Shown here: positions 1 to 48,392 of the stretch, in pieces
How positions within the stretch are numbered: the first letter of the stretch is position 1
Layout: each line of letters begins with the position of its first letter
Source of the DNA: a virus
Length of the DNA stretch: 48,392 nucleotides
Strand: one strand, 5' to 3'
IMG/VR virus record: IMGVR_UViG_3300010370_000057
Location: 1 to 48,392 of that record
The notes under the pieces: model-generated
Database searches by the model: none
What the model was told of the DNA's origin: nothing
The model's input: the letters and a program-made list of their open reading frames with translations, nothing else
Made by a program: the position numbers and the translations under genes

Positions 1-497
<497 letters not shown>

Positions 498-516
498 TAA
501 AAACTTAATAGTTTTT

Positions 517-543
517 AAGACCTCCTTTCGGGGGTCTTTTTTT
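517..543 (+). terminator. Rho-independent terminator after psbA
   Basis: AAGACCTCC (517-525) pairs with GGGGGTCTT (530-538) around a TTTC loop, with one G-T pair, and a run of T continues to 543. It closes psbA transcription, and a promoter -10 element begins two bases later. Confidence 0.9.
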
Positions 544-544
544 A

Positions 545-553
545 TGCTATAAT
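545..553 (+). promoter_or_regulatory. Extended -10 promoter element (TGCTATAAT)
   Basis: TGC-TATAAT lies directly behind the psbA terminator and 31 bases before the endonuclease start at 584. No convincing -35 box is found at 17 bases, so it would rely on the TGn extension. The same TGnTAnnAT form recurs before 7276, 11138, 36598 and 46310. Confidence 0.5.
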
Positions 554-554
554 G

Positions 555-562
555 CATAAATA
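555..562 (+). promoter_or_regulatory. T4-late-like promoter box (CATAAATA)
   Basis: CATAAATA matches the NATAAATA form of cyanomyovirus late promoters and lies 21 bases upstream of the endonuclease ATG. It directly follows the extended -10 element, so the gene could have an early and a late start. In an AT-rich genome the match can arise by chance. Confidence 0.4.
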
Positions 563-583
563 ATAATGCACGAAGAATAAACA

Positions 584-1021
584 ATGCCTAGACCCATTCA
601 GACAATAGGAACAAAAGTTTGTACTACTTGTGGAGTAGAAAAAGATATTACTGAATTTTATTTTAGAGGAGGAAAGTACTCACCTAATAGTCGCAAATCA
701 AAATGCAAAGAATGTGATAAAAAAAGACTTGCAGAAAATCACGACCCCATTAAGTATCGGGAACAGTATCTTAAAAGAATGTATGGTATCACTCAGCAAG
801 ATTATGATGTAATGCTTGCAGAACAAAATAATCAGTGTGCTATTTGCAAAACAACTGAACCTGGTGGTAGACACACGAGTAATTATTTTGTTGTAGACCA
901 CTGCCACAATACTGGTAAAGTAAGAAAATTACTTTGCCATCATTGCAACACCGCATTAGGTCTTGTAGGAGATAATATAGATACATTACAAAAAATGATT
1001 CAATATCTCAATGTCTCATAA
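584..1021 (+). CDS. Endonuclease VII-type (His-Me finger) homing endonuclease
   Basis: The 145-residue protein has an N-terminal zinc knuckle (C13-x2-C16 and C41-x2-C44) and a C-terminal domain like T4 endonuclease VII. That domain has zinc ligands C85, C88, C118 and C121, a central D105-H106 pair in VVDHCHN and a following CNTALG loop. Proteins of this kind next to psbA in cyanophages are free-standing homing endonucleases; F-CphI of phage S-PM2, which acts on psbA, is the known example with an Endo VII motif. Position straight after psbA fits that role, but no psbA intron is visible in this window. A packaging or resolvase role like T4 gp49 is less likely because of the added zinc knuckle and the location. 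Confidence 0.85.
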   Translation: MPRPIQTIGTKVCTTCGVEKDITEFYFRGGKYSPNSRKSKCKECDKKRLAENHDPIKYREQYLKRMYGITQQDYDVMLAEQNNQCAICKTTEPGGRHTSNYFVVDHCHNTGKVRKLLCHHCNTALGLVGDNIDTLQKMIQYLNVS

Positions 1022-1133
1022 TAATCAACATCATCCTATGGAACCCTGGGTAATCTGGGCTGGTGTAGGTATGATGGTATTTACAGTTCTTGTATTTGTT
1101 TTATTCACCCTTGGTCAGATTTATTGGGGATGA
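1011..1133 (+). CDS. Small single-helix membrane peptide (40 aa)
   Basis: A short reading frame that overlaps the last 11 bases of the endonuclease gene. The peptide has a polar, His-rich start (MSHNNQHHPMEPW) and then one hydrophobic helix at about residues 13-36, ending QIYWG. Size and shape recall the one-helix subunits of photosynthetic complexes, and it lies between psbA and psbD, but I see no specific match to a named subunit. Membrane location is inferred from hydrophobicity. It could be a chance frame, although long runs of hydrophobic codons without stops make that less likely. Confidence 0.5.
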   Translation: MSHNNQHHPMEPWVIWAGVGMMVFTVLVFVLFTLGQIYWG

Positions 1134-1164
1134 GTATAACTATTAATGGTTCACAACAAAAAAT

Positions 1165-1725
1165 ATGAAGAAAATAGCAGTATTTGGATCCGCAAGAACT
1201 AATCCAGAATCAGGTTTATATACTGCAGTTGAAAAACTAGGAAAAAATATTGCAGAACAAGGATGGATTGTGGTTACAGGTGGTGGACCTGGAACTATGG
1301 AAGCAGCAAATAAAGGAGCAATGAGTGCTTGTAACGGAGATAAACTTTGTTCTGTTGCTGAAGCAATTTATCTTCCTTTTGAGGAGGGTGTAAATCCTTA
1401 TGTACAAGAATATGAAAAACACCAAACTTTCTATTCAAGACTCAAAACCTTTGCAGATTGTGATGCATTTATTGTAACTCCTGGTGGAATTGGCACACTT
1501 CTTGAAATGGCAATGATTTACCAACTTGTGCAAGTAAATCACATTGATAAGAAACCAATTATCTGTGTTGGTAGAATGTGGAGGACACTCAAACATTGGA
1601 TAGAAGAGGAAATGCTTGATAATGGATTTCTTAATAATGAAGAAATGAAACTAATTCACTATGTGGATAGGTTTTCGGAAGCAACCCATCTTCTCAATGG
1701 ACTGATGAGTAAAAATGCTGATTGA
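1165..1725 (+). CDS. LOG-family nucleotide 5'-monophosphate phosphoribohydrolase-like protein
   Basis: The 186-residue protein has a Rossmann-like start (KKIAVFGSAR), the segment VTGGGPGTMEAANKGA (about 38-53) and the LOG signature TPGGIGTLLEM, with a conserved Arg just before it (YSRLKTFADCDAF). Members of this family remove the base from nucleoside 5'-monophosphates; some release cytokinins and some simply cleave AMP or GMP. Length is typical of the family. The gene stands between psbA and psbD, transcribed with them. A role in nucleotide recycling or in altering a host signal is inference. There is only a weak ribosome site before the ATG. Confidence 0.85.
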   Translation: MKKIAVFGSARTNPESGLYTAVEKLGKNIAEQGWIVVTGGGPGTMEAANKGAMSACNGDKLCSVAEAIYLPFEEGVNPYVQEYEKHQTFYSRLKTFADCDAFIVTPGGIGTLLEMAMIYQLVQVNHIDKKPIICVGRMWRTLKHWIEEEMLDNGFLNNEEMKLIHYVDRFSEATHLLNGLMSKNAD

Positions 1726-1748
1726 TTTAAACTGTGAAGAAGTGTAAA

Positions 1749-1756
1749 CTAAATAA
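1749..1756 (+). promoter_or_regulatory. Late-like box (CTAAATAA)
   Basis: CTAAATAA lies 9 bases before the ATG at 1766. The same octamer precedes 16854, 25882 and 37335. The short distance here weakens it as a promoter for 1766, but it would still serve psbD downstream. Confidence 0.35.
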
Positions 1757-1765
1757 GTCAATATT

Positions 1766-2017
1766 ATGAGAATTCTCATGATTGGTAATTTAGAACCAGA
1801 AGAAAATGTTCTTCCAAAAACTTTTACTCAAACTTCAGACAAACTCTATGAGAAACATGATTATCGACTTGTCTATGAAAATGGTATGAAAAAGGTTTTT
1901 GATAATTATCAAGATCTTTTTTATGAGTGGCATACTTCATCTAAAGATAGTCCTTCTTATGTTGAAGTTTTGGATAAAAAAGTAAAAAAAGACAAAAATA
2001 AAAAAGGATTTAGTTAA
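1766..2017 (+). CDS. Unknown 83-aa protein before psbD
   Basis: I do not recognise this protein. It has a hydrophobic start (MRILMIGNL), an acidic and aromatic middle (NYQDLFYEWH) and a very Lys-rich tail (KKVKKDKNKKGFS). Its stop codon is followed without a gap by the ATG of psbD, so the two are probably translated together. The tail also supplies the purine-rich stretch that acts as the psbD ribosome site. Real coding is supported by the tight junction. Confidence 0.7.
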   Translation: MRILMIGNLEPEENVLPKTFTQTSDKLYEKHDYRLVYENGMKKVFDNYQDLFYEWHTSSKDSPSYVEVLDKKVKKDKNKKGFS

Positions 2018-3079
2018 ATGGTATCTTCAACACTTTCGCAACCAATTACACAAAGGGGGTGGTTCGATGTTCTCGATGATTGGCTTAAGCGTGATAGGTT
2101 TGTTTTTGTCGGTTGGTCTGGCCTTCTCCTTTTCCCTACAGCTTATCTCGCTCTTGGCGGTTGGCTTACAGGAACCACCTTTGCTACCAGTTGGTACACC
2201 CACGGCATTGCGAGTTCATATCTTGAGGGGTGTAACTTTCTTACTGCTGCTGTCAGCACTCCTGCTGATGCTCTCGGACATAGCCTCTTACTCTTATGGG
2301 GTCCTGAAGCTCAGGGAGATTTCGTCCGTTGGATCCAACTTGGGGGACTCTGGACTTTTGTGGCACTACACGGGGCTTTCGCTCTAATCGGTTTCATGCT
2401 TCGTCAGTTTGAGATTGCTCGTCTTGTAGGCATCCGTCCCTACAATGCCATTGCTTTCTCTGGTCCAATTGCTGTATTCGTCAGCGTGTTCCTGATGTAT
2501 CCTCTGGGTCAATCCAGTTGGTTCTTCGCTCCCTCCTTTGGTGTGGCAGCAATCTTCAGATTCCTTCTGTTTCTTCAGGGTTTCCACAACTGGACCCTCA
2601 ACCCCTTCCACATGATGGGAGTTGCTGGTATACTGGGAGGAGCACTGCTCTGTGCTATTCATGGAGCAACTGTAGAGAATACACTTTATGAAGATGGTGA
2701 AAAAGCAAACACTTTCAAAGCATTTGAACCTACACAAGAAGAAGAAACGTATTCAATGGTTACTGCAAACCGCTACTGGTCGCAAATCTTTGGTATTGCT
2801 TTCAGTAATAAGCGTTGGCTTCATTTCTTCATGCTTTTCGTTCCCGTTATGGGTCTCTGGACTTCTTCTATCGGTATTATTGGTCTTGCTCTTAACCTTA
2901 GAGCTTACGACTTTGTAAGTCAGGAGATTCGTGCTGCTGAAGACCCTGAGTTTGAAACGTTCTACACTAAGAACATTCTGTTGAATGAAGGTCTTCGTGC
3001 TTGGATGGCACCAGTAGACCAACCTCATGAGAACTTTGTGTTCCCCGAGGAAGTCTTGCCTAGAGGTAATGCTCTCTGA
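2018..3079 (+). CDS. psbD: Photosystem II D2 protein
   Basis: Full-length D2 at 353 residues, one more than the usual cyanobacterial 352, so conserved residues are shifted by one. Visible are the redox tyrosine (Y161), the chlorophyll ligand H198 in NPFHMMG, and the iron ligands H215 and H269. D2 forms the reaction-centre heterodimer with D1 and holds plastoquinone QA. The start is fixed by the stop of the previous gene ending at 2017. G+C is higher than in the flanking small genes, as for psbA, consistent with host origin and strong expression. A terminator follows. Carrying both psbA and psbD is common in phages of Synechococcus. Confidence 0.98.
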
Positions 3080-3086
3080 TATACTT

Positions 3087-3108
3087 GGAGGGGAAACCCT
3101 CCTTTTTT
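3087..3108 (+). terminator. Rho-independent terminator after psbD
   Basis: GGAGGG (3087-3092) pairs with CCCTCC (3097-3102) around a GAAA tetraloop, followed by six T. A small reading frame starts two bases after the T run. Confidence 0.9.
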
Positions 3109-3109
3109 A

Positions 3110-3232
3110 ATGATTACTTCAGAAACTTCTTATAAACTTGCGGAAATTATTAGGGATACCTGGCCTCAACTTTACAGACCACCAAAAAAAGATTACAATA
3201 CAAAAAAGAATTCAAAAAATGAAAAAATATAA
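3110..3232 (+). CDS. Small unknown peptide (40 aa)
   Basis: The ATG at 3110 follows the psbD terminator and opens a 40-codon frame: MITSETSYKLAEIIRDTWPQ, then a basic tail rich in Lys and Asn. It overlaps the start of the next gene (ATG 3219) by 14 bases. The amphipathic N-terminal half looks like real protein, but there is no ribosome site because the terminator occupies that place, so expression would be leaderless or through readthrough. Function unknown. Confidence 0.4.
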   Translation: MITSETSYKLAEIIRDTWPQLYRPPKKDYNTKKNSKNEKI

Positions 3233-3515
3233 TGAAGAATATTTTTCAGTAGTTGAAATTGGGACTGGAAGAAAAATTGCTGACTGTGGGGATGAACTCG
3301 ATGCTCTTTCTTTGGTTGCCTTTGATTCAAAAAATAGAACTATTGTTAGAAATAAATTTCTAATGAGTCCAGTAATTGACATAGAAATTCCAAAGTCACT
3401 TCCAACTAATCAAATAGTTACAACTACTAATAGTGAATTTGATGAATTTTTTTCTGTAGAATCTAATCGGCAAATTGAACTTCCAGAAGGACAAGGAAGA
3501 CCAATTGTTGTATGA
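3219..3515 (+). CDS. Unknown 98-aa protein
   Basis: The open frame extends upstream to a TTG at 3138, but the ATG at 3219 is preferred because the upstream part overlaps another frame. The protein begins MKKYNEEYFSVVEIG, has a β-rich middle and ends in an acidic segment (EFDEFFSVESNRQIELPEG). No known domain is recognised. The stop overlaps the ATG of the next gene (ATGA at 3512-3515), which supports an operon of small genes. Confidence 0.65.
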   Translation: MKKYNEEYFSVVEIGTGRKIADCGDELDALSLVAFDSKNRTIVRNKFLMSPVIDIEIPKSLPTNQIVTTTNSEFDEFFSVESNRQIELPEGQGRPIVV

Positions 3516-3724
3516 ATTACCGAAAAAAGAAACAATCAGAAAATCAAAAAAAGAAAAGGATGTATACACCTGAAGGATACCTTAAAGATCCCCCAGATGC
3601 AAAGTGTCCCTATTGTGGTGAAACAAAAAAATCATGTTCTCATATAGATAGTTTGAGTCGTGCTTGGGCAAGATCTGCCTGTGCGAAAAAACACAACACA
3701 GAAACTAAAAATGGCAAAACATAG
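3512..3724 (+). CDS. CxxC zinc-finger-like mini-protein, copy 1
   Basis: A 70-residue basic protein with a Lys-rich start and the core GYLKDPPDAKCPYCGETKK, followed by a Cys (KSCSH) and AWARSACAKK. The two CxxC cysteines and the later Cys/His residues could bind one zinc. The next gene encodes a clear paralog. The ATG overlaps the previous stop, and an internal Met before YTPEGYL is a possible later start. The CPYCGE motif also recalls rubredoxin-type knuckles. Function unknown. Confidence 0.7.
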   Translation: MNYRKKKQSENQKKKRMYTPEGYLKDPPDAKCPYCGETKKSCSHIDSLSRAWARSACAKKHNTETKNGKT

Positions 3725-3881
3725 TTTAATCCCAAATGGGTATTTTAATGACCCTCCAGGGACAAAATGCCCATACTGCGGAGAAACTAATAAAATATGC
3801 TCTTATACCAATGGGGTAAATCGAGCATGGGGAAGAATGATTTGCGAAAAGAAAATGAAACAGAAAAAGACTGATATATAA
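3711..3881 (+). CDS. CxxC zinc-finger-like mini-protein, copy 2
   Basis: A 56-residue paralog of the preceding protein. It shares GYxxDPPxxKCPYCGET, a single Cys after that, AWxR and CxKK in the same order. The frame is open from a GTG at 3660, but the ATG at 3711 aligns with the conserved part and overlaps the end of copy 1. The pair looks like a tandem duplication that has diverged at most other positions. Function unknown; zinc binding is inferred from the cysteines. Confidence 0.7.
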   Translation: MAKHSLIPNGYFNDPPGTKCPYCGETNKICSYTNGVNRAWGRMICEKKMKQKKTDI

Positions 3882-3921
3882 TTATGTGTTAGATGTTTTT
3901 TATGAATAATAAAAAACCATA

Positions 3922-3955
3922 AAATGCCCCTTGCACTTTTGTGTTTGGGGCATTT
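3922..3955 (+). terminator. Hairpin terminator
   Basis: AAATGCCCC (3922-3930) pairs with GGGGCATTT (3947-3955), with an inner CAC/GTG pairing (3934-3936 with 3941-3943). The T run after it is short, so termination may be weak. A TATAAT follows five bases later. Confidence 0.6.
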
Positions 3956-3959
3956 GCTG

Positions 3960-3965
3960 TATAAT
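3960..3965 (+). promoter_or_regulatory. -10 promoter element (TATAAT)
   Basis: A perfect TATAAT just after the hairpin and 19 bases before the oxygenase ATG at 3985. No good -35 box is seen at 16-18 bases. Confidence 0.4.
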
Positions 3966-3984
3966 AGTACAATTCGATTTTAAT

Positions 3985-4593
3985 ATGGAAAAGGATTTTA
4001 ATATTTTTAAATCAGACATTAGAGATTTTATTGGTGTATTTGACACTGATTTTGATTGTAGTGAATTTATTGACTACTTTAAACTTCTAAAAGAATCAAA
4101 TCTTACATTTAAACGGGAATATGATTCTAGAAAAAATAATGTTTTAGATGAGGTTTTGTTCGTTGGGACTGAATCCTATAGAGTTAATACTGACATTAAA
4201 ATATTAAAAGAATATAATGACTTAATTAATTATTGTTTAAAAGAGTATGCTAAACAATACCAAGTATTGTTTGACATTGATTGTGTGCAGTATACTGTCA
4301 ATATACAACGAACAGAAAAGTCTCAAGGATTTCACAATTTTCATTTTGAAAAGTCAAATAATGTATTATCATACACAAGACATCTGACAACAATGGTTTA
4401 TCTAAATGATGTGTTGGATGGAGGAGAAACTGAATTTTTATACCAGAGCAGAAGAATTAAACCAAGAGCAGGAAGAGTAGTAATTTTTCCAGTTCAATGG
4501 ACACATACTCATCGAGGCAACCCTCCTTTATCTGGTGAAAAGTATATTGCTACAAGTTGGCTTCATTTAAACGACACCAATCTACAAGAGTAA
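3985..4593 (+). CDS. 2OG-Fe(II) oxygenase (prolyl-4-hydroxylase type)
   Basis: A 202-residue protein with the double-stranded β-helix pattern of 2-oxoglutarate and iron dependent oxygenases. The iron ligands are probably H120 and E122 (HFE, in place of the usual HxD) and a distal His, H174 or H176 in QWTHTHRG. K186 is placed to bind 2-oxoglutarate, and LDGGETEFLY is a family signature. The frame continues upstream to a TTG at 3931, but that part covers the terminator and the TATAAT, so the ATG at 3985 is used. Such oxygenases are very common in cyanophages; their substrate is unknown. Confidence 0.85.
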   Translation: MEKDFNIFKSDIRDFIGVFDTDFDCSEFIDYFKLLKESNLTFKREYDSRKNNVLDEVLFVGTESYRVNTDIKILKEYNDLINYCLKEYAKQYQVLFDIDCVQYTVNIQRTEKSQGFHNFHFEKSNNVLSYTRHLTTMVYLNDVLDGGETEFLYQSRRIKPRAGRVVIFPVQWTHTHRGNPPLSGEKYIATSWLHLNDTNLQE

Positions 4594-4599
4594 GAATTT

Positions 4600-4980
4600 A
4601 TGGAAATTTTAAATTCACCACAAGACTTTTTGTATCATTTGCATACATGTTCACCAAATGAAGCAAAGAAAATGTGGAGGAATTCTATAAAAGAAAAATG
4701 GAATCATCAATGTGCTTATTGTGGAACAAAAACAGAAGAATTATCAATTGATCATATTGTTCCGCAGTCTCAAGGTGGAAATGACCACATAACTAACGTC
4801 CTGTGTTGTTGTGTAAAATGCAACAGGTCAAAAGGGCATGAGCAATGGGAGCAGTGGTTTTCTAGACAAAAATTCTTTACAGAGGAAAGATATAGTGCTA
4901 TAATAAGTTGGCAAAGACAACTTTTAACTCAAAATTTAAATTTATACAAATACAAACCTAGAAGGAATAGAGTTTTATGA
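4600..4980 (+). CDS. HNH endonuclease
   Basis: A 126-residue protein with a standard HNH core: zinc cysteines C38 and C41 (CAYC), the D51-H52 pair in SIDHIVPQSQGG, an Asn in the following helix (HITNVL), and a second CxxC (CVKC, 71-74) then NRSKG. It is a small free-standing nuclease, probably a selfish homing gene, placed before the glutaredoxin gene. The stop overlaps the glutaredoxin ATG (ATGA at 4977-4980). No target site or intron is evident next to it. Confidence 0.9.
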   Translation: MEILNSPQDFLYHLHTCSPNEAKKMWRNSIKEKWNHQCAYCGTKTEELSIDHIVPQSQGGNDHITNVLCCCVKCNRSKGHEQWEQWFSRQKFFTEERYSAIISWQRQLLTQNLNLYKYKPRRNRVL

Positions 4981-5213
4981 ATATAACTGTTTATAGCAGA
5001 AGTGGTTGCCCATACTGCGATAAAATTAAATCAGTATTTGAACAAAGAAATATTGAGTATACTTTACGTGAACTCGATGTTGATTTTGTTCGTGATGAGT
5101 TTTATGAGGAATTTGGTGTCGGTGCAACTTTCCCACAAGTGATTTTAGATGAAAAGAAACTTGGGGGTTGTACTGATACGGTAAAATATATGGTAGAAAA
5201 TCAATTAATTTAA
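4977..5213 (+). CDS. nrdC: Glutaredoxin
   Basis: A 78-residue glutaredoxin with the CPYC redox site (C11 and C14), the cis-Pro loop TFPQ (51-54) and the GGCTD glutathione-binding turn (63-67). It would supply electrons to ribonucleotide reductase and other thiol enzymes in the cytoplasm. T4 carries an equivalent small redoxin called nrdC, hence the symbol. It is translationally coupled to the HNH gene by a 4-base overlap. Confidence 0.9.
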   Translation: MNITVYSRSGCPYCDKIKSVFEQRNIEYTLRELDVDFVRDEFYEEFGVGATFPQVILDEKKLGGCTDTVKYMVENQLI

Positions 5214-5396
5214 ATGTGTCCCATAAATAATTCAGAGCATCTCGATATTAATAGAGGTGTTGAGTTACTACTTCGAAAAAGGAGGGAAAAAGAAAGTCCA
5301 AAAATTAAACAGAAAAAGTTTAGTTTTTGTAAGACGGTTTCTCTCCTAAAGAGAGAAATATCAATAGATTTAAATTTTTCTATAATTGAAAAGTAA
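5214..5396 (+). CDS. Small basic unknown protein (60 aa)
   Basis: The ATG follows the glutaredoxin stop without a gap. The protein is strongly basic (LLLRKRREKESPKIKQKK) and has two cysteines, but no domain is recognised. Its 3' half contains an 8-bp hairpin (TTTCTCTC 5338-5345 with GAGAGAAA 5351-5358) and a TATAAT at 5381-5386 that might serve the next gene. Abutting start and stop support coding; sequence character alone does not. Confidence 0.5.
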   Translation: MCPINNSEHLDINRGVELLLRKRREKESPKIKQKKFSFCKTVSLLKREISIDLNFSIIEK

Positions 5397-5418
5397 TAGT
5401 TCTCTCGGAGGAATAACA

Positions 5419-5646
5419 ATGTTAGCAGCAGAACTCACAATTTTTTCTTTAGTTTCTGTTTTATTTTTATTGGTAGGTGGAGTAATTGGTTGGCTAACAA
5501 AACAGCATGTGTATAGTACGCAGCAGATGCAAGTATATACACACCCAGAAATGTTCGATAACAATGGAAATATTATTCCAGATGAAATAATAGCAGTACG
5601 ATTTGAAAATGACCATGACTACGACGAAGACGAAGACGAAGACTGA
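5419..5646 (+). CDS. Small membrane protein with acidic tail (75 aa)
   Basis: The ATG at 5419 has a good ribosome site (CGGAGGA at 5406-5412), so it is preferred to a TTG at 5386. Residues 4-26 form one hydrophobic segment ending GGVIGWL. The rest is polar and ends in a run of Asp and Glu (DYDEDEDED). It is probably an inner-membrane protein with a cytoplasmic acidic tail. The acid-rich end overlaps the start of the next gene by 38 bases in another frame. Confidence 0.75.
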   Translation: MLAAELTIFSLVSVLFLLVGGVIGWLTKQHVYSTQQMQVYTHPEMFDNNGNIIPDEIIAVRFENDHDYDEDEDED

Positions 5647-6181
5647 ACCAAAAGCAATAAAATTGCCCCCAAAACCATTTGCTTTTGAAGTCCTTCAACT
5701 TGTTTCTAAACAAAGAAGCAATGCAAAAAAGGTAGAAATTCTTAAAGAATATGAACATGATTCTTTGAAGGCAATTTTTATTTGGAATTTTGATGAATCT
5801 ATAATTTCGATGCTGCCTCCTGGGGAAGTTCCATATTTTGGAGACAATGACTTCAAAACATCGACCATGACCGAAAGGATTCAACAGGCAGTTGATACTA
5901 TGGATGATTTGAGTTCTAGTTCTATTGGGGCATCAGACCAGAAGCATACTGCAATTAGGACTGAGTACACCAAGTTTTATAATTTTATTAAAGGTGGAAA
6001 TGATTCATTAAGTTCACTAAGAAGAGAAAATATTTTTATTAATCTCTTAGAAGGAATGCATCCACTAGAAGCAGAAATTATCTGCCTATGCAAAGATAAA
6101 AGACTTCAAGAAAAGTATAAAATTACTAAAGAGATAGTATCTCAAGCATATCCTGATATTACTTGGGGTGGACGTAGCTAA
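5609..6181 (+). CDS. Conserved cyanophage protein, possibly DUF6433 family
   Basis: About 190 residues: a Thr/Lys-rich start, then PFAFEVLQLVSKQRSNAKKV and IFIWNFDESIISMLPPGEVPY, and a helical C-terminal part (ENIFINLLEGMHPLEAEIIC) ending WGGRS. The pattern resembles the DUF6433 family of T4-like phages as I remember it; function is not known. The ATG at 5609 is chosen, with 5615 as an alternative and a TTG at 5603. The TAA overlaps the next ATG by one base (TAATG). A nucleic-acid role is only a guess from its position among nucleotide and replication genes. Confidence 0.75.
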   Translation: MTMTTTKTKTKTEPKAIKLPPKPFAFEVLQLVSKQRSNAKKVEILKEYEHDSLKAIFIWNFDESIISMLPPGEVPYFGDNDFKTSTMTERIQQAVDTMDDLSSSSIGASDQKHTAIRTEYTKFYNFIKGGNDSLSSLRRENIFINLLEGMHPLEAEIICLCKDKRLQEKYKITKEIVSQAYPDITWGGRS

Positions 6182-6438
6182 TGAAAGTACTCCATCAGGA
6201 TTGCAATCCAGAAGTAGCAAATGATAGGAGTTTGCCTTGTAACGCATATCTTGTTAGTTACATTGATGGTGAAGTAAAAAAGTATGATCTTGTATTGGCA
6301 AATAAAAAAGTAGAAATCTTTGATTACTACTGGGATAGATACAGGGAAGGATTGTTATCATTTAAACAATCTGAAGGAAGGGTAAATCCAAAACTTTGGG
6401 GAATTGAATCAAAGGTTTCTGATAAAAGAAAAAAATGA
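6181..6438 (+). CDS. Unknown 85-aa protein
   Basis: Starts on the last base of the previous stop and ends in an ATGA overlap with the next gene, so it sits inside a coupled run of three genes. The protein has AYLVSYIDGEVKKYDLV, then an aromatic segment (FDYYWDRYREGL), KLWGIES and a basic tail. It is probably a small soluble protein. Not recognised. Confidence 0.7.
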   Translation: MKVLHQDCNPEVANDRSLPCNAYLVSYIDGEVKKYDLVLANKKVEIFDYYWDRYREGLLSFKQSEGRVNPKLWGIESKVSDKRKK

Positions 6439-6620
6439 AAGAAAAGTTTGAAGATGTTCTCAGACGAGAACTTAAAAAAGAATTTGAACATCAAATGAAT
6501 GTTCAAATAAACCAATCAGAACTTAAAAAAGTAATAAAAGAATATAAAAAAATTAAAAAATTCCAAAAGACTCCATTGTATGAAGTCATGCAAATGGATA
6601 AAAAAGAAAAAAATAGTTAA
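6435..6620 (+). CDS. Small Lys-rich helical protein (61 aa)
   Basis: Overlaps the previous stop by four bases. The sequence is highly charged and helical (KEKFEDVLRRELKKEFEHQM), with no hydrophobic core and a basic C-terminus. Function unknown. It is the last gene before the regulatory stretch that begins at 6621. Confidence 0.6.
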   Translation: MKEKFEDVLRRELKKEFEHQMNVQINQSELKKVIKEYKKIKKFQKTPLYEVMQMDKKEKNS

Positions 6621-6648
6621 TATTTTGTAAAATATTATACAAAAATGA

Positions 6649-6677
6649 TTGACTATATAGGATGAATGGGGTAAAAT
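6649..6677 (+). promoter_or_regulatory. Promoter in front of the aptamer RNA
   Basis: TTGACT (6649-6654), a 17-bp spacer and TAAAAT (6672-6677) form a good σ70-type promoter. Transcription would begin near 6684, only a few bases before the aptamer starts at 6688, so the RNA would carry the aptamer at its 5' end. Confidence 0.6.
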
Positions 6678-6687
6678 AAACCCCTAA

Positions 6688-6737
6688 CGTTCATCCTATT
6701 TAAAATCAATAGGACGGAAGTAAGCCGACTCGGAACG
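6688..6737 (+). ncRNA. Probable glutamine-riboswitch aptamer (glnA / Downstream-peptide type)
   Basis: CGTTC (6688-6692) can pair with GAACG (6733-6737) as closing stem P1. TCCTATT (6694-6700) pairs with AATAGGA (6708-6714) as P2. The strand after P2 reads CGGAAGTAAGCC, very close to the conserved GGACGGAAGTAGG core that I know from glnA and Downstream-peptide RNAs, the glutamine-binding aptamers of cyanobacteria and cyanophages. A short peptide gene follows at 6750, as expected for the Downstream-peptide class. The 3' end (TCGGAACGG) departs from the usual GAAGGAACGC, but that exact string occurs at 6907-6916. Ligand binding is inferred from similarity. Confidence 0.6.
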
Positions 6738-6749
6738 GATCGTTCATCT

Positions 6750-6908
6750 ATGGAATCTCTAATTTTGACTTGTCTTCAAGCACAGTTAATTGTTGGGAGA
6801 ATTAATGCCCATAGTCTACCAAAACAAATTAGAAATGATTTGATTTGGGAAGTAAAGCAACTATCTCCAAAGGAGTGTAAGTTACCCATAGACGCAAAAG
6901 CCGACTGA
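6750..6908 (+). CDS. Small cyanophage peptide after aptamer (52 aa)
   Basis: The frame begins 13 bases after the aptamer: MESLILTCLQAQLIVGRINA, then a charged helix (RNDLIWEVKQLSPKE) and a short polar tail. Its only ribosome-site-like sequence, GGAACGGA, lies in the 3' strand of aptamer stem P1, so folding of the aptamer could control its translation. The stop codon lies inside the second GCCGACTGAAGGAACGC element. Probably soluble and helical. No function is known to me. Confidence 0.65.
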   Translation: MESLILTCLQAQLIVGRINAHSLPKQIRNDLIWEVKQLSPKECKLPIDAKAD

Positions 6909-6917
6909 AGGAACGCT
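6899..6917 (+). promoter_or_regulatory. Second copy of the aptamer 3' strand
   Basis: GCCGACT followed by GAAGGAACGC repeats the GCCGACT-GGAACG end of the aptamer at 6724-6737 and fits the conserved 3' strand better. A CGTTCATC copy at 6741-6748 could be its 5' partner, which would place the 52-codon gene between the two halves. It precedes the DUF4278-like gene. Confidence 0.35.
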
Positions 6918-6947
6918 CTTTAACTTAAAAAACTAAGGAGAAACCTA

Positions 6948-7109
6948 ATGTCAAAAGTCGTTTATAGAGGGTGTCAATATGACACCGAAGATGCCAAAAA
7001 AGAGTATGTGTCTTGGTATAACAAAACTCATGCTCCTGCTCATCCCCAAAATACATATCGTGGGGTAGCATATCGTCCTTGTAATAACAACAAGGAGGTG
7101 TCAAAATGA
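6948..7109 (+). CDS. DUF4278-like small protein (53 aa)
   Basis: It has a strong ribosome site, AAGGAG at 6935-6940. The protein contains two YRG-type motifs, VVYRGCQYD near the start and TYRGVAYRP near the end, separated by a charged helix. YRGVxY is the mark of the cyanobacterial DUF4278 family, whose function is unknown. The stop overlaps the next ATG (ATGA at 7106-7109). Its position behind an aptamer element suggests control by nitrogen status, which is inference. Confidence 0.75.
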   Translation: MSKVVYRGCQYDTEDAKKEYVSWYNKTHAPAHPQNTYRGVAYRPCNNNKEVSK

Positions 7110-7207
7110 ATACTTACTTCGTTCGATATTTAAAAAGAAAAGCAAAAAAAGAAAAACTACTTCATAATGCACAATTGAACATGGCAAAGCAACCGCAAAT
7201 TGCCTGA
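7106..7207 (+). CDS. Tiny basic peptide (33 aa)
   Basis: It has an almost perfect ribosome site (AAGGAGG at 7092-7098) seven bases before the ATG and a 4-base overlap with the DUF4278-like gene. The peptide is strongly basic (VRYLKRKAKKEKLLHN). Size and charge recall the small basic inhibitor proteins that inactivate cyanobacterial glutamine synthetase, but I see no clear sequence match. A terminator follows directly, so it is the last gene of this unit. Confidence 0.6.
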   Translation: MNTYFVRYLKRKAKKEKLLHNAQLNMAKQPQIA

Positions 7208-7218
7208 AGAAATTTGAG

Positions 7219-7245
7219 AGGAGGGGTTGATTCCCTCCTTTTTTT
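7219..7245 (+). terminator. Rho-independent terminator overlapping a promoter
   Basis: GGAGGG (7220-7225) pairs with CCCTCC (7233-7238), extended by A7219-T7239, followed by seven T. The loop contains TTGATT, which is also the -35 box of the next promoter. Confidence 0.9.
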
Positions 7246-7255
7246 GTGCTATTAT
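7227..7255 (+). promoter_or_regulatory. Promoter built into the terminator
   Basis: TTGATT (7227-7232), a 17-bp spacer and TATTAT (7250-7255) preceded by TGC. The -35 box is the terminator loop and the T run is the spacer. It would drive the small gene at 7276 and thyX. Confidence 0.65.
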
Positions 7256-7275
7256 GTATCTGTGAAACATATTTT

Positions 7276-7443
7276 ATGGACAAAGAAAAATTAAAATTAA
7301 TTATTCGCAATCTTGAACTCTTGGTCGATTCTCTAAAGGCAGAAGTATTGTCCGACACTAAAAGTCATTCAGAGAATACTGAAAGTAAAAAATTAGTACA
7401 ATATGATTACGACGAAATTTTTGAGGATGAAGATGGATACTAA
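7276..7443 (+). CDS. Small acidic protein before thyX (55 aa)
   Basis: The ATG at 7276 lies 20 bases after the -10 box; the frame reaches further back to 7246 but that covers the promoter. The protein starts with a charged helix (DKEKLKLIIRNLELLVDSLK) and ends in an acidic aromatic tail (YDYDEIFEDEDGY). It overlaps the start of thyX by 11 bases, and its 3' end supplies the thyX ribosome site. Probably soluble. Function unknown. Confidence 0.65.
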   Translation: MDKEKLKLIIRNLELLVDSLKAEVLSDTKSHSENTESKKLVQYDYDEIFEDEDGY

Positions 7444-8161
7444 AACTAAACCCATTGTTAAACTGATTTCTGTTACTCAAGGTGCAGGAGAACTCGCAGG
7501 AAAATCTGCACAAGAAGTGATTACTTATACTGCCCGTGTAAGTAATCCAGGTAACCAACTTAAATTTGATACTGCTGCTGGACTTCTTCGGTATTGCATT
7601 AAACAAAATCATTGGTCTATCTTTGAGCAAGCAGATATGACTTTGGAAATTAATACTACTCGTGGTATCGCAGCTCAAGTGCTTCGTCATAGGTCCTTTA
7701 CATATCAAGAATTTTCACAACGTTATGCAGACACAAAACTGCTAACTGACCTTCCTGAGGTTCCTGAACTTCGTAGGCAAGATGAAAAGAACCGTCAGAA
7801 TTCAACCAATGATTTGGATGAGCATGTAAGGGAAAAGTTTGAAGGAATGATTGAGCAACACTTTGAAGAGTCACAACGTCTTTATGACAAGATGCTTGAT
7901 GCAGGAGTTGCAAAAGAATGTGCAAGGTTTGTGCTTCCACTCGCAACACCCACCAGAATTTATATGAAGGGCTCTGTAAGGTCTTGGATCCATTATATTG
8001 ACCTTCGTTCTGCTCATGGCACCCAGAAGGAGCATATGGACATCGCAGAAGCAGCACGTTGTGTATTTATTTGTCAGTTCCCTGATATTGCTAAGGCACT
8101 TGGTTGGGAACCAGAAAATTGCCCAGAATGCAACGATGCTAGGTCTGTCACTATAGAATAA
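7433..8161 (+). CDS. thyX: Flavin-dependent thymidylate synthase
   Basis: A 242-residue ThyX with the signature RHRSFTYQEFSQRY (85-98), which binds dUMP and FAD. It makes dTMP from dUMP using methylenetetrahydrofolate and NADPH. The later segment (ECARFVLPLATPTRIYMKGSVRSWIHYIDLR) is also typical, with the Arg and Ser residues near the active site. Starts at 7427 and 7433 are close together; 7433 is preferred because GAGGA lies just before it. Most cyanomyoviruses carry this gene. It supports DNA synthesis in the cytoplasm. Confidence 0.97.
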   Translation: MDTKTKPIVKLISVTQGAGELAGKSAQEVITYTARVSNPGNQLKFDTAAGLLRYCIKQNHWSIFEQADMTLEINTTRGIAAQVLRHRSFTYQEFSQRYADTKLLTDLPEVPELRRQDEKNRQNSTNDLDEHVREKFEGMIEQHFEESQRLYDKMLDAGVAKECARFVLPLATPTRIYMKGSVRSWIHYIDLRSAHGTQKEHMDIAEAARCVFICQFPDIAKALGWEPENCPECNDARSVTIE

Positions 8162-8164
8162 ATA
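8157..8164 (+). promoter_or_regulatory. Late-like box (AATAAATA)
   Basis: AATAAATA overlaps the thyX stop and lies 22 bases before the ATG at 8187. A small inverted repeat (TTACG 8168-8172, CGTAA 8179-8183) lies between. Confidence 0.35.
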
Positions 8165-8186
8165 ACATTACGTGATTTCGTAACTT

Positions 8187-8435
8187 ATGGCAACATATCC
8201 TGTTATTCACAAAGATACTGGTGAACAAAAAGAAGTGACAATGAGTGTTCATGAATGGGACCAATGGAAAAAAGAAAATCCAGATTGGGACAGAGATTGG
8301 TCCGACCCCTCAACTTGCCCTGGAAGTGGTGAAGTTGGTGAATGGAAGGACAAACTTGCAAAATCAAAACCAGGGTGGAATGAAGTTCTTCAGAGAGCAT
8401 CTAAAATGCCTGGTGCTAGTGTAGGAAAAATTTAA
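8187..8435 (+). CDS. Conserved 82-aa protein before phoH
   Basis: Starts MATYPVIHKDTGEQKEV, has a Trp/Asp-rich middle (HEWDQWKKENPDWDRDWSD), one Cys (STCPGSGEVGEW) and ends WNEVLQRASKMPGASVGKI. The layout recalls FmdB-type regulatory proteins that lost their CxxC ribbon, but this is weak. Its stop shares one base with the phoH start, so the two are coupled. Function unknown. Confidence 0.7.
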   Translation: MATYPVIHKDTGEQKEVTMSVHEWDQWKKENPDWDRDWSDPSTCPGSGEVGEWKDKLAKSKPGWNEVLQRASKMPGASVGKI

Positions 8436-9196
8436 TGGCAAGAAAAAGAAGAAATGGTGACCAACCAATTGGAGTTGGTATGACTGCTAAGCAGATGAGA
8501 AGAAAAAGACCTCTCAATTCTGATCTTTTAATTGATATTGAACCGTTAACGGAAAATCAAAAAAAACTTTTTAGTTCATATTCAAAGGGAAAGCACCTAG
8601 TAGCATATGGTGCTGCTGGTACTGGAAAAACTTTTATTACTCTTTATAATGCATTAAAAGAAGTATTAAATGAAATTACCCCATACGAACAAATTTATAT
8701 TGTAAGATCTCTTGTAGCAACTCGTGAAATTGGATTTCTCCCAGGAGATCATGAAGATAAATCTTCTCTTTACCAAATCCCATATAAGAATATGGTAAAG
8801 TATATGTTCCAACTTCCAACTGAGACTGATTTTGAAATGCTTTATGGTAATTTAAAGCAGCAAGAAACTATTAAATTTTGGAGTACCTCTTTTGTTCGTG
8901 GAACAACACTAGACAATTCAATCATCATTGTTGATGAGTTCCAGAATATGAATTTCCATGAATTGGATTCAATCATCACTCGTGTTGGTGAAGACTCTAA
9001 AATTATGTTCTGTGGTGATGCTTCCCAGTCAGACTTAACTAAATCTAATGAAAGAAATGGAATTAGTGACTTTATGGATATCTTGAGAAAAATGCCATCT
9101 TTTGATATAATTGAATTTGGTATTGATGACATTGTTCGTTCAGGACTGGTTAAAGAATATCTAATTGCAAAAATTGAATCTGGTTTGAATGTATAA
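8435..9196 (+). CDS. phoH: PhoH-like P-loop ATPase
   Basis: A 253-residue PhoH-family protein. After a basic start come the Walker A motif GAAGTGKT (59-66), the Walker B region IIIVDEFQN (163-171) and FCGDASQ, which corresponds to helicase motif III. The protein is close to the RecD-like core alone. PhoH is a standard cyanophage marker gene. Despite the name, a link to phosphate starvation in phages is unproven, and an RNA or DNA helicase-type role is also possible. The end overlaps the next gene by eight bases. Confidence 0.93.
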   Translation: MARKRRNGDQPIGVGMTAKQMRRKRPLNSDLLIDIEPLTENQKKLFSSYSKGKHLVAYGAAGTGKTFITLYNALKEVLNEITPYEQIYIVRSLVATREIGFLPGDHEDKSSLYQIPYKNMVKYMFQLPTETDFEMLYGNLKQQETIKFWSTSFVRGTTLDNSIIIVDEFQNMNFHELDSIITRVGEDSKIMFCGDASQSDLTKSNERNGISDFMDILRKMPSFDIIEFGIDDIVRSGLVKEYLIAKIESGLNV

Positions 9197-9884
9197 TAAT
9201 TTGACATCTGAAGGTAGATTTAATCACATTGATTTAAATCTACCAAAACTTGAAAGAGAAATGATAGATGGGGTTCGTTATTATAAAATCCCAAATGACG
9301 GAGAGTTATTACGGTTTGTCTCTATCACTTCTGTAACTTCTTATAAGAATCGACAATTCTTTGCGGACTGGCGCAAAAAAATTGGTGAAGAGAAAGCAGA
9401 TAAAATTACAAGACAAGCAACTAGTCGTGGTACTGATATGCATAGTCTTGTAGAGAACTATCTTTACAACATTCCAGAACTTCCAGAAGTACAACCTTTG
9501 TCAAATTTCTTATTTAAAATTGCAAAACCAGAATTAAATAAAATAAATAATATTCATGCTTTAGAAGGTTCACTCTATAGTAAGGTGCTTGGAATTGCTG
9601 GTACTGTAGATTGTATAGCAGAGTATAATGGTGAATTAGCAATCATAGATTTCAAAACATCAAAAAAACCAAAACCAGTTGAATGGATTGAACATTATTT
9701 TGTCCAATGTGCAGCATATGCCTGCATGTTTTATGAACTAACTGAGATACCAGTTAAAAAATTAGTAATTTTAATGGCATGTGAAAATGGAGAATGTGTT
9801 GTCTATGAAGAGTATGATAAACAAAAATATATTAAGTTGCTCACCAAATACATTAGAGAGTTTGTTAACAGTAAACTTAATTAA
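9189..9884 (+). CDS. PD-(D/E)XK exonuclease, RecB/MGME1-like
   Basis: A 231-residue nuclease with the motif order of RecB/Cas4/MGME1 enzymes: RGTDMH (80-85), GTVD (138-141), DFKT (154-157) and the QxxxY helix QCAAY (173-177). D141, D154 and K156 are the metal-binding and catalytic residues. It would degrade or trim single-stranded DNA ends. It overlaps the end of phoH and is followed by gp33, so it belongs to the replication and late-transcription cluster. Confidence 0.9.
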   Translation: MYNNLTSEGRFNHIDLNLPKLEREMIDGVRYYKIPNDGELLRFVSITSVTSYKNRQFFADWRKKIGEEKADKITRQATSRGTDMHSLVENYLYNIPELPEVQPLSNFLFKIAKPELNKINNIHALEGSLYSKVLGIAGTVDCIAEYNGELAIIDFKTSKKPKPVEWIEHYFVQCAAYACMFYELTEIPVKKLVILMACENGECVVYEEYDKQKYIKLLTKYIREFVNSKLN

Positions 9885-9885
9885 C

Positions 9886-10140
9886 ATGGAAAATAACATT
9901 AAAGATGTAATAAAGGATAAGTTTCTATGTCCACAAAAGTTTGCTCAAGATATTGAAAACATTGTAAAAATTTCTAAGATTACGTATATTGATGCTATCG
10001 TTACTTATTGCGAGGAAAATTCAATAGAAATAGAAACAGTTCCAAAGTTAATTCCAAAACCACTTAAAGAAAAAATTAAATATGAAGCAACAAAATTAAA
10101 TTTTCTCAAAAAAACTAGCAGGGCAACTTTGAATTTTTGA
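9886..10140 (+). CDS. gp33: Late-transcription coactivator gp33-like
   Basis: The ATG at 9886 directly follows the nuclease stop and gives 84 residues; the frame is open further upstream but only inside the nuclease gene. The segment ITYIDAIVTYCEENSIEIE, then a helix with PLKEKIKYEA, matches the phage late-transcription coactivator family (Trans_coact). It should join host RNA polymerase to the sliding clamp at late promoters. The C-terminal SRATLNF is a plausible clamp-binding tail. The order gp33, gp59, gp32 is as in T4, which supports the call. Confidence 0.88.
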   Translation: MENNIKDVIKDKFLCPQKFAQDIENIVKISKITYIDAIVTYCEENSIEIETVPKLIPKPLKEKIKYEATKLNFLKKTSRATLNF

Positions 10141-10143
10141 ATC

Positions 10144-10734
10144 GTGACACCCTTTGATGTATATAAAACTTATCTATCAATAAAAAATCATTTTACAAAA
10201 GAAAAATACGATTATTTTAAGTATTGTGGAAGGTCAAAAGCATCCTTAGATTCTTTTCACAAAAGAAAAGATAGATATTTTTTTGAAAAATTATCTCGTC
10301 AGAAAACAGACGATGAAATAAAGTTTTACTTTGTTGCAAACTTTATAGAATGTACAGATCCCCAATCATTATGGATTGGGGAAATAATATCAAGTGGAGA
10401 AAAAAATTACTTAGAATGGTTAAAGAGATATCAAAGTCTGACTTATTTGTTTAAAACAGAAAGTCAAGTTTTTATTTCCAAAGAAAGTATAGACCACTTG
10501 TTTGAATGCAAACAAAACAAACATCCAGAGATATTAAGAAAGTATTTGCAAAATGCAATTACTTTAGAGACTATGGTGATTTTAGACTCTATTCTTGGAT
10601 ATGTTTCAAAATTTGATAAAAAAGTAACAGACCCAGTGTGGGAAACCGTAAGTTTTAAAATAAAAAAATATCGGCCATTCCTAAATATTGATGAGTCAAA
10701 ATTCACAAATATTTTAAAGGAGATAGTATTATGA
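10144..10734 (+). CDS. gp59: DNA helicase loader gp59
   Basis: A 196-residue homolog of T4 gp59 (217 residues). Segments that line up with T4 are KRKDRYFFEKLS, WIGEI, LRKYLQNAITLETMVILDS and DPVWETVSFKIKKYRPFLNID. gp59 binds forked DNA and gp32-coated strands and loads the gp41 helicase. The start is a GTG at 10144. The stop overlaps the next ATG (ATGA at 10731-10734). Confidence 0.93.
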   Translation: MTPFDVYKTYLSIKNHFTKEKYDYFKYCGRSKASLDSFHKRKDRYFFEKLSRQKTDDEIKFYFVANFIECTDPQSLWIGEIISSGEKNYLEWLKRYQSLTYLFKTESQVFISKESIDHLFECKQNKHPEILRKYLQNAITLETMVILDSILGYVSKFDKKVTDPVWETVSFKIKKYRPFLNIDESKFTNILKEIVL

Positions 10735-11063
10735 CTGGATTTTTTGATTCTGAAATGGTCAGAAAATCTATCATTGAATTAGATGCGATTCAACAAAAAC
10801 TTTTTGATCAAGTTTTGAATCTTTCTTTTTATGATAAAAATGGAAAAAAAGAACATCTTGAGTTAATGAGAAAGTTTTTGGAAAAACAAAAACTTTTTAT
10901 TTTTAGGTTATCTCTTTCAGATGACCCTGATGCAATAGAAATGAAGGAAAAAATACTTGAGTCCGCTCAACTTTTTGGGTTGGGGAAAGGTGGAACAGTT
11001 GAAGAATTCTTTAAAATTCTTGAGTCTCAAATTGAGTATCTTGAGAAAACCCTTGACGACTGA
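10731..11063 (+). CDS. DUF1825 family protein
   Basis: A 110-residue helical protein starting GFFDSEMVRKSIIELDAIQQ, with EKQKLFIFRLSLSDDPDAIEMK in the middle. This is the DUF1825 family, found in cyanobacteria and their phages, with no established function. It sits between gp59 and gp32, a place where T4 has no such gene, so it was probably taken from a host and may act near replication or transcription. Its 3' end contains the -35 box of the gp32 promoter. Confidence 0.85.
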   Translation: MTGFFDSEMVRKSIIELDAIQQKLFDQVLNLSFYDKNGKKEHLELMRKFLEKQKLFIFRLSLSDDPDAIEMKEKILESAQLFGLGKGGTVEEFFKILESQIEYLEKTLDD

Positions 11064-11081
11064 CTCTTTTTCTGCTACAAT
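11053..11081 (+). promoter_or_regulatory. Promoter of gp32
   Basis: TTGACG (11053-11058), a 17-bp spacer and TACAAT (11076-11081) preceded by TGC. The -35 box lies inside the end of the DUF1825 gene. The predicted leader before the gp32 ATG is about 50 bases and includes CGGAG. Confidence 0.75.
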
Positions 11082-11137
11082 TAATACGTACCAATACAGT
11101 ACACACACGTTCAATACTAAAAATACGGAGAATACGA

Positions 11138-12076
11138 ATGTCATTTGCTGATCTTAAAAAGCAATCCAAAATGGGTTCTCTCACCGAGAAACTCATCAAA
11201 CAAGTAGAAAAACTGAACGATTCTGGTTCCAAAGATGATGACCGTTTTTGGAAACCTGTAATGGATAAGAGCGGTGTAGGTTCCGCAGTTATCCGTTTCC
11301 TCCCTGCCCCCGAAGGTTGTGAACTGCCTTGGGCACAAGTATGGTCTCATGCATTCCAGGGTCCTGGTGGTTGGTTAATTGACAACTGCCTAACTACTCT
11401 TGGTCAGCAATGCCCTGTCTGTGAAAAGAATCGTGTTCTTTGGAACTCTGGTTCAGATCGTGATAAAGAGGAAGCACGTAAGCAAAAACGTAAACTTTCA
11501 TACTTTGCGAACATTTATGTTGTTCGTGACCCTGCCAATCCAGATAATGAAGGTAAAGTATTCCTTTATAAGTTTGGTAAGAAAATTTATGATAAGATTC
11601 TTGCAGCAATGCAACCTGAGTTTGAAGATGAAACTCCAATCAATCCTTTTGACTTCTGGACTGGTGCTCACTTTAAACTGAAACTTGTCAAGAAAGATGG
11701 TTATTGGAACTACGACAAGTCTGAATTTGCTTCACCTTCTGCTCTTCTTGATGGTGATGATGATGAACTGGAACGCATCTATAAGTCTCTGAATAATCTG
11801 AATGATTTCACTGACCCCAAAGAATTCAAGTCTTATGATGACCTGAAGAAGCGTCTTGATTACACTCTTGGTCTTCGTGGTGTACCTAAGTCCCAAGACC
11901 CTGAAGTTGTTGCTGAAGAAGAAGAGTGGGAACGTGAACGTCGTGGTGAAACTTCTACTTCTTCATCCTCTCGTTCATCTACATTTAATGATGCAGAAGT
12001 TCCTTCATCTAATTATAGTGATGACGAAGATGAGGATGATGCTCTTTCTTACTTCCAGAAACTTGCTGAGTCGTGA
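11138..12076 (+). CDS. gp32: Single-stranded DNA-binding protein gp32
   Basis: A 312-residue gp32 (T4 has 301). The N-terminus has the basic cooperativity segment (LKKQSKMGSL). A zinc site is formed by H71, C84, C92 and C95, with the same order as T4 H64, C77, C87 and C90. The core contains aromatic and basic residues for ssDNA binding (FLPAPEG, WLIDNC). The tail is acidic and Ser-rich (SDDEDEDD), as expected for the part that contacts gp59 and polymerase. G+C and codon choice indicate high expression. It has its own promoter. Confidence 0.97.
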   Translation: MSFADLKKQSKMGSLTEKLIKQVEKLNDSGSKDDDRFWKPVMDKSGVGSAVIRFLPAPEGCELPWAQVWSHAFQGPGGWLIDNCLTTLGQQCPVCEKNRVLWNSGSDRDKEEARKQKRKLSYFANIYVVRDPANPDNEGKVFLYKFGKKIYDKILAAMQPEFEDETPINPFDFWTGAHFKLKLVKKDGYWNYDKSEFASPSALLDGDDDELERIYKSLNNLNDFTDPKEFKSYDDLKKRLDYTLGLRGVPKSQDPEVVAEEEEWERERRGETSTSSSSRSSTFNDAEVPSSNYSDDEDEDDALSYFQKLAES

Positions 12077-12309
12077 AATCTCTGATCATTCTTCTTGCAA
12101 TTTTCATTGCCTCCCCAGTGGAGGCAATTACTTGGAATGAATTTTGGAGACCATTTAGAGGAGGATATTATTATGCTCCTTCATATTATGCTCCAAGATA
12201 TTATGGTAATTGCAGAAGAGAAGTTGTTCGTGAAGAAGTAATTTCTGGTGATGGAAGAATTGAACCTTATGTTAGAACATTTAAAGAAGTTCAATACTAC
12301 CCTTGCTAA
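12073..12309 (+). CDS. Secreted Tyr-rich small protein (78 aa)
   Basis: Starts with GTG overlapping the gp32 stop. The first 18 residues (MKSLIILLAIFIASPVEA) are a good signal peptide with cleavage after VEA. The mature part is rich in Tyr and Arg (GGYYYAPSYYAPRYYGN), with single cysteines in GNCRR and at the C-terminus. An exported periplasmic or envelope protein is likely, which is odd next to a replication gene. It is not a recognised lysis protein. Confidence 0.7.
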   Translation: MKSLIILLAIFIASPVEAITWNEFWRPFRGGYYYAPSYYAPRYYGNCRREVVREEVISGDGRIEPYVRTFKEVQYYPC

Positions 12310-12315
12310 TAAAAA

Positions 12316-12342
12316 TCGACCCTTAAAATAAAAAAGGGTCGA
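12316..12342. terminator. Hairpin between convergent genes
   Basis: TCGACCCTT (12316-12324) pairs with AAGGGTCGA (12334-12342). Read on the minus strand it is followed by TTTTT, so it works best for transcripts from the gp53-gp4 group. Confidence 0.65.
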
Positions 12343-12350
12343 AAAAAATT

Positions 12351-12392
12351 TCCCGCAAAATTTTCTCTCATGAGGATTTTGCGGGATTTTTT
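12351..12392. terminator. Bidirectional terminator
   Basis: TCCCGCAAAAT (12351-12361) pairs with ATTTTGCGGGA (12376-12386), an 11-bp stem. T runs follow on both strands, so it can stop transcription from gp32 on the left and from the minus-strand baseplate genes on the right. Confidence 0.9.
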
Positions 12393-12681
12393 ATGTATTG
12401 TTTCTTGGGTTGTATGTTTTCTTAGTTGTAGAATCTACGTATTGAGAAGACCTACTATATTTCATCATATTTCTCATATCATATGTAACAGAACCAATAT
12501 ACTCTGGTCTTAATAAGAGGATACTTCGTTTTCTTTCGTTCTCTTTTACTTCATACTCATAATTTGTTACTGGTGTAACAACGTTTTTAACAGTTTGTAT
12601 ATTTCCTTCTGTATCGAGATATTCTAATATTTGACTATCAGATTCAATAAAAATTTTCATTCCAGGATAAGGGAATTTCAT
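12391..12681 (-). CDS. Unknown 96-aa protein of the tail module
   Basis: The last gene of the minus-strand group, overlapping the gp53 stop by four bases. It begins MKFPYPGMKIFIESDSQIL and is β-rich, with a basic stretch (KENERKRSILLL) and a polar C-terminus. Coupling to gp53 suggests a baseplate or assembly role, but there is no recognised domain. Its stop lies in the bidirectional terminator. Confidence 0.7.
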   Translation of the reverse strand: MKFPYPGMKIFIESDSQILEYLDTEGNIQTVKNVVTPVTNYEYEVKENERKRSILLLRPEYIGSVTYDMRNMMKYSRSSQYVDSTTKKTYNPRNNT

Positions 12682-13529
12682 ACTGGTAACTCGTTAGTGA
12701 ATTTAAATGTTGGTTGAAGAACCCCATCGACCAAGGTTCCTGTAATCTCGTATAGTCTTTCTGGTATTCTTATTTTATTGTCAGTAATTACATCAGTTAA
12801 TTTTACTTCAACTTCATTATTATTTCTTTGTTTTACTTTTAAGATTCCACCCCAACTGTAAGGCCAATCTGCTAAACTATTTAATATAGATACATCACCA
12901 AATGAATCTTCTCCAGTTTTTAATTTTATTTTTAGATAGGAAACGTTTGTTTCAATATCAGTTACTAGATAATCACTGGTTCTGATATCTCTTCCATATA
13001 TTGTTAAATTTTGACAAAGGTTGATACTAATTACGGTGTTACTTTTTGCACTTGGGAATGAACTAAGCAAATATTCATTTGATGATTCATTTGTTTGTAT
13101 GATTTCGGATTTTGATGGGTCTACTTGTAACCCACCTTGAACAATAATTCTTCCATACTCATCTTTATATTCTACTGTTTCATAATGATGAATTTTTGCT
13201 AATTCTTCATCAGAACCATATTTTTCAAGCATGTATTTGTATAACGAATCATTATTTAATGGCCATTCGTTATTCAAGTCTGTGATATTATTTGTTAATA
13301 AAATAATCCAATCTAAGTCTGGATCGTCATATACCTTTTTGGCAATTTGCTCTGGTCTTTCGTTATCAATTACTTGATAATATGTAAATGCTGTTGAAAA
13401 TTCAGCAACATCATCTCTTAATTTTGCTCTTCTAAAGAGATTTTTTGCTGATATGAATTCATCAATATAATTCCTTGTTCTAAATGGTGAAGGATATTGT
13501 AAATTTGGTAGTTCTCTAAAGTATGGCAT
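12678..13529 (-). CDS. gp53: Baseplate wedge protein gp53
   Basis: A 283-residue protein with the gp53 family pattern: YFRELPNLQYPSP, an early ERPEQIAKKVYDDPDLDWIILLTNNI and EWPLNNDSLYKYMLEKYG. T4 gp53 is 196 residues and joins wedges around the hub; this one is longer at the C-terminus by a β-rich part. The start lies one base after the gp48 stop on the minus strand, so the genes are co-transcribed. Confidence 0.92.
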   Translation of the reverse strand: MPYFRELPNLQYPSPFRTRNYIDEFISAKNLFRRAKLRDDVAEFSTAFTYYQVIDNERPEQIAKKVYDDPDLDWIILLTNNITDLNNEWPLNNDSLYKYMLEKYGSDEELAKIHHYETVEYKDEYGRIIVQGGLQVDPSKSEIIQTNESSNEYLLSSFPSAKSNTVISINLCQNLTIYGRDIRTSDYLVTDIETNVSYLKIKLKTGEDSFGDVSILNSLADWPYSWGGILKVKQRNNNEVEVKLTDVITDNKIRIPERLYEITGTLVDGVLQPTFKFTNELPV

Positions 13530-13530
13530 A

Positions 13531-15054
13531 TCAGTAACCTACATCGTCTGCTTCTATTGGATCTAAATCTGGTTTGTCTTTTAATTTATCCCAGATGGTC
13601 TTCTGGTAATCAGATTCGAATATTGGTTCTAACTCTGTGAATCCCATTCCAATATTTACAGAAACTGGTTGTCCCTCATCATACGCAGACCATTGACCGT
13701 CTGGTGTATAATTGACACTAAATCCAGTTAATGCACATAACTTAAATCTATTTAATCCAGAAATTGGTCTATCATCTGCAGTTTTGTATTGTAATTTAAA
13801 TATATTTGGAGTTCCCAATAGTGCTGATGACGCACCAGCACCTGCACTTGAATTTAATTTTCTAGCAGCCATTCCTTGCTTGAAGAATCGTATAATTCTT
13901 TTTACCGTTCTTGCTTCTTTTTTACTTCTTGGACTCATTCTCCAAGAGAATTCAAAACTTCTTAATTTTGGAGAATTAAATAGCAATTCCATATTAGAAT
14001 TTGGAACAACTCCAAATCCTCTAGAGAGTATTGTTTCTGGTGGTATATCTAATCCTGCTTGCTTCAGGACTAAAGAAGAAACAATTGACTGCACTTGTTT
14101 TAGTACATTAGGGTCTTTTAAATCTGCTCCAATTTTTTGAAGCAAATTCAAATAATAAATTGCTTGAGTTGGATTAACTCCTGTTGCAGCTTGAGTTAGT
14201 GCTCCAGCAAGTCCACCAGCAATAGAACCAGTAAAATTACTAGAAACAGTAGATAGAATTGCTGCAGTGATATTATTCATTGAATCTTCTGCCCATGCAA
14301 CAGAATTTGAGTCAGATGCATTGTTTGGTATTGGCAAAATTACAGTTCCTTTGAAGTCTTCTTTGCCTACTTTTGCTCCACTTAAACGTTGCAATCCTTC
14401 TACTACTATATTTCCAGAAGTTTGTCCACCAAGTAAGTTTTCTCCAGAGGGAGAAGAATAATTGTACATGGTTATCCTAAGAGTATCTTGTTTATTTTCA
14501 AGAATATCAGTTGGATAAACAAGTAATTTGTCTTTTAAAACAGATTGTGAACCAAATAGTGCTTCTTCATTTACACTTGGGAAATCAAGAGGGTCGTTAA
14601 ATGCAGGCAATGAACCAGGGGGAGCAGAAAGAATTGGTCCACCAGGAACAGCAGTGGCAATTCCTGGATTTGTTCCTGGGAAAAAGTTGTTAATTCCCGC
14701 AGAACCAGTTGGGTCTAATGCTGTTTTGTTTACCTTTAGACCAGAATTTTTTCCACCACCTTTTGTATATGCTGCTCCAACCTTTCTTCTAATATCTTCA
14801 CTTAATTGATTTGCTAGTGCAGTTGGTTTTCCGTCTTTAAATAATTTTGGATCTTTTAGTGCATCCCCATACCAACTTCCATTTTTATAAAAAACTGCTA
14901 GTCCAATCCCAATATCGTAACTACCACCAAGACCCTTTTGCTTTAGTTCGTAATCACCAGTTTCTGGATCATACCTTAATCCGAATCCCAAAGGAACTCC
15001 GAGAGGGGCAATTCCAGAAGCATAGTAATTATCTTTTAATAACTTATAACTCAT
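13531..15054 (-). CDS. gp48: Baseplate tail-tube cap protein gp48
   Basis: A 507-residue protein; T4 gp48 has 364. The N-terminal third is Gly/Pro-rich (PGTNPGIATAVPGG). A tail-tube-type fold follows, with the segment FEFSWRMSPRSKKEARTVKR and IIRFFKQGMAARKL and the end VNIGMGFTELEPIF, which match cyanophage gp48. It caps the baseplate where the tail tube starts. The middle holds a Gly/Ala-rich possible membrane-like stretch (SIAGGLAGALTQAATG). It abuts the neighbour at 15055. Confidence 0.85.
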   Translation of the reverse strand: MSYKLLKDNYYASGIAPLGVPLGFGLRYDPETGDYELKQKGLGGSYDIGIGLAVFYKNGSWYGDALKDPKLFKDGKPTALANQLSEDIRRKVGAAYTKGGGKNSGLKVNKTALDPTGSAGINNFFPGTNPGIATAVPGGPILSAPPGSLPAFNDPLDFPSVNEEALFGSQSVLKDKLLVYPTDILENKQDTLRITMYNYSSPSGENLLGGQTSGNIVVEGLQRLSGAKVGKEDFKGTVILPIPNNASDSNSVAWAEDSMNNITAAILSTVSSNFTGSIAGGLAGALTQAATGVNPTQAIYYLNLLQKIGADLKDPNVLKQVQSIVSSLVLKQAGLDIPPETILSRGFGVVPNSNMELLFNSPKLRSFEFSWRMSPRSKKEARTVKRIIRFFKQGMAARKLNSSAGAGASSALLGTPNIFKLQYKTADDRPISGLNRFKLCALTGFSVNYTPDGQWSAYDEGQPVSVNIGMGFTELEPIFESDYQKTIWDKLKDKPDLDPIEADDVGY

Positions 15055-15552
15055 TTAAGGTTCGTCCCAGACTCGGTATTTTGGTACGGATAATCCGTTT
15101 TTATCGACAAATTGTTCTGTCGGTAATAATGAAACACCAACCCAATCATTTTTTGGGACTTTAAACAATTCACTCATTACACCAGAAAAAAGATATTTGT
15201 GAATAGTCTTTTTTGGTGCGTTAGAAATTCCTGTTTTATTTAGGAGTGATTTGGCAAATCCCCCTCTATACTGTGGGTTTAAGTAATGTAAATTGATTCC
15301 AATAAAACTACCTTCCCTTGGATTTACATCAACTATAAAGGATAATGGGTGCCTATCCCACCAAAGATATTTTTGGGGATATTTTGCTGAGTATAAGAAA
15401 AAAACTAAATCACCAGGAACTATAAAATTAGTATCAAATTCACTTATATTTCTTCTTTGATAATTTCTCAATTCATTCATTGTAGCATTTGTCCACCAAT
15501 TGCTACTTCTAAATTTTTTCCCTGCTTGTTTTTTTACTTCTTCGGATATCAT
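15055..15552 (-). CDS. Unknown virion-assembly-linked protein (165 aa)
   Basis: The protein has VPGDLVFFLYSAKYPQKYLW, then DRHPLSFIVDVNPREGSFIG and NLHYLNPQYR. A motif of this kind (DxxPL ... GxNLHYL ... R) recurs in many phage proteins near tail and head completion genes, but its function is not known to me. It overlaps the gp4 stop by four bases and abuts gp48, which points to a role in particle assembly. Location is probably the host cytoplasm. Confidence 0.75.
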   Translation of the reverse strand: MISEEVKKQAGKKFRSSNWWTNATMNELRNYQRRNISEFDTNFIVPGDLVFFLYSAKYPQKYLWWDRHPLSFIVDVNPREGSFIGINLHYLNPQYRGGFAKSLLNKTGISNAPKKTIHKYLFSGVMSELFKVPKNDWVGVSLLPTEQFVDKNGLSVPKYRVWDEP

Positions 15553-16016
15553 CTTACTTTAATTCCCAAGTCTTTTTCTGTTAGGATGCGAAATTCATAC
15601 TTTCTATCTTCACAATATTCTTTTGCTGCTTTCCATTTTGCCTGATTTATTGCCCATGTTTTTACATTATATGCCCAAGATTTCGTTCTTCTCTTTGGGT
15701 TTTGTTCTGGCATTTTTAAATCCTTTTCTGGTTTTATTTCTACGACTAGGGTTCGATTATTTCCATTTTTGTCTTTATACTTAACAAAAAAATCTGGAAA
15801 ATATCTATGCACTTTATTATCTATTGGTGATACGTATGGAATGAAAAATTCTTCAGATTTCCATTCATTTACACTTTCAGTTAAATCGCAGTATTGCATG
15901 AATTTTAATTCATAGGATGACCTATAAATTATATTTGTTGGGTCACCTTTATATTTTTCTGGTTTTTGGGGTCTAAACTTTCCTTGTCTATACCCAGAGT
16001 CATCCTTATGTGGCAT
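15549..16016 (-). CDS. gp4: Head completion protein gp4 (TnsA-like nuclease fold)
   Basis: With the Met at 16016 as start the protein has 155 residues, as in T4 gp4; a longer frame to 16094 would cross the late promoter. The family segments are PTNIIYRSSYELKFMQYCD, WKSEEFFIPYVSP, HRYFPDFFVKY and LVVEIKP. The PDF...VEIKP pattern is the nuclease core of TnsA and PD-(D/E)XK folds. gp4 is needed to finish filled heads before tails join. First gene of the minus-strand group. Confidence 0.9.
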   Translation of the reverse strand: MPHKDDSGYRQGKFRPQKPEKYKGDPTNIIYRSSYELKFMQYCDLTESVNEWKSEEFFIPYVSPIDNKVHRYFPDFFVKYKDKNGNNRTLVVEIKPEKDLKMPEQNPKRRTKSWAYNVKTWAINQAKWKAAKEYCEDRKYEFRILTEKDLGIKVR

Positions 16017-16042
16017 ACATAGTATAGGTATTTTTTTAAAAA

Positions 16043-16050
16043 TATTTATA
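16043..16050 (-). promoter_or_regulatory. Late promoter (TATAAATA) for the gp4-gp53 group
   Basis: A perfect T4 late box on the minus strand, 26 bases upstream of the gp4 start. It lies in the 35-base gap between divergent genes and touches the plus-strand ATG at 16052. Confidence 0.75.
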
Positions 16051-16051
16051 A

Positions 16052-16822
16052 ATGGCACAAAGAGATGGAAGTGGATTTCCAAAAATAGGACCACTTTATT
16101 TAAAAATGACTACACCAAGAGAAGATGGTGCTGTCGGGATGCCAGGTGCTAGGGATATTTTTGGTGCATTATCAATAACAAGTCAGTTTAAAGTTGCATT
16201 GCACCTAACAAATTCTACATCAGAAGACGATCCATTGATGCGATGGTTAACGAATTCTGGATTAACTAATGATTTGATAGTAAATTCATATTATGATTTT
16301 TATTGCTCGGAAGCAGTAATACCAGGGGCATCATTTGAAGTTGCAGAAGAATCAGGAAGTCGTCAGGGTATAATTGAAAGAATACCAACAAGAAGAGTTT
16401 ATGCTCCAGTAACTTTAACATTCTATGTAGATAATGATTATAGACTTATTCGTTTATTTGAAGAATGGATGAATTTTATTAATCCACTTCATGGGACTTC
16501 TGGTGAATATGGGGTTTCAAAAAATGGGTTTGGTAATGCTAAAGAAAGAAATGATTTCTTTAGAATGAGATATCCCGATGAATATAAGAGAATTATTAGT
16601 ATTGTTAAATTTGAAAGAAATTTTATGTCCACTCCAAATTTAAATGGTGGACAATTAGGTAATGTTCCATCTATCACTTACCGATTGATTGACGCATTTC
16701 CAACAAATATAACAGCACTTCCAGTTTCATATGAGGGAAGCACTATAACAAAGACCACTGTAGAATTTAGTTATTCCAGATATGTTTATGAGAAAAATAA
16801 TGGAACTAGAAATCTAATCTAA
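16052..16822 (+). CDS. Tail-tube-like protein, probably baseplate tube initiator gp54
   Basis: A 256-residue protein of the tail tube/gp54 type: AVIPGASFEVAEESG, IPTRRVYAPVTLTFYVDND, LFEEWMNFI, and at the end PVSYEGSTITKTTVEFSYSRY. In T4, gp54 sits on the gp48 cap and starts tube growth. Here gp48 is on the opposite strand close by, which fits a partner. It could also be a second tube protein. No convincing plus-strand promoter is seen in the short gap upstream. Confidence 0.65.
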   Translation: MAQRDGSGFPKIGPLYLKMTTPREDGAVGMPGARDIFGALSITSQFKVALHLTNSTSEDDPLMRWLTNSGLTNDLIVNSYYDFYCSEAVIPGASFEVAEESGSRQGIIERIPTRRVYAPVTLTFYVDNDYRLIRLFEEWMNFINPLHGTSGEYGVSKNGFGNAKERNDFFRMRYPDEYKRIISIVKFERNFMSTPNLNGGQLGNVPSITYRLIDAFPTNITALPVSYEGSTITKTTVEFSYSRYVYEKNNGTRNLI

Positions 16823-16826
16823 ATAA
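16819..16826 (+). promoter_or_regulatory. Late-like box (CTAAATAA)
   Basis: Overlaps the stop of the tube-like gene and lies 27 bases before the gp26 ATG at 16854, a good late-promoter distance. Confidence 0.5.
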
Positions 16827-16853
16827 TTTCAATGAAGATTATATTAGGATATT

Positions 16854-17585
16854 ATGCCTTTACCAAAGATTTCTACACCAACATATGAGTTGGAATTACC
16901 ATCAAATGGAAAGACTATAAAATATAGACCGTTTTTAGTTAAAGAAGAGAAAATTTTAATTATCGCATTAGAATCACAAGATACCAAACAGATTACTAAT
17001 GCGATAAAACAAGTTTTAAAGGAATGTATTCTAACAAAGGGAGTAAAGGTAGAAGAACTCCCAACATTTGATATTGAATATGTATTTTTAAATGTTAGGG
17101 GAAAATCAGTAGGGGAAAATATTGATTTGATTGTAACTTGCTATGATGATGATTCAAATACCCAAGTTCCAGTAACAATTTATATTGATGAAATTAAAGT
17201 CCAAAAAGATCCCGAACATTCTACTGATATTAAATTAGATAATAACTTAGTGATGAGGATGAAATATCCATCATTAGATCAATTTATCAAGAATAACTTT
17301 GATTTTAGTGATGCACAAAGTGAGAGTAATATCGAAAAGTCATTTGATATTATTGCATCATGTATTGATATGGTTTATAGTGATGAAGAATCTTGGGCAG
17401 CAGCAGATTGTACTAAAAAAGAATTGATAGAATTTATAGAACAAATGAATTCCAATCAATTTAAAAAGATTGAGAAATTTTTTGAAACAATGCCAAAACT
17501 TTCTCATACAATTAAAGTAAAAAATCCCAAAACTGGAGTTGTTAATGAAGTTACGTTGGAGGGATTAACGAGTTTTTTCGGTTAA
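16854..17585 (+). CDS. gp26: Baseplate hub assembly protein gp26
   Basis: A 243-residue member of the T4 baseplate family: PTYELELPSNGKTIKYRPF, LVKEEKILIIALES, then DIEYVFLNVRGKSVGE and the C-terminal zinc-ribbon-less domain (FFETMPKLSHTIKVKN). It acts in hub assembly, like the tail assembly chaperones of other phages. The gene ends with T-TTT-TTC (17573-17579), a canonical -1 slippery heptamer in the correct frame, six bases before... the stop at 17583. A -1 shift would fuse it to the next gene. Confidence 0.85.
   Translation: MPLPKISTPTYELELPSNGKTIKYRPFLVKEEKILIIALESQDTKQITNAIKQVLKECILTKGVKVEELPTFDIEYVFLNVRGKSVGENIDLIVTCYDDDSNTQVPVTIYIDEIKVQKDPEHSTDIKLDNNLVMRMKYPSLDQFIKNNFDFSDAQSESNIEKSFDIIASCIDMVYSDEESWAAADCTKKELIEFIEQMNSNQFKKIEKFFETMPKLSHTIKVKNPKTGVVNEVTLEGLTSFFG
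17573..17579 (+). promoter_or_regulatory. Possible -1 ribosomal frameshift site (T TTT TTC)
   Basis: In the gp26 frame the codons read AGT TTT TTC GGT TAA. A one-base backward slip gives CGG TTA ATT and then enters the ATG of the following gene in frame, without a stop. This is the arrangement of the G and GT tail chaperones in many phages. No obvious stimulatory hairpin was identified. Confidence 0.55.
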
Positions 17586-17587
17586 TT

Positions 17588-17770
17588 ATGTCTCATATGG
17601 ATCTTGAGGCATATTTTAGAATTAACTTTGCCCTCATGCAGTTCCATAAATACTCTTTGACTGAGATTGAAAATATGGTTCCTTGGGAAAGGGATATTTA
17701 CATTGGATTATTGCAGCAGCATATTGAAGACGAAAAACTGAAGCAACAACAGCAAGCACATGGCAATTAA
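17588..17770 (+). CDS. Small tail-assembly chaperone-like protein (60 aa)
   Basis: A helical 60-residue protein (DLEAYFRINFALMQFHKYSL, then MVPWERDIYIGLLQQHIEDE) ending in a Gln-rich tail. It starts two bases after the gp26 stop and lies in the -1 frame relative to gp26, downstream of a slippery heptamer. It may therefore be made both alone and as a gp26 fusion of about 305 residues. By position it corresponds to the hub catalyst gp51 or to the T part of GT chaperones. The end overlaps the next gene by 11 bases. Confidence 0.7.
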   Translation: MSHMDLEAYFRINFALMQFHKYSLTEIENMVPWERDIYIGLLQQHIEDEKLKQQQQAHGN

Positions 17771-19643
17771 ATCTGCCTTAAGACCAGAATCAATAGTAAA
17801 AAATAATCCAATAAGTTTGCAATCTGCTCAGAATTTTATTTCTGGGGGAGCACCATTGGGGTCTTCTGTAGTCTCCTCTGCTGCAAATAAAATTGTAGGA
17901 TTTCAACGTGCTGCTGTAAAACCAGTAACTCCTGATATTAATTCTATTGTAAGTACAATTTCTTCTAATATTTTAAATCAGGTAGATAATAGTATTAGAA
18001 ATGCTACGAATATAATTAATAAGCAAGTTGATGGAAAAATTGGGCAAGTAGAAGGAACAACAATAAATCAAATTCAACAAATTAGACAACAACAAGATTC
18101 TCAGGTAACTCAGTTACAAACTGTAATACAAAATATAAGGCAGCAAACTACAAATTTTGTCAAACAACTTTCTGATAATTATCAAAACAAAATAAGAGAA
18201 GTTGATTCGGCAAAACCATTAGGAATTCTAGATAAATTCTTAAAAGCATATCAAAATGCCTTTAGTTTTATAAAGTTTTTTGGAAATGGAAAAAATATAA
18301 AACAACTAAGAGAAGGTCTTAAAGCACTAAAGACTTCTTTTACTGAGAGTTTTGAAGTTGCAAAATTAATTAGACAAACTATAGTTAAAATAGTAAATCA
18401 ATTATCAAATTTACCACAGGCATCTCCTGGTAGAAGTCCAGGATTGAATTTGGATATTGATGTTCCAGGTGGACCACTTAGAAAAACTGCCCCAAAAACT
18501 GCAAGATTTGGAAGGAGGGGAGCAGGTCTTTTGGGATTGGGTCTTGGTGCTGTTGGTGGAGGAATGGCAGTTAATGCTCTTGCAGATACTGATAGATTGC
18601 AAAGTATGCCTCAAATTACTGATATTCCAACAGGTTTAGTTGATACATTTTCATTTATTGTTGATAAATTTGCAAATGCTGTTGAGGAGATGATAAAAGG
18701 TTCATCTACCAAACAAACACAACAACCATCAACTTCTTCCCCTGGAGGTGGAGCACCATCTGCCAAACCATCGTCCAATGCTCCTTCTCCTGGAGCAATG
18801 CCAACAGTTTCTGGTGAGGGAACTCCAGAACAACAAGCAATGTTGAAATCACTTAGATATGCAGAAGGAACATCTAAGAGTTATGGAACAATATTTGGAG
18901 GAAATGTAGTAAAAGAACTTGAGGAGGGAAAACTTACAGTTCAAGAAGTCATTAATATGGCAGACACAGGAAAACTTCCTCAAAGACTTGGGGGAGGAAC
19001 AGTTCCTGGATATGGAAAGGGTTCAAAAGCTACTGGTGCATATCAATTTATGCCATTCACTTTAGAAGATTTGATAAAAAGAGGAGCATTAAAAAAGGAT
19101 GAGCTATTCACTCCAGAAGCTCAAGATAGAGCAGCATTAGCATTAGCAGAAGGCAGAGGGGTAACTGCAGACTTACTTAAAAAAGAAGGATTCAGTGCTA
19201 ATATTGCTAATAAATTAGCACCAGTATGGGCATCTGTTCCAACTTTAAGTGGCAGAAGTTATTATGGACAACCAGTTAAGTCTCTTTCTAGTTTGCAAAA
19301 AATTTATAATAACTCATTAAATTTCAAGGTAACTCCAGATAAGGGCATGGGTGGACTAGGTGTTGACCCATCAATGTTTGCTCCAGACGAACGAGCGAAA
19401 TTGGCAATGAACATATCCCAACCACCACCGTCACAGGCAAAGCCATCAATAGTAGCATTACCTGGTCTTGCTGGTGGACAGTCACAACCTTCTGGTGGAG
19501 AAGGAGGTGCAGGACAAGTCATCGTCCCACCAACCAATCCTTTGGGTGATTCTGGACCATCTGTGCCACTCTTACCCTCATCAGACTCTGCTAATTTCTT
19601 AACAATGTATTCAAAAATAGTCTATAATATTGTTGACGGATAA
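17760..19643 (+). CDS. Large tail/hub protein with λ-endolysin-like transglycosylase domain
   Basis: A 627-residue protein. Residues about 50-200 are coiled-coil-like and Gln-rich, followed by a Pro/Gly linker and a hydrophobic Gly segment (LLGLGLGAVGGGMAVNA). Residues about 360-515 resemble λ endolysin R (GH104 lytic transglycosylase): LRYAEGTS with probable catalytic E369, then TGAYQFMPF, TPEAQDRAALAL and the end APVWASVP...YYGQPVKSL. The C-terminus has the motif GMGGLGVDPSMFAP, also found in the next protein. It should be a tail protein, perhaps the tape measure or a hub part, that opens the cell wall at infection. Confidence 0.8.
   Translation: MAIKSALRPESIVKNNPISLQSAQNFISGGAPLGSSVVSSAANKIVGFQRAAVKPVTPDINSIVSTISSNILNQVDNSIRNATNIINKQVDGKIGQVEGTTINQIQQIRQQQDSQVTQLQTVIQNIRQQTTNFVKQLSDNYQNKIREVDSAKPLGILDKFLKAYQNAFSFIKFFGNGKNIKQLREGLKALKTSFTESFEVAKLIRQTIVKIVNQLSNLPQASPGRSPGLNLDIDVPGGPLRKTAPKTARFGRRGAGLLGLGLGAVGGGMAVNALADTDRLQSMPQITDIPTGLVDTFSFIVDKFANAVEEMIKGSSTKQTQQPSTSSPGGGAPSAKPSSNAPSPGAMPTVSGEGTPEQQAMLKSLRYAEGTSKSYGTIFGGNVVKELEEGKLTVQEVINMADTGKLPQRLGGGTVPGYGKGSKATGAYQFMPFTLEDLIKRGALKKDELFTPEAQDRAALALAEGRGVTADLLKKEGFSANIANKLAPVWASVPTLSGRSYYGQPVKSLSSLQKIYNNSLNFKVTPDKGMGGLGVDPSMFAPDERAKLAMNISQPPPSQAKPSIVALPGLAGGQSQPSGGEGGAGQVIVPPTNPLGDSGPSVPLLPSSDSANFLTMYSKIVYNIVDG
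19341..19396 (+). repeat. Inter-gene repeat, copy 1 (GMGGLGVDPSMFAP segment)
   Basis: This stretch and 21484-21536 encode the same motif with high DNA identity. Both lie near the 3' ends of adjacent tail genes, suggesting duplication or exchange of a common docking segment. Confidence 0.7.
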
Positions 19644-21769
19644 TGGCAAAAGTAATTACATCTCCTCTGGTATCCTCATTTAATAGTATTGCTTCATTCA
19701 ATAGCAAGACTAAACGTGATTTATCTAATATGCAGTCTGAGTATAAATCTTTTTCTGCATTTTTAGTTAAAGAAAACAATTCACTTAATTCTATAAAATT
19801 ACCGACAAAAAGAAAAATAAAAGATTTAGCAAACTTAAATGTTGCTGGTAATTTTGGCAATGTTGGTAATTTGCTGGGTTCTTTGGTTAGTGGTGCTTTA
19901 GATGTTGGAAGTTTTCTTGGAAATATGTTTCCAGGAAAAGGAAGATTGGGGCAACCATCTAAAGCATCTGCAAAACCAGCAAAACCTATTCCAAGAGGTC
20001 AGAGTTTAAGATTCACTGGTTTGAGGTCAATCGGAATCGTAAACAGTATTTTTGCTGGTCTAGATTTTGCAACTGGTCTTGCTAGTGGAGAATCAATAGG
20101 AAAGGCAGCAGCAGGAACTGGTGGAGCACTTGCAGGAAGTTTACTTGGAGGTGCTATTGGTCAGTCATTGATACCAATTCCAGGAGTAGGTTTTGTTATT
20201 GGTAGCATGGCTGGAAATTTTATTGGTGGATTTGCTGCAGATAGGGCATATGAAGGGGTTACTGGAGAAAAGTCACTAGAGCAAAAGCAGAAAGAAAGAC
20301 TTAAAGCACAAGAACAAAAACAAAAAGGATTATCAGAAGGAAGTGGTGGATTTAAAAATGCGTTAGATAAATTTTCAAGTGTTGTGGATAAGTTTAGCAA
20401 CTTTGCAATGGGATTTTCTGTGTCTGGTGGAGAAATAGGACCAGGAACTTATACTGATAATATTTCTGCAGACTCAAATGATTTAGGTCCTGGTGTAAAT
20501 GACCAGGGGGTTACTGATGCCAATTACCCAGGATTTGATAATGTCGAAAGAGTTGCTCCTTTTGTAACTGGACACGTAAGTACTTATGGTGGAGCACAAT
20601 TTGGAGCATCAAGAGGTGGTGGCAGAGTACATGCTGGACAAGATATTGCTGGACAAAAAGCAGGAGATCCAGTTTTAGCAGCAATGGCAGGAACTGTCGT
20701 TGAAGTTGGTCGTGGATATGCATGGCAAAATGGTGGAGGAAGTAGTCAAATAATTGGAATCAAACATAAAGATGGAAGTATGACTAGATATGTTCATGTT
20801 ATGTCAAATGTTTCAGTTGGAAAAGAAGTTAAAACTGGGCAAAAAATAGGAACAATTTCACCCGCAGATAAAGCAAGTTCTCAAGATTTCCCACATTTGC
20901 ATTTTGAACTTTATAATACCTCTGGAAAAATAATTGACCCAAGACCATTTTTAAGAACTGCTCCAAAAACCCCAGCAGTTGCTCCGATAAAAACGGGAAC
21001 TCAAGCAATGAGTTCTCCTGGTGGTTCTATGCAAGGTAAACTTAGTGCAAATGATATTATGTCTGCTCCAATGTTAACTATCGGAGATAGTATAGCAAAA
21101 GGGTCCAAAGATACTTCTGGATCTCTTGGAACTGCAAAAGTTGGAGCAACACCAAAAGATGTTATGGGAATGCTTCAGGGTCAAGACCTAAAGGGAAAAC
21201 TTGTTAGATTATCTTCTGGTATTTCTAATGACACTTCTGATTTGTCAACTGTTCGTCAACAATTGCAATATGCCCAAAAAATGGGAGCAAAGGGTGTCCA
21301 ATTAATGGGAACAAGTGTTGATAGAGCAGATTTATCCCCATTAAATGCAAAGTTGCAAGCACTTGCAAATGAGTTCCCAGGATTTGTTCAGTTTGGTGGT
21401 GGATTTAATGCTAAAGATAAAGTTCATCCAGATTACAAAAAGTATAATGAAAAACTTCAAAACTTATTAAACCGTGGATCTGGTGGAATGGGTGGATTGG
21501 GTGTTGACCCATCCATGTTTGCCCCAGAAGAGTTATTGAAGTTAGGAAAAAATATTTCAGATTATCCAGAATACAATTCTCCAGGTTCCTCTATAGTTTT
21601 AATACCAGTGGGACAACAATCCCAATCTAGTGCTAATGGAATTCCTTCAGTCACAGTTCCTTCTGGTAGTTCGTCAAATTCTGCTCCAGTTGTAATGGGA
21701 ACTCCACAATCACAAGTGGTAAATAGTTTAATGAAATCTCTTCTCTTAACTAATCTTTCTCAAACATAA
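19643..21769 (+). CDS. Large tail protein with M23 peptidase and SGNH hydrolase domains
   Basis: A 708-residue protein. The first part has a Gly-rich hydrophobic region like a tape-measure membrane segment (GALAGSLLGGAIGQSLI). An M23 zinc endopeptidase follows, with ligands H330 and D334 (HAGQD) and H418/H420 (HLHFE). Then comes a complete SGNH hydrolase: GDS (S483), G526...N529-D530, and DKVH (D592, H595). The C-terminus repeats GMGGLGVDPSMFAP from the preceding protein. M23 would cut peptide cross-links and SGNH might remove acetyl or other ester groups from wall or surface sugars. It overlaps the previous stop by one base. Confidence 0.85.
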   Translation: MAKVITSPLVSSFNSIASFNSKTKRDLSNMQSEYKSFSAFLVKENNSLNSIKLPTKRKIKDLANLNVAGNFGNVGNLLGSLVSGALDVGSFLGNMFPGKGRLGQPSKASAKPAKPIPRGQSLRFTGLRSIGIVNSIFAGLDFATGLASGESIGKAAAGTGGALAGSLLGGAIGQSLIPIPGVGFVIGSMAGNFIGGFAADRAYEGVTGEKSLEQKQKERLKAQEQKQKGLSEGSGGFKNALDKFSSVVDKFSNFAMGFSVSGGEIGPGTYTDNISADSNDLGPGVNDQGVTDANYPGFDNVERVAPFVTGHVSTYGGAQFGASRGGGRVHAGQDIAGQKAGDPVLAAMAGTVVEVGRGYAWQNGGGSSQIIGIKHKDGSMTRYVHVMSNVSVGKEVKTGQKIGTISPADKASSQDFPHLHFELYNTSGKIIDPRPFLRTAPKTPAVAPIKTGTQAMSSPGGSMQGKLSANDIMSAPMLTIGDSIAKGSKDTSGSLGTAKVGATPKDVMGMLQGQDLKGKLVRLSSGISNDTSDLSTVRQQLQYAQKMGAKGVQLMGTSVDRADLSPLNAKLQALANEFPGFVQFGGGFNAKDKVHPDYKKYNEKLQNLLNRGSGGMGGLGVDPSMFAPEELLKLGKNISDYPEYNSPGSSIVLIPVGQQSQSSANGIPSVTVPSGSSSNSAPVVMGTPQSQVVNSLMKSLLLTNLSQT
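21484..21536 (+). repeat. Inter-gene repeat, copy 2 (GMGGLGVDPSMFAP segment)
   Basis: Second copy of the segment at 19341-19396; most differences are at third codon positions. Confidence 0.7.
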
Positions 21770-23079
21770 TGGCAAATCCAGCAATAGAAGGTTTAAAATA
21801 CAATTTTGTTGTTATAGAATCTCTTGATGGGAGTAAAAAAGTAGATATTACAAACTCTGTGTTATTTTGTGACTACTTTGAGGATATACTTTCCCCATGT
21901 GTAACTATGAGTATGATGATATCCAATACTACCTCTCTTTTTAATTTTCTACCCATAAGAGGAGGGGAGAGAGTTTCAATTAGTGTTAGCACTGCCTCTG
22001 GAGAATTTACATTGGATGAAACTTATTCAATGTATGTGTTTAAAGTCAGTGATGTAATGGCAAAAGATACTAGGGAAACATTCACACTGCATCTTGTTTC
22101 AAGGGAAGGTATTACAAATGAAACAACAAGATGTTTTAAAAGATATTCGGGAAATATTAAAACTACAGTAGAAAGTATACTAAAAGATGATTTAAAAACA
22201 GAAAAATATGAAGCAAATAATATAGAAAATACATCAAATAGTTATAATTTTATTTCAAATAGTAGAAAACCTTTTACTGTATTGACTTGGTTAGGACCAA
22301 AGGCAATGCCAGTTTCTTCTGGTGGAGTCTCTGGTGGTGGAAATACTGGGGAAGCAAAAGGAACTGGTGGATATGTTTTTTACGAAAACAAAGAAGGATT
22401 TAATTTTAAAAGCATTGATAGTTTAGTTTCAAACACCCAGGTTGGTTCTTCTTCTGCAGACTCAAAGAGTATACCAAAATATACTTTCACTGGTGCAATT
22501 TCAGCAAACCAAGAGCAAAATGCTTTTATAATATTAAACTATAACATTGAAAAAAATATTGACTTACTTAAAAGTTTAAGGGTTGGAATGTATTCCAATA
22601 AAACATACTTTTATGATTTTTATACTGGACATATGGACATATACCAATATAAGTTAAAAGACCAAATAAAAAATACACTAGGAACTGACGACAAAATTGC
22701 AGTTTCCAAAGAATTGGGAGACTCTTGGACTAGGATTTTAGTCAGAACTTCAGATAGAGGAGTTTTGGATAACGAGACTGTTACAAAGGAATCTGGTAGA
22801 GATGTTGCGGATATGGCGAAGTCTGCATCGAGATATAACATTTTGTTCACGCAGTCACTAAATATGGTAGTACCATGCAATATAAACTTAAAGGCTGGAG
22901 ATGTAATATATGCTGAGTTTCCAGCAATCGACATAGCAGACAAAAAGCAAATTGATAAACAGCAAAGTGGAAATTATTTAATTAAAGAATTGAGACATCA
23001 CTTTGAAGGAAATCAAGTCGTAACGAGTTTAAAACTAATTCGTGATAGTTATGGTCTTTACGGATCTACCAATAGGTAA
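21769..23079 (+). CDS. gp27: Baseplate hub protein gp27
   Basis: A 436-residue protein (T4 gp27 has 391). The N-terminus (FVVIESLDGSKKVDITNSVL, then DYFEDILSPCVTMSMMI) and the end (NYLIKELRHHFEGNQVVTSL) match gp27 of T4-like phages. Between them is a Gly-rich insert (SSGGVSGGGNTGEAKGTGG). gp27 forms the trimeric ring on which the gp5 spike sits and which joins the tail tube. Order with gp5 downstream fits, with only the small CP12-like gene between. Confidence 0.88.
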   Translation: MANPAIEGLKYNFVVIESLDGSKKVDITNSVLFCDYFEDILSPCVTMSMMISNTTSLFNFLPIRGGERVSISVSTASGEFTLDETYSMYVFKVSDVMAKDTRETFTLHLVSREGITNETTRCFKRYSGNIKTTVESILKDDLKTEKYEANNIENTSNSYNFISNSRKPFTVLTWLGPKAMPVSSGGVSGGGNTGEAKGTGGYVFYENKEGFNFKSIDSLVSNTQVGSSSADSKSIPKYTFTGAISANQEQNAFIILNYNIEKNIDLLKSLRVGMYSNKTYFYDFYTGHMDIYQYKLKDQIKNTLGTDDKIAVSKELGDSWTRILVRTSDRGVLDNETVTKESGRDVADMAKSASRYNILFTQSLNMVVPCNINLKAGDVIYAEFPAIDIADKKQIDKQQSGNYLIKELRHHFEGNQVVTSLKLIRDSYGLYGSTNR

Positions 23080-23084
23080 AAACA

Positions 23085-23294
23085 ATGGAACTACAAACAT
23101 TAATTAATGATATTTGCGAGGAACTTGAGAGTCCTGCAATAAATAAACAAAGAAAAAGATATTTGGAAAATTATCTTTCCGAATTATTAGAATATCAACA
23201 GCATAATCCTAATGCTACTAATTGCCCAACTCATTTTGAGTTGTTTTGTGATTTAAACCCAGACGCACCTGAATGTAAAATTTTCGATGATTGA
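23085..23294 (+). CDS. CP12-like protein
   Basis: A 69-residue protein whose C-terminus (FELFCDLNPDAPECKIFDD) is very close to cyanobacterial CP12. C55 and C64 are eight residues apart, as in the CP12 C-terminal disulfide, and the acidic end follows. The N-terminal half is a helix pair with a single Cys (C11), so the N-terminal disulfide of full CP12 is missing. CP12 binds GAPDH and phosphoribulokinase and shuts the Calvin cycle; phage copies are thought to free NADPH and ATP for nucleotide synthesis. It overlaps the start of gp5 by eight bases. Confidence 0.82.
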   Translation: MELQTLINDICEELESPAINKQRKRYLENYLSELLEYQQHNPNATNCPTHFELFCDLNPDAPECKIFDD

Positions 23295-25860
23295 AGGATC
23301 TTTATTAAAATCAAATTACCTGGGAAAAGACGGATTCATTTGGTGGATTGGTCAGGTTGCTCCTGCAAGTGTTTGGAGGAACGAGAAATCCACCCCAGAT
23401 GCAGGTGAAAATAAAAAAGGGAAGACTAGTGGAAGCTGGGCATATCGTTGTAAAGTAAGAATTATTGGATATCATCCATTCGATAGGCAAGTTCTTCCTG
23501 ATAATGATTTGCCCTGGGCACATGTATTGTCTACTGGAGCAGAGGGAACTTTCCAGGGTGGAGTTGGGCAAACATTAAGATTGACTGGAGGAGAAACTGC
23601 TTTTGGTTTCTTCTTGGATGGAGATGATGGGCAACAACCAGTTGTTGTTGGTTGCCTCCATAGAAATGAAAGTGTAAAAAACTTTCCATCAGAATCAATT
23701 AAAGACCAGTTGAGACCATTTACTGGTCACTCTGGTCCACTAAAGCAAGCAGCAACACAAATAAGAAAACAAAATCCAGGTGTACAATCTCAACCAACTA
23801 CTTCTTCTGCACCAGTAGCAGGGGTTGCAAGTACAAGTTCAGTTGGACCCTTACCAGCATCAACTAGGGAAGAGAATAAACCTGGAGCAGATCAAGCAAT
23901 TAGAGAGGATTTGGCATCTCAACAATTTGCTGCCGAAGGTGAAGTTTGCATTACAAGAGAAAATGGATGTAATGATAATTTAATCGGAAAAATTTCAAAA
24001 ATTATTCAAGAATTTATTCAATTTGTTGGAAGAATACAAGACTTTATTGGAACTTATATTGACCCAGTATTAAACGAATTTGTTGACATCGTAAATGAAA
24101 TACGAGGGTTTGCAAGAAGAATTGTTGGGGTAATAAAATTTATAGTTAACAATCTTAGAGGAGCAATCATTGGATTAGTTACAAGACTATTCCGTGATTT
24201 TATTGCAAAAATTTTACCACTTCCTCAACACCCACCAGTAGCAGAAGCAACTAAAAATATTATTAATATTATATTTTGTTTATTTGAAAAGTTAATTCCA
24301 TTAATTATTGATTATATTGTAAATCTTTTGACAAATATGATTGGCAAGGTAATAAATGCCCCCTTGTGTGCTGTCGAAGAATTTGTTGCTGGAATTCTTG
24401 GAAAACTAATGGATTTCATTGATGATTTATTGGGACCAGTCATGTCTGGATTAGATTGGTTGCTTGGTGGACTTGGACAGATTACAAGTGTTCTAAGTCA
24501 AGTTTCTTCTGTTGCCCAACAAATTTTGAATTTTATTGGATGCGATCAATTGAAATGCGAAACTGCCTCTCAATGGTGCTCAAAGTCTGGATCTGCTAAA
24601 AACGGAAAAGATAGTTGGTCCAGAACTCTTAAGAAATTGAATTTCATGAGAGGAATTAATCAAAATATAGATGAAGCATTGGGTTCATCTTCTCTATTTG
24701 GTTATACTGGACCTTCACCATTCAGAGATTGTTCGGATAAAGTAAACAATCCAACCACGCAGAAAGATAAATCACCAGAACCAGAAGGAATGAAATCTTC
24801 TACTTGTATTCCTCCTGCAATAGAAATATTTGGAACAGGCATTAATGCTCAGGCAATTCCAATTGTTGGTAATAATGGGTCCATACTTACAGTTCAAGTA
24901 ATAAATCCAGGTAAAGGATATACAAAAGCACCATCAATTAATGTAATTGACAATACAAATCATGGAAGTGGGGCTAAACTTGAGGCAAAAATTTCAGACG
25001 GAAGAATTGAATCCATATATGTAGTAAATCCTGGGTCTGGTTATTGCCCTTCAGACTATTCAACTTATTTTGTTGCTCCAACTTATGTTGTTTCTGCAGA
25101 CAAATATACGGTATTTGAGGGAGAAACAATCACATTTACCATATTAACCACTAATATTAAAGATAATACAGAATTATTTTATGATATTACAGGTGACATA
25201 AAAATAGAAGACTTGGAAATTTTATCTCTATCGAATAAAATAAAGATAGTAAATAATATTGCAACAGTAAAGATAAAAGTTAGACAGGATAGCACAACAG
25301 AACCAGTTGAAACTTTGGTATTTAATTTATATGACCCAGATGATGATTATGTAGCAAAAACAACCGTATTAATTGGAAACAGACTTTCTCCAACTCTTCC
25401 TCCAGCATTAAATCTACCAAACGAATCACCCCCTGGAACTTCAATTCCAGATGATATTGGAGGAACTGTAGGTGTAGGTGCCACAACATCTAGTGGTTTT
25501 GGTATTCCTTTCCCTGGAATTGGAACATTTACTGGAATTGGAACTAATGTTGTTGGAATAATTACAAATATTGTTATATCAAATCCTGGATTCGGTTATA
25601 CTCCTGGAGATACAATTAAATTTGGAAATTGTACATTTGATGTGATAGTTACCCCAACTGGGTCTATAGTTGGTGTAAGTTCCGTAAGTGGAGTATGTAA
25701 CGATACATTTACTGAGAATCCAGGATTTGCAGAAATTATTACAGAAACTGGTGAAGGGGCAACAGCATATCCAGTAATACAATATACTCCAGAGTTTAAT
25801 AAAATTACAGTTATTAATCAGTTTGGTGTTATTGAAGTTATTGATTGTATTACTAAATAA
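23287..25860 (+). CDS. gp5: Baseplate hub gp5-like protein without lysozyme domain
   Basis: An 857-residue protein. Residues 1-140 form the OB-type gp5 hub domain (WWIGQVAPASVW, YRCKVRIIGYHPFD, FGFFLDGDDGQQPVVVGCL). The lysozyme domain of T4 gp5 is absent and is replaced by a long helical region with hydrophobic stretches. Residues about 600-690 look like a Calx-β domain (YTVFEGETITFTI), flanked by repeats of the type NPGxGYxxxP. There is no C-terminal spike; the next gene supplies it. Wall degradation is probably moved to the proteins at 17760-21769. Confidence 0.82.
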   Translation: MIEGSLLKSNYLGKDGFIWWIGQVAPASVWRNEKSTPDAGENKKGKTSGSWAYRCKVRIIGYHPFDRQVLPDNDLPWAHVLSTGAEGTFQGGVGQTLRLTGGETAFGFFLDGDDGQQPVVVGCLHRNESVKNFPSESIKDQLRPFTGHSGPLKQAATQIRKQNPGVQSQPTTSSAPVAGVASTSSVGPLPASTREENKPGADQAIREDLASQQFAAEGEVCITRENGCNDNLIGKISKIIQEFIQFVGRIQDFIGTYIDPVLNEFVDIVNEIRGFARRIVGVIKFIVNNLRGAIIGLVTRLFRDFIAKILPLPQHPPVAEATKNIINIIFCLFEKLIPLIIDYIVNLLTNMIGKVINAPLCAVEEFVAGILGKLMDFIDDLLGPVMSGLDWLLGGLGQITSVLSQVSSVAQQILNFIGCDQLKCETASQWCSKSGSAKNGKDSWSRTLKKLNFMRGINQNIDEALGSSSLFGYTGPSPFRDCSDKVNNPTTQKDKSPEPEGMKSSTCIPPAIEIFGTGINAQAIPIVGNNGSILTVQVINPGKGYTKAPSINVIDNTNHGSGAKLEAKISDGRIESIYVVNPGSGYCPSDYSTYFVAPTYVVSADKYTVFEGETITFTILTTNIKDNTELFYDITGDIKIEDLEILSLSNKIKIVNNIATVKIKVRQDSTTEPVETLVFNLYDPDDDYVAKTTVLIGNRLSPTLPPALNLPNESPPGTSIPDDIGGTVGVGATTSSGFGIPFPGIGTFTGIGTNVVGIITNIVISNPGFGYTPGDTIKFGNCTFDVIVTPTGSIVGVSSVSGVCNDTFTENPGFAEIITETGEGATAYPVIQYTPEFNKITVINQFGVIEVIDCITK
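25853..25860 (+). promoter_or_regulatory. Late-like box (CTAAATAA)
   Basis: Overlaps the gp5 stop and lies 21 bases before the spike ATG at 25882. Confidence 0.45.
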
Positions 25861-25881
25861 AAAAAAACTCCTTTATATCTA

Positions 25882-26433
25882 ATGACAGAACAGAAAAAAG
25901 AATGGTGGCAACAGGGGTATGGATTCAAAGTCCAATCTGGAACGACAATTAACGGGAAAGAAGTTGGATATGGAATGATCACAGATGAGCATACTGGATA
26001 TACTTACTATAAAGATGGTGACAAGTGGGACATTTCATTAAAAACTTCATTGGAAGTTTGTGGTAGAAAAGTCAATGAAAAGGAACCAGCAAAAATAATT
26101 TATGCTAGAAATGGTGACATTCATTTTGAAGCAGTTAACGGACAAATTACTTTAAAGGCAAGAAGTATTCGTTTAGTCGCAGAGGATGGTGACGGTGAGG
26201 TTACAATCCAAGCAGGAAAGGTTGTAGAAATTGACGGACCAACAAGCAGAATCAAGGGAACAAACATTGATATTCCAGCACAAAATTCTGTAAACATTAT
26301 GGGACAATTTGTAGAGTCCGCAGCAGGTGTTCAAGAATCTAGTGCTTCCCTAGTTGACATTTTTCAAGGTTCATTTATTGGTCAAATATTAAATTCACTA
26401 GGAAACTTAAAAAAATTCTTATCTATTTTGTAG
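25882..26433 (+). CDS. Central spike protein (gp5 C-terminal β-helix type)
   Basis: A 183-residue protein. After a short polar start (EWWQQGYGFKVQSG) come regular β-strand repeats: GDIHFEAVNGQITLKARSIR, GDGEVTIQAGKVVEIDG, and NIDIPAQNSVNIMG. These resemble the triple-stranded β-helix of the T4 gp5 C-terminal part and VgrG tips. The end is helical (GQILNSLGNLKKFL). With gp5 just before it, this looks like a hub spike split into its own gene. It would pierce the outer membrane. Confidence 0.75.
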   Translation: MTEQKKEWWQQGYGFKVQSGTTINGKEVGYGMITDEHTGYTYYKDGDKWDISLKTSLEVCGRKVNEKEPAKIIYARNGDIHFEAVNGQITLKARSIRLVAEDGDGEVTIQAGKVVEIDGPTSRIKGTNIDIPAQNSVNIMGQFVESAAGVQESSASLVDIFQGSFIGQILNSLGNLKKFLSIL

Positions 26434-26434
26434 T

Positions 26435-27376
26435 ATGCCAGCACTATCTTCGATTGCAACAGTTGGTGATAAGTTAATTGTTGGTCAGGTTGATACCTCA
26501 TTTTTAACTGCCACCTCTAGAGTGACTCCAGGAACTGCTGTCCTTAATGGACCAGTTTATATTGGGGCAACTCCACAAATAGGGATTGCTCGTGCAACTT
26601 GCATGATAGGACCACCATTGGGTAGTCTTGCTGTTCCTGCATCACTTGAAGTTACTGGTATCACCAATATAATTGGCTCACTAAATGTTTTTGCAGTAAG
26701 TCTTTTTACTGGAGTAACTACAAAAAATGGTATTACGATTAAAAATGCATTAAGTTTAAAGAATGGAGTTGATTTAAAAAATTCAGTAAATATAGGGAAT
26801 GCAATATGTTTAAATAATGCTCCTGGTGTTTTTCATGGCAATTTAACTGTTAATGGTGTAATAACCTGTTTTGATGTTTCAATTCCAATAACAACATTGG
26901 CAGCGACACATGAAATCGCAACTAAGGCACTTGCTCTTGCAGGAAAGGGATTTGATATACCACACCCAACAAAGGAAAATCATAGATTAAGGTACATATG
27001 TCTTGAAGGACCAGAAGTTGGTGCATATATTAGAGGTAAAATAGAAAATAATAATGTTATTGAACTACCAGAATACTGGAAGAATCTTGTTTATCCAGAA
27101 TCAATAACAGTAAACTTAACTCCAATAGGACAATATCAAGAATTATTTGTTGAGTCTATTTCTGAAGATGGAACTAAAATAAAAATAAAGACAAATTCTG
27201 GAGCACCAATTAAATGTTATTATACTGTCTTTGCAGAGAGAGTAACTAATGATAAACTGCAACCAGAATATAAAGGATTGACACCATACGATTATCCAGG
27301 AGATAATAGTGAATATGCATTAGGTGGTTGGGATTATGCTACACATAAAGGGGAAAATAAAACATCAGATTTATGA
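26435..27376 (+). CDS. Virion tip/structural protein with conserved C-terminal domain
   Basis: A 313-residue protein. The N-terminal half is β-rich with repeating units (NGITIKNALSLKNGVDLKN). The C-terminal half begins FDIPHPTKENHRLRYICLEG and has LPEYWKNLVYPESITVNLTP and CYYTVFAER, a domain I have seen often in marine phage tail proteins. It starts two bases after the spike stop, so it may sit at or near the spike tip, perhaps in the place of the T4 gp5.4 PAAR tip. That placement is inference. Confidence 0.7.
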   Translation: MPALSSIATVGDKLIVGQVDTSFLTATSRVTPGTAVLNGPVYIGATPQIGIARATCMIGPPLGSLAVPASLEVTGITNIIGSLNVFAVSLFTGVTTKNGITIKNALSLKNGVDLKNSVNIGNAICLNNAPGVFHGNLTVNGVITCFDVSIPITTLAATHEIATKALALAGKGFDIPHPTKENHRLRYICLEGPEVGAYIRGKIENNNVIELPEYWKNLVYPESITVNLTPIGQYQELFVESISEDGTKIKIKTNSGAPIKCYYTVFAERVTNDKLQPEYKGLTPYDYPGDNSEYALGGWDYATHKGENKTSDL

Positions 27377-28055
27377 GATATTCCCAACGGTAATTTATCG
27401 TGGAGAAATATCTTGTCATAATGAATTCAAAAAGAATCATCTAGACCAGTTAAAAAAGTATTGGCACTATTCTGAAGAATTGCCCAGAGAAGAATTGGAA
27501 TCTCCAGAAAATTCTGGACGATACTTTTTACATCATGAAGAAAAATATAAAGAGTTTTTTAAATGTTTATCTGATAATGTTAGAGAGTATTTAACTGTTC
27601 TTGATGTTGAAGAATCTCTTTTAGATATTCATGTGACAAAATCTTGGTTGAATATCCATAAAGAAGACCTGCCTGATATAAAAGTTCATACTCATAATTG
27701 TAGTGATATATCTTTTTGCTATTATTTGGACTGCAATGAAACCTCGGATAAATTGTGCTTTCATCAAGCACAGAATTCAAATGAAGTTTCAGAATTTATG
27801 TTTCAAACAACAAAAAGTGGAAAATATAATTTGATAAAAAAATTTAACAAATACAACTGCAATAATTTTAATGTTAGTCCAATAGAAGGAACCGTGGTTC
27901 TTTTCCCAAGTTCATTAATGCATTCAACTATTCAATTATCAAAAAGGGAAGGACAAAGAGTTGCAATTTGTGGAGATATCACACTCACAGTAAAGGAAGA
28001 TTATTTAAAGTGTGAGTTCAGTAGATTAAATCCTTCCCTTTGGAGGTCGTTTTAA
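27336..28055 (+). CDS. 2OG-Fe(II) oxygenase (TIGR02466 type)
   Basis: About 239 residues with the first in-frame ATG at 27336, which overlaps the previous gene by 41 bases. The core has HTHNCSDISFCYYLDC with a His pair in place of the iron site, and near the end GTVVLFPSSLMHSTI with a distal His and an Arg (QRVAICGDI). This pattern matches the TIGR02466 oxygenase family. It lies inside the tail gene run, so the target may be a tail protein, but this is inference. The N-terminal EIFPTVIYRG is also typical of the family. Confidence 0.8.
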   Translation: MLHIKGKIKHQIYEIFPTVIYRGEISCHNEFKKNHLDQLKKYWHYSEELPREELESPENSGRYFLHHEEKYKEFFKCLSDNVREYLTVLDVEESLLDIHVTKSWLNIHKEDLPDIKVHTHNCSDISFCYYLDCNETSDKLCFHQAQNSNEVSEFMFQTTKSGKYNLIKKFNKYNCNNFNVSPIEGTVVLFPSSLMHSTIQLSKREGQRVAICGDITLTVKEDYLKCEFSRLNPSLWRSF

Positions 28056-28058
28056 TAA

Positions 28059-28066
28059 AATAAATA
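28059..28066 (+). promoter_or_regulatory. Late-like box (AATAAATA)
   Basis: Lies after the oxygenase stop and 27 bases before the ATG at 28094. Confidence 0.45.
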
Positions 28067-28093
28067 CTAAAAACTGTGTTAGTTACCTTTACA

Positions 28094-29779
28094 ATGTCAG
28101 AGTCCAGAGAAATAATTGCAGAATTGAAGCAAGAACTAGAACTCAAAATCAAACAAAGAGAAGGAATTCTTGATAGGTTGGCTTTGGTTGATATTGAGAT
28201 AGATAAAATGGATAAATTGATAGAAGGAATTGATGCTGATGCTATAGGGGCAACTAATACAATAAACCAAGCTATAACCCCAGTAAAAACTGCATATGAT
28301 TCTAGAATAACTTCTGGATGTAGAACGGATTTAATTTGGAAAAAAACAGACACATTTACACAATGGGTTACATCTGGTTCTGGTGATGGTGCTACATTAA
28401 CGCAAGTAACTTTTACCGTCTATGAGGTCCAGAAAAATAGTGCTGTTTATGATTATGTACCTTACCGTGGTTTAAAATATTATCAAAAACCAACGAACAG
28501 AGATTATGGTTCAAATTTAATCACAGAATTTGATGGATATTTATCACTAGGTTCGACAGTAGTTGGGGTCAATAGTGCAACTTCCGTTCCATCGGAAATA
28601 AAAATTGGAGATACAATATCCGATAATCTCGACAATCCAATTGCATTTACTACTGGAGACTTACCAGAGGTTGTTGGTTTTGGTTCAACTACAGTCGTGG
28701 GTGTTATTACTAGTTTGGTTGGTGGTATATCTACTGGGTCTTATGTTTTTTCAAATTTTGGTGCTGGTAGTATAACTGGATTAACCACTGGAATGATTCT
28801 TCTTGAACCAGAAGTTTCTGGAATGTCTACAAGTTATGTTGGAGTTTTGACCACAAACGGGTATACGTCAATTGTTGGATTTGGTAGTACTACACAAACT
28901 ATAGAATATTATGATGAAGTTGGAATAGTATCTACTTCAACTTTAGTTGTTCCTTCGTTGATTTTAGACAAACCTGCAACCAACTACTTAGAAGAGGGTA
29001 ATTTTAGAGTGGGAATTCTCACAACAATTCCTGCTTTGTTTATATCAACGACTTCTTTAGCATCATTTGCCAGCACAACAGTATATGTTATTAGAAATAC
29101 TCCAAATATTGATGAAGACTTCAATTATGAGAAAAATCCAAACAGTCCAGTAAAAATAGGGATTATTGATGCATCAACTGTTGGTCAGGGACATAGTGTT
29201 TTTTATGATGCTTCTGGTGATCCAAACAGAACTGAATCATGGAAACCAGAAAAAGCAAGAGATGAAGTAAAATATAAAGGAGATGTTTTAGTTAAGGAAA
29301 TAAGAGAACCAAAAGTTGGAGCAGGTAGGGCAGAATATTATATTGGAACAAAGCAATGGCCAGTAGTAACAAGATGCACTAGCAGTGGAGGAGAAATTCC
29401 AATTGTAACTTGTGTAACCACTTATGCCCCAATTGGAACAAAGGTTACAATTGGAGGCACAGTAGATTCTGTTTCGATTGGATATACAGGGAGAGCACAA
29501 GGAGGTCCAGATCCAAATGGAGCATCATGCTCTCAATATGATTCTGCTATTACGAGTGCTACAAATAATATGAATTCTGTAATATCAGCAACCCAACCAA
29601 CTGCAGAGAAATTAATCTCTATGACAAAAAGACTAAGAGAAAGAAGAGATGAAAGGGAACTTTATGCCTGGTCCTTATTGCAATCCGCAGCAAGGACAAG
29701 AGAAGAGATTGATAAACTGAAAAAACAGATTCAAGAAATGGAAAACTTTGATTTTTCTAAGTATGAAAAGAAAAAATAA
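28094..29779 (+). CDS. Virion structural protein with coiled-coil ends
   Basis: A 561-residue protein. The ATG at 28094 is preferred to an upstream start at 28076. Residues 1-50 form a coiled coil (EIIAELKQELELKIKQREGI), the middle is Gly/Ser/Thr-rich β structure with recurring VVGFGSTT-type units, and the last 80 residues are a second coiled coil (LISMTKRLRERRDERELYAW). I do not recognise a T4 equivalent. Position between the spike and fibre genes suggests a baseplate or fibre-attachment part. Confidence 0.75.
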   Translation: MSESREIIAELKQELELKIKQREGILDRLALVDIEIDKMDKLIEGIDADAIGATNTINQAITPVKTAYDSRITSGCRTDLIWKKTDTFTQWVTSGSGDGATLTQVTFTVYEVQKNSAVYDYVPYRGLKYYQKPTNRDYGSNLITEFDGYLSLGSTVVGVNSATSVPSEIKIGDTISDNLDNPIAFTTGDLPEVVGFGSTTVVGVITSLVGGISTGSYVFSNFGAGSITGLTTGMILLEPEVSGMSTSYVGVLTTNGYTSIVGFGSTTQTIEYYDEVGIVSTSTLVVPSLILDKPATNYLEEGNFRVGILTTIPALFISTTSLASFASTTVYVIRNTPNIDEDFNYEKNPNSPVKIGIIDASTVGQGHSVFYDASGDPNRTESWKPEKARDEVKYKGDVLVKEIREPKVGAGRAEYYIGTKQWPVVTRCTSSGGEIPIVTCVTTYAPIGTKVTIGGTVDSVSIGYTGRAQGGPDPNGASCSQYDSAITSATNNMNSVISATQPTAEKLISMTKRLRERRDERELYAWSLLQSAARTREEIDKLKKQIQEMENFDFSKYEKKK

Positions 29780-29825
29780 AAGGGTTCCTATATATTATAA
29801 GAACAAAAAAGTATACAAATAACTA

Positions 29826-32800
29826 ATGGCAGACAGATATCCCTTAATTGCCAATCCAACGTCTAAACAAATAGAGGAGTTGGCAGCTAATGACAATCTA
29901 AGTTTGTTGGGAAATAGTATTGTTGGTGCGTCAACAATTACCGCCAATCAATTTATTGGAAATTTAGCTGGTTCTGCTACTACTTCTACTTTTCTTTTTA
30001 GTGGTGCAAATATTTTAACTGGAACAATTAATCCAGATAGACTGACTGGTTTTTATCCTATTGGGGTATCTACTGCGAATGTTTTAAGTAATGCATCAAA
30101 TATTCTCAGTGGAATAGTTCCAAGAGCAAGATTGTCTGGTAATTATGATATTAACATCACAGGAACTGCATCTACTGCAAATTCTTTAACAAATGCATCA
30201 AACATAACTGGTGGTATTGTTCCATCATCAAGACTTAGTGGTGTATACAATATTGATATCACTGGAACTGCATATAGTTCAGTTGGTGCTGCGTTATCAT
30301 TAACAGTAAATAGGCAAGTAGATAATCAAGTTCAATTCTTAACATATACAAAAGATTATGATAAGGATACTAGTGCATTTGTAAACCCAGAAGGGTTTGT
30401 CTACAATCCAGCATTAAACTATGTTGGTATTGGAACCAATGACCCACTAGGAAATTTAGATGTTCGTGGTACTTTAAGAAACGTTGGATTAACAACAACT
30501 AATAATTTATTTGCTTCAGTTGCAAGAATTCCAACATTACAAGGTGTAACTTCAATTGATGCAGTAACTAAAAATACAATTGAAGTTTCTCTTGGGTTAG
30601 ATATTTTAAATGATTTAACTGTAGTTGGATTGAGCACTTTTGATGACGTAAAAGTATTAAATCAAACTAACTTAAACAGATTAAATGTTACTGGAGTATC
30701 TACTCAGGCAAATGCTAATATTGTAAGTCTTACTGCATCTAGAGCAAATATTACTGGAGTAACAACTGTATCTTCTGTTAGTGTTGGGGCAACACAAGTT
30801 CTCAGTAGTTCTAGACAACTTCAGAATTTAACTGGAATTGATTCTACAACTGCTGCTGCATTCCGAGCAGATCTTGGATTAAATGCACTAACAAGTATTA
30901 ATGTTACTGGATTAAGTACTTTCCAAGATGTATCAGTAGTTGGAGTCACATCACTTACCAACGTTACTGTTTCTGGTGGTGCAACGTTCCAAACAATAAA
31001 TGCAAATACATTCCTAGGATCTGGTGCTCAACTTTCTGGAATAGTAACTACAATTATTCCTGGAATTGGAGTTACTATTAATCCTGGAAATGGAAAGGGT
31101 AGTGTTAGAATTGATGCTTATAAACCTATTGGAAAAACAATCTTTGTTACTCAGAGTGGAAATGATTCTAATTCTGGATTGACAGAGAATGATTCAAAAG
31201 CAACTATAAAAGCAGCAGCAGAAATTGCACTTGCAGGTGATACAATTAAAGTATTCCCAGGTTATTATATTGAAAATAACCCAATCATACTTCAAAGGAA
31301 TGTTGCTGTTGAGGGAACAGAATTAAGAAACTGTTTAATAAGTCCACTAAACTCGGATAAGGACTTATTCCATGTTAATAATGCCGTCCATATTACAGAC
31401 TTAAGTTTTGTTGGTTCCGATTCAACTAATGGTGCTGCAGTCATTGCATTCCAACCACTAGTTGGTGTGTCTAGCAATAGATTTTTTGATGCGGCAAGAT
31501 TGATACGAATGAATCTTGACTATATTGCAAACGAAGCAGTTGGTTATATTACCAGTACTGATTATAAGTCACCAGCATTCGTAGTCCCAACTGGAGATTC
31601 AACAGATTGCAGTGATGATATTAAAGATATTTTCAAAGCAATTTGTCATGATATTACAAGAGGTGGTAATTCTAAGTGCGTTGGTGCTGGAAAATCTTAC
31701 TATAATGGAAATACCCTCCAGCACATAACTGGAACGGATGTAAATGGATACAGTGTTAAGGAAGCAACTATAGATGCAATCAAATATGCAGTTGGAATTG
31801 CATTCTCATGTATTAATAATGTGAGTTGGGATGGAAATTACCAAAATAAATTTACACAAGTAAAAGATTTGGGAATCCTTCCAGACCCACAAACAGGTTC
31901 AAATAAGGATATTGCTTCTTGTGCAAATGTCCTATCTGCCGTTCATACTTGTGCAGGAATTGTAACTACAATCATCGGGGCAGGAACAACGATTCTAGGA
32001 GTTGGAATCAATACAACTTACCCTGGAAATGCTGGAGCAGGTGCAACCATTCCTAACCACCCATCATTCTCTCCTGGTGTTGGTCCAATTCTTCAGGGTC
32101 CTTATATTAGAAACTGTACTAACTTCATTCCAAAGAGCATTGGAATGAAAGTTGATGGATTTGCAGCAGAGCCAGGTGATCAAGATGATGTAGGTGTAAC
32201 TGGATCTATGTCAGTTGACTCATATACTCAATACAATCAGGGTGGAATTGGAGTTTCAATTACTAATGGTGCTTATGCCCAGTTAGTTTCTATTTTTACA
32301 ATTTGTTGCGACACTGCAATATACACAGAGTCTGGTGGTCAATGTGATATCACAAACTCTAACTCTTCATTTGGAAACAATGGATTAGTTTCCATCGGAG
32401 TCGGAAATAATAATACAAAATCAATTTATACATTAACTGGAACCGCATCTACAATTGCATCAGTTGGACAAAACTTAGTAACTATTTCTGGAATCGGAAG
32501 TTATAGACCATATGATGGACAAGTTGTTTACTTTGATAAACTTTACTATTCTATCCAAGAAATTCAGGTAACAAATGGTGGTTCTGGATACACTGCAGTT
32601 CCAAGAGTAACGATTGATGCTCCAACTGGACCAAATGGAATTACAGCTCAGGCAACTGCAACTATAGAAAACGGAAGAGTCACTGCCATAACGGTTGTTA
32701 CTGCAGGAAATCAATATTCAACGACACCAAATGTAACAATTCAAGCACCAGATCTTGGTACAGTAGCAACTGCTGTTGTTTCAAGGATTGACCCAATTTA

Positions 32801-33188
32801 TTATAGAATCAGTGAATCAACTTTACCTTCTGCTGGAATTTCAACAATCACTCTTGCTCAGAATCTAAATAATACAGTAAGTACTGGAACAACTGCATAT
32901 TTTTCTAGATTGAGTTTACAACTTGCTTCTTCTCATGCCTTTGAATTTATTGGTTCTGGCACAGAAATTCTAAAAGCAAAACCAGCACTTGGTGGTGTAA
33001 CAATTCAAGAAAATGAAGTCGTCAAATTAGATGGTGGTGATGTTGTCTATACAAGCACAGACCAAGCAGGAAACTTTAGAATCGGTGATGGAGTCACCAT
33101 CAACCAAGCAACTGGTGCAGTCTCTGGTAGAGACTTTACAAAAGCATTGTTCACGACAATGACACCTTTCATCCTTGCACTCTCATAA
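29826..33188 (+). CDS. Tail fibre-type protein with β-helix domain (1120 aa)
   Basis: The first 430 residues consist of short β repeats of the kind VTGVSTF / VVGLSTFDDV, as in phage fibres. From about residue 434 a right-handed β-helix domain of DUF1565/pectate-lyase type begins (GKTIFVTQSGNDSNSG, then FPGYYIENNPIILQRNVAVEG). Later there are NGGSGYTAVP repeats like those in gp5. Such proteins form trimeric fibres that touch surface sugars. Lyase activity cannot be claimed from the sequence. Confidence 0.78.
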   Translation: MADRYPLIANPTSKQIEELAANDNLSLLGNSIVGASTITANQFIGNLAGSATTSTFLFSGANILTGTINPDRLTGFYPIGVSTANVLSNASNILSGIVPRARLSGNYDINITGTASTANSLTNASNITGGIVPSSRLSGVYNIDITGTAYSSVGAALSLTVNRQVDNQVQFLTYTKDYDKDTSAFVNPEGFVYNPALNYVGIGTNDPLGNLDVRGTLRNVGLTTTNNLFASVARIPTLQGVTSIDAVTKNTIEVSLGLDILNDLTVVGLSTFDDVKVLNQTNLNRLNVTGVSTQANANIVSLTASRANITGVTTVSSVSVGATQVLSSSRQLQNLTGIDSTTAAAFRADLGLNALTSINVTGLSTFQDVSVVGVTSLTNVTVSGGATFQTINANTFLGSGAQLSGIVTTIIPGIGVTINPGNGKGSVRIDAYKPIGKTIFVTQSGNDSNSGLTENDSKATIKAAAEIALAGDTIKVFPGYYIENNPIILQRNVAVEGTELRNCLISPLNSDKDLFHVNNAVHITDLSFVGSDSTNGAAVIAFQPLVGVSSNRFFDAARLIRMNLDYIANEAVGYITSTDYKSPAFVVPTGDSTDCSDDIKDIFKAICHDITRGGNSKCVGAGKSYYNGNTLQHITGTDVNGYSVKEATIDAIKYAVGIAFSCINNVSWDGNYQNKFTQVKDLGILPDPQTGSNKDIASCANVLSAVHTCAGIVTTIIGAGTTILGVGINTTYPGNAGAGATIPNHPSFSPGVGPILQGPYIRNCTNFIPKSIGMKVDGFAAEPGDQDDVGVTGSMSVDSYTQYNQGGIGVSITNGAYAQLVSIFTICCDTAIYTESGGQCDITNSNSSFGNNGLVSIGVGNNNTKSIYTLTGTASTIASVGQNLVTISGIGSYRPYDGQVVYFDKLYYSIQEIQVTNGGSGYTAVPRVTIDAPTGPNGITAQATATIENGRVTAITVVTAGNQYSTTPNVTIQAPDLGTVATAVVSRIDPIYYRISESTLPSAGISTITLAQNLNNTVSTGTTAYFSRLSLQLASSHAFEFIGSGTEILKAKPALGGVTIQENEVVKLDGGDVVYTSTDQAGNFRIGDGVTINQATGAVSGRDFTKALFTTMTPFILALS

Positions 33189-33206
33189 TTAGGAGGAACT
33201 TTAAAC

Positions 33207-33563
33207 ATGGCAGTAGCAGCCGCAGCAGTTAATAATTTTAGGACCGTAACTAAAGTAGTAGGAGTTACTACAGAAACAATTTACGAGTCACCAGTTGGAT
33301 TTGTTGGTGTTATTTTGTTGGCACAATGTGCTAATGTTGGAAACACAGAGCAAACATTGAGTCTGTATCATAATAGAACAACTATTGGACTCGGTACTGT
33401 CACTACAGAACTTTTAAAGAATTATCCAATTCCAGCAAATGATACTGCAAACTTACTTTCTGGAAAATTGGTTATAGAAACTGGAGACACAATTTCTATA
33501 AGTGGAAGTTCTGGCACTGATTTAAAATTCCTTTCCAGCATCCTTGAAACATTTAACCAATAA
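33207..33563 (+). CDS. Small virion structural protein (118 aa)
   Basis: It has a strong ribosome site (AGGAGG at 33191-33196). The protein begins with an Ala run (MAVAAAAVNNFRTVTKV) and is all-β, with NTEQTLSLYHNRTTIGLGTV and the end LKFLSSILETFNQ. Small proteins of this type are common beside fibre genes in marine phages and probably form a fibre joint or decoration. No enzymatic motif is present. Confidence 0.7.
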   Translation: MAVAAAAVNNFRTVTKVVGVTTETIYESPVGFVGVILLAQCANVGNTEQTLSLYHNRTTIGLGTVTTELLKNYPIPANDTANLLSGKLVIETGDTISISGSSGTDLKFLSSILETFNQ

Positions 33564-33569
33564 TAAAAA

Positions 33570-35933
33570 ATGGCTGAGTATTTAAGTAATAGAGTTAAGA
33601 AGAAGTTTGGTACTGGTATATCCTCGACCAGGTACGATTATCTATCGTTAGACCAAGCAGAACCAGATTTGGGCAATCCTTTGGTTGGTCCATCTTCAAT
33701 TGGAGCCAAACCATATCCAAATGGTGGTGCATATATTCTTGCATCTTTTGCTCAGACAGATAGATCAGACAGATATTGGGTTCCTCCTTCAGCATTATCT
33801 GGTCTTGGTTTGGGTGTTATTCCTGGAGCATTTACAATTAGAGATGAAAATGTTCTCGTTGGTGCTGCGAGCAGTTTCACTACATTGAATTTTATTGGAC
33901 CAGGAGTTTCTGTAGACTTTGTTAGCAATGACCCATCAGAGCAAACTGGAGTTGCAACTGTAAGAATAACTTCTCCTGCTGCGGGAACATTGAGAAATGT
34001 CCAATACTATGGAGCAGATGGTCAATTATCTGGTTCTTCTAACTTTATATTTGATTATTCTACAAATAGAGTAGGAATTGGTTCAACACTTCCTGGGGTT
34101 GCATTAGATGTATCTGGATCGGTTAGAGCATCTGGAATATCTACTCTAACAACACTTTTTTCAAACTCAATCACATCCAATACAATTCTTATTAATGATC
34201 TGGCATCAGTAAATAGATTGTCCATTGGAAGTACAGAAGTAATAGGTTCAAATAGACAATTAAAAAATATAGTTTCACTAGATGAAACAACAACAGCAAC
34301 TATTGAAGCAGCAATTTCAAATGCACCTAATACTTTCACTGATTTAATTGTAAGCGGTGTATCTACATTTAATGGACTAGTAGTTGCTAATGGTGGACTT
34401 CAAATTGGTGGAGGTTCAAGTTTAGCAAGTCTTTCCGTTAGTGGTATTTCCACTTTTGGATTCATACAGGCATCTGGAGTAAATGTAAGTGGAGTAACCA
34501 CGACAAATGGGTTGTCTGTGACTAATGCTGTTGTAAGTGGAATTGCTACAATTGGTATTGCAACAATATCTACAATATATGCAACCAATAGTCAAATAGT
34601 GTCATTGAAGGGAACTGATGCCTTTATATCAGGAATAACTACAACTAATGATCTAAAAACAAAGTATGCAAATGTTTCTACTGCTGGAACAATAGCAAAT
34701 TTCTTTGCAACAAATGCAACAGTCTCTGGACTAACTTCAACAGGAAGTGTTTATACAAATACAGTAACAACTACATCTAATGTTTCTATTGGTGGAAGTT
34801 TAACAGTTGATACAAATACTTTAATTGTAGACTCTGTAGCAAATGGAGTTGGATTAGGAACAACCCCAGGACACAAACTTCATGTTGAGGGAGACTTTAA
34901 AGTAAGTGATTTAGTTTATGTAAGTAATGGTAGAGGAATTACAGGACAGGTTTTAATTTCTCAGGGACCAAATCCTCCTGTTTGGGGTGCTCCAGATGCT
35001 GTTACTGTTGGAGCAGCACAGTCCATTTACTTGACGAATGACAATACAAATATCTATCAGTATCTGACATTCTCATCTTCTAGTTCTGATGTTGGGTATT
35101 TAAATGTAGATACTAATGGATTAGTATATAATTCATTAACAAATAACTTAGGAATAGGAAGCACTCTCCCATCATTTAACGTTGATGTTCTTGGTGATAT
35201 TAATTTTACTGGAACACTTTATCAAAATGGTGAACTTTATGTTGCTTCAAGATGGGCAATTAATGAATTAAGTAGCAATATTTGGAGATTAAACGGAAAC
35301 GTTGGTATTGGTACTAGTGTATTAAATAGCAAATTTACAGTAAAGGGAACTTCTTTCTTAGATGGAGTTACCCTAATAAATGATGGTTACCTAAATGTTG
35401 GTGTTGTAACATCCAAGTTAATTCATGTTGGAACTGCTGGAACTATTGTTTCAATTGCTGATAGCACAGGAAGAGTTGGAATAGGAACAACACTTCCAAG
35501 GTCGTCCTTCGAACTTGTTGGTGATGGAAGACTTAATGGTATCACTCACTTTGAGGGTTCAATAACAGAAAAGATATCCAGTACATTTGGAACAAATATC
35601 CCATCAACAAATGGGGTAATGAGTATAAATGTTAATGGTGGCACTGTAGTTGTTGGTGTTCTTACTGAGGCGGTATCAACTTGGGCATTTACTGGAGTAA
35701 ATACTGAGGCATCAAAAGCAACTACAGTAACATTGATTATAGACTCAGACTCACTTTTGGGTTATGGTGAAACATGTACTGTAAATGGGACAACAATACC
35801 TGGAGGAGTAAGATGGGGTGGTGGTATTGCACCTCTACCAACTAACAACGAAGATATTTTAAGTTTCACGATTGCGACAGATTCTAATGGAACCATTAGA
35901 GTCTATGGTTCTTCTGCTCTAAACTTTAGTTAA
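33570..35933 (+). CDS. Tail fibre-type protein (787 aa)
   Basis: It starts with a basic segment (MAEYLSNRVKKKFGTGISST) like the attachment part of marine phage fibres. Then follow many β repeats: VSGVSTFNGL, VSGISTFGFI, TTTNGLSV, and units of the kind NRVGIGSTLPGVALDVSG that recall repeats found in fibre shafts. The C-terminal 110 residues form a compact β domain (TWAFTGVNTEASKATTVTLI, then GVRWGGGIAPLP), possibly the tip. Receptor and assembly partners are unknown. Confidence 0.75.
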   Translation: MAEYLSNRVKKKFGTGISSTRYDYLSLDQAEPDLGNPLVGPSSIGAKPYPNGGAYILASFAQTDRSDRYWVPPSALSGLGLGVIPGAFTIRDENVLVGAASSFTTLNFIGPGVSVDFVSNDPSEQTGVATVRITSPAAGTLRNVQYYGADGQLSGSSNFIFDYSTNRVGIGSTLPGVALDVSGSVRASGISTLTTLFSNSITSNTILINDLASVNRLSIGSTEVIGSNRQLKNIVSLDETTTATIEAAISNAPNTFTDLIVSGVSTFNGLVVANGGLQIGGGSSLASLSVSGISTFGFIQASGVNVSGVTTTNGLSVTNAVVSGIATIGIATISTIYATNSQIVSLKGTDAFISGITTTNDLKTKYANVSTAGTIANFFATNATVSGLTSTGSVYTNTVTTTSNVSIGGSLTVDTNTLIVDSVANGVGLGTTPGHKLHVEGDFKVSDLVYVSNGRGITGQVLISQGPNPPVWGAPDAVTVGAAQSIYLTNDNTNIYQYLTFSSSSSDVGYLNVDTNGLVYNSLTNNLGIGSTLPSFNVDVLGDINFTGTLYQNGELYVASRWAINELSSNIWRLNGNVGIGTSVLNSKFTVKGTSFLDGVTLINDGYLNVGVVTSKLIHVGTAGTIVSIADSTGRVGIGTTLPRSSFELVGDGRLNGITHFEGSITEKISSTFGTNIPSTNGVMSINVNGGTVVVGVLTEAVSTWAFTGVNTEASKATTVTLIIDSDSLLGYGETCTVNGTTIPGGVRWGGGIAPLPTNNEDILSFTIATDSNGTIRVYGSSALNFS

Positions 35934-35948
35934 TATATTTTATAAATT

Positions 35949-36518
35949 ATGCCTAATTCATTTGGTGTTGCAAAAGCATTTCGTTCTGGTGAATTCCGTG
36001 ATCCAGGTGTTAGATATGGTGACTTCTTTGTATTTAATTACTTAGTAACAACTGGTGCAGACTTGGATATAAGAGCATCACTACTAAGTCCAACTGGAAC
36101 TTCTGCAGTTCTTGGTTGGGGTAGAGATAATTTTATTAGTAGGAACGGTATTACTTTTGCCTTTTGGGGCGGAGACAACACTGGAGTTGGTGTTGAGTCT
36201 TTTTATGTAGATAAAGCAAGATTTTTACAAGCATTTCCAACTGCTACTTCATTTACTTTTGACTTAAGATGTTTTTGGAACGCAATTATAGGGAATGAAG
36301 TCATCGTAAGTATGGATGCTTATCAAGGTGGGCAAATGGTCTTAAACAATACCACACATACTTTCAGTAACCCAACAGCAACAAACACTTTCCCAGCATC
36401 CAAATCAATTAGAAGGACGATTGAATTTCAGTCATCTAACGTTGAAACGGATGGTCAACGTCATTCAAGAGTTATAGTTGATTTTTCTGCAGAGACAGTT
36501 ACATATTTTGCCAATTAA
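35949..36518 (+). CDS. Probable small structural protein (189 aa)
   Basis: A β-rich protein with many aromatic residues (FFVFNYLVTTGADLDIR, ITFAFWGGDNTGVGVESFYV) and no signal peptide or helix bundle. It lies just after a fibre gene and ends the structural run on this side, so it may be a fibre-associated protein. Not recognised by family. Confidence 0.65.
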   Translation: MPNSFGVAKAFRSGEFRDPGVRYGDFFVFNYLVTTGADLDIRASLLSPTGTSAVLGWGRDNFISRNGITFAFWGGDNTGVGVESFYVDKARFLQAFPTATSFTFDLRCFWNAIIGNEVIVSMDAYQGGQMVLNNTTHTFSNPTATNTFPASKSIRRTIEFQSSNVETDGQRHSRVIVDFSAETVTYFAN

Positions 36519-36536
36519 TTTTCCGTCCACTGTTCC

Positions 36537-36565
36537 TTGACTTTGGTGGTTGCGGGTGCTAACAT
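36537..36565 (+). promoter_or_regulatory. Promoter before the small gene group
   Basis: TTGACT (36537-36542), a 17-bp spacer and TAACAT (36560-36565) preceded by TGC. GGGTGC (36554-36559) can pair with GCACCC (36584-36589), an inverted repeat flanking the -10 and start site. Confidence 0.6.
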
Positions 36566-36597
36566 TGGTAAGGATTAAAGTAGGCACCCCCCCATTA

Positions 36598-36768
36598 ATG
36601 AAAATTTCAAGAGAAAGTTTAAATGAGTTGCGTGGAATTCAAGAAGATGTTGCATCCCATTTTACAAGTGAGCATTTTCCAATAAGTGGTGAGACTTATT
36701 GGACTTGTGTTCAATGTCTTGCCGAAGCAAAACTTGCCGAACTTAGGGGAGAACTTGTTTATGAATAA
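36598..36768 (+). CDS. Small unknown protein with CxxC (56 aa)
   Basis: The ATG at 36598 is preferred to an upstream start at 36550, which covers the promoter. The protein has a helical start (KISRESLNELRGIQEDVASH) and YWTCVQCLAEAKLAELRGE. The single CxxC alone cannot complete a zinc site, but two His residues are nearby. It overlaps the next gene by eight bases. Probably an early gene inside a late region. Function unknown. Confidence 0.6.
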   Translation: MKISRESLNELRGIQEDVASHFTSEHFPISGETYWTCVQCLAEAKLAELRGELVYE

Positions 36769-36964
36769 AAAATTTGATTACTCTAATTTAAAAGATACTT
36801 ACGTAAAAACCACTCCTGAAAATGTAAAAGAAGCAAATGAGGGATTGTTTTACTGCACTATGACACTTCCAGCTGCGGCAAAACATTGTGGTATGACTAA
36901 AAAGGAAATGAAAATGACCTTTTTGGAATATTTGAAGTATCATCCACAAACTTATAACAACTGA
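36761..36964 (+). CDS. Small unknown protein (67 aa)
   Basis: The ATG at 36761 overlaps the previous gene's end. The protein is helical: FDYSNLKDTYVKTTPENV, then LPAAAKHCGMTKKEMKMTFLEY, which resembles a helix-turn-helix-like segment without enough evidence to name it. Coupled with the gene before it under the promoter at 36537. Confidence 0.6.
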   Translation: MNKKFDYSNLKDTYVKTTPENVKEANEGLFYCTMTLPAAAKHCGMTKKEMKMTFLEYLKYHPQTYNN

Positions 36965-36984
36965 TTATTTTATCCTGTTTTCAA

Positions 36985-36992
36985 AATAAATA
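36985..36992 (+). promoter_or_regulatory. Late-like box (AATAAATA)
   Basis: 19 bases before the ATG at 37012. A TAGTAGAAT-like sequence also lies between, so the start signal is uncertain. Confidence 0.35.
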
Positions 36993-37011
36993 TTTCGTAG
37001 TAGAATGTACT

Positions 37012-37275
37012 ATGAAATACAAAATATCCTCGAGCTATTGCTATCATGAAGGGGTGATAGTGGATATGTATTTTATTCAGGGTATTCCTTTTACTTTTGA
37101 TGACATTCCTTCTGTGATGCAGGATGACCCGTATATTCAAGTAGAAGCAGAGAATAACTTAGAATATACAGCAGAAGATTTATACTGTTGGTCTAATTAC
37201 TTAATTACCGAGGAATGTCATCCTTTAATGTTTGAACTGGATTTGGAAAATCCAGAAGAACTTCCTTGTGATTGA
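37012..37275 (+). CDS. Acidic unknown protein (87 aa)
   Basis: An acidic protein (IQGIPFTFDDIPSVMQDDPY, then AENNLEYTAEDLYCWSNYLI) ending ELDLENPEELPCD. It contains several cysteines but no CxxC pair. Small, acidic and probably soluble. No family recognised. It stands alone between late-like boxes on both sides. Confidence 0.6.
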   Translation: MKYKISSSYCYHEGVIVDMYFIQGIPFTFDDIPSVMQDDPYIQVEAENNLEYTAEDLYCWSNYLITEECHPLMFELDLENPEELPCD

Positions 37276-37298
37276 AATGACTAACATTATTTTAGTAG

Positions 37299-37306
37299 CT
37301 AAATAA
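37299..37306 (+). promoter_or_regulatory. Late-like box (CTAAATAA)
   Basis: 28 bases before the ATG of the 2574-residue fibre gene at 37335, a typical late-promoter distance. Confidence 0.5.
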
Positions 37307-37334
37307 CTTAAGATTAAGTTACCGTAATTATAAA

Positions 37335-40300
37335 ATGCCTCTTTCCAGGTTAGAGAATTTTCTCAAGAATGCCGAAGGTAATATCCTTTACGTAAATCCA
37401 TCAGATTTTGATGCTACTGATAGTTTTGAGAATCAGGGAAACTCTTTATCTAGACCGTTCAAAACTATTCAAAGAGCATTAATTGAAGCTGCAAGATTTT
37501 CGTATCAGCAGGGACAAAATAACGACAGAATTGACAGGACAACAATCCTTGTTTATCCTGGAACTCATTATATTGACAACAGACCTGGTTATTCTATCGA
37601 AGAAATTAACGGAATTGCCTCCTATAAGAAAAGAGTTAGTCCAACAACTTGGGAAGAGACAACATTAGACCAATTTGGTCTCTCTACAAATTTTGATATT
37701 TTAGATCCAAGTAACGATTTATACAAGTATAACTCAGTTCTTGGTGGTGTAATTCTTCCTCGTGGTACATCAATTATTGGTCTTGATTTAAGAAAGACTA
37801 AAATTCGTCCATTATTTGTACCAAACCCAGAAGATGAGACTGTTGAAGAAACTAGCATTTTCAATGTAACTGGTACTTGTTACTTTACTGCATTCAGTAT
37901 TTTTGATGGTGATTTAACAAAGAGTGTATTCAGAGATTATTCATCAGCAAAAGTAGTTCCAAATTATTCTCACCACAAACTAACTGCATTTGCTTATGCA
38001 GATGGTGTAAATAAAGTAAAATTAGGGAACTATCAGACATATCTCACTGACCTTGACATGTATTATTACAAGGTCGCAAGAGCATATGGAGATATTACAG
38101 GAAGAGGATTGGTAGATTTCCCAATAGGAAATGACTTCGAACCATCAATTGATGAATTTAGAATCGTTGGTTCATTAGATCCAAACCCACTAGGAATTTC
38201 TAGTATTCGTGCTGGAAATGGAGATGGAACAGGAGATTTAAATGTAATCACTGTAACAACATCCAATAAGCAGACAGGAGAAACTGCTCCACATAACCTA
38301 TTCGTTGATAGTCCATTCTTAATTAATGGAGTTACAATTGATTCTAATTCTTATAATGGTTCCTTTACTGTAAAGGAAATTGTAGGTATTAATACTTTTA
38401 CATTTGTAACTAATAATGCTCCATTAGAGTTTCTGCCAAACACTAATGAAATTGATACTGCTTCATTAACAATTGGTTCTGATACTGTAAGTTCCGCATC
38501 ACCATATATCTTCAACTGTTCATTAAGATCTGTTTTTGGATTAAATGGACTTCATGCTGATGGTAATAAAGCAACTGGTTTTAAGTCAATAGTTGTTGCA
38601 CAGTATACTGGAGTTTCACTACAAAAAGATAATAACGCATTTATTCTTTATGATGATGGTATTTTCTACGATGAGACCACATTACCAACGAATAGTTTAG
38701 AAAAACCATTACATACAAACTCTAGAGCAATATTCAAACCATCATATGAAAACTACCACATAAAGGCATCTAACAATGCGTTTATTCAGGCAGTTTCTGT
38801 ATTTGCTATTGGTTTTGCTAGACATTTCCTCACCGAGTCTGGTGCAGATATGTCTATCACCAACTCCAACTCAAACTTTGGTAATACTTCATTAGAATCT
38901 GTTGGATTCAAACCAGAATCTTTTGATAGAGATGATACTGGATATATTACACATATTATACCACCTAGAGAAGTAGTAGTAGAAGAAAATGAGGTTACTT
39001 GGTTATCATTAGACGCATTAAAGGTAATAAATTCTGTAAGTCCAGATAAACTATATCTTTATGGTGCTAATAATGTAGAGATTGTACCAGCATTCCAAGT
39101 AGATGGATATAGAATAGGTGCAAAAGATGACGATGAATTATATTTGACTATTACTATTGGAACTGCACAAACTACATACAGCACTCCAATTTTAATGCCA
39201 GTTTCTGGTGGTGTAGGAACTTCGGCAAAGAAAGAATATAAAGTAACAAGATTAAATGGGCAAAATAATATTGTTAATAACATTCTTTCATTTACTACCA
39301 ATCACCAGTTAATCAATGGTGAAAAAATTAGAATTTTCAGTGATACTGGTCAAACCCCAGATGGACTTGATAATGAGGGAATTTACTACGCAATAACTAC
39401 TGGAGTCGGTGCTAACCAAATTAGATTGGCACAATCACTCAATGATGCGATTGCAAATGTACCAATCCTCGGACTATCGAATACTGGTGGGGTTCTAACA
39501 ATATCCAGTAGAGTTTCAGATAAACTTCCAGGAGAAATTGGTCACCCAATTCAATTTGATGAGTCTGAAAATAATTGGTATGTAACTGGTTCTACTGATG
39601 TCAATCAAAATGAAATTTATAGTGCAATTGTTGGAATTGGAACTTCTGTAATAGGTACAGAAACTTCATCAACATTTATCAAGAGAAAACTAGATAATCG
39701 TTCTATTGATGATAAAATTTATAAAATTAGATATGTAATTCCTAAAGAATATGAAAGTGCAAAACAACCAGAAGCAGGATATGTAATCCAAGAGTCAAAG
39801 ACTGTTGGAGTTACTAGCATTTCTTACACTAATGACCCATTACTCAGCTCAAAAGATTTAAGAAATGAAAGAGTAATTGTTAATGCATCTACAGGAACCG
39901 TAATTAATTCCAACCAAGTTGTAACAATTACTACTGAACTTCCTCATGGATTGATTTCTGGTGACTCTGTAAAGATACAAAAAGTAAGAAGCACAAATAA
40001 TCAAAATGCTACTGGAATTGTATCTACTTATAATGGAGTTTATACTGTAGAATCTATTTTAAATTCCAAGCAATTCCAATATACAATTAGTGGAGTTTCA
40101 ACTAATCCTGGAACATTCATAAATGATATAAACTCAAGAAACACTAGACAACAAAGAGAGTCTCTCCCTGTATTTTCTAGAGATTCTTACAAAAATACTT
40201 ATTTCATCTACAGAGTTTCTCAGATAAAGAAACACATTCCAGGTGCAGACGGACAAGATGGAATTTACCACTTAATTTGTTTGAGTTCCAACGTTGCACC

Positions 40301-43300
40301 ATCATCTAATGTTGGTTTTGGACTTGACAAAAAAGAATTCAACCAAGATGTTAAGAATCTTTATCCTCAGTTAGATAGAGATAACTTTGATACAAACCCC
40401 AAAGCATCTGTAAGTTATGCAGAATTGCAAACTCTTGGAAAAATTATTACAAGTGATAAGAGACACTCCATTACTAGAGAAGCACTAAACTTCTTTGCTA
40501 AGAACAGCAAAGTTGGATATGGTTTAACATATGTTGCACTAAGTGGAGTTGGAAACACAACAATAACTGTTAATACTGATGTTCAACATAATTTAAATTC
40601 AATTAAGAGCATTACCTTCACTTCTGGTTCTGGTTATCCAGCATCACAAACTTTATATTCTAAAGAACTATTCCCAGTAATTTCGAGTGGAAATGGAGCA
40701 ACTGTAAAAGTAACCACAGATCCTTCAGGAAATATTTCTAATGTAGAGTTATTGGATCCTGGTTCTTCATATAGAGTAAATGATACCCTAAGCATCCCTG
40801 GTGGTTCAACTGCTAGTGTTGTTACAGTTACTGCTATCAATGATAACACAAACACCATCATTGAATTAAATGGATTTTCGCATGAAGATTTAAATAATGT
40901 ATTCAAAATCATTTCTATTCCAGATGCAAATTCCATAGTTCTTGGTGCTCCAACAGGAATCAGCACATATGAACCAAATACAAATGGAGAATTACCATAC
41001 GCAATTGTTTCTGGAGAATCGTGCGGAATAACTTCTTCCGTTATTAGTGATGTAAGAACTGGCATTATAACCTACACAACTTCTGTTGCTCATGGTTTAC
41101 TTCCTGGAAATAAAGTAAGAATCGTCCAAACTGGTTCAAATATATTAAATGGTGAATTTGTAGTCAGAGAAGCAGTAGGAATTAATACTTTCAGTGTTGT
41201 TTCTTATGGATTGACTCAAACTGCTTATTCTTCTTCTGGTGTTGTATTGAAGAGAACTATAGCACCTAATGCAAGAAACGTTGGTAGAGGAGAAGAAAAC
41301 CTTGGGTCTCGTGGATCTACCATTTACGATAGAATCACCGTATATACAAATCAACTCTTTGATGGAAACAGCAACACCATAAGTTTTTCAGATTCTGCAG
41401 CAGTAAGAAGAGGTGATTACTATCAAATAAATTCAGAAATTATCAGAATTGCAAGTTCTTCTAATCCATTTACTGTACTTCGTGGTCAATTTGGTACTTT
41501 CAAAACAACTGCTCCTGTTGGAACTGCAGTTAGAAAGATAAGAATACTTCCAGTTGAAGTTAGAAGACCTTCGTTTATGAGGGCATCGGGACATACATTT
41601 GAATACCTTGGATTTGGTCCTGGTAACTATTCTACTGGTATGCCACAACGTCAGAATAGAATTCTTTCTGAGGATGAAATTCTGACATCACAGGCAAAAG
41701 AGCAGAAAGGTGGTTCAGTAGTTTATACTGGAATGAATGATTTGGGTGAGTTCTTCTCTGGAAGCAAAAAATTAAGTTCTGCTACTGGTGAAGAAAGTGT
41801 TATTGAAGCACCAATTTTAACATATACTGGAGATGATTCCCAAGGAGAATCTTCTACTGTTTCTAGTGGAATTTTTGATGAATTGCTAGTTCGTCAAAGA
41901 CTTACTGTTGAAGGTGGTGAAAATAATAATCAGGCATCTCAATTTTATGGACCAGTAAACTTTACACAAAAAGTAACCAACTTATCAGACTTTGGAATTG
42001 AAACCAAAAACTTCTTACTGAAGGGTACTGCAGCACAATCCAAGTTAATTACTGTAGGAATCTCAACACCAACATCACTTACAATTCCTGCCCCTCGTTC
42101 TGGTGATATTTCATTACTATCCAATCCATCAAGTTATATTGGACATGTAAGAGTCAACAATGAATGGAGACCATTTGGTTCAATCAGTAGACAACCAGAT
42201 GTATTGGATTTAAGAGTTGATAAATTCCACGTTAACACAGTTGAGGATAGTGCATTTACATTTGAGGTTCGTGGGGAATCAAAGGTACAAAATCTAATCG
42301 TAGATGGTCAAGTTGTTTTCACTCAACCACAAAGTTTAGGTAATGTTACTTTCCAAAATGCAACTATCCAAAGAACTGCATTATTTACTGGACTTGGATT
42401 AGATCCAATTACTGGATTAACCTCATCATACACTCAAGTCCATCTTGCTGGAATTTCATTATTAAATGATTTAGAAGTTACTGGTATTTCCACATTTTCA
42501 GGAAGAGTAGACTTTAATACTAATGTTTTTGGAGTTGGTGCAAAATTCGGAAATATCCGCATCGGAGTTCGTGATGATAATACAATTGATACTGTAATTG
42601 GTGACTTAACAATAGATAGTGATTCTGGAACAACTAAAATTATTGACAATTTAATTGTTAATGGAAATAAGATTGAATTAAATACTGGAGATGCAATTTC
42701 CATCGGAGGAACAATAACTGCTAGAATCAGTGATTCAAGAAATTTTGATATTGGTATTGGTAACACTGATGGTTCAACTTCAGTAGTTCTTCATGGTGAT
42801 GATAGAAGTTATCCAAATGGTGGATTTATTCTAAGAAGAAATAATCTATCTTCTGGGGGAGGAACTGATGTAATTCATAGAGGTGCATCAAAATTAAGAA
42901 TTAATGCCTCTGATATTGGTAGTGAAGTATCAATATTGACTTCGGATACTGAAAGGGTTCTTGTTGGTTCTTCTGGAACAGTAACTGTATTCCAAAATAA
43001 TAGTGGAACTGAGTTAAAAGGAAATCATCTCAAATTAACTCAAGCAGGAACAGGAGATGTTGTAATTTCTTGGGACATTACAAATGATAATGCGAATCGT
43101 CGTTGGTATGGTGGAATTGATGCAAGTGATGGTTATTCATGGAAACTTGCAAACCCAGAAGCATCATTGACTTATGGATTAGAAAACTTTGAAAATCCAG
43201 CAGAAACCAAACTAAGAATTGCTTCTAATGGTGATACTGCTATTTCTGGTACATTAACTCTTGGTGGAAACTCTCTGGCAACATTGAGTCCAACATTTAG

Positions 43301-45059
43301 TTTGCTGAATAATAATGCAACAATTATAAATGCATTCCAAGCAGCAACAACATTGAGCATGGGAAGCAATGCTTCAAATGCAACTGTTACTATCAGAGGA
43401 ACAACACAATCCAATAGCACTGGAACTGGTGCTCTGGTTGTTGGTGGTGGTGTTGGAATTGCTGGCAATCTTTACGTTGGTGGTTATCACGGAAATACAT
43501 CAATTCAGGGAACACTAAGTGCAACTGGTGATGCAACTTTGGGTGGAACATTATCACTAGCAAGTAATGCTGTAGTTGGAGGTAACTTAAGAGTTGCTGG
43601 TATTACTACAATTACTCAGGGTCTATTGGTTGGTGGTGATTTTAACTTAACTGGTTCTTCGGACGTTGGTGGAGATATTTTTGCTCGTTCATTCATTAAG
43701 AAGAATCCAGGAGCACCAACCAATTTCCTAAGAGCAAATGGAACTGATAGCATCTTAACTGGACAAGATTTCATTAACTCTCTTGGTTTTATTCCTGGAC
43801 CACCTATTACTGTTTCCACTTTCCCAGTAGGAAATTCGGTTCTTCTAGATGATATCTCTGGTTCATTTGACGGAACAACACTTACATTTAATCTAACTAG
43901 AGATGGTGGCACTCCATTTGTTCCTGTTGGACCAATTAACTTACTTGTTTCTGTTGGTGGTGTAATTCAAAAAGGAAATACAGACTATTTAATTCCAACA
44001 AATGTAGATGGAACTTATACTTCCACAATAAGATTCACCACTGCTCCAACTGCTGGCCTAAGTTGCTTTATTATTGCTCTCGGAGGACAGGGTGCATTAC
44101 TTTCCGACCCAGCATGGGATAGAAAGGGTCAAATTCCTGTAGGTATTCGTGACAATACTGCTGTTATGCAGGAAATTGGAGCAGATGGAACTGTTCTTAC
44201 CGCAGAGTCTGCTTCACAGACTGGTGTGGCATGGAAGAGCATTCCACCTGGAGTTCCAACTGGATCTGTATTTTATTTTGCTACTGCTACAGCACCAGAT
44301 GGTTACCTTGTTTGCAATGGAGACACCATTCCTAATGGAACAGGAACAGTACAAGGAGTAACAGCCAACTTTGCTCCTCTCTATGCAATGTTGTCAACTA
44401 CTTATGGATCTGCTGGTAAACTTCCTGATTTAAGAAATTTCTTCACTGCAGGTTCTGGTGGTTCATACCCAATTGGATCTACTGGAGGTTCAAACACAGT
44501 AACATTAAGCACTGACCAACTACCATCCCACACACACGCAGCATCTTCTGCAGATGCTGGTGCTCACACTCATAGTGGTTCTTCAACAAGCAATGCTGGA
44601 GACCATACACATAGTGGTTCTTCGACATCTGCTGGAGATCACTCCCACAGTGGTTCAAGTAGTGGTGCTGGAGATCACTCACACAGTGGTTCTACAAGTC
44701 CTGCTGGTAGCCACAATCACAACTATCAAAGACCAAATGATAAATCAAGTACACAACCTGGAGGTGGACCTGGCAAATTTACTAGCACATCTGGTGATGG
44801 TACTGGAAATGCTGGTGATCACTCTCATAGTATGTCTTTGAATCCAGCAGGAAACCACTCTCATACAATGTCTCTGAATCCTGCTGGTGGTCACTCTCAC
44901 AGCATGTCATTAAATCCTGCTGGTGGTCACTCTCATAGTGTATCAATAGATTCGGTATCTGGTCATACACATACCATTACAGTATCTTCTACTGGTTCTG
45001 GAAATGCACATGAAAATAGACCTCCATATGTAGCACTACTTCCTGTTATTAAATACTAA
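37335..45059 (+). CDS. Giant tail fibre with β-helix start and His-rich collar tip (2574 aa)
   Basis: The N-terminus begins LSRLENFLKNAEGNILYVNP and runs into a β-helix of DUF1565 type (SRPFKTIQRALIEAARFSYQ). The long middle has alternating β repeats (VTGISTFSGRV and NLYVGGYHGNTSIQG types). From about residue 2300 comes a phage tail collar domain (TGSVFYFATATAPDGYLVCN, then LPDLRNFFTAGSG). The tip has 11 HxH motifs in repeats such as GDHSHSGSS and GGHSHSMSLNPA and ends NRPPYVALLPVIKY. In T4 gp12, HxH motifs bind metal inside the trimer. This is a likely receptor-binding fibre. Confidence 0.85.
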   Translation: MPLSRLENFLKNAEGNILYVNPSDFDATDSFENQGNSLSRPFKTIQRALIEAARFSYQQGQNNDRIDRTTILVYPGTHYIDNRPGYSIEEINGIASYKKRVSPTTWEETTLDQFGLSTNFDILDPSNDLYKYNSVLGGVILPRGTSIIGLDLRKTKIRPLFVPNPEDETVEETSIFNVTGTCYFTAFSIFDGDLTKSVFRDYSSAKVVPNYSHHKLTAFAYADGVNKVKLGNYQTYLTDLDMYYYKVARAYGDITGRGLVDFPIGNDFEPSIDEFRIVGSLDPNPLGISSIRAGNGDGTGDLNVITVTTSNKQTGETAPHNLFVDSPFLINGVTIDSNSYNGSFTVKEIVGINTFTFVTNNAPLEFLPNTNEIDTASLTIGSDTVSSASPYIFNCSLRSVFGLNGLHADGNKATGFKSIVVAQYTGVSLQKDNNAFILYDDGIFYDETTLPTNSLEKPLHTNSRAIFKPSYENYHIKASNNAFIQAVSVFAIGFARHFLTESGADMSITNSNSNFGNTSLESVGFKPESFDRDDTGYITHIIPPREVVVEENEVTWLSLDALKVINSVSPDKLYLYGANNVEIVPAFQVDGYRIGAKDDDELYLTITIGTAQTTYSTPILMPVSGGVGTSAKKEYKVTRLNGQNNIVNNILSFTTNHQLINGEKIRIFSDTGQTPDGLDNEGIYYAITTGVGANQIRLAQSLNDAIANVPILGLSNTGGVLTISSRVSDKLPGEIGHPIQFDESENNWYVTGSTDVNQNEIYSAIVGIGTSVIGTETSSTFIKRKLDNRSIDDKIYKIRYVIPKEYESAKQPEAGYVIQESKTVGVTSISYTNDPLLSSKDLRNERVIVNASTGTVINSNQVVTITTELPHGLISGDSVKIQKVRSTNNQNATGIVSTYNGVYTVESILNSKQFQYTISGVSTNPGTFINDINSRNTRQQRESLPVFSRDSYKNTYFIYRVSQIKKHIPGADGQDGIYHLICLSSNVAPSSNVGFGLDKKEFNQDVKNLYPQLDRDNFDTNPKASVSYAELQTLGKIITSDKRHSITREALNFFAKNSKVGYGLTYVALSGVGNTTITVNTDVQHNLNSIKSITFTSGSGYPASQTLYSKELFPVISSGNGATVKVTTDPSGNISNVELLDPGSSYRVNDTLSIPGGSTASVVTVTAINDNTNTIIELNGFSHEDLNNVFKIISIPDANSIVLGAPTGISTYEPNTNGELPYAIVSGESCGITSSVISDVRTGIITYTTSVAHGLLPGNKVRIVQTGSNILNGEFVVREAVGINTFSVVSYGLTQTAYSSSGVVLKRTIAPNARNVGRGEENLGSRGSTIYDRITVYTNQLFDGNSNTISFSDSAAVRRGDYYQINSEIIRIASSSNPFTVLRGQFGTFKTTAPVGTAVRKIRILPVEVRRPSFMRASGHTFEYLGFGPGNYSTGMPQRQNRILSEDEILTSQAKEQKGGSVVYTGMNDLGEFFSGSKKLSSATGEESVIEAPILTYTGDDSQGESSTVSSGIFDELLVRQRLTVEGGENNNQASQFYGPVNFTQKVTNLSDFGIETKNFLLKGTAAQSKLITVGISTPTSLTIPAPRSGDISLLSNPSSYIGHVRVNNEWRPFGSISRQPDVLDLRVDKFHVNTVEDSAFTFEVRGESKVQNLIVDGQVVFTQPQSLGNVTFQNATIQRTALFTGLGLDPITGLTSSYTQVHLAGISLLNDLEVTGISTFSGRVDFNTNVFGVGAKFGNIRIGVRDDNTIDTVIGDLTIDSDSGTTKIIDNLIVNGNKIELNTGDAISIGGTITARISDSRNFDIGIGNTDGSTSVVLHGDDRSYPNGGFILRRNNLSSGGGTDVIHRGASKLRINASDIGSEVSILTSDTERVLVGSSGTVTVFQNNSGTELKGNHLKLTQAGTGDVVISWDITNDNANRRWYGGIDASDGYSWKLANPEASLTYGLENFENPAETKLRIASNGDTAISGTLTLGGNSLATLSPTFSLLNNNATIINAFQAATTLSMGSNASNATVTIRGTTQSNSTGTGALVVGGGVGIAGNLYVGGYHGNTSIQGTLSATGDATLGGTLSLASNAVVGGNLRVAGITTITQGLLVGGDFNLTGSSDVGGDIFARSFIKKNPGAPTNFLRANGTDSILTGQDFINSLGFIPGPPITVSTFPVGNSVLLDDISGSFDGTTLTFNLTRDGGTPFVPVGPINLLVSVGGVIQKGNTDYLIPTNVDGTYTSTIRFTTAPTAGLSCFIIALGGQGALLSDPAWDRKGQIPVGIRDNTAVMQEIGADGTVLTAESASQTGVAWKSIPPGVPTGSVFYFATATAPDGYLVCNGDTIPNGTGTVQGVTANFAPLYAMLSTTYGSAGKLPDLRNFFTAGSGGSYPIGSTGGSNTVTLSTDQLPSHTHAASSADAGAHTHSGSSTSNAGDHTHSGSSTSAGDHSHSGSSSGAGDHSHSGSTSPAGSHNHNYQRPNDKSSTQPGGGPGKFTSTSGDGTGNAGDHSHSMSLNPAGNHSHTMSLNPAGGHSHSMSLNPAGGHSHSVSIDSVSGHTHTITVSSTGSGNAHENRPPYVALLPVIKY
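44521..44980 (+). repeat. HxH-encoding repeat array in the fibre tip
   Basis: Eleven HxH motifs in imperfect units of 10-13 codons, first with SGSS/T spacers, then with MSLNPAG spacers (four units). The array is in frame and coding. Confidence 0.85.
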
Positions 45060-45066
45060 TCCCAAA

Positions 45067-45074
45067 AATAAATA
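45067..45074 (+). promoter_or_regulatory. Late-like box (AATAAATA)
   Basis: 17 bases before the ATG of the second collar protein at 45092, which also has AAGGAT as ribosome site. Confidence 0.4.
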
Positions 45075-45091
45075 ATTAAAAAGGATATAAT

Positions 45092-45892
45092 ATGTCAAGA
45101 ACAGAAATAGAAATTATTAGAGACGGAAAAATAGTTGCTGCAGATTTGGCACCAGACTCTGTTTTAACTGCAGCAATTGGAAATCTTCAAGTAACAACAG
45201 CAAAACTTGCAGACCGTTCAGTTACTGCACAAAAATTAGATGCATCCATTAACTTTTTCCCAACTGGTGGAATTGTAATGTGGTCTGGAAGTTCAACCAA
45301 TATTCCTTCTGGATGGACTTTATGTAATGGTTTAAATGGAACTCCAGATTTGAGAGATAGATTTATTGTTGGTGCTGGAAGTAACTATGCGGTAGGTTCT
45401 ACTGGAGGAACAAATTCAGTAACACTTTCTTTATCTGAAATACCTTCTCATAGTCATTCAATAACAAGTGCTGGAAATCACAGTCACAGTGGTTCAACCA
45501 GTGGAGATGGTTCTCATAGTCACAGTGGAAGCACTGGAGGGCAGAGTGCAAATCATACCCATGTAGGAACAACAGATGGAAATGGTCATCACCAACACGG
45601 ATATGTTTTAACACTACCTCAAAGAGGAACAAGTGGTGGAGGTGCCCGAGATGGTGCAAACCCACAAGGGGGTACAACTGATGGTGCAGGACTACACCAA
45701 CATACTTTTACTACTGCTGGAGTAAGTAACGACCATTCTCATGGATTTAGTGTAACAGGAGGAGGTCATTCTCATAGTATTTCCATTAATAGTGCTGGAG
45801 ATCACTCTCACTCCATAGGAAGTGCTGGAAGTGGTGGTTCACATGAAAATAGACCACCATATTATGCTCTTTGCTTCATTATGAAAACCTGA
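45092..45892 (+). CDS. Tail collar protein with HxH repeats (266 aa)
   Basis: After a short start (SRTEIEIIRDGKIVAADLAP and TAKLADRSVTAQKL) comes a collar domain (GGIVMWSGSSTNIPSGWTLC, then TPDLRDRFIVGAGS). It then has nine HxH-type motifs with spacers like SGSTSGDG and ends NRPPYYALCFIMKT. It is a short paralog of the tip of the preceding giant fibre. It may be a second receptor-binding protein or a tip that competes with the first. No intramolecular protease motif was seen. Confidence 0.85.
   Translation: MSRTEIEIIRDGKIVAADLAPDSVLTAAIGNLQVTTAKLADRSVTAQKLDASINFFPTGGIVMWSGSSTNIPSGWTLCNGLNGTPDLRDRFIVGAGSNYAVGSTGGTNSVTLSLSEIPSHSHSITSAGNHSHSGSTSGDGSHSHSGSTGGQSANHTHVGTTDGNGHHQHGYVLTLPQRGTSGGGARDGANPQGGTTDGAGLHQHTFTTAGVSNDHSHGFSVTGGGHSHSISINSAGDHSHSIGSAGSGGSHENRPPYYALCFIMKT
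45445..45815 (+). repeat. HxH-encoding repeat array in the short collar protein
   Basis: Nine HxH-type motifs (such as HSHS, HTHV, HQHT) spaced by 9-20 codons, parallel to the array at 44521-44980. Confidence 0.8.
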
Positions 45893-45898
45893 TAAATA
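45891..45898 (+). promoter_or_regulatory. Late-like box (GATAAATA)
   Basis: Overlaps the collar gene stop and lies 30 bases before the ATG at 45929. Confidence 0.45.
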
Positions 45899-45928
45899 TT
45901 TTTGTAGTTATTTTAAATTAATAAAAAC

Positions 45929-46105
45929 ATGGATGCGAAAACAATGAATGAGACTCTTCTTGCAAAGGCAGAAGAACTTAGAAATGAACTTATTCAATTA
46001 GAGCAAGATTTTAATATCAAAAAAGAACAATATTTAAAAATTCAAGGAGCACTAGAAGCTCTTAATGAATTAGACGTAGATTTGTCATCAACCTCAGCAG
46101 AGTGA
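45929..46105 (+). CDS. Short coiled-coil protein (58 aa)
   Basis: A 58-residue charged helix with heptad-like spacing (ETLLAKAEELRNELIQLEQD, then KKEQYLKIQGALEALNELD) and a short Ser/Thr tail. It follows the fibre genes under its own late-like box. It may be a fibre chaperone or a trimerisation helper; small coiled-coil proteins of this type are common in cyanomyoviruses near tail genes. No direct evidence for a function. Confidence 0.7.
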   Translation: MDAKTMNETLLAKAEELRNELIQLEQDFNIKKEQYLKIQGALEALNELDVDLSSTSAE

Positions 46106-46137
46106 TTTTAATCAAATAAAACCACCCTCGTCAATAG

Positions 46138-46166
46138 TTGACAACCTCAAGACTTAGTGTTATGAT
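46138..46166 (+). promoter_or_regulatory. Strong consensus promoter inside a terminator
   Basis: TTGACA (46138-46143), a 17-bp spacer and TATGAT (46161-46166) preceded by TGT. The spacer contains the left arm of a 12-bp terminator stem and the -10 lies in its loop. Predicted start is near 46173. Confidence 0.75.
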
Positions 46167-46187
46167 GCATGAGTCTTGAGGTTTTTT
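46143..46187 (+). terminator. Rho-independent terminator with promoter in its loop
   Basis: AACCTCAAGACT (46143-46154) pairs perfectly with AGTCTTGAGGTT (46172-46183), followed by T to 46187. It would end the fibre transcripts. Confidence 0.9.
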
Positions 46188-46275
46188 CTTTGTAACTTTG
46201 AGAAAAAGCAAGACCCGTCTATGGTGGTGGACGGTTTACGCAGTGTCAAGGGGGGAGTGGTGACCCCCCTTTTTT
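46173..46275 (+). ncRNA. Possible small RNA or leader
   Basis: A stretch of about 100 bases between the strong promoter at 46138 and the terminator at 46250-46275, without a convincing gene. It contains a hairpin CCGTC (46215-46219) with GACGG (46230-46234). A 34-codon frame at 46221 exists but has no good coding character. It may be a stable phage RNA or an attenuated leader of the next gene. Confidence 0.35.
46250..46275 (+). terminator. Rho-independent terminator before the CobT-like gene
   Basis: GGGGGG (46250-46255) pairs with CCCCCC (46264-46269), then six T. Confidence 0.88.
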
Positions 46276-46276
46276 C

Positions 46277-46285
46277 TGCTATGAT
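46277..46285 (+). promoter_or_regulatory. Extended -10 element (TGCTATGAT)
   Basis: Starts two bases after the T run of the terminator and 24 bases before the ATG at 46310. No clear -35 box. Confidence 0.5.
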
Positions 46286-46309
46286 GAACGGAGTTCAAAA
46301 GCACACCAG

Positions 46310-48392
46310 ATGCCCGTCAACCTAGAAGTTAAAGGTTCCCTTGCCAAATGTCTGGCAACTGAGAACCTGATTATCGAACACAAAAAAGTTCCGACTGCGA
46401 TGTTCGATGTGGACCGTCGTGTGCTGACTCTCCCTACTTGGGATAAAGCATCTGCAACTGTCTACGACCTTCTGGTGGGACACGAGGTGGGACACGCATT
46501 GTTCACCGATAATATTGACTGGACCGTAGACTATCCTGAAGTTCCTAAAGACTTTGTGAATGTTCTTGAGGATGTTCGTGTTGAACGTCTGATGAAGAAA
46601 AAGTATCCTGGTCTGTCTCGGACTTTCTATAATGGTTATAATGAACTGAACAATGATGACTTCTTTTCAACCAAGGAAGAGAACCTGGATGAACTGACTT
46701 TCATTGACCGAATCAATCTGTATTACAAGATTGGTGCATTTCATAACATTGCGTTCTCTGATGAAGAGAATGAGTTTCTGACTCGTGCAATTCAGACTGA
46801 AACTTTTGATGAAGTTCTGAAACTTGCTCGGGAGATTGTTGACTTTGTTCAATACAAACGTCAAAAGGTAGACAATATGCCCACTCAAGGTGGTGGAGAA
46901 GAAATGTCTGGTCCTGGTGGTGAAGAAGTAGAGGGTCCACAGGGTTCTTCTTCCGAAAATGGAGAGAATCAAGATGGACAGAACCAAAGTAATCTTCAGC
47001 AAGATTCGCAGGGTCAGTCTCAAACTGAAGGTGAATCCTTCGGTGATGATATGAATAAGTCTATGGAGGCACCGAACGGTGGTGGTTTCGGTCAGGAAGC
47101 AAGCAATAAGCACGGTGAAACTAGTCGTGATGAGTTAACCTCTAAGACTTCTCGTTCTTTCGATGAAAAGTCTCAAGATCTTGTGGATAAGTTTGCACAA
47201 GAAACTAACTATGTGGAACTTCCCAAGATGAATCTTGAGACGATGGTAATTCCTAACGACTTTATTCATCGTAAAGCAAAGGAATACTATGAGATGAAGG
47301 GAACTTATGTTGAGGAAACCTTCAAGGTTGCTTGTCAGGAATACAATACCTACAAGAAATCTGCAGAAAAAGAAGTTTCTTATCTGGTAAAAGAGTTTGA
47401 GTGCAAGAAGTCTGCAGACCAGTATGCCCGTTCTAGCATTGCTCGCACGGGTGTTCTGGATACTTCTAAACTCCATACCTATAAGTTCAACGAAGACCTG
47501 TTTAAGAAGGTTTCTGTGGTTCCTGACGGTAAGAATCACGGTCTTATCTTCATTCTTGACTGGTCTGGTTCGATGAGTGAGTTTATTCTGGATGCTTATA
47601 AGCAACTGCTGAATCTCATTTGGTTCTGCCGTAAGGTGAATATTCCTTTCGAAGTGTATGCTTTCACTCTGGACGCACACGCATATATGGAACTGCAACC
47701 TCATCATCCTCCTGTGTATGATAAAGTTCCTGGTGTTCTTGCACCTGAAAACTCTTTCCGTCTTATGAATTTCTTCACTAGCAAAACCAATAATCGTGTT
47801 CTTGAAGAACAACTCAAGAATATCTGGTGTGCTTGCTGGTCTTATCAGAAACGATATGGTGCTGTGCCTCCTCACCTTGACCTTTCGGGTTCTCCTATCG
47901 GTGAAAGTCTGATGGCACTTCATTCTTTGATTCCTGATTTCCAGGCAAAGAATAAACTGCAGAAGGTGAATGTTATCTTCCTGACCGATGGTGAGGGATA
48001 CCAAAATTCTGTGACGGTTGCACGTAAAGGTCGTTATCCCGATTCTCCTGATTACGTTGGTAATACAAAATACCATCGCACTGCTATTCGTGATAGGAAG
48101 ACTGGTCGTGTCTATGCTGCACTGGATTATGATAATTTCCCTCGTTATGCCAAGGTTCTCTTGCAAACTGTGAAAGATAGGTTCCCGACTGTGAATGTGA
48201 TTAACTTCCGCATTACTCCTAGTCGTGATTTTATGAATTGCCATCGTTGGTATGGAACTGGTGCAGAGAACTACGAAAAGGCAAAGGGAGAGTTCCGCAA
48301 GCAAGGTTGTGTTCAATTCCAAGACACTGGATTTGACCAATTCAATGTGATTGCTGCTAACTCTCTCGCACAAGATGAGGACTTTGTTGTTC
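46310..48392 (+). CDS. cobT: CobT-like protein: zincin domain plus VWA domain (3' end outside window)
   Basis: The reading frame is open from the ATG at 46310 to the window end, at least 694 residues. Residues 58-62 are HEVGH, a zinc-protease motif, followed by NVLEDVRVERL, which can give the third ligand as in gluzincins. A long acidic, Gln/Gly-rich linker follows (about 185-260). Residues 417-421 are DWSGS, the metal-binding (MIDAS) motif of VWA domains, with a later LTDGEG. This is the cyanophage protein usually called CobT, partner of the AAA+ protein CobS. Real cobaltochelatase function is doubtful given the protease motif. Higher G+C suggests strong expression. Confidence 0.88.
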   Translation, partial: MPVNLEVKGSLAKCLATENLIIEHKKVPTAMFDVDRRVLTLPTWDKASATVYDLLVGHEVGHALFTDNIDWTVDYPEVPKDFVNVLEDVRVERLMKKKYPGLSRTFYNGYNELNNDDFFSTKEENLDELTFIDRINLYYKIGAFHNIAFSDEENEFLTRAIQTETFDEVLKLAREIVDFVQYKRQKVDNMPTQGGGEEMSGPGGEEVEGPQGSSSENGENQDGQNQSNLQQDSQGQSQTEGESFGDDMNKSMEAPNGGGFGQEASNKHGETSRDELTSKTSRSFDEKSQDLVDKFAQETNYVELPKMNLETMVIPNDFIHRKAKEYYEMKGTYVEETFKVACQEYNTYKKSAEKEVSYLVKEFECKKSADQYARSSIARTGVLDTSKLHTYKFNEDLFKKVSVVPDGKNHGLIFILDWSGSMSEFILDAYKQLLNLIWFCRKVNIPFEVYAFTLDAHAYMELQPHHPPVYDKVPGVLAPENSFRLMNFFTSKTNNRVLEEQLKNIWCACWSYQKRYGAVPPHLDLSGSPIGESLMALHSLIPDFQAKNKLQKVNVIFLTDGEGYQNSVTVARKGRYPDSPDYVGNTKYHRTAIRDRKTGRVYAALDYDNFPRYAKVLLQTVKDRFPTVNVINFRITPSRDFMNCHRWYGTGAENYEKAKGEFRKQGCVQFQDTGFDQFNVIAANSLAQDEDFVV

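Follow-up and report, generated by a model that had tools for sequence, protein, structure and literature searches.

Conserved signals for a probable -1 ribosomal frameshift between the gene 26 and gene 51 regions of cyanophages and related viruses

Introduction

In E. coli dnaX, an SD-like element lies approximately 10 nt upstream of the heptamer A AAA AAG and a stem-loop lies downstream of it. For phages, a 2022 abstract by Vladimirov and coworkers reportedly names T4 genes 26 and 51 and describes frameshifting in several other T4-like groups. The study (Vladimirov, Gautam and Davidson 2022, Virology 566:9-15) is cited for poly-T sites in the TAC-N genes of T4-like phages (PMC12846349) and for the two-gene solution of T4 (PMC10885494). 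As far as these citations convey it, the principle of frameshifting in T4-like phages was already published in 2022 and, therefore, the case presented here is less new than a preliminary description of the same DNA had held. Beyond what these citations convey, the details added here are a cassette with all of its signals and the absence, in many relatives, of an early start codon for gp51. A literature search for frameshifting in cyanophage gp26 gave matches that, by title, concern unrelated phages.

The frameshift of lambda G/GT (Xu, Hendrix and Duda) is reviewed in PMC5009743, where the G and GT proteins are noted to be absent from virions. TAC frameshifting has been described in Vandenendeviridae and Andersonviridae (PMC12846349), which are phage families other than that of the virus studied here. 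In a review of T4, gp26 and gp51 are named as chaperones of hub assembly (PMC3004832).

The locus compared with these systems lies in IMG/VR record IMGVR_UViG_3300010370_000057; the window is the whole stretch of DNA that was analysed, positions 1 to 48,392 of that record. The window has the same 26 and 51 families as the T4-like TAC-N/TAC-NC pairs and the same predicted pairing of a short with a long form, to the extent that the citations describe them. Its TAC-N/TAC-NC traits are the PF12322 match of gp26, an open domain in another frame that is fused in relatives, and a slippery site in register. Both flanking elements of a dnaX-like cassette are present, an SD-like GGAGG 10 nt 5' of the heptamer and a stem-loop 3' of it, but the heptamer is T TTT TTC instead of that of dnaX. 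The putative site also resembles lambda G/GT, where the -1 shift is likewise near the end of a short chaperone gene, which in lambda lies between the tail tube and tape measure genes. A tube-family gene of the window is at the place of V, and two large genes, one of which may be the tape measure, are at the place of H (tape measure). The slippery sequence differs from that of lambda, and the likeness in fold is weak and is to the HK97 chaperone.

Results

Anatomy of the locus

Gene 26 of the window ends with ACG AGT TTT TTC GGT TAA, in which a single sense codon, GGT, separates the heptamer from the stop. The preliminary description had placed T TTT TTC in the zero frame of gp26 near this GGT TAA, with a -1 shift that reads into a 60-aa gene without a stop and with that gene in exactly the -1 frame. 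All of this was borne out, as seen in Table 1. From the heptamer, the -1 reading is TTT TTT CGG TTA ATT ATG TCT and remains open until the stop at 17768-17770. The predicted -1 product at the junction is LTSFFRLIMSHMDLEAYF. Predicted tryptic peptides for the window are TGVVNEVTLEGLTSFFR and LIMSHMDLEAYFR for the shifted product and TGVVNEVTLEGLTSFFG for the end of the unshifted one.

Table 1. Positions of the features of the gene 26-51 locus and its neighbours in the window
Feature	Position	Strand	Details
Tail-tube family protein (gp54/tube like)	16052..16822	+	PF23849 E 3.3e-15; phrog_45 tail tube E 1.9e-35
Gene 26 (gp26, putative TAC-N)	16854..17585	+	243 aa, zero frame; PF12322 E 1.8e-73, phrog_150 E 9.8e-81
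SD-like GGAGGG	17558..17563	+	GGAGG part, 17558-17562, ends 10 nt before heptamer
Slippery heptamer T TTT TTC	17573..17579	+	Zero frame of gp26
-1 extension with gp51 (putative TAC-C) domain	17579..17770	+	phrog_634 E 8.4e-27; phrog_150 C-terminus E 3.2e-5
gp26 zero-frame TAA stop	17583..17585	+	Would be skipped by a -1 shift
Stem-loop	17587..17613	+	Arms 17587-17595 TATGTCTCA and 17605-17613 TGAGGCATA; 7 nt after heptamer
gp51 annotated-style ORF	17588..17770	+	60 aa
627-aa protein, lysozyme-like region	17760..19643	+	phrog_90 E 1.1e-27; first of two large genes
708-aa protein, M23 peptidase domain	19643..21769	+	PF01551 E 1.8e-19; weak phrog_794 tail length tape measure E 0.003

The frequency of the heptamer was dropped as evidence, since the window contains 32 copies of TTTTTTC compared with 35.7 expected. 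Given this lack of enrichment, only the place, phase and conservation of the heptamer can carry the claim of a frameshift.

Conservation of the heptamer and the reading frame

Conservation was examined in 367 loci with a readable gp26 stop, taken from IMG/VR scans and annotated phage records. Of these related loci, 364 have the gp51 region in the -1 frame; the remainder are two loci at a contig edge and Stenotrophomonas phage IME-SM1. T6N was in register in 361/367 loci, the six others being IME-SM1, a contig in which gp26 stops prematurely and four loci of the Ackermannviridae type. The heptamer and the frame thus hold in relatives, which had been proposed as the check on the site. Conservation spans cyanophages and phages of Pelagibacter, Methylophilales, Caulobacter, Sinorhizobium, Vibrio, Pseudomonas, Stenotrophomonas and Ochrobactrum.

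For codon-level comparisons, the loci other than Ackermannviridae, IME-SM1 and the broken contig were grouped at 80% identity into 134 clusters, with no selection on the heptamer. The codon preceding the first Phe has T as its third base in 134/134 clusters while the encoded amino acid varies, and the first Phe is TTT in all 134, where codon usage predicts 87. These fixed third bases hold also in two sets of more distant clusters, 63 and 37 in number. The run of six T is retained even where the second codon is TTA (Leu) and not Phe. The place, phase and conservation of the heptamer exceed chance. A scan using a very diverse gp26 alignment gave no usable pattern.

A few other codon columns of gp26, notably Leu3 and Arg82, show a strong third-base bias, yet are not fixed. 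Leu3 (mostly TTA; 16860-16862) and Leu13 (mostly TTG; 16890-16892) have a synonymous bias with a z-score comparable to that of the slippery site, perhaps due to an effect on initiation.

Two kinds of exceptions were seen. The Ackermannviridae-type loci (L087, 2298-2310; L088, 2160-2172; L116; L120) have a gp51-like domain in the -1 frame and no T6 run, and their genes end in NTT TTC or CTT TTT; perhaps they rely on T TTC as a weaker site or on a different mechanism. IME-SM1 (L093, approximately 2230-2334) also has no T6 run. Relative to its annotated gp26, which extends beyond the usual stop, the gp51 domain is in the +1 frame. Either the T run differs here by one base or the change is real.

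Sequences flanking the site

GAGG was found approximately 10 nt upstream of the heptamer in 82/134 clusters (61%), compared to a background of 285 in 27300 comparable gp26 positions (1.0%). Glu236 of gp26 is encoded by GAG rather than GAA at 78 to 24, when GAG makes up 30% overall. The SD-like GGAGGG is likely the upstream stimulator.

Downstream of the site, the mean folding energy of 60-nt stretches reached a minimum of -12.9 kcal/mol, with values of roughly -6 to -10 across the 300 nt upstream. Shuffling the synonymous codons of the extension weakened the downstream fold (mean z -1.98), and this test, conducted on all 134 clusters, is the cleaner of the two tests of the stem. In the other, 49 sequences of the window's clade gave an 11-pair stem with 88.5% of cells paired, whereas slid versions had 27-48%; in 14 cells both sides had changed (compensatory). 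These 49 were picked partly by eye for resemblance and one register was tested, so that this result leans towards that stem. Other clades have different stems at about the same place. RNAalifold with 53 mixed-clade sequences gave no single structure because the clades use different registers. The stem-loop at 17587-17613 is, on these folding comparisons, likely the downstream stimulator.

One could suppose that the change of frame comes from slippage of RNA polymerase on the T run and not from the ribosome, and some relatives do have longer runs, e.g. GTTTTTTTTAA in HTVC008M. However, most loci have only six T, which is short for polymerase slippage, and the fixed spacing of the SD-like element together with the 3' stem-loop points to a ribosomal event. 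We consider polymerase slippage a very improbable reading of the site.

gp51 as a separate gene

A further explanation is that gp51 is a separate gene translated through reinitiation, with the T run merely being the codons of a conserved Phe-Phe end. Its ATG at 17588 is 2 nt past the TAA of gp26, an early ATG is seen in the extension in 74/134 clusters, and databases list gp51 as a gene. However, 58/134 clusters have no ATG, GTG or TTG among the first eight codons after the shift. With no gp51 start before the conserved core, only a frameshift yields the whole domain in these clusters. The annotated gp51 start lies inside the conserved core in HTVC008M, Melnitz-2, C48C1 and S-RIM2. The ATG of the window falls within the conserved stem, at a position where relatives have Leu. 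Also against reinitiation are third bases that are fixed more than the protein requires, a gp51 frame that is -1 throughout apart from the three loci named above, and the fused form of T4. It is therefore very improbable as the general explanation, although in the window, which has the ATG, separate translation is possible alongside frameshifting.

In ACG-2014j, ACG-2014d, S-CAM1 and ACG-2014b (L111, L113, L114 and L115), a gp51 domain lies unannotated between gp26 and the next gene, approximately 180 nt after gp26, apparently because it has no start codon. The shift was described beforehand as usually unannotated, and indeed no public record examined joins both genes and several omit gp51 altogether.

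Comparison with T4

The small ORF matches phrog_634, "baseplate hub assembly catalyst" (gp51). It also matches phrog_150, the family of gp26, at the 40 C-terminal positions, and therefore some members of that family hold both parts in one protein. In T4 gp51 (249 aa), an N-terminal PF12322 is followed by a C-terminal gp51 domain, and the protein spans positions 13-280 of 282 in phrog_150, while the match of T4 gp26 stops at 235. Both T4 proteins thus carry PF12322, as does gp26 of the window, and T4 gp51 has the domain order and junction of the predicted fusion: at the junction, VFKLLVNPDEIFTFYQIN of T4 aligns with FFRLIMSHMDLEAYFRIN of the predicted frameshift product.

In contrast to the single locus with a slippery run in the window, T4 has two genes on opposite strands, and its gene 26 reads AAA GAG TTC TTT GAG with the T6 run absent. 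T4 was the only one among 25 phage genomes searched to have two PF12322 genes. The simplest history suggested by these sequences would be an ancestral frameshift whose place was taken, in the T4 group, by a copy that had been duplicated and fused, in agreement with what is cited from Vladimirov et al. 2022 (PMC12846349, PMC10885494).

Gene order and predicted fold

The gene order is tube, 26, 51 and two large lysin/tape-measure-like genes, the second of which has weak matches to tape measures (Table 1); it resembles V-G-T-H of lambda. Both large genes carry peptidoglycan-cutting domains at the expected place of the tape measure, and one of them may be that gene.

The predicted model of gp26 has a pLDDT of 91. 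For its first 90 residues, the best structural match was the uncharacterised 3fgx (Z 8.0). Next came 2ob9, the tail assembly chaperone of HK97, with Z 7.8 over 84 residues (rmsd 4.1, 8% identity), values that a common arrangement can also give. YqbN 3klu (Z 7.1) and 5ir0, of unknown function (Z 4.8), were also matched, and the next match was an unrelated toxin-immunity complex (Z 4.4). Foldseek of the model against PDB alone found nothing significant. The likeness of gp26 to chaperones is supportive of a chaperone role, not conclusive. We infer a chaperone role from the gene order, the frameshift logic, the T4 review (PMC3004832) and this weak similarity in fold. The G/GT-type chaperone logic in the preliminary description is supported by the hard-wired T4 fusion and the resemblance in gene order, and weakly by the fold.

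Discussion

We consider it highly probable (roughly 0.93) that a -1 slip of the ribosome close to the end of gene 26 leads to two chaperones, one short and one long. Most ribosomes would terminate at the TAA and yield gp26, the TAC-N. A minority, with two Phe tRNAs on the heptamer, would move back by one base, presumably aided on the 5' side by pairing of GGAGG with 16S rRNA and on the 3' side by the stem-loop. Slipped ribosomes would yield a fusion of about 305 aa, the TAC-NC, composed of gp26 and the gp51 domain. If the two proteins act as G and GT of lambda do, the short form may coat the tape measure protein and the long form may recruit tail-tube subunits, with both departing before the tail is completed.

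We also lean, with less confidence, towards the broader view that "gene 51" of cyanophages and their relatives is not a gene of its own and is reached only through the SD-like element, T6N and a clade-specific stem-loop. The T4 lineage would later have duplicated the gene, fused one copy in frame and lost the slippery run in the other.

With such conserved signals, the frameshift is open to direct test. Current annotation splits, truncates or omits what would be the second half of the long chaperone. These two genes of abundant marine viruses are more likely to encode tail assembly chaperones than structural "baseplate hub" parts.
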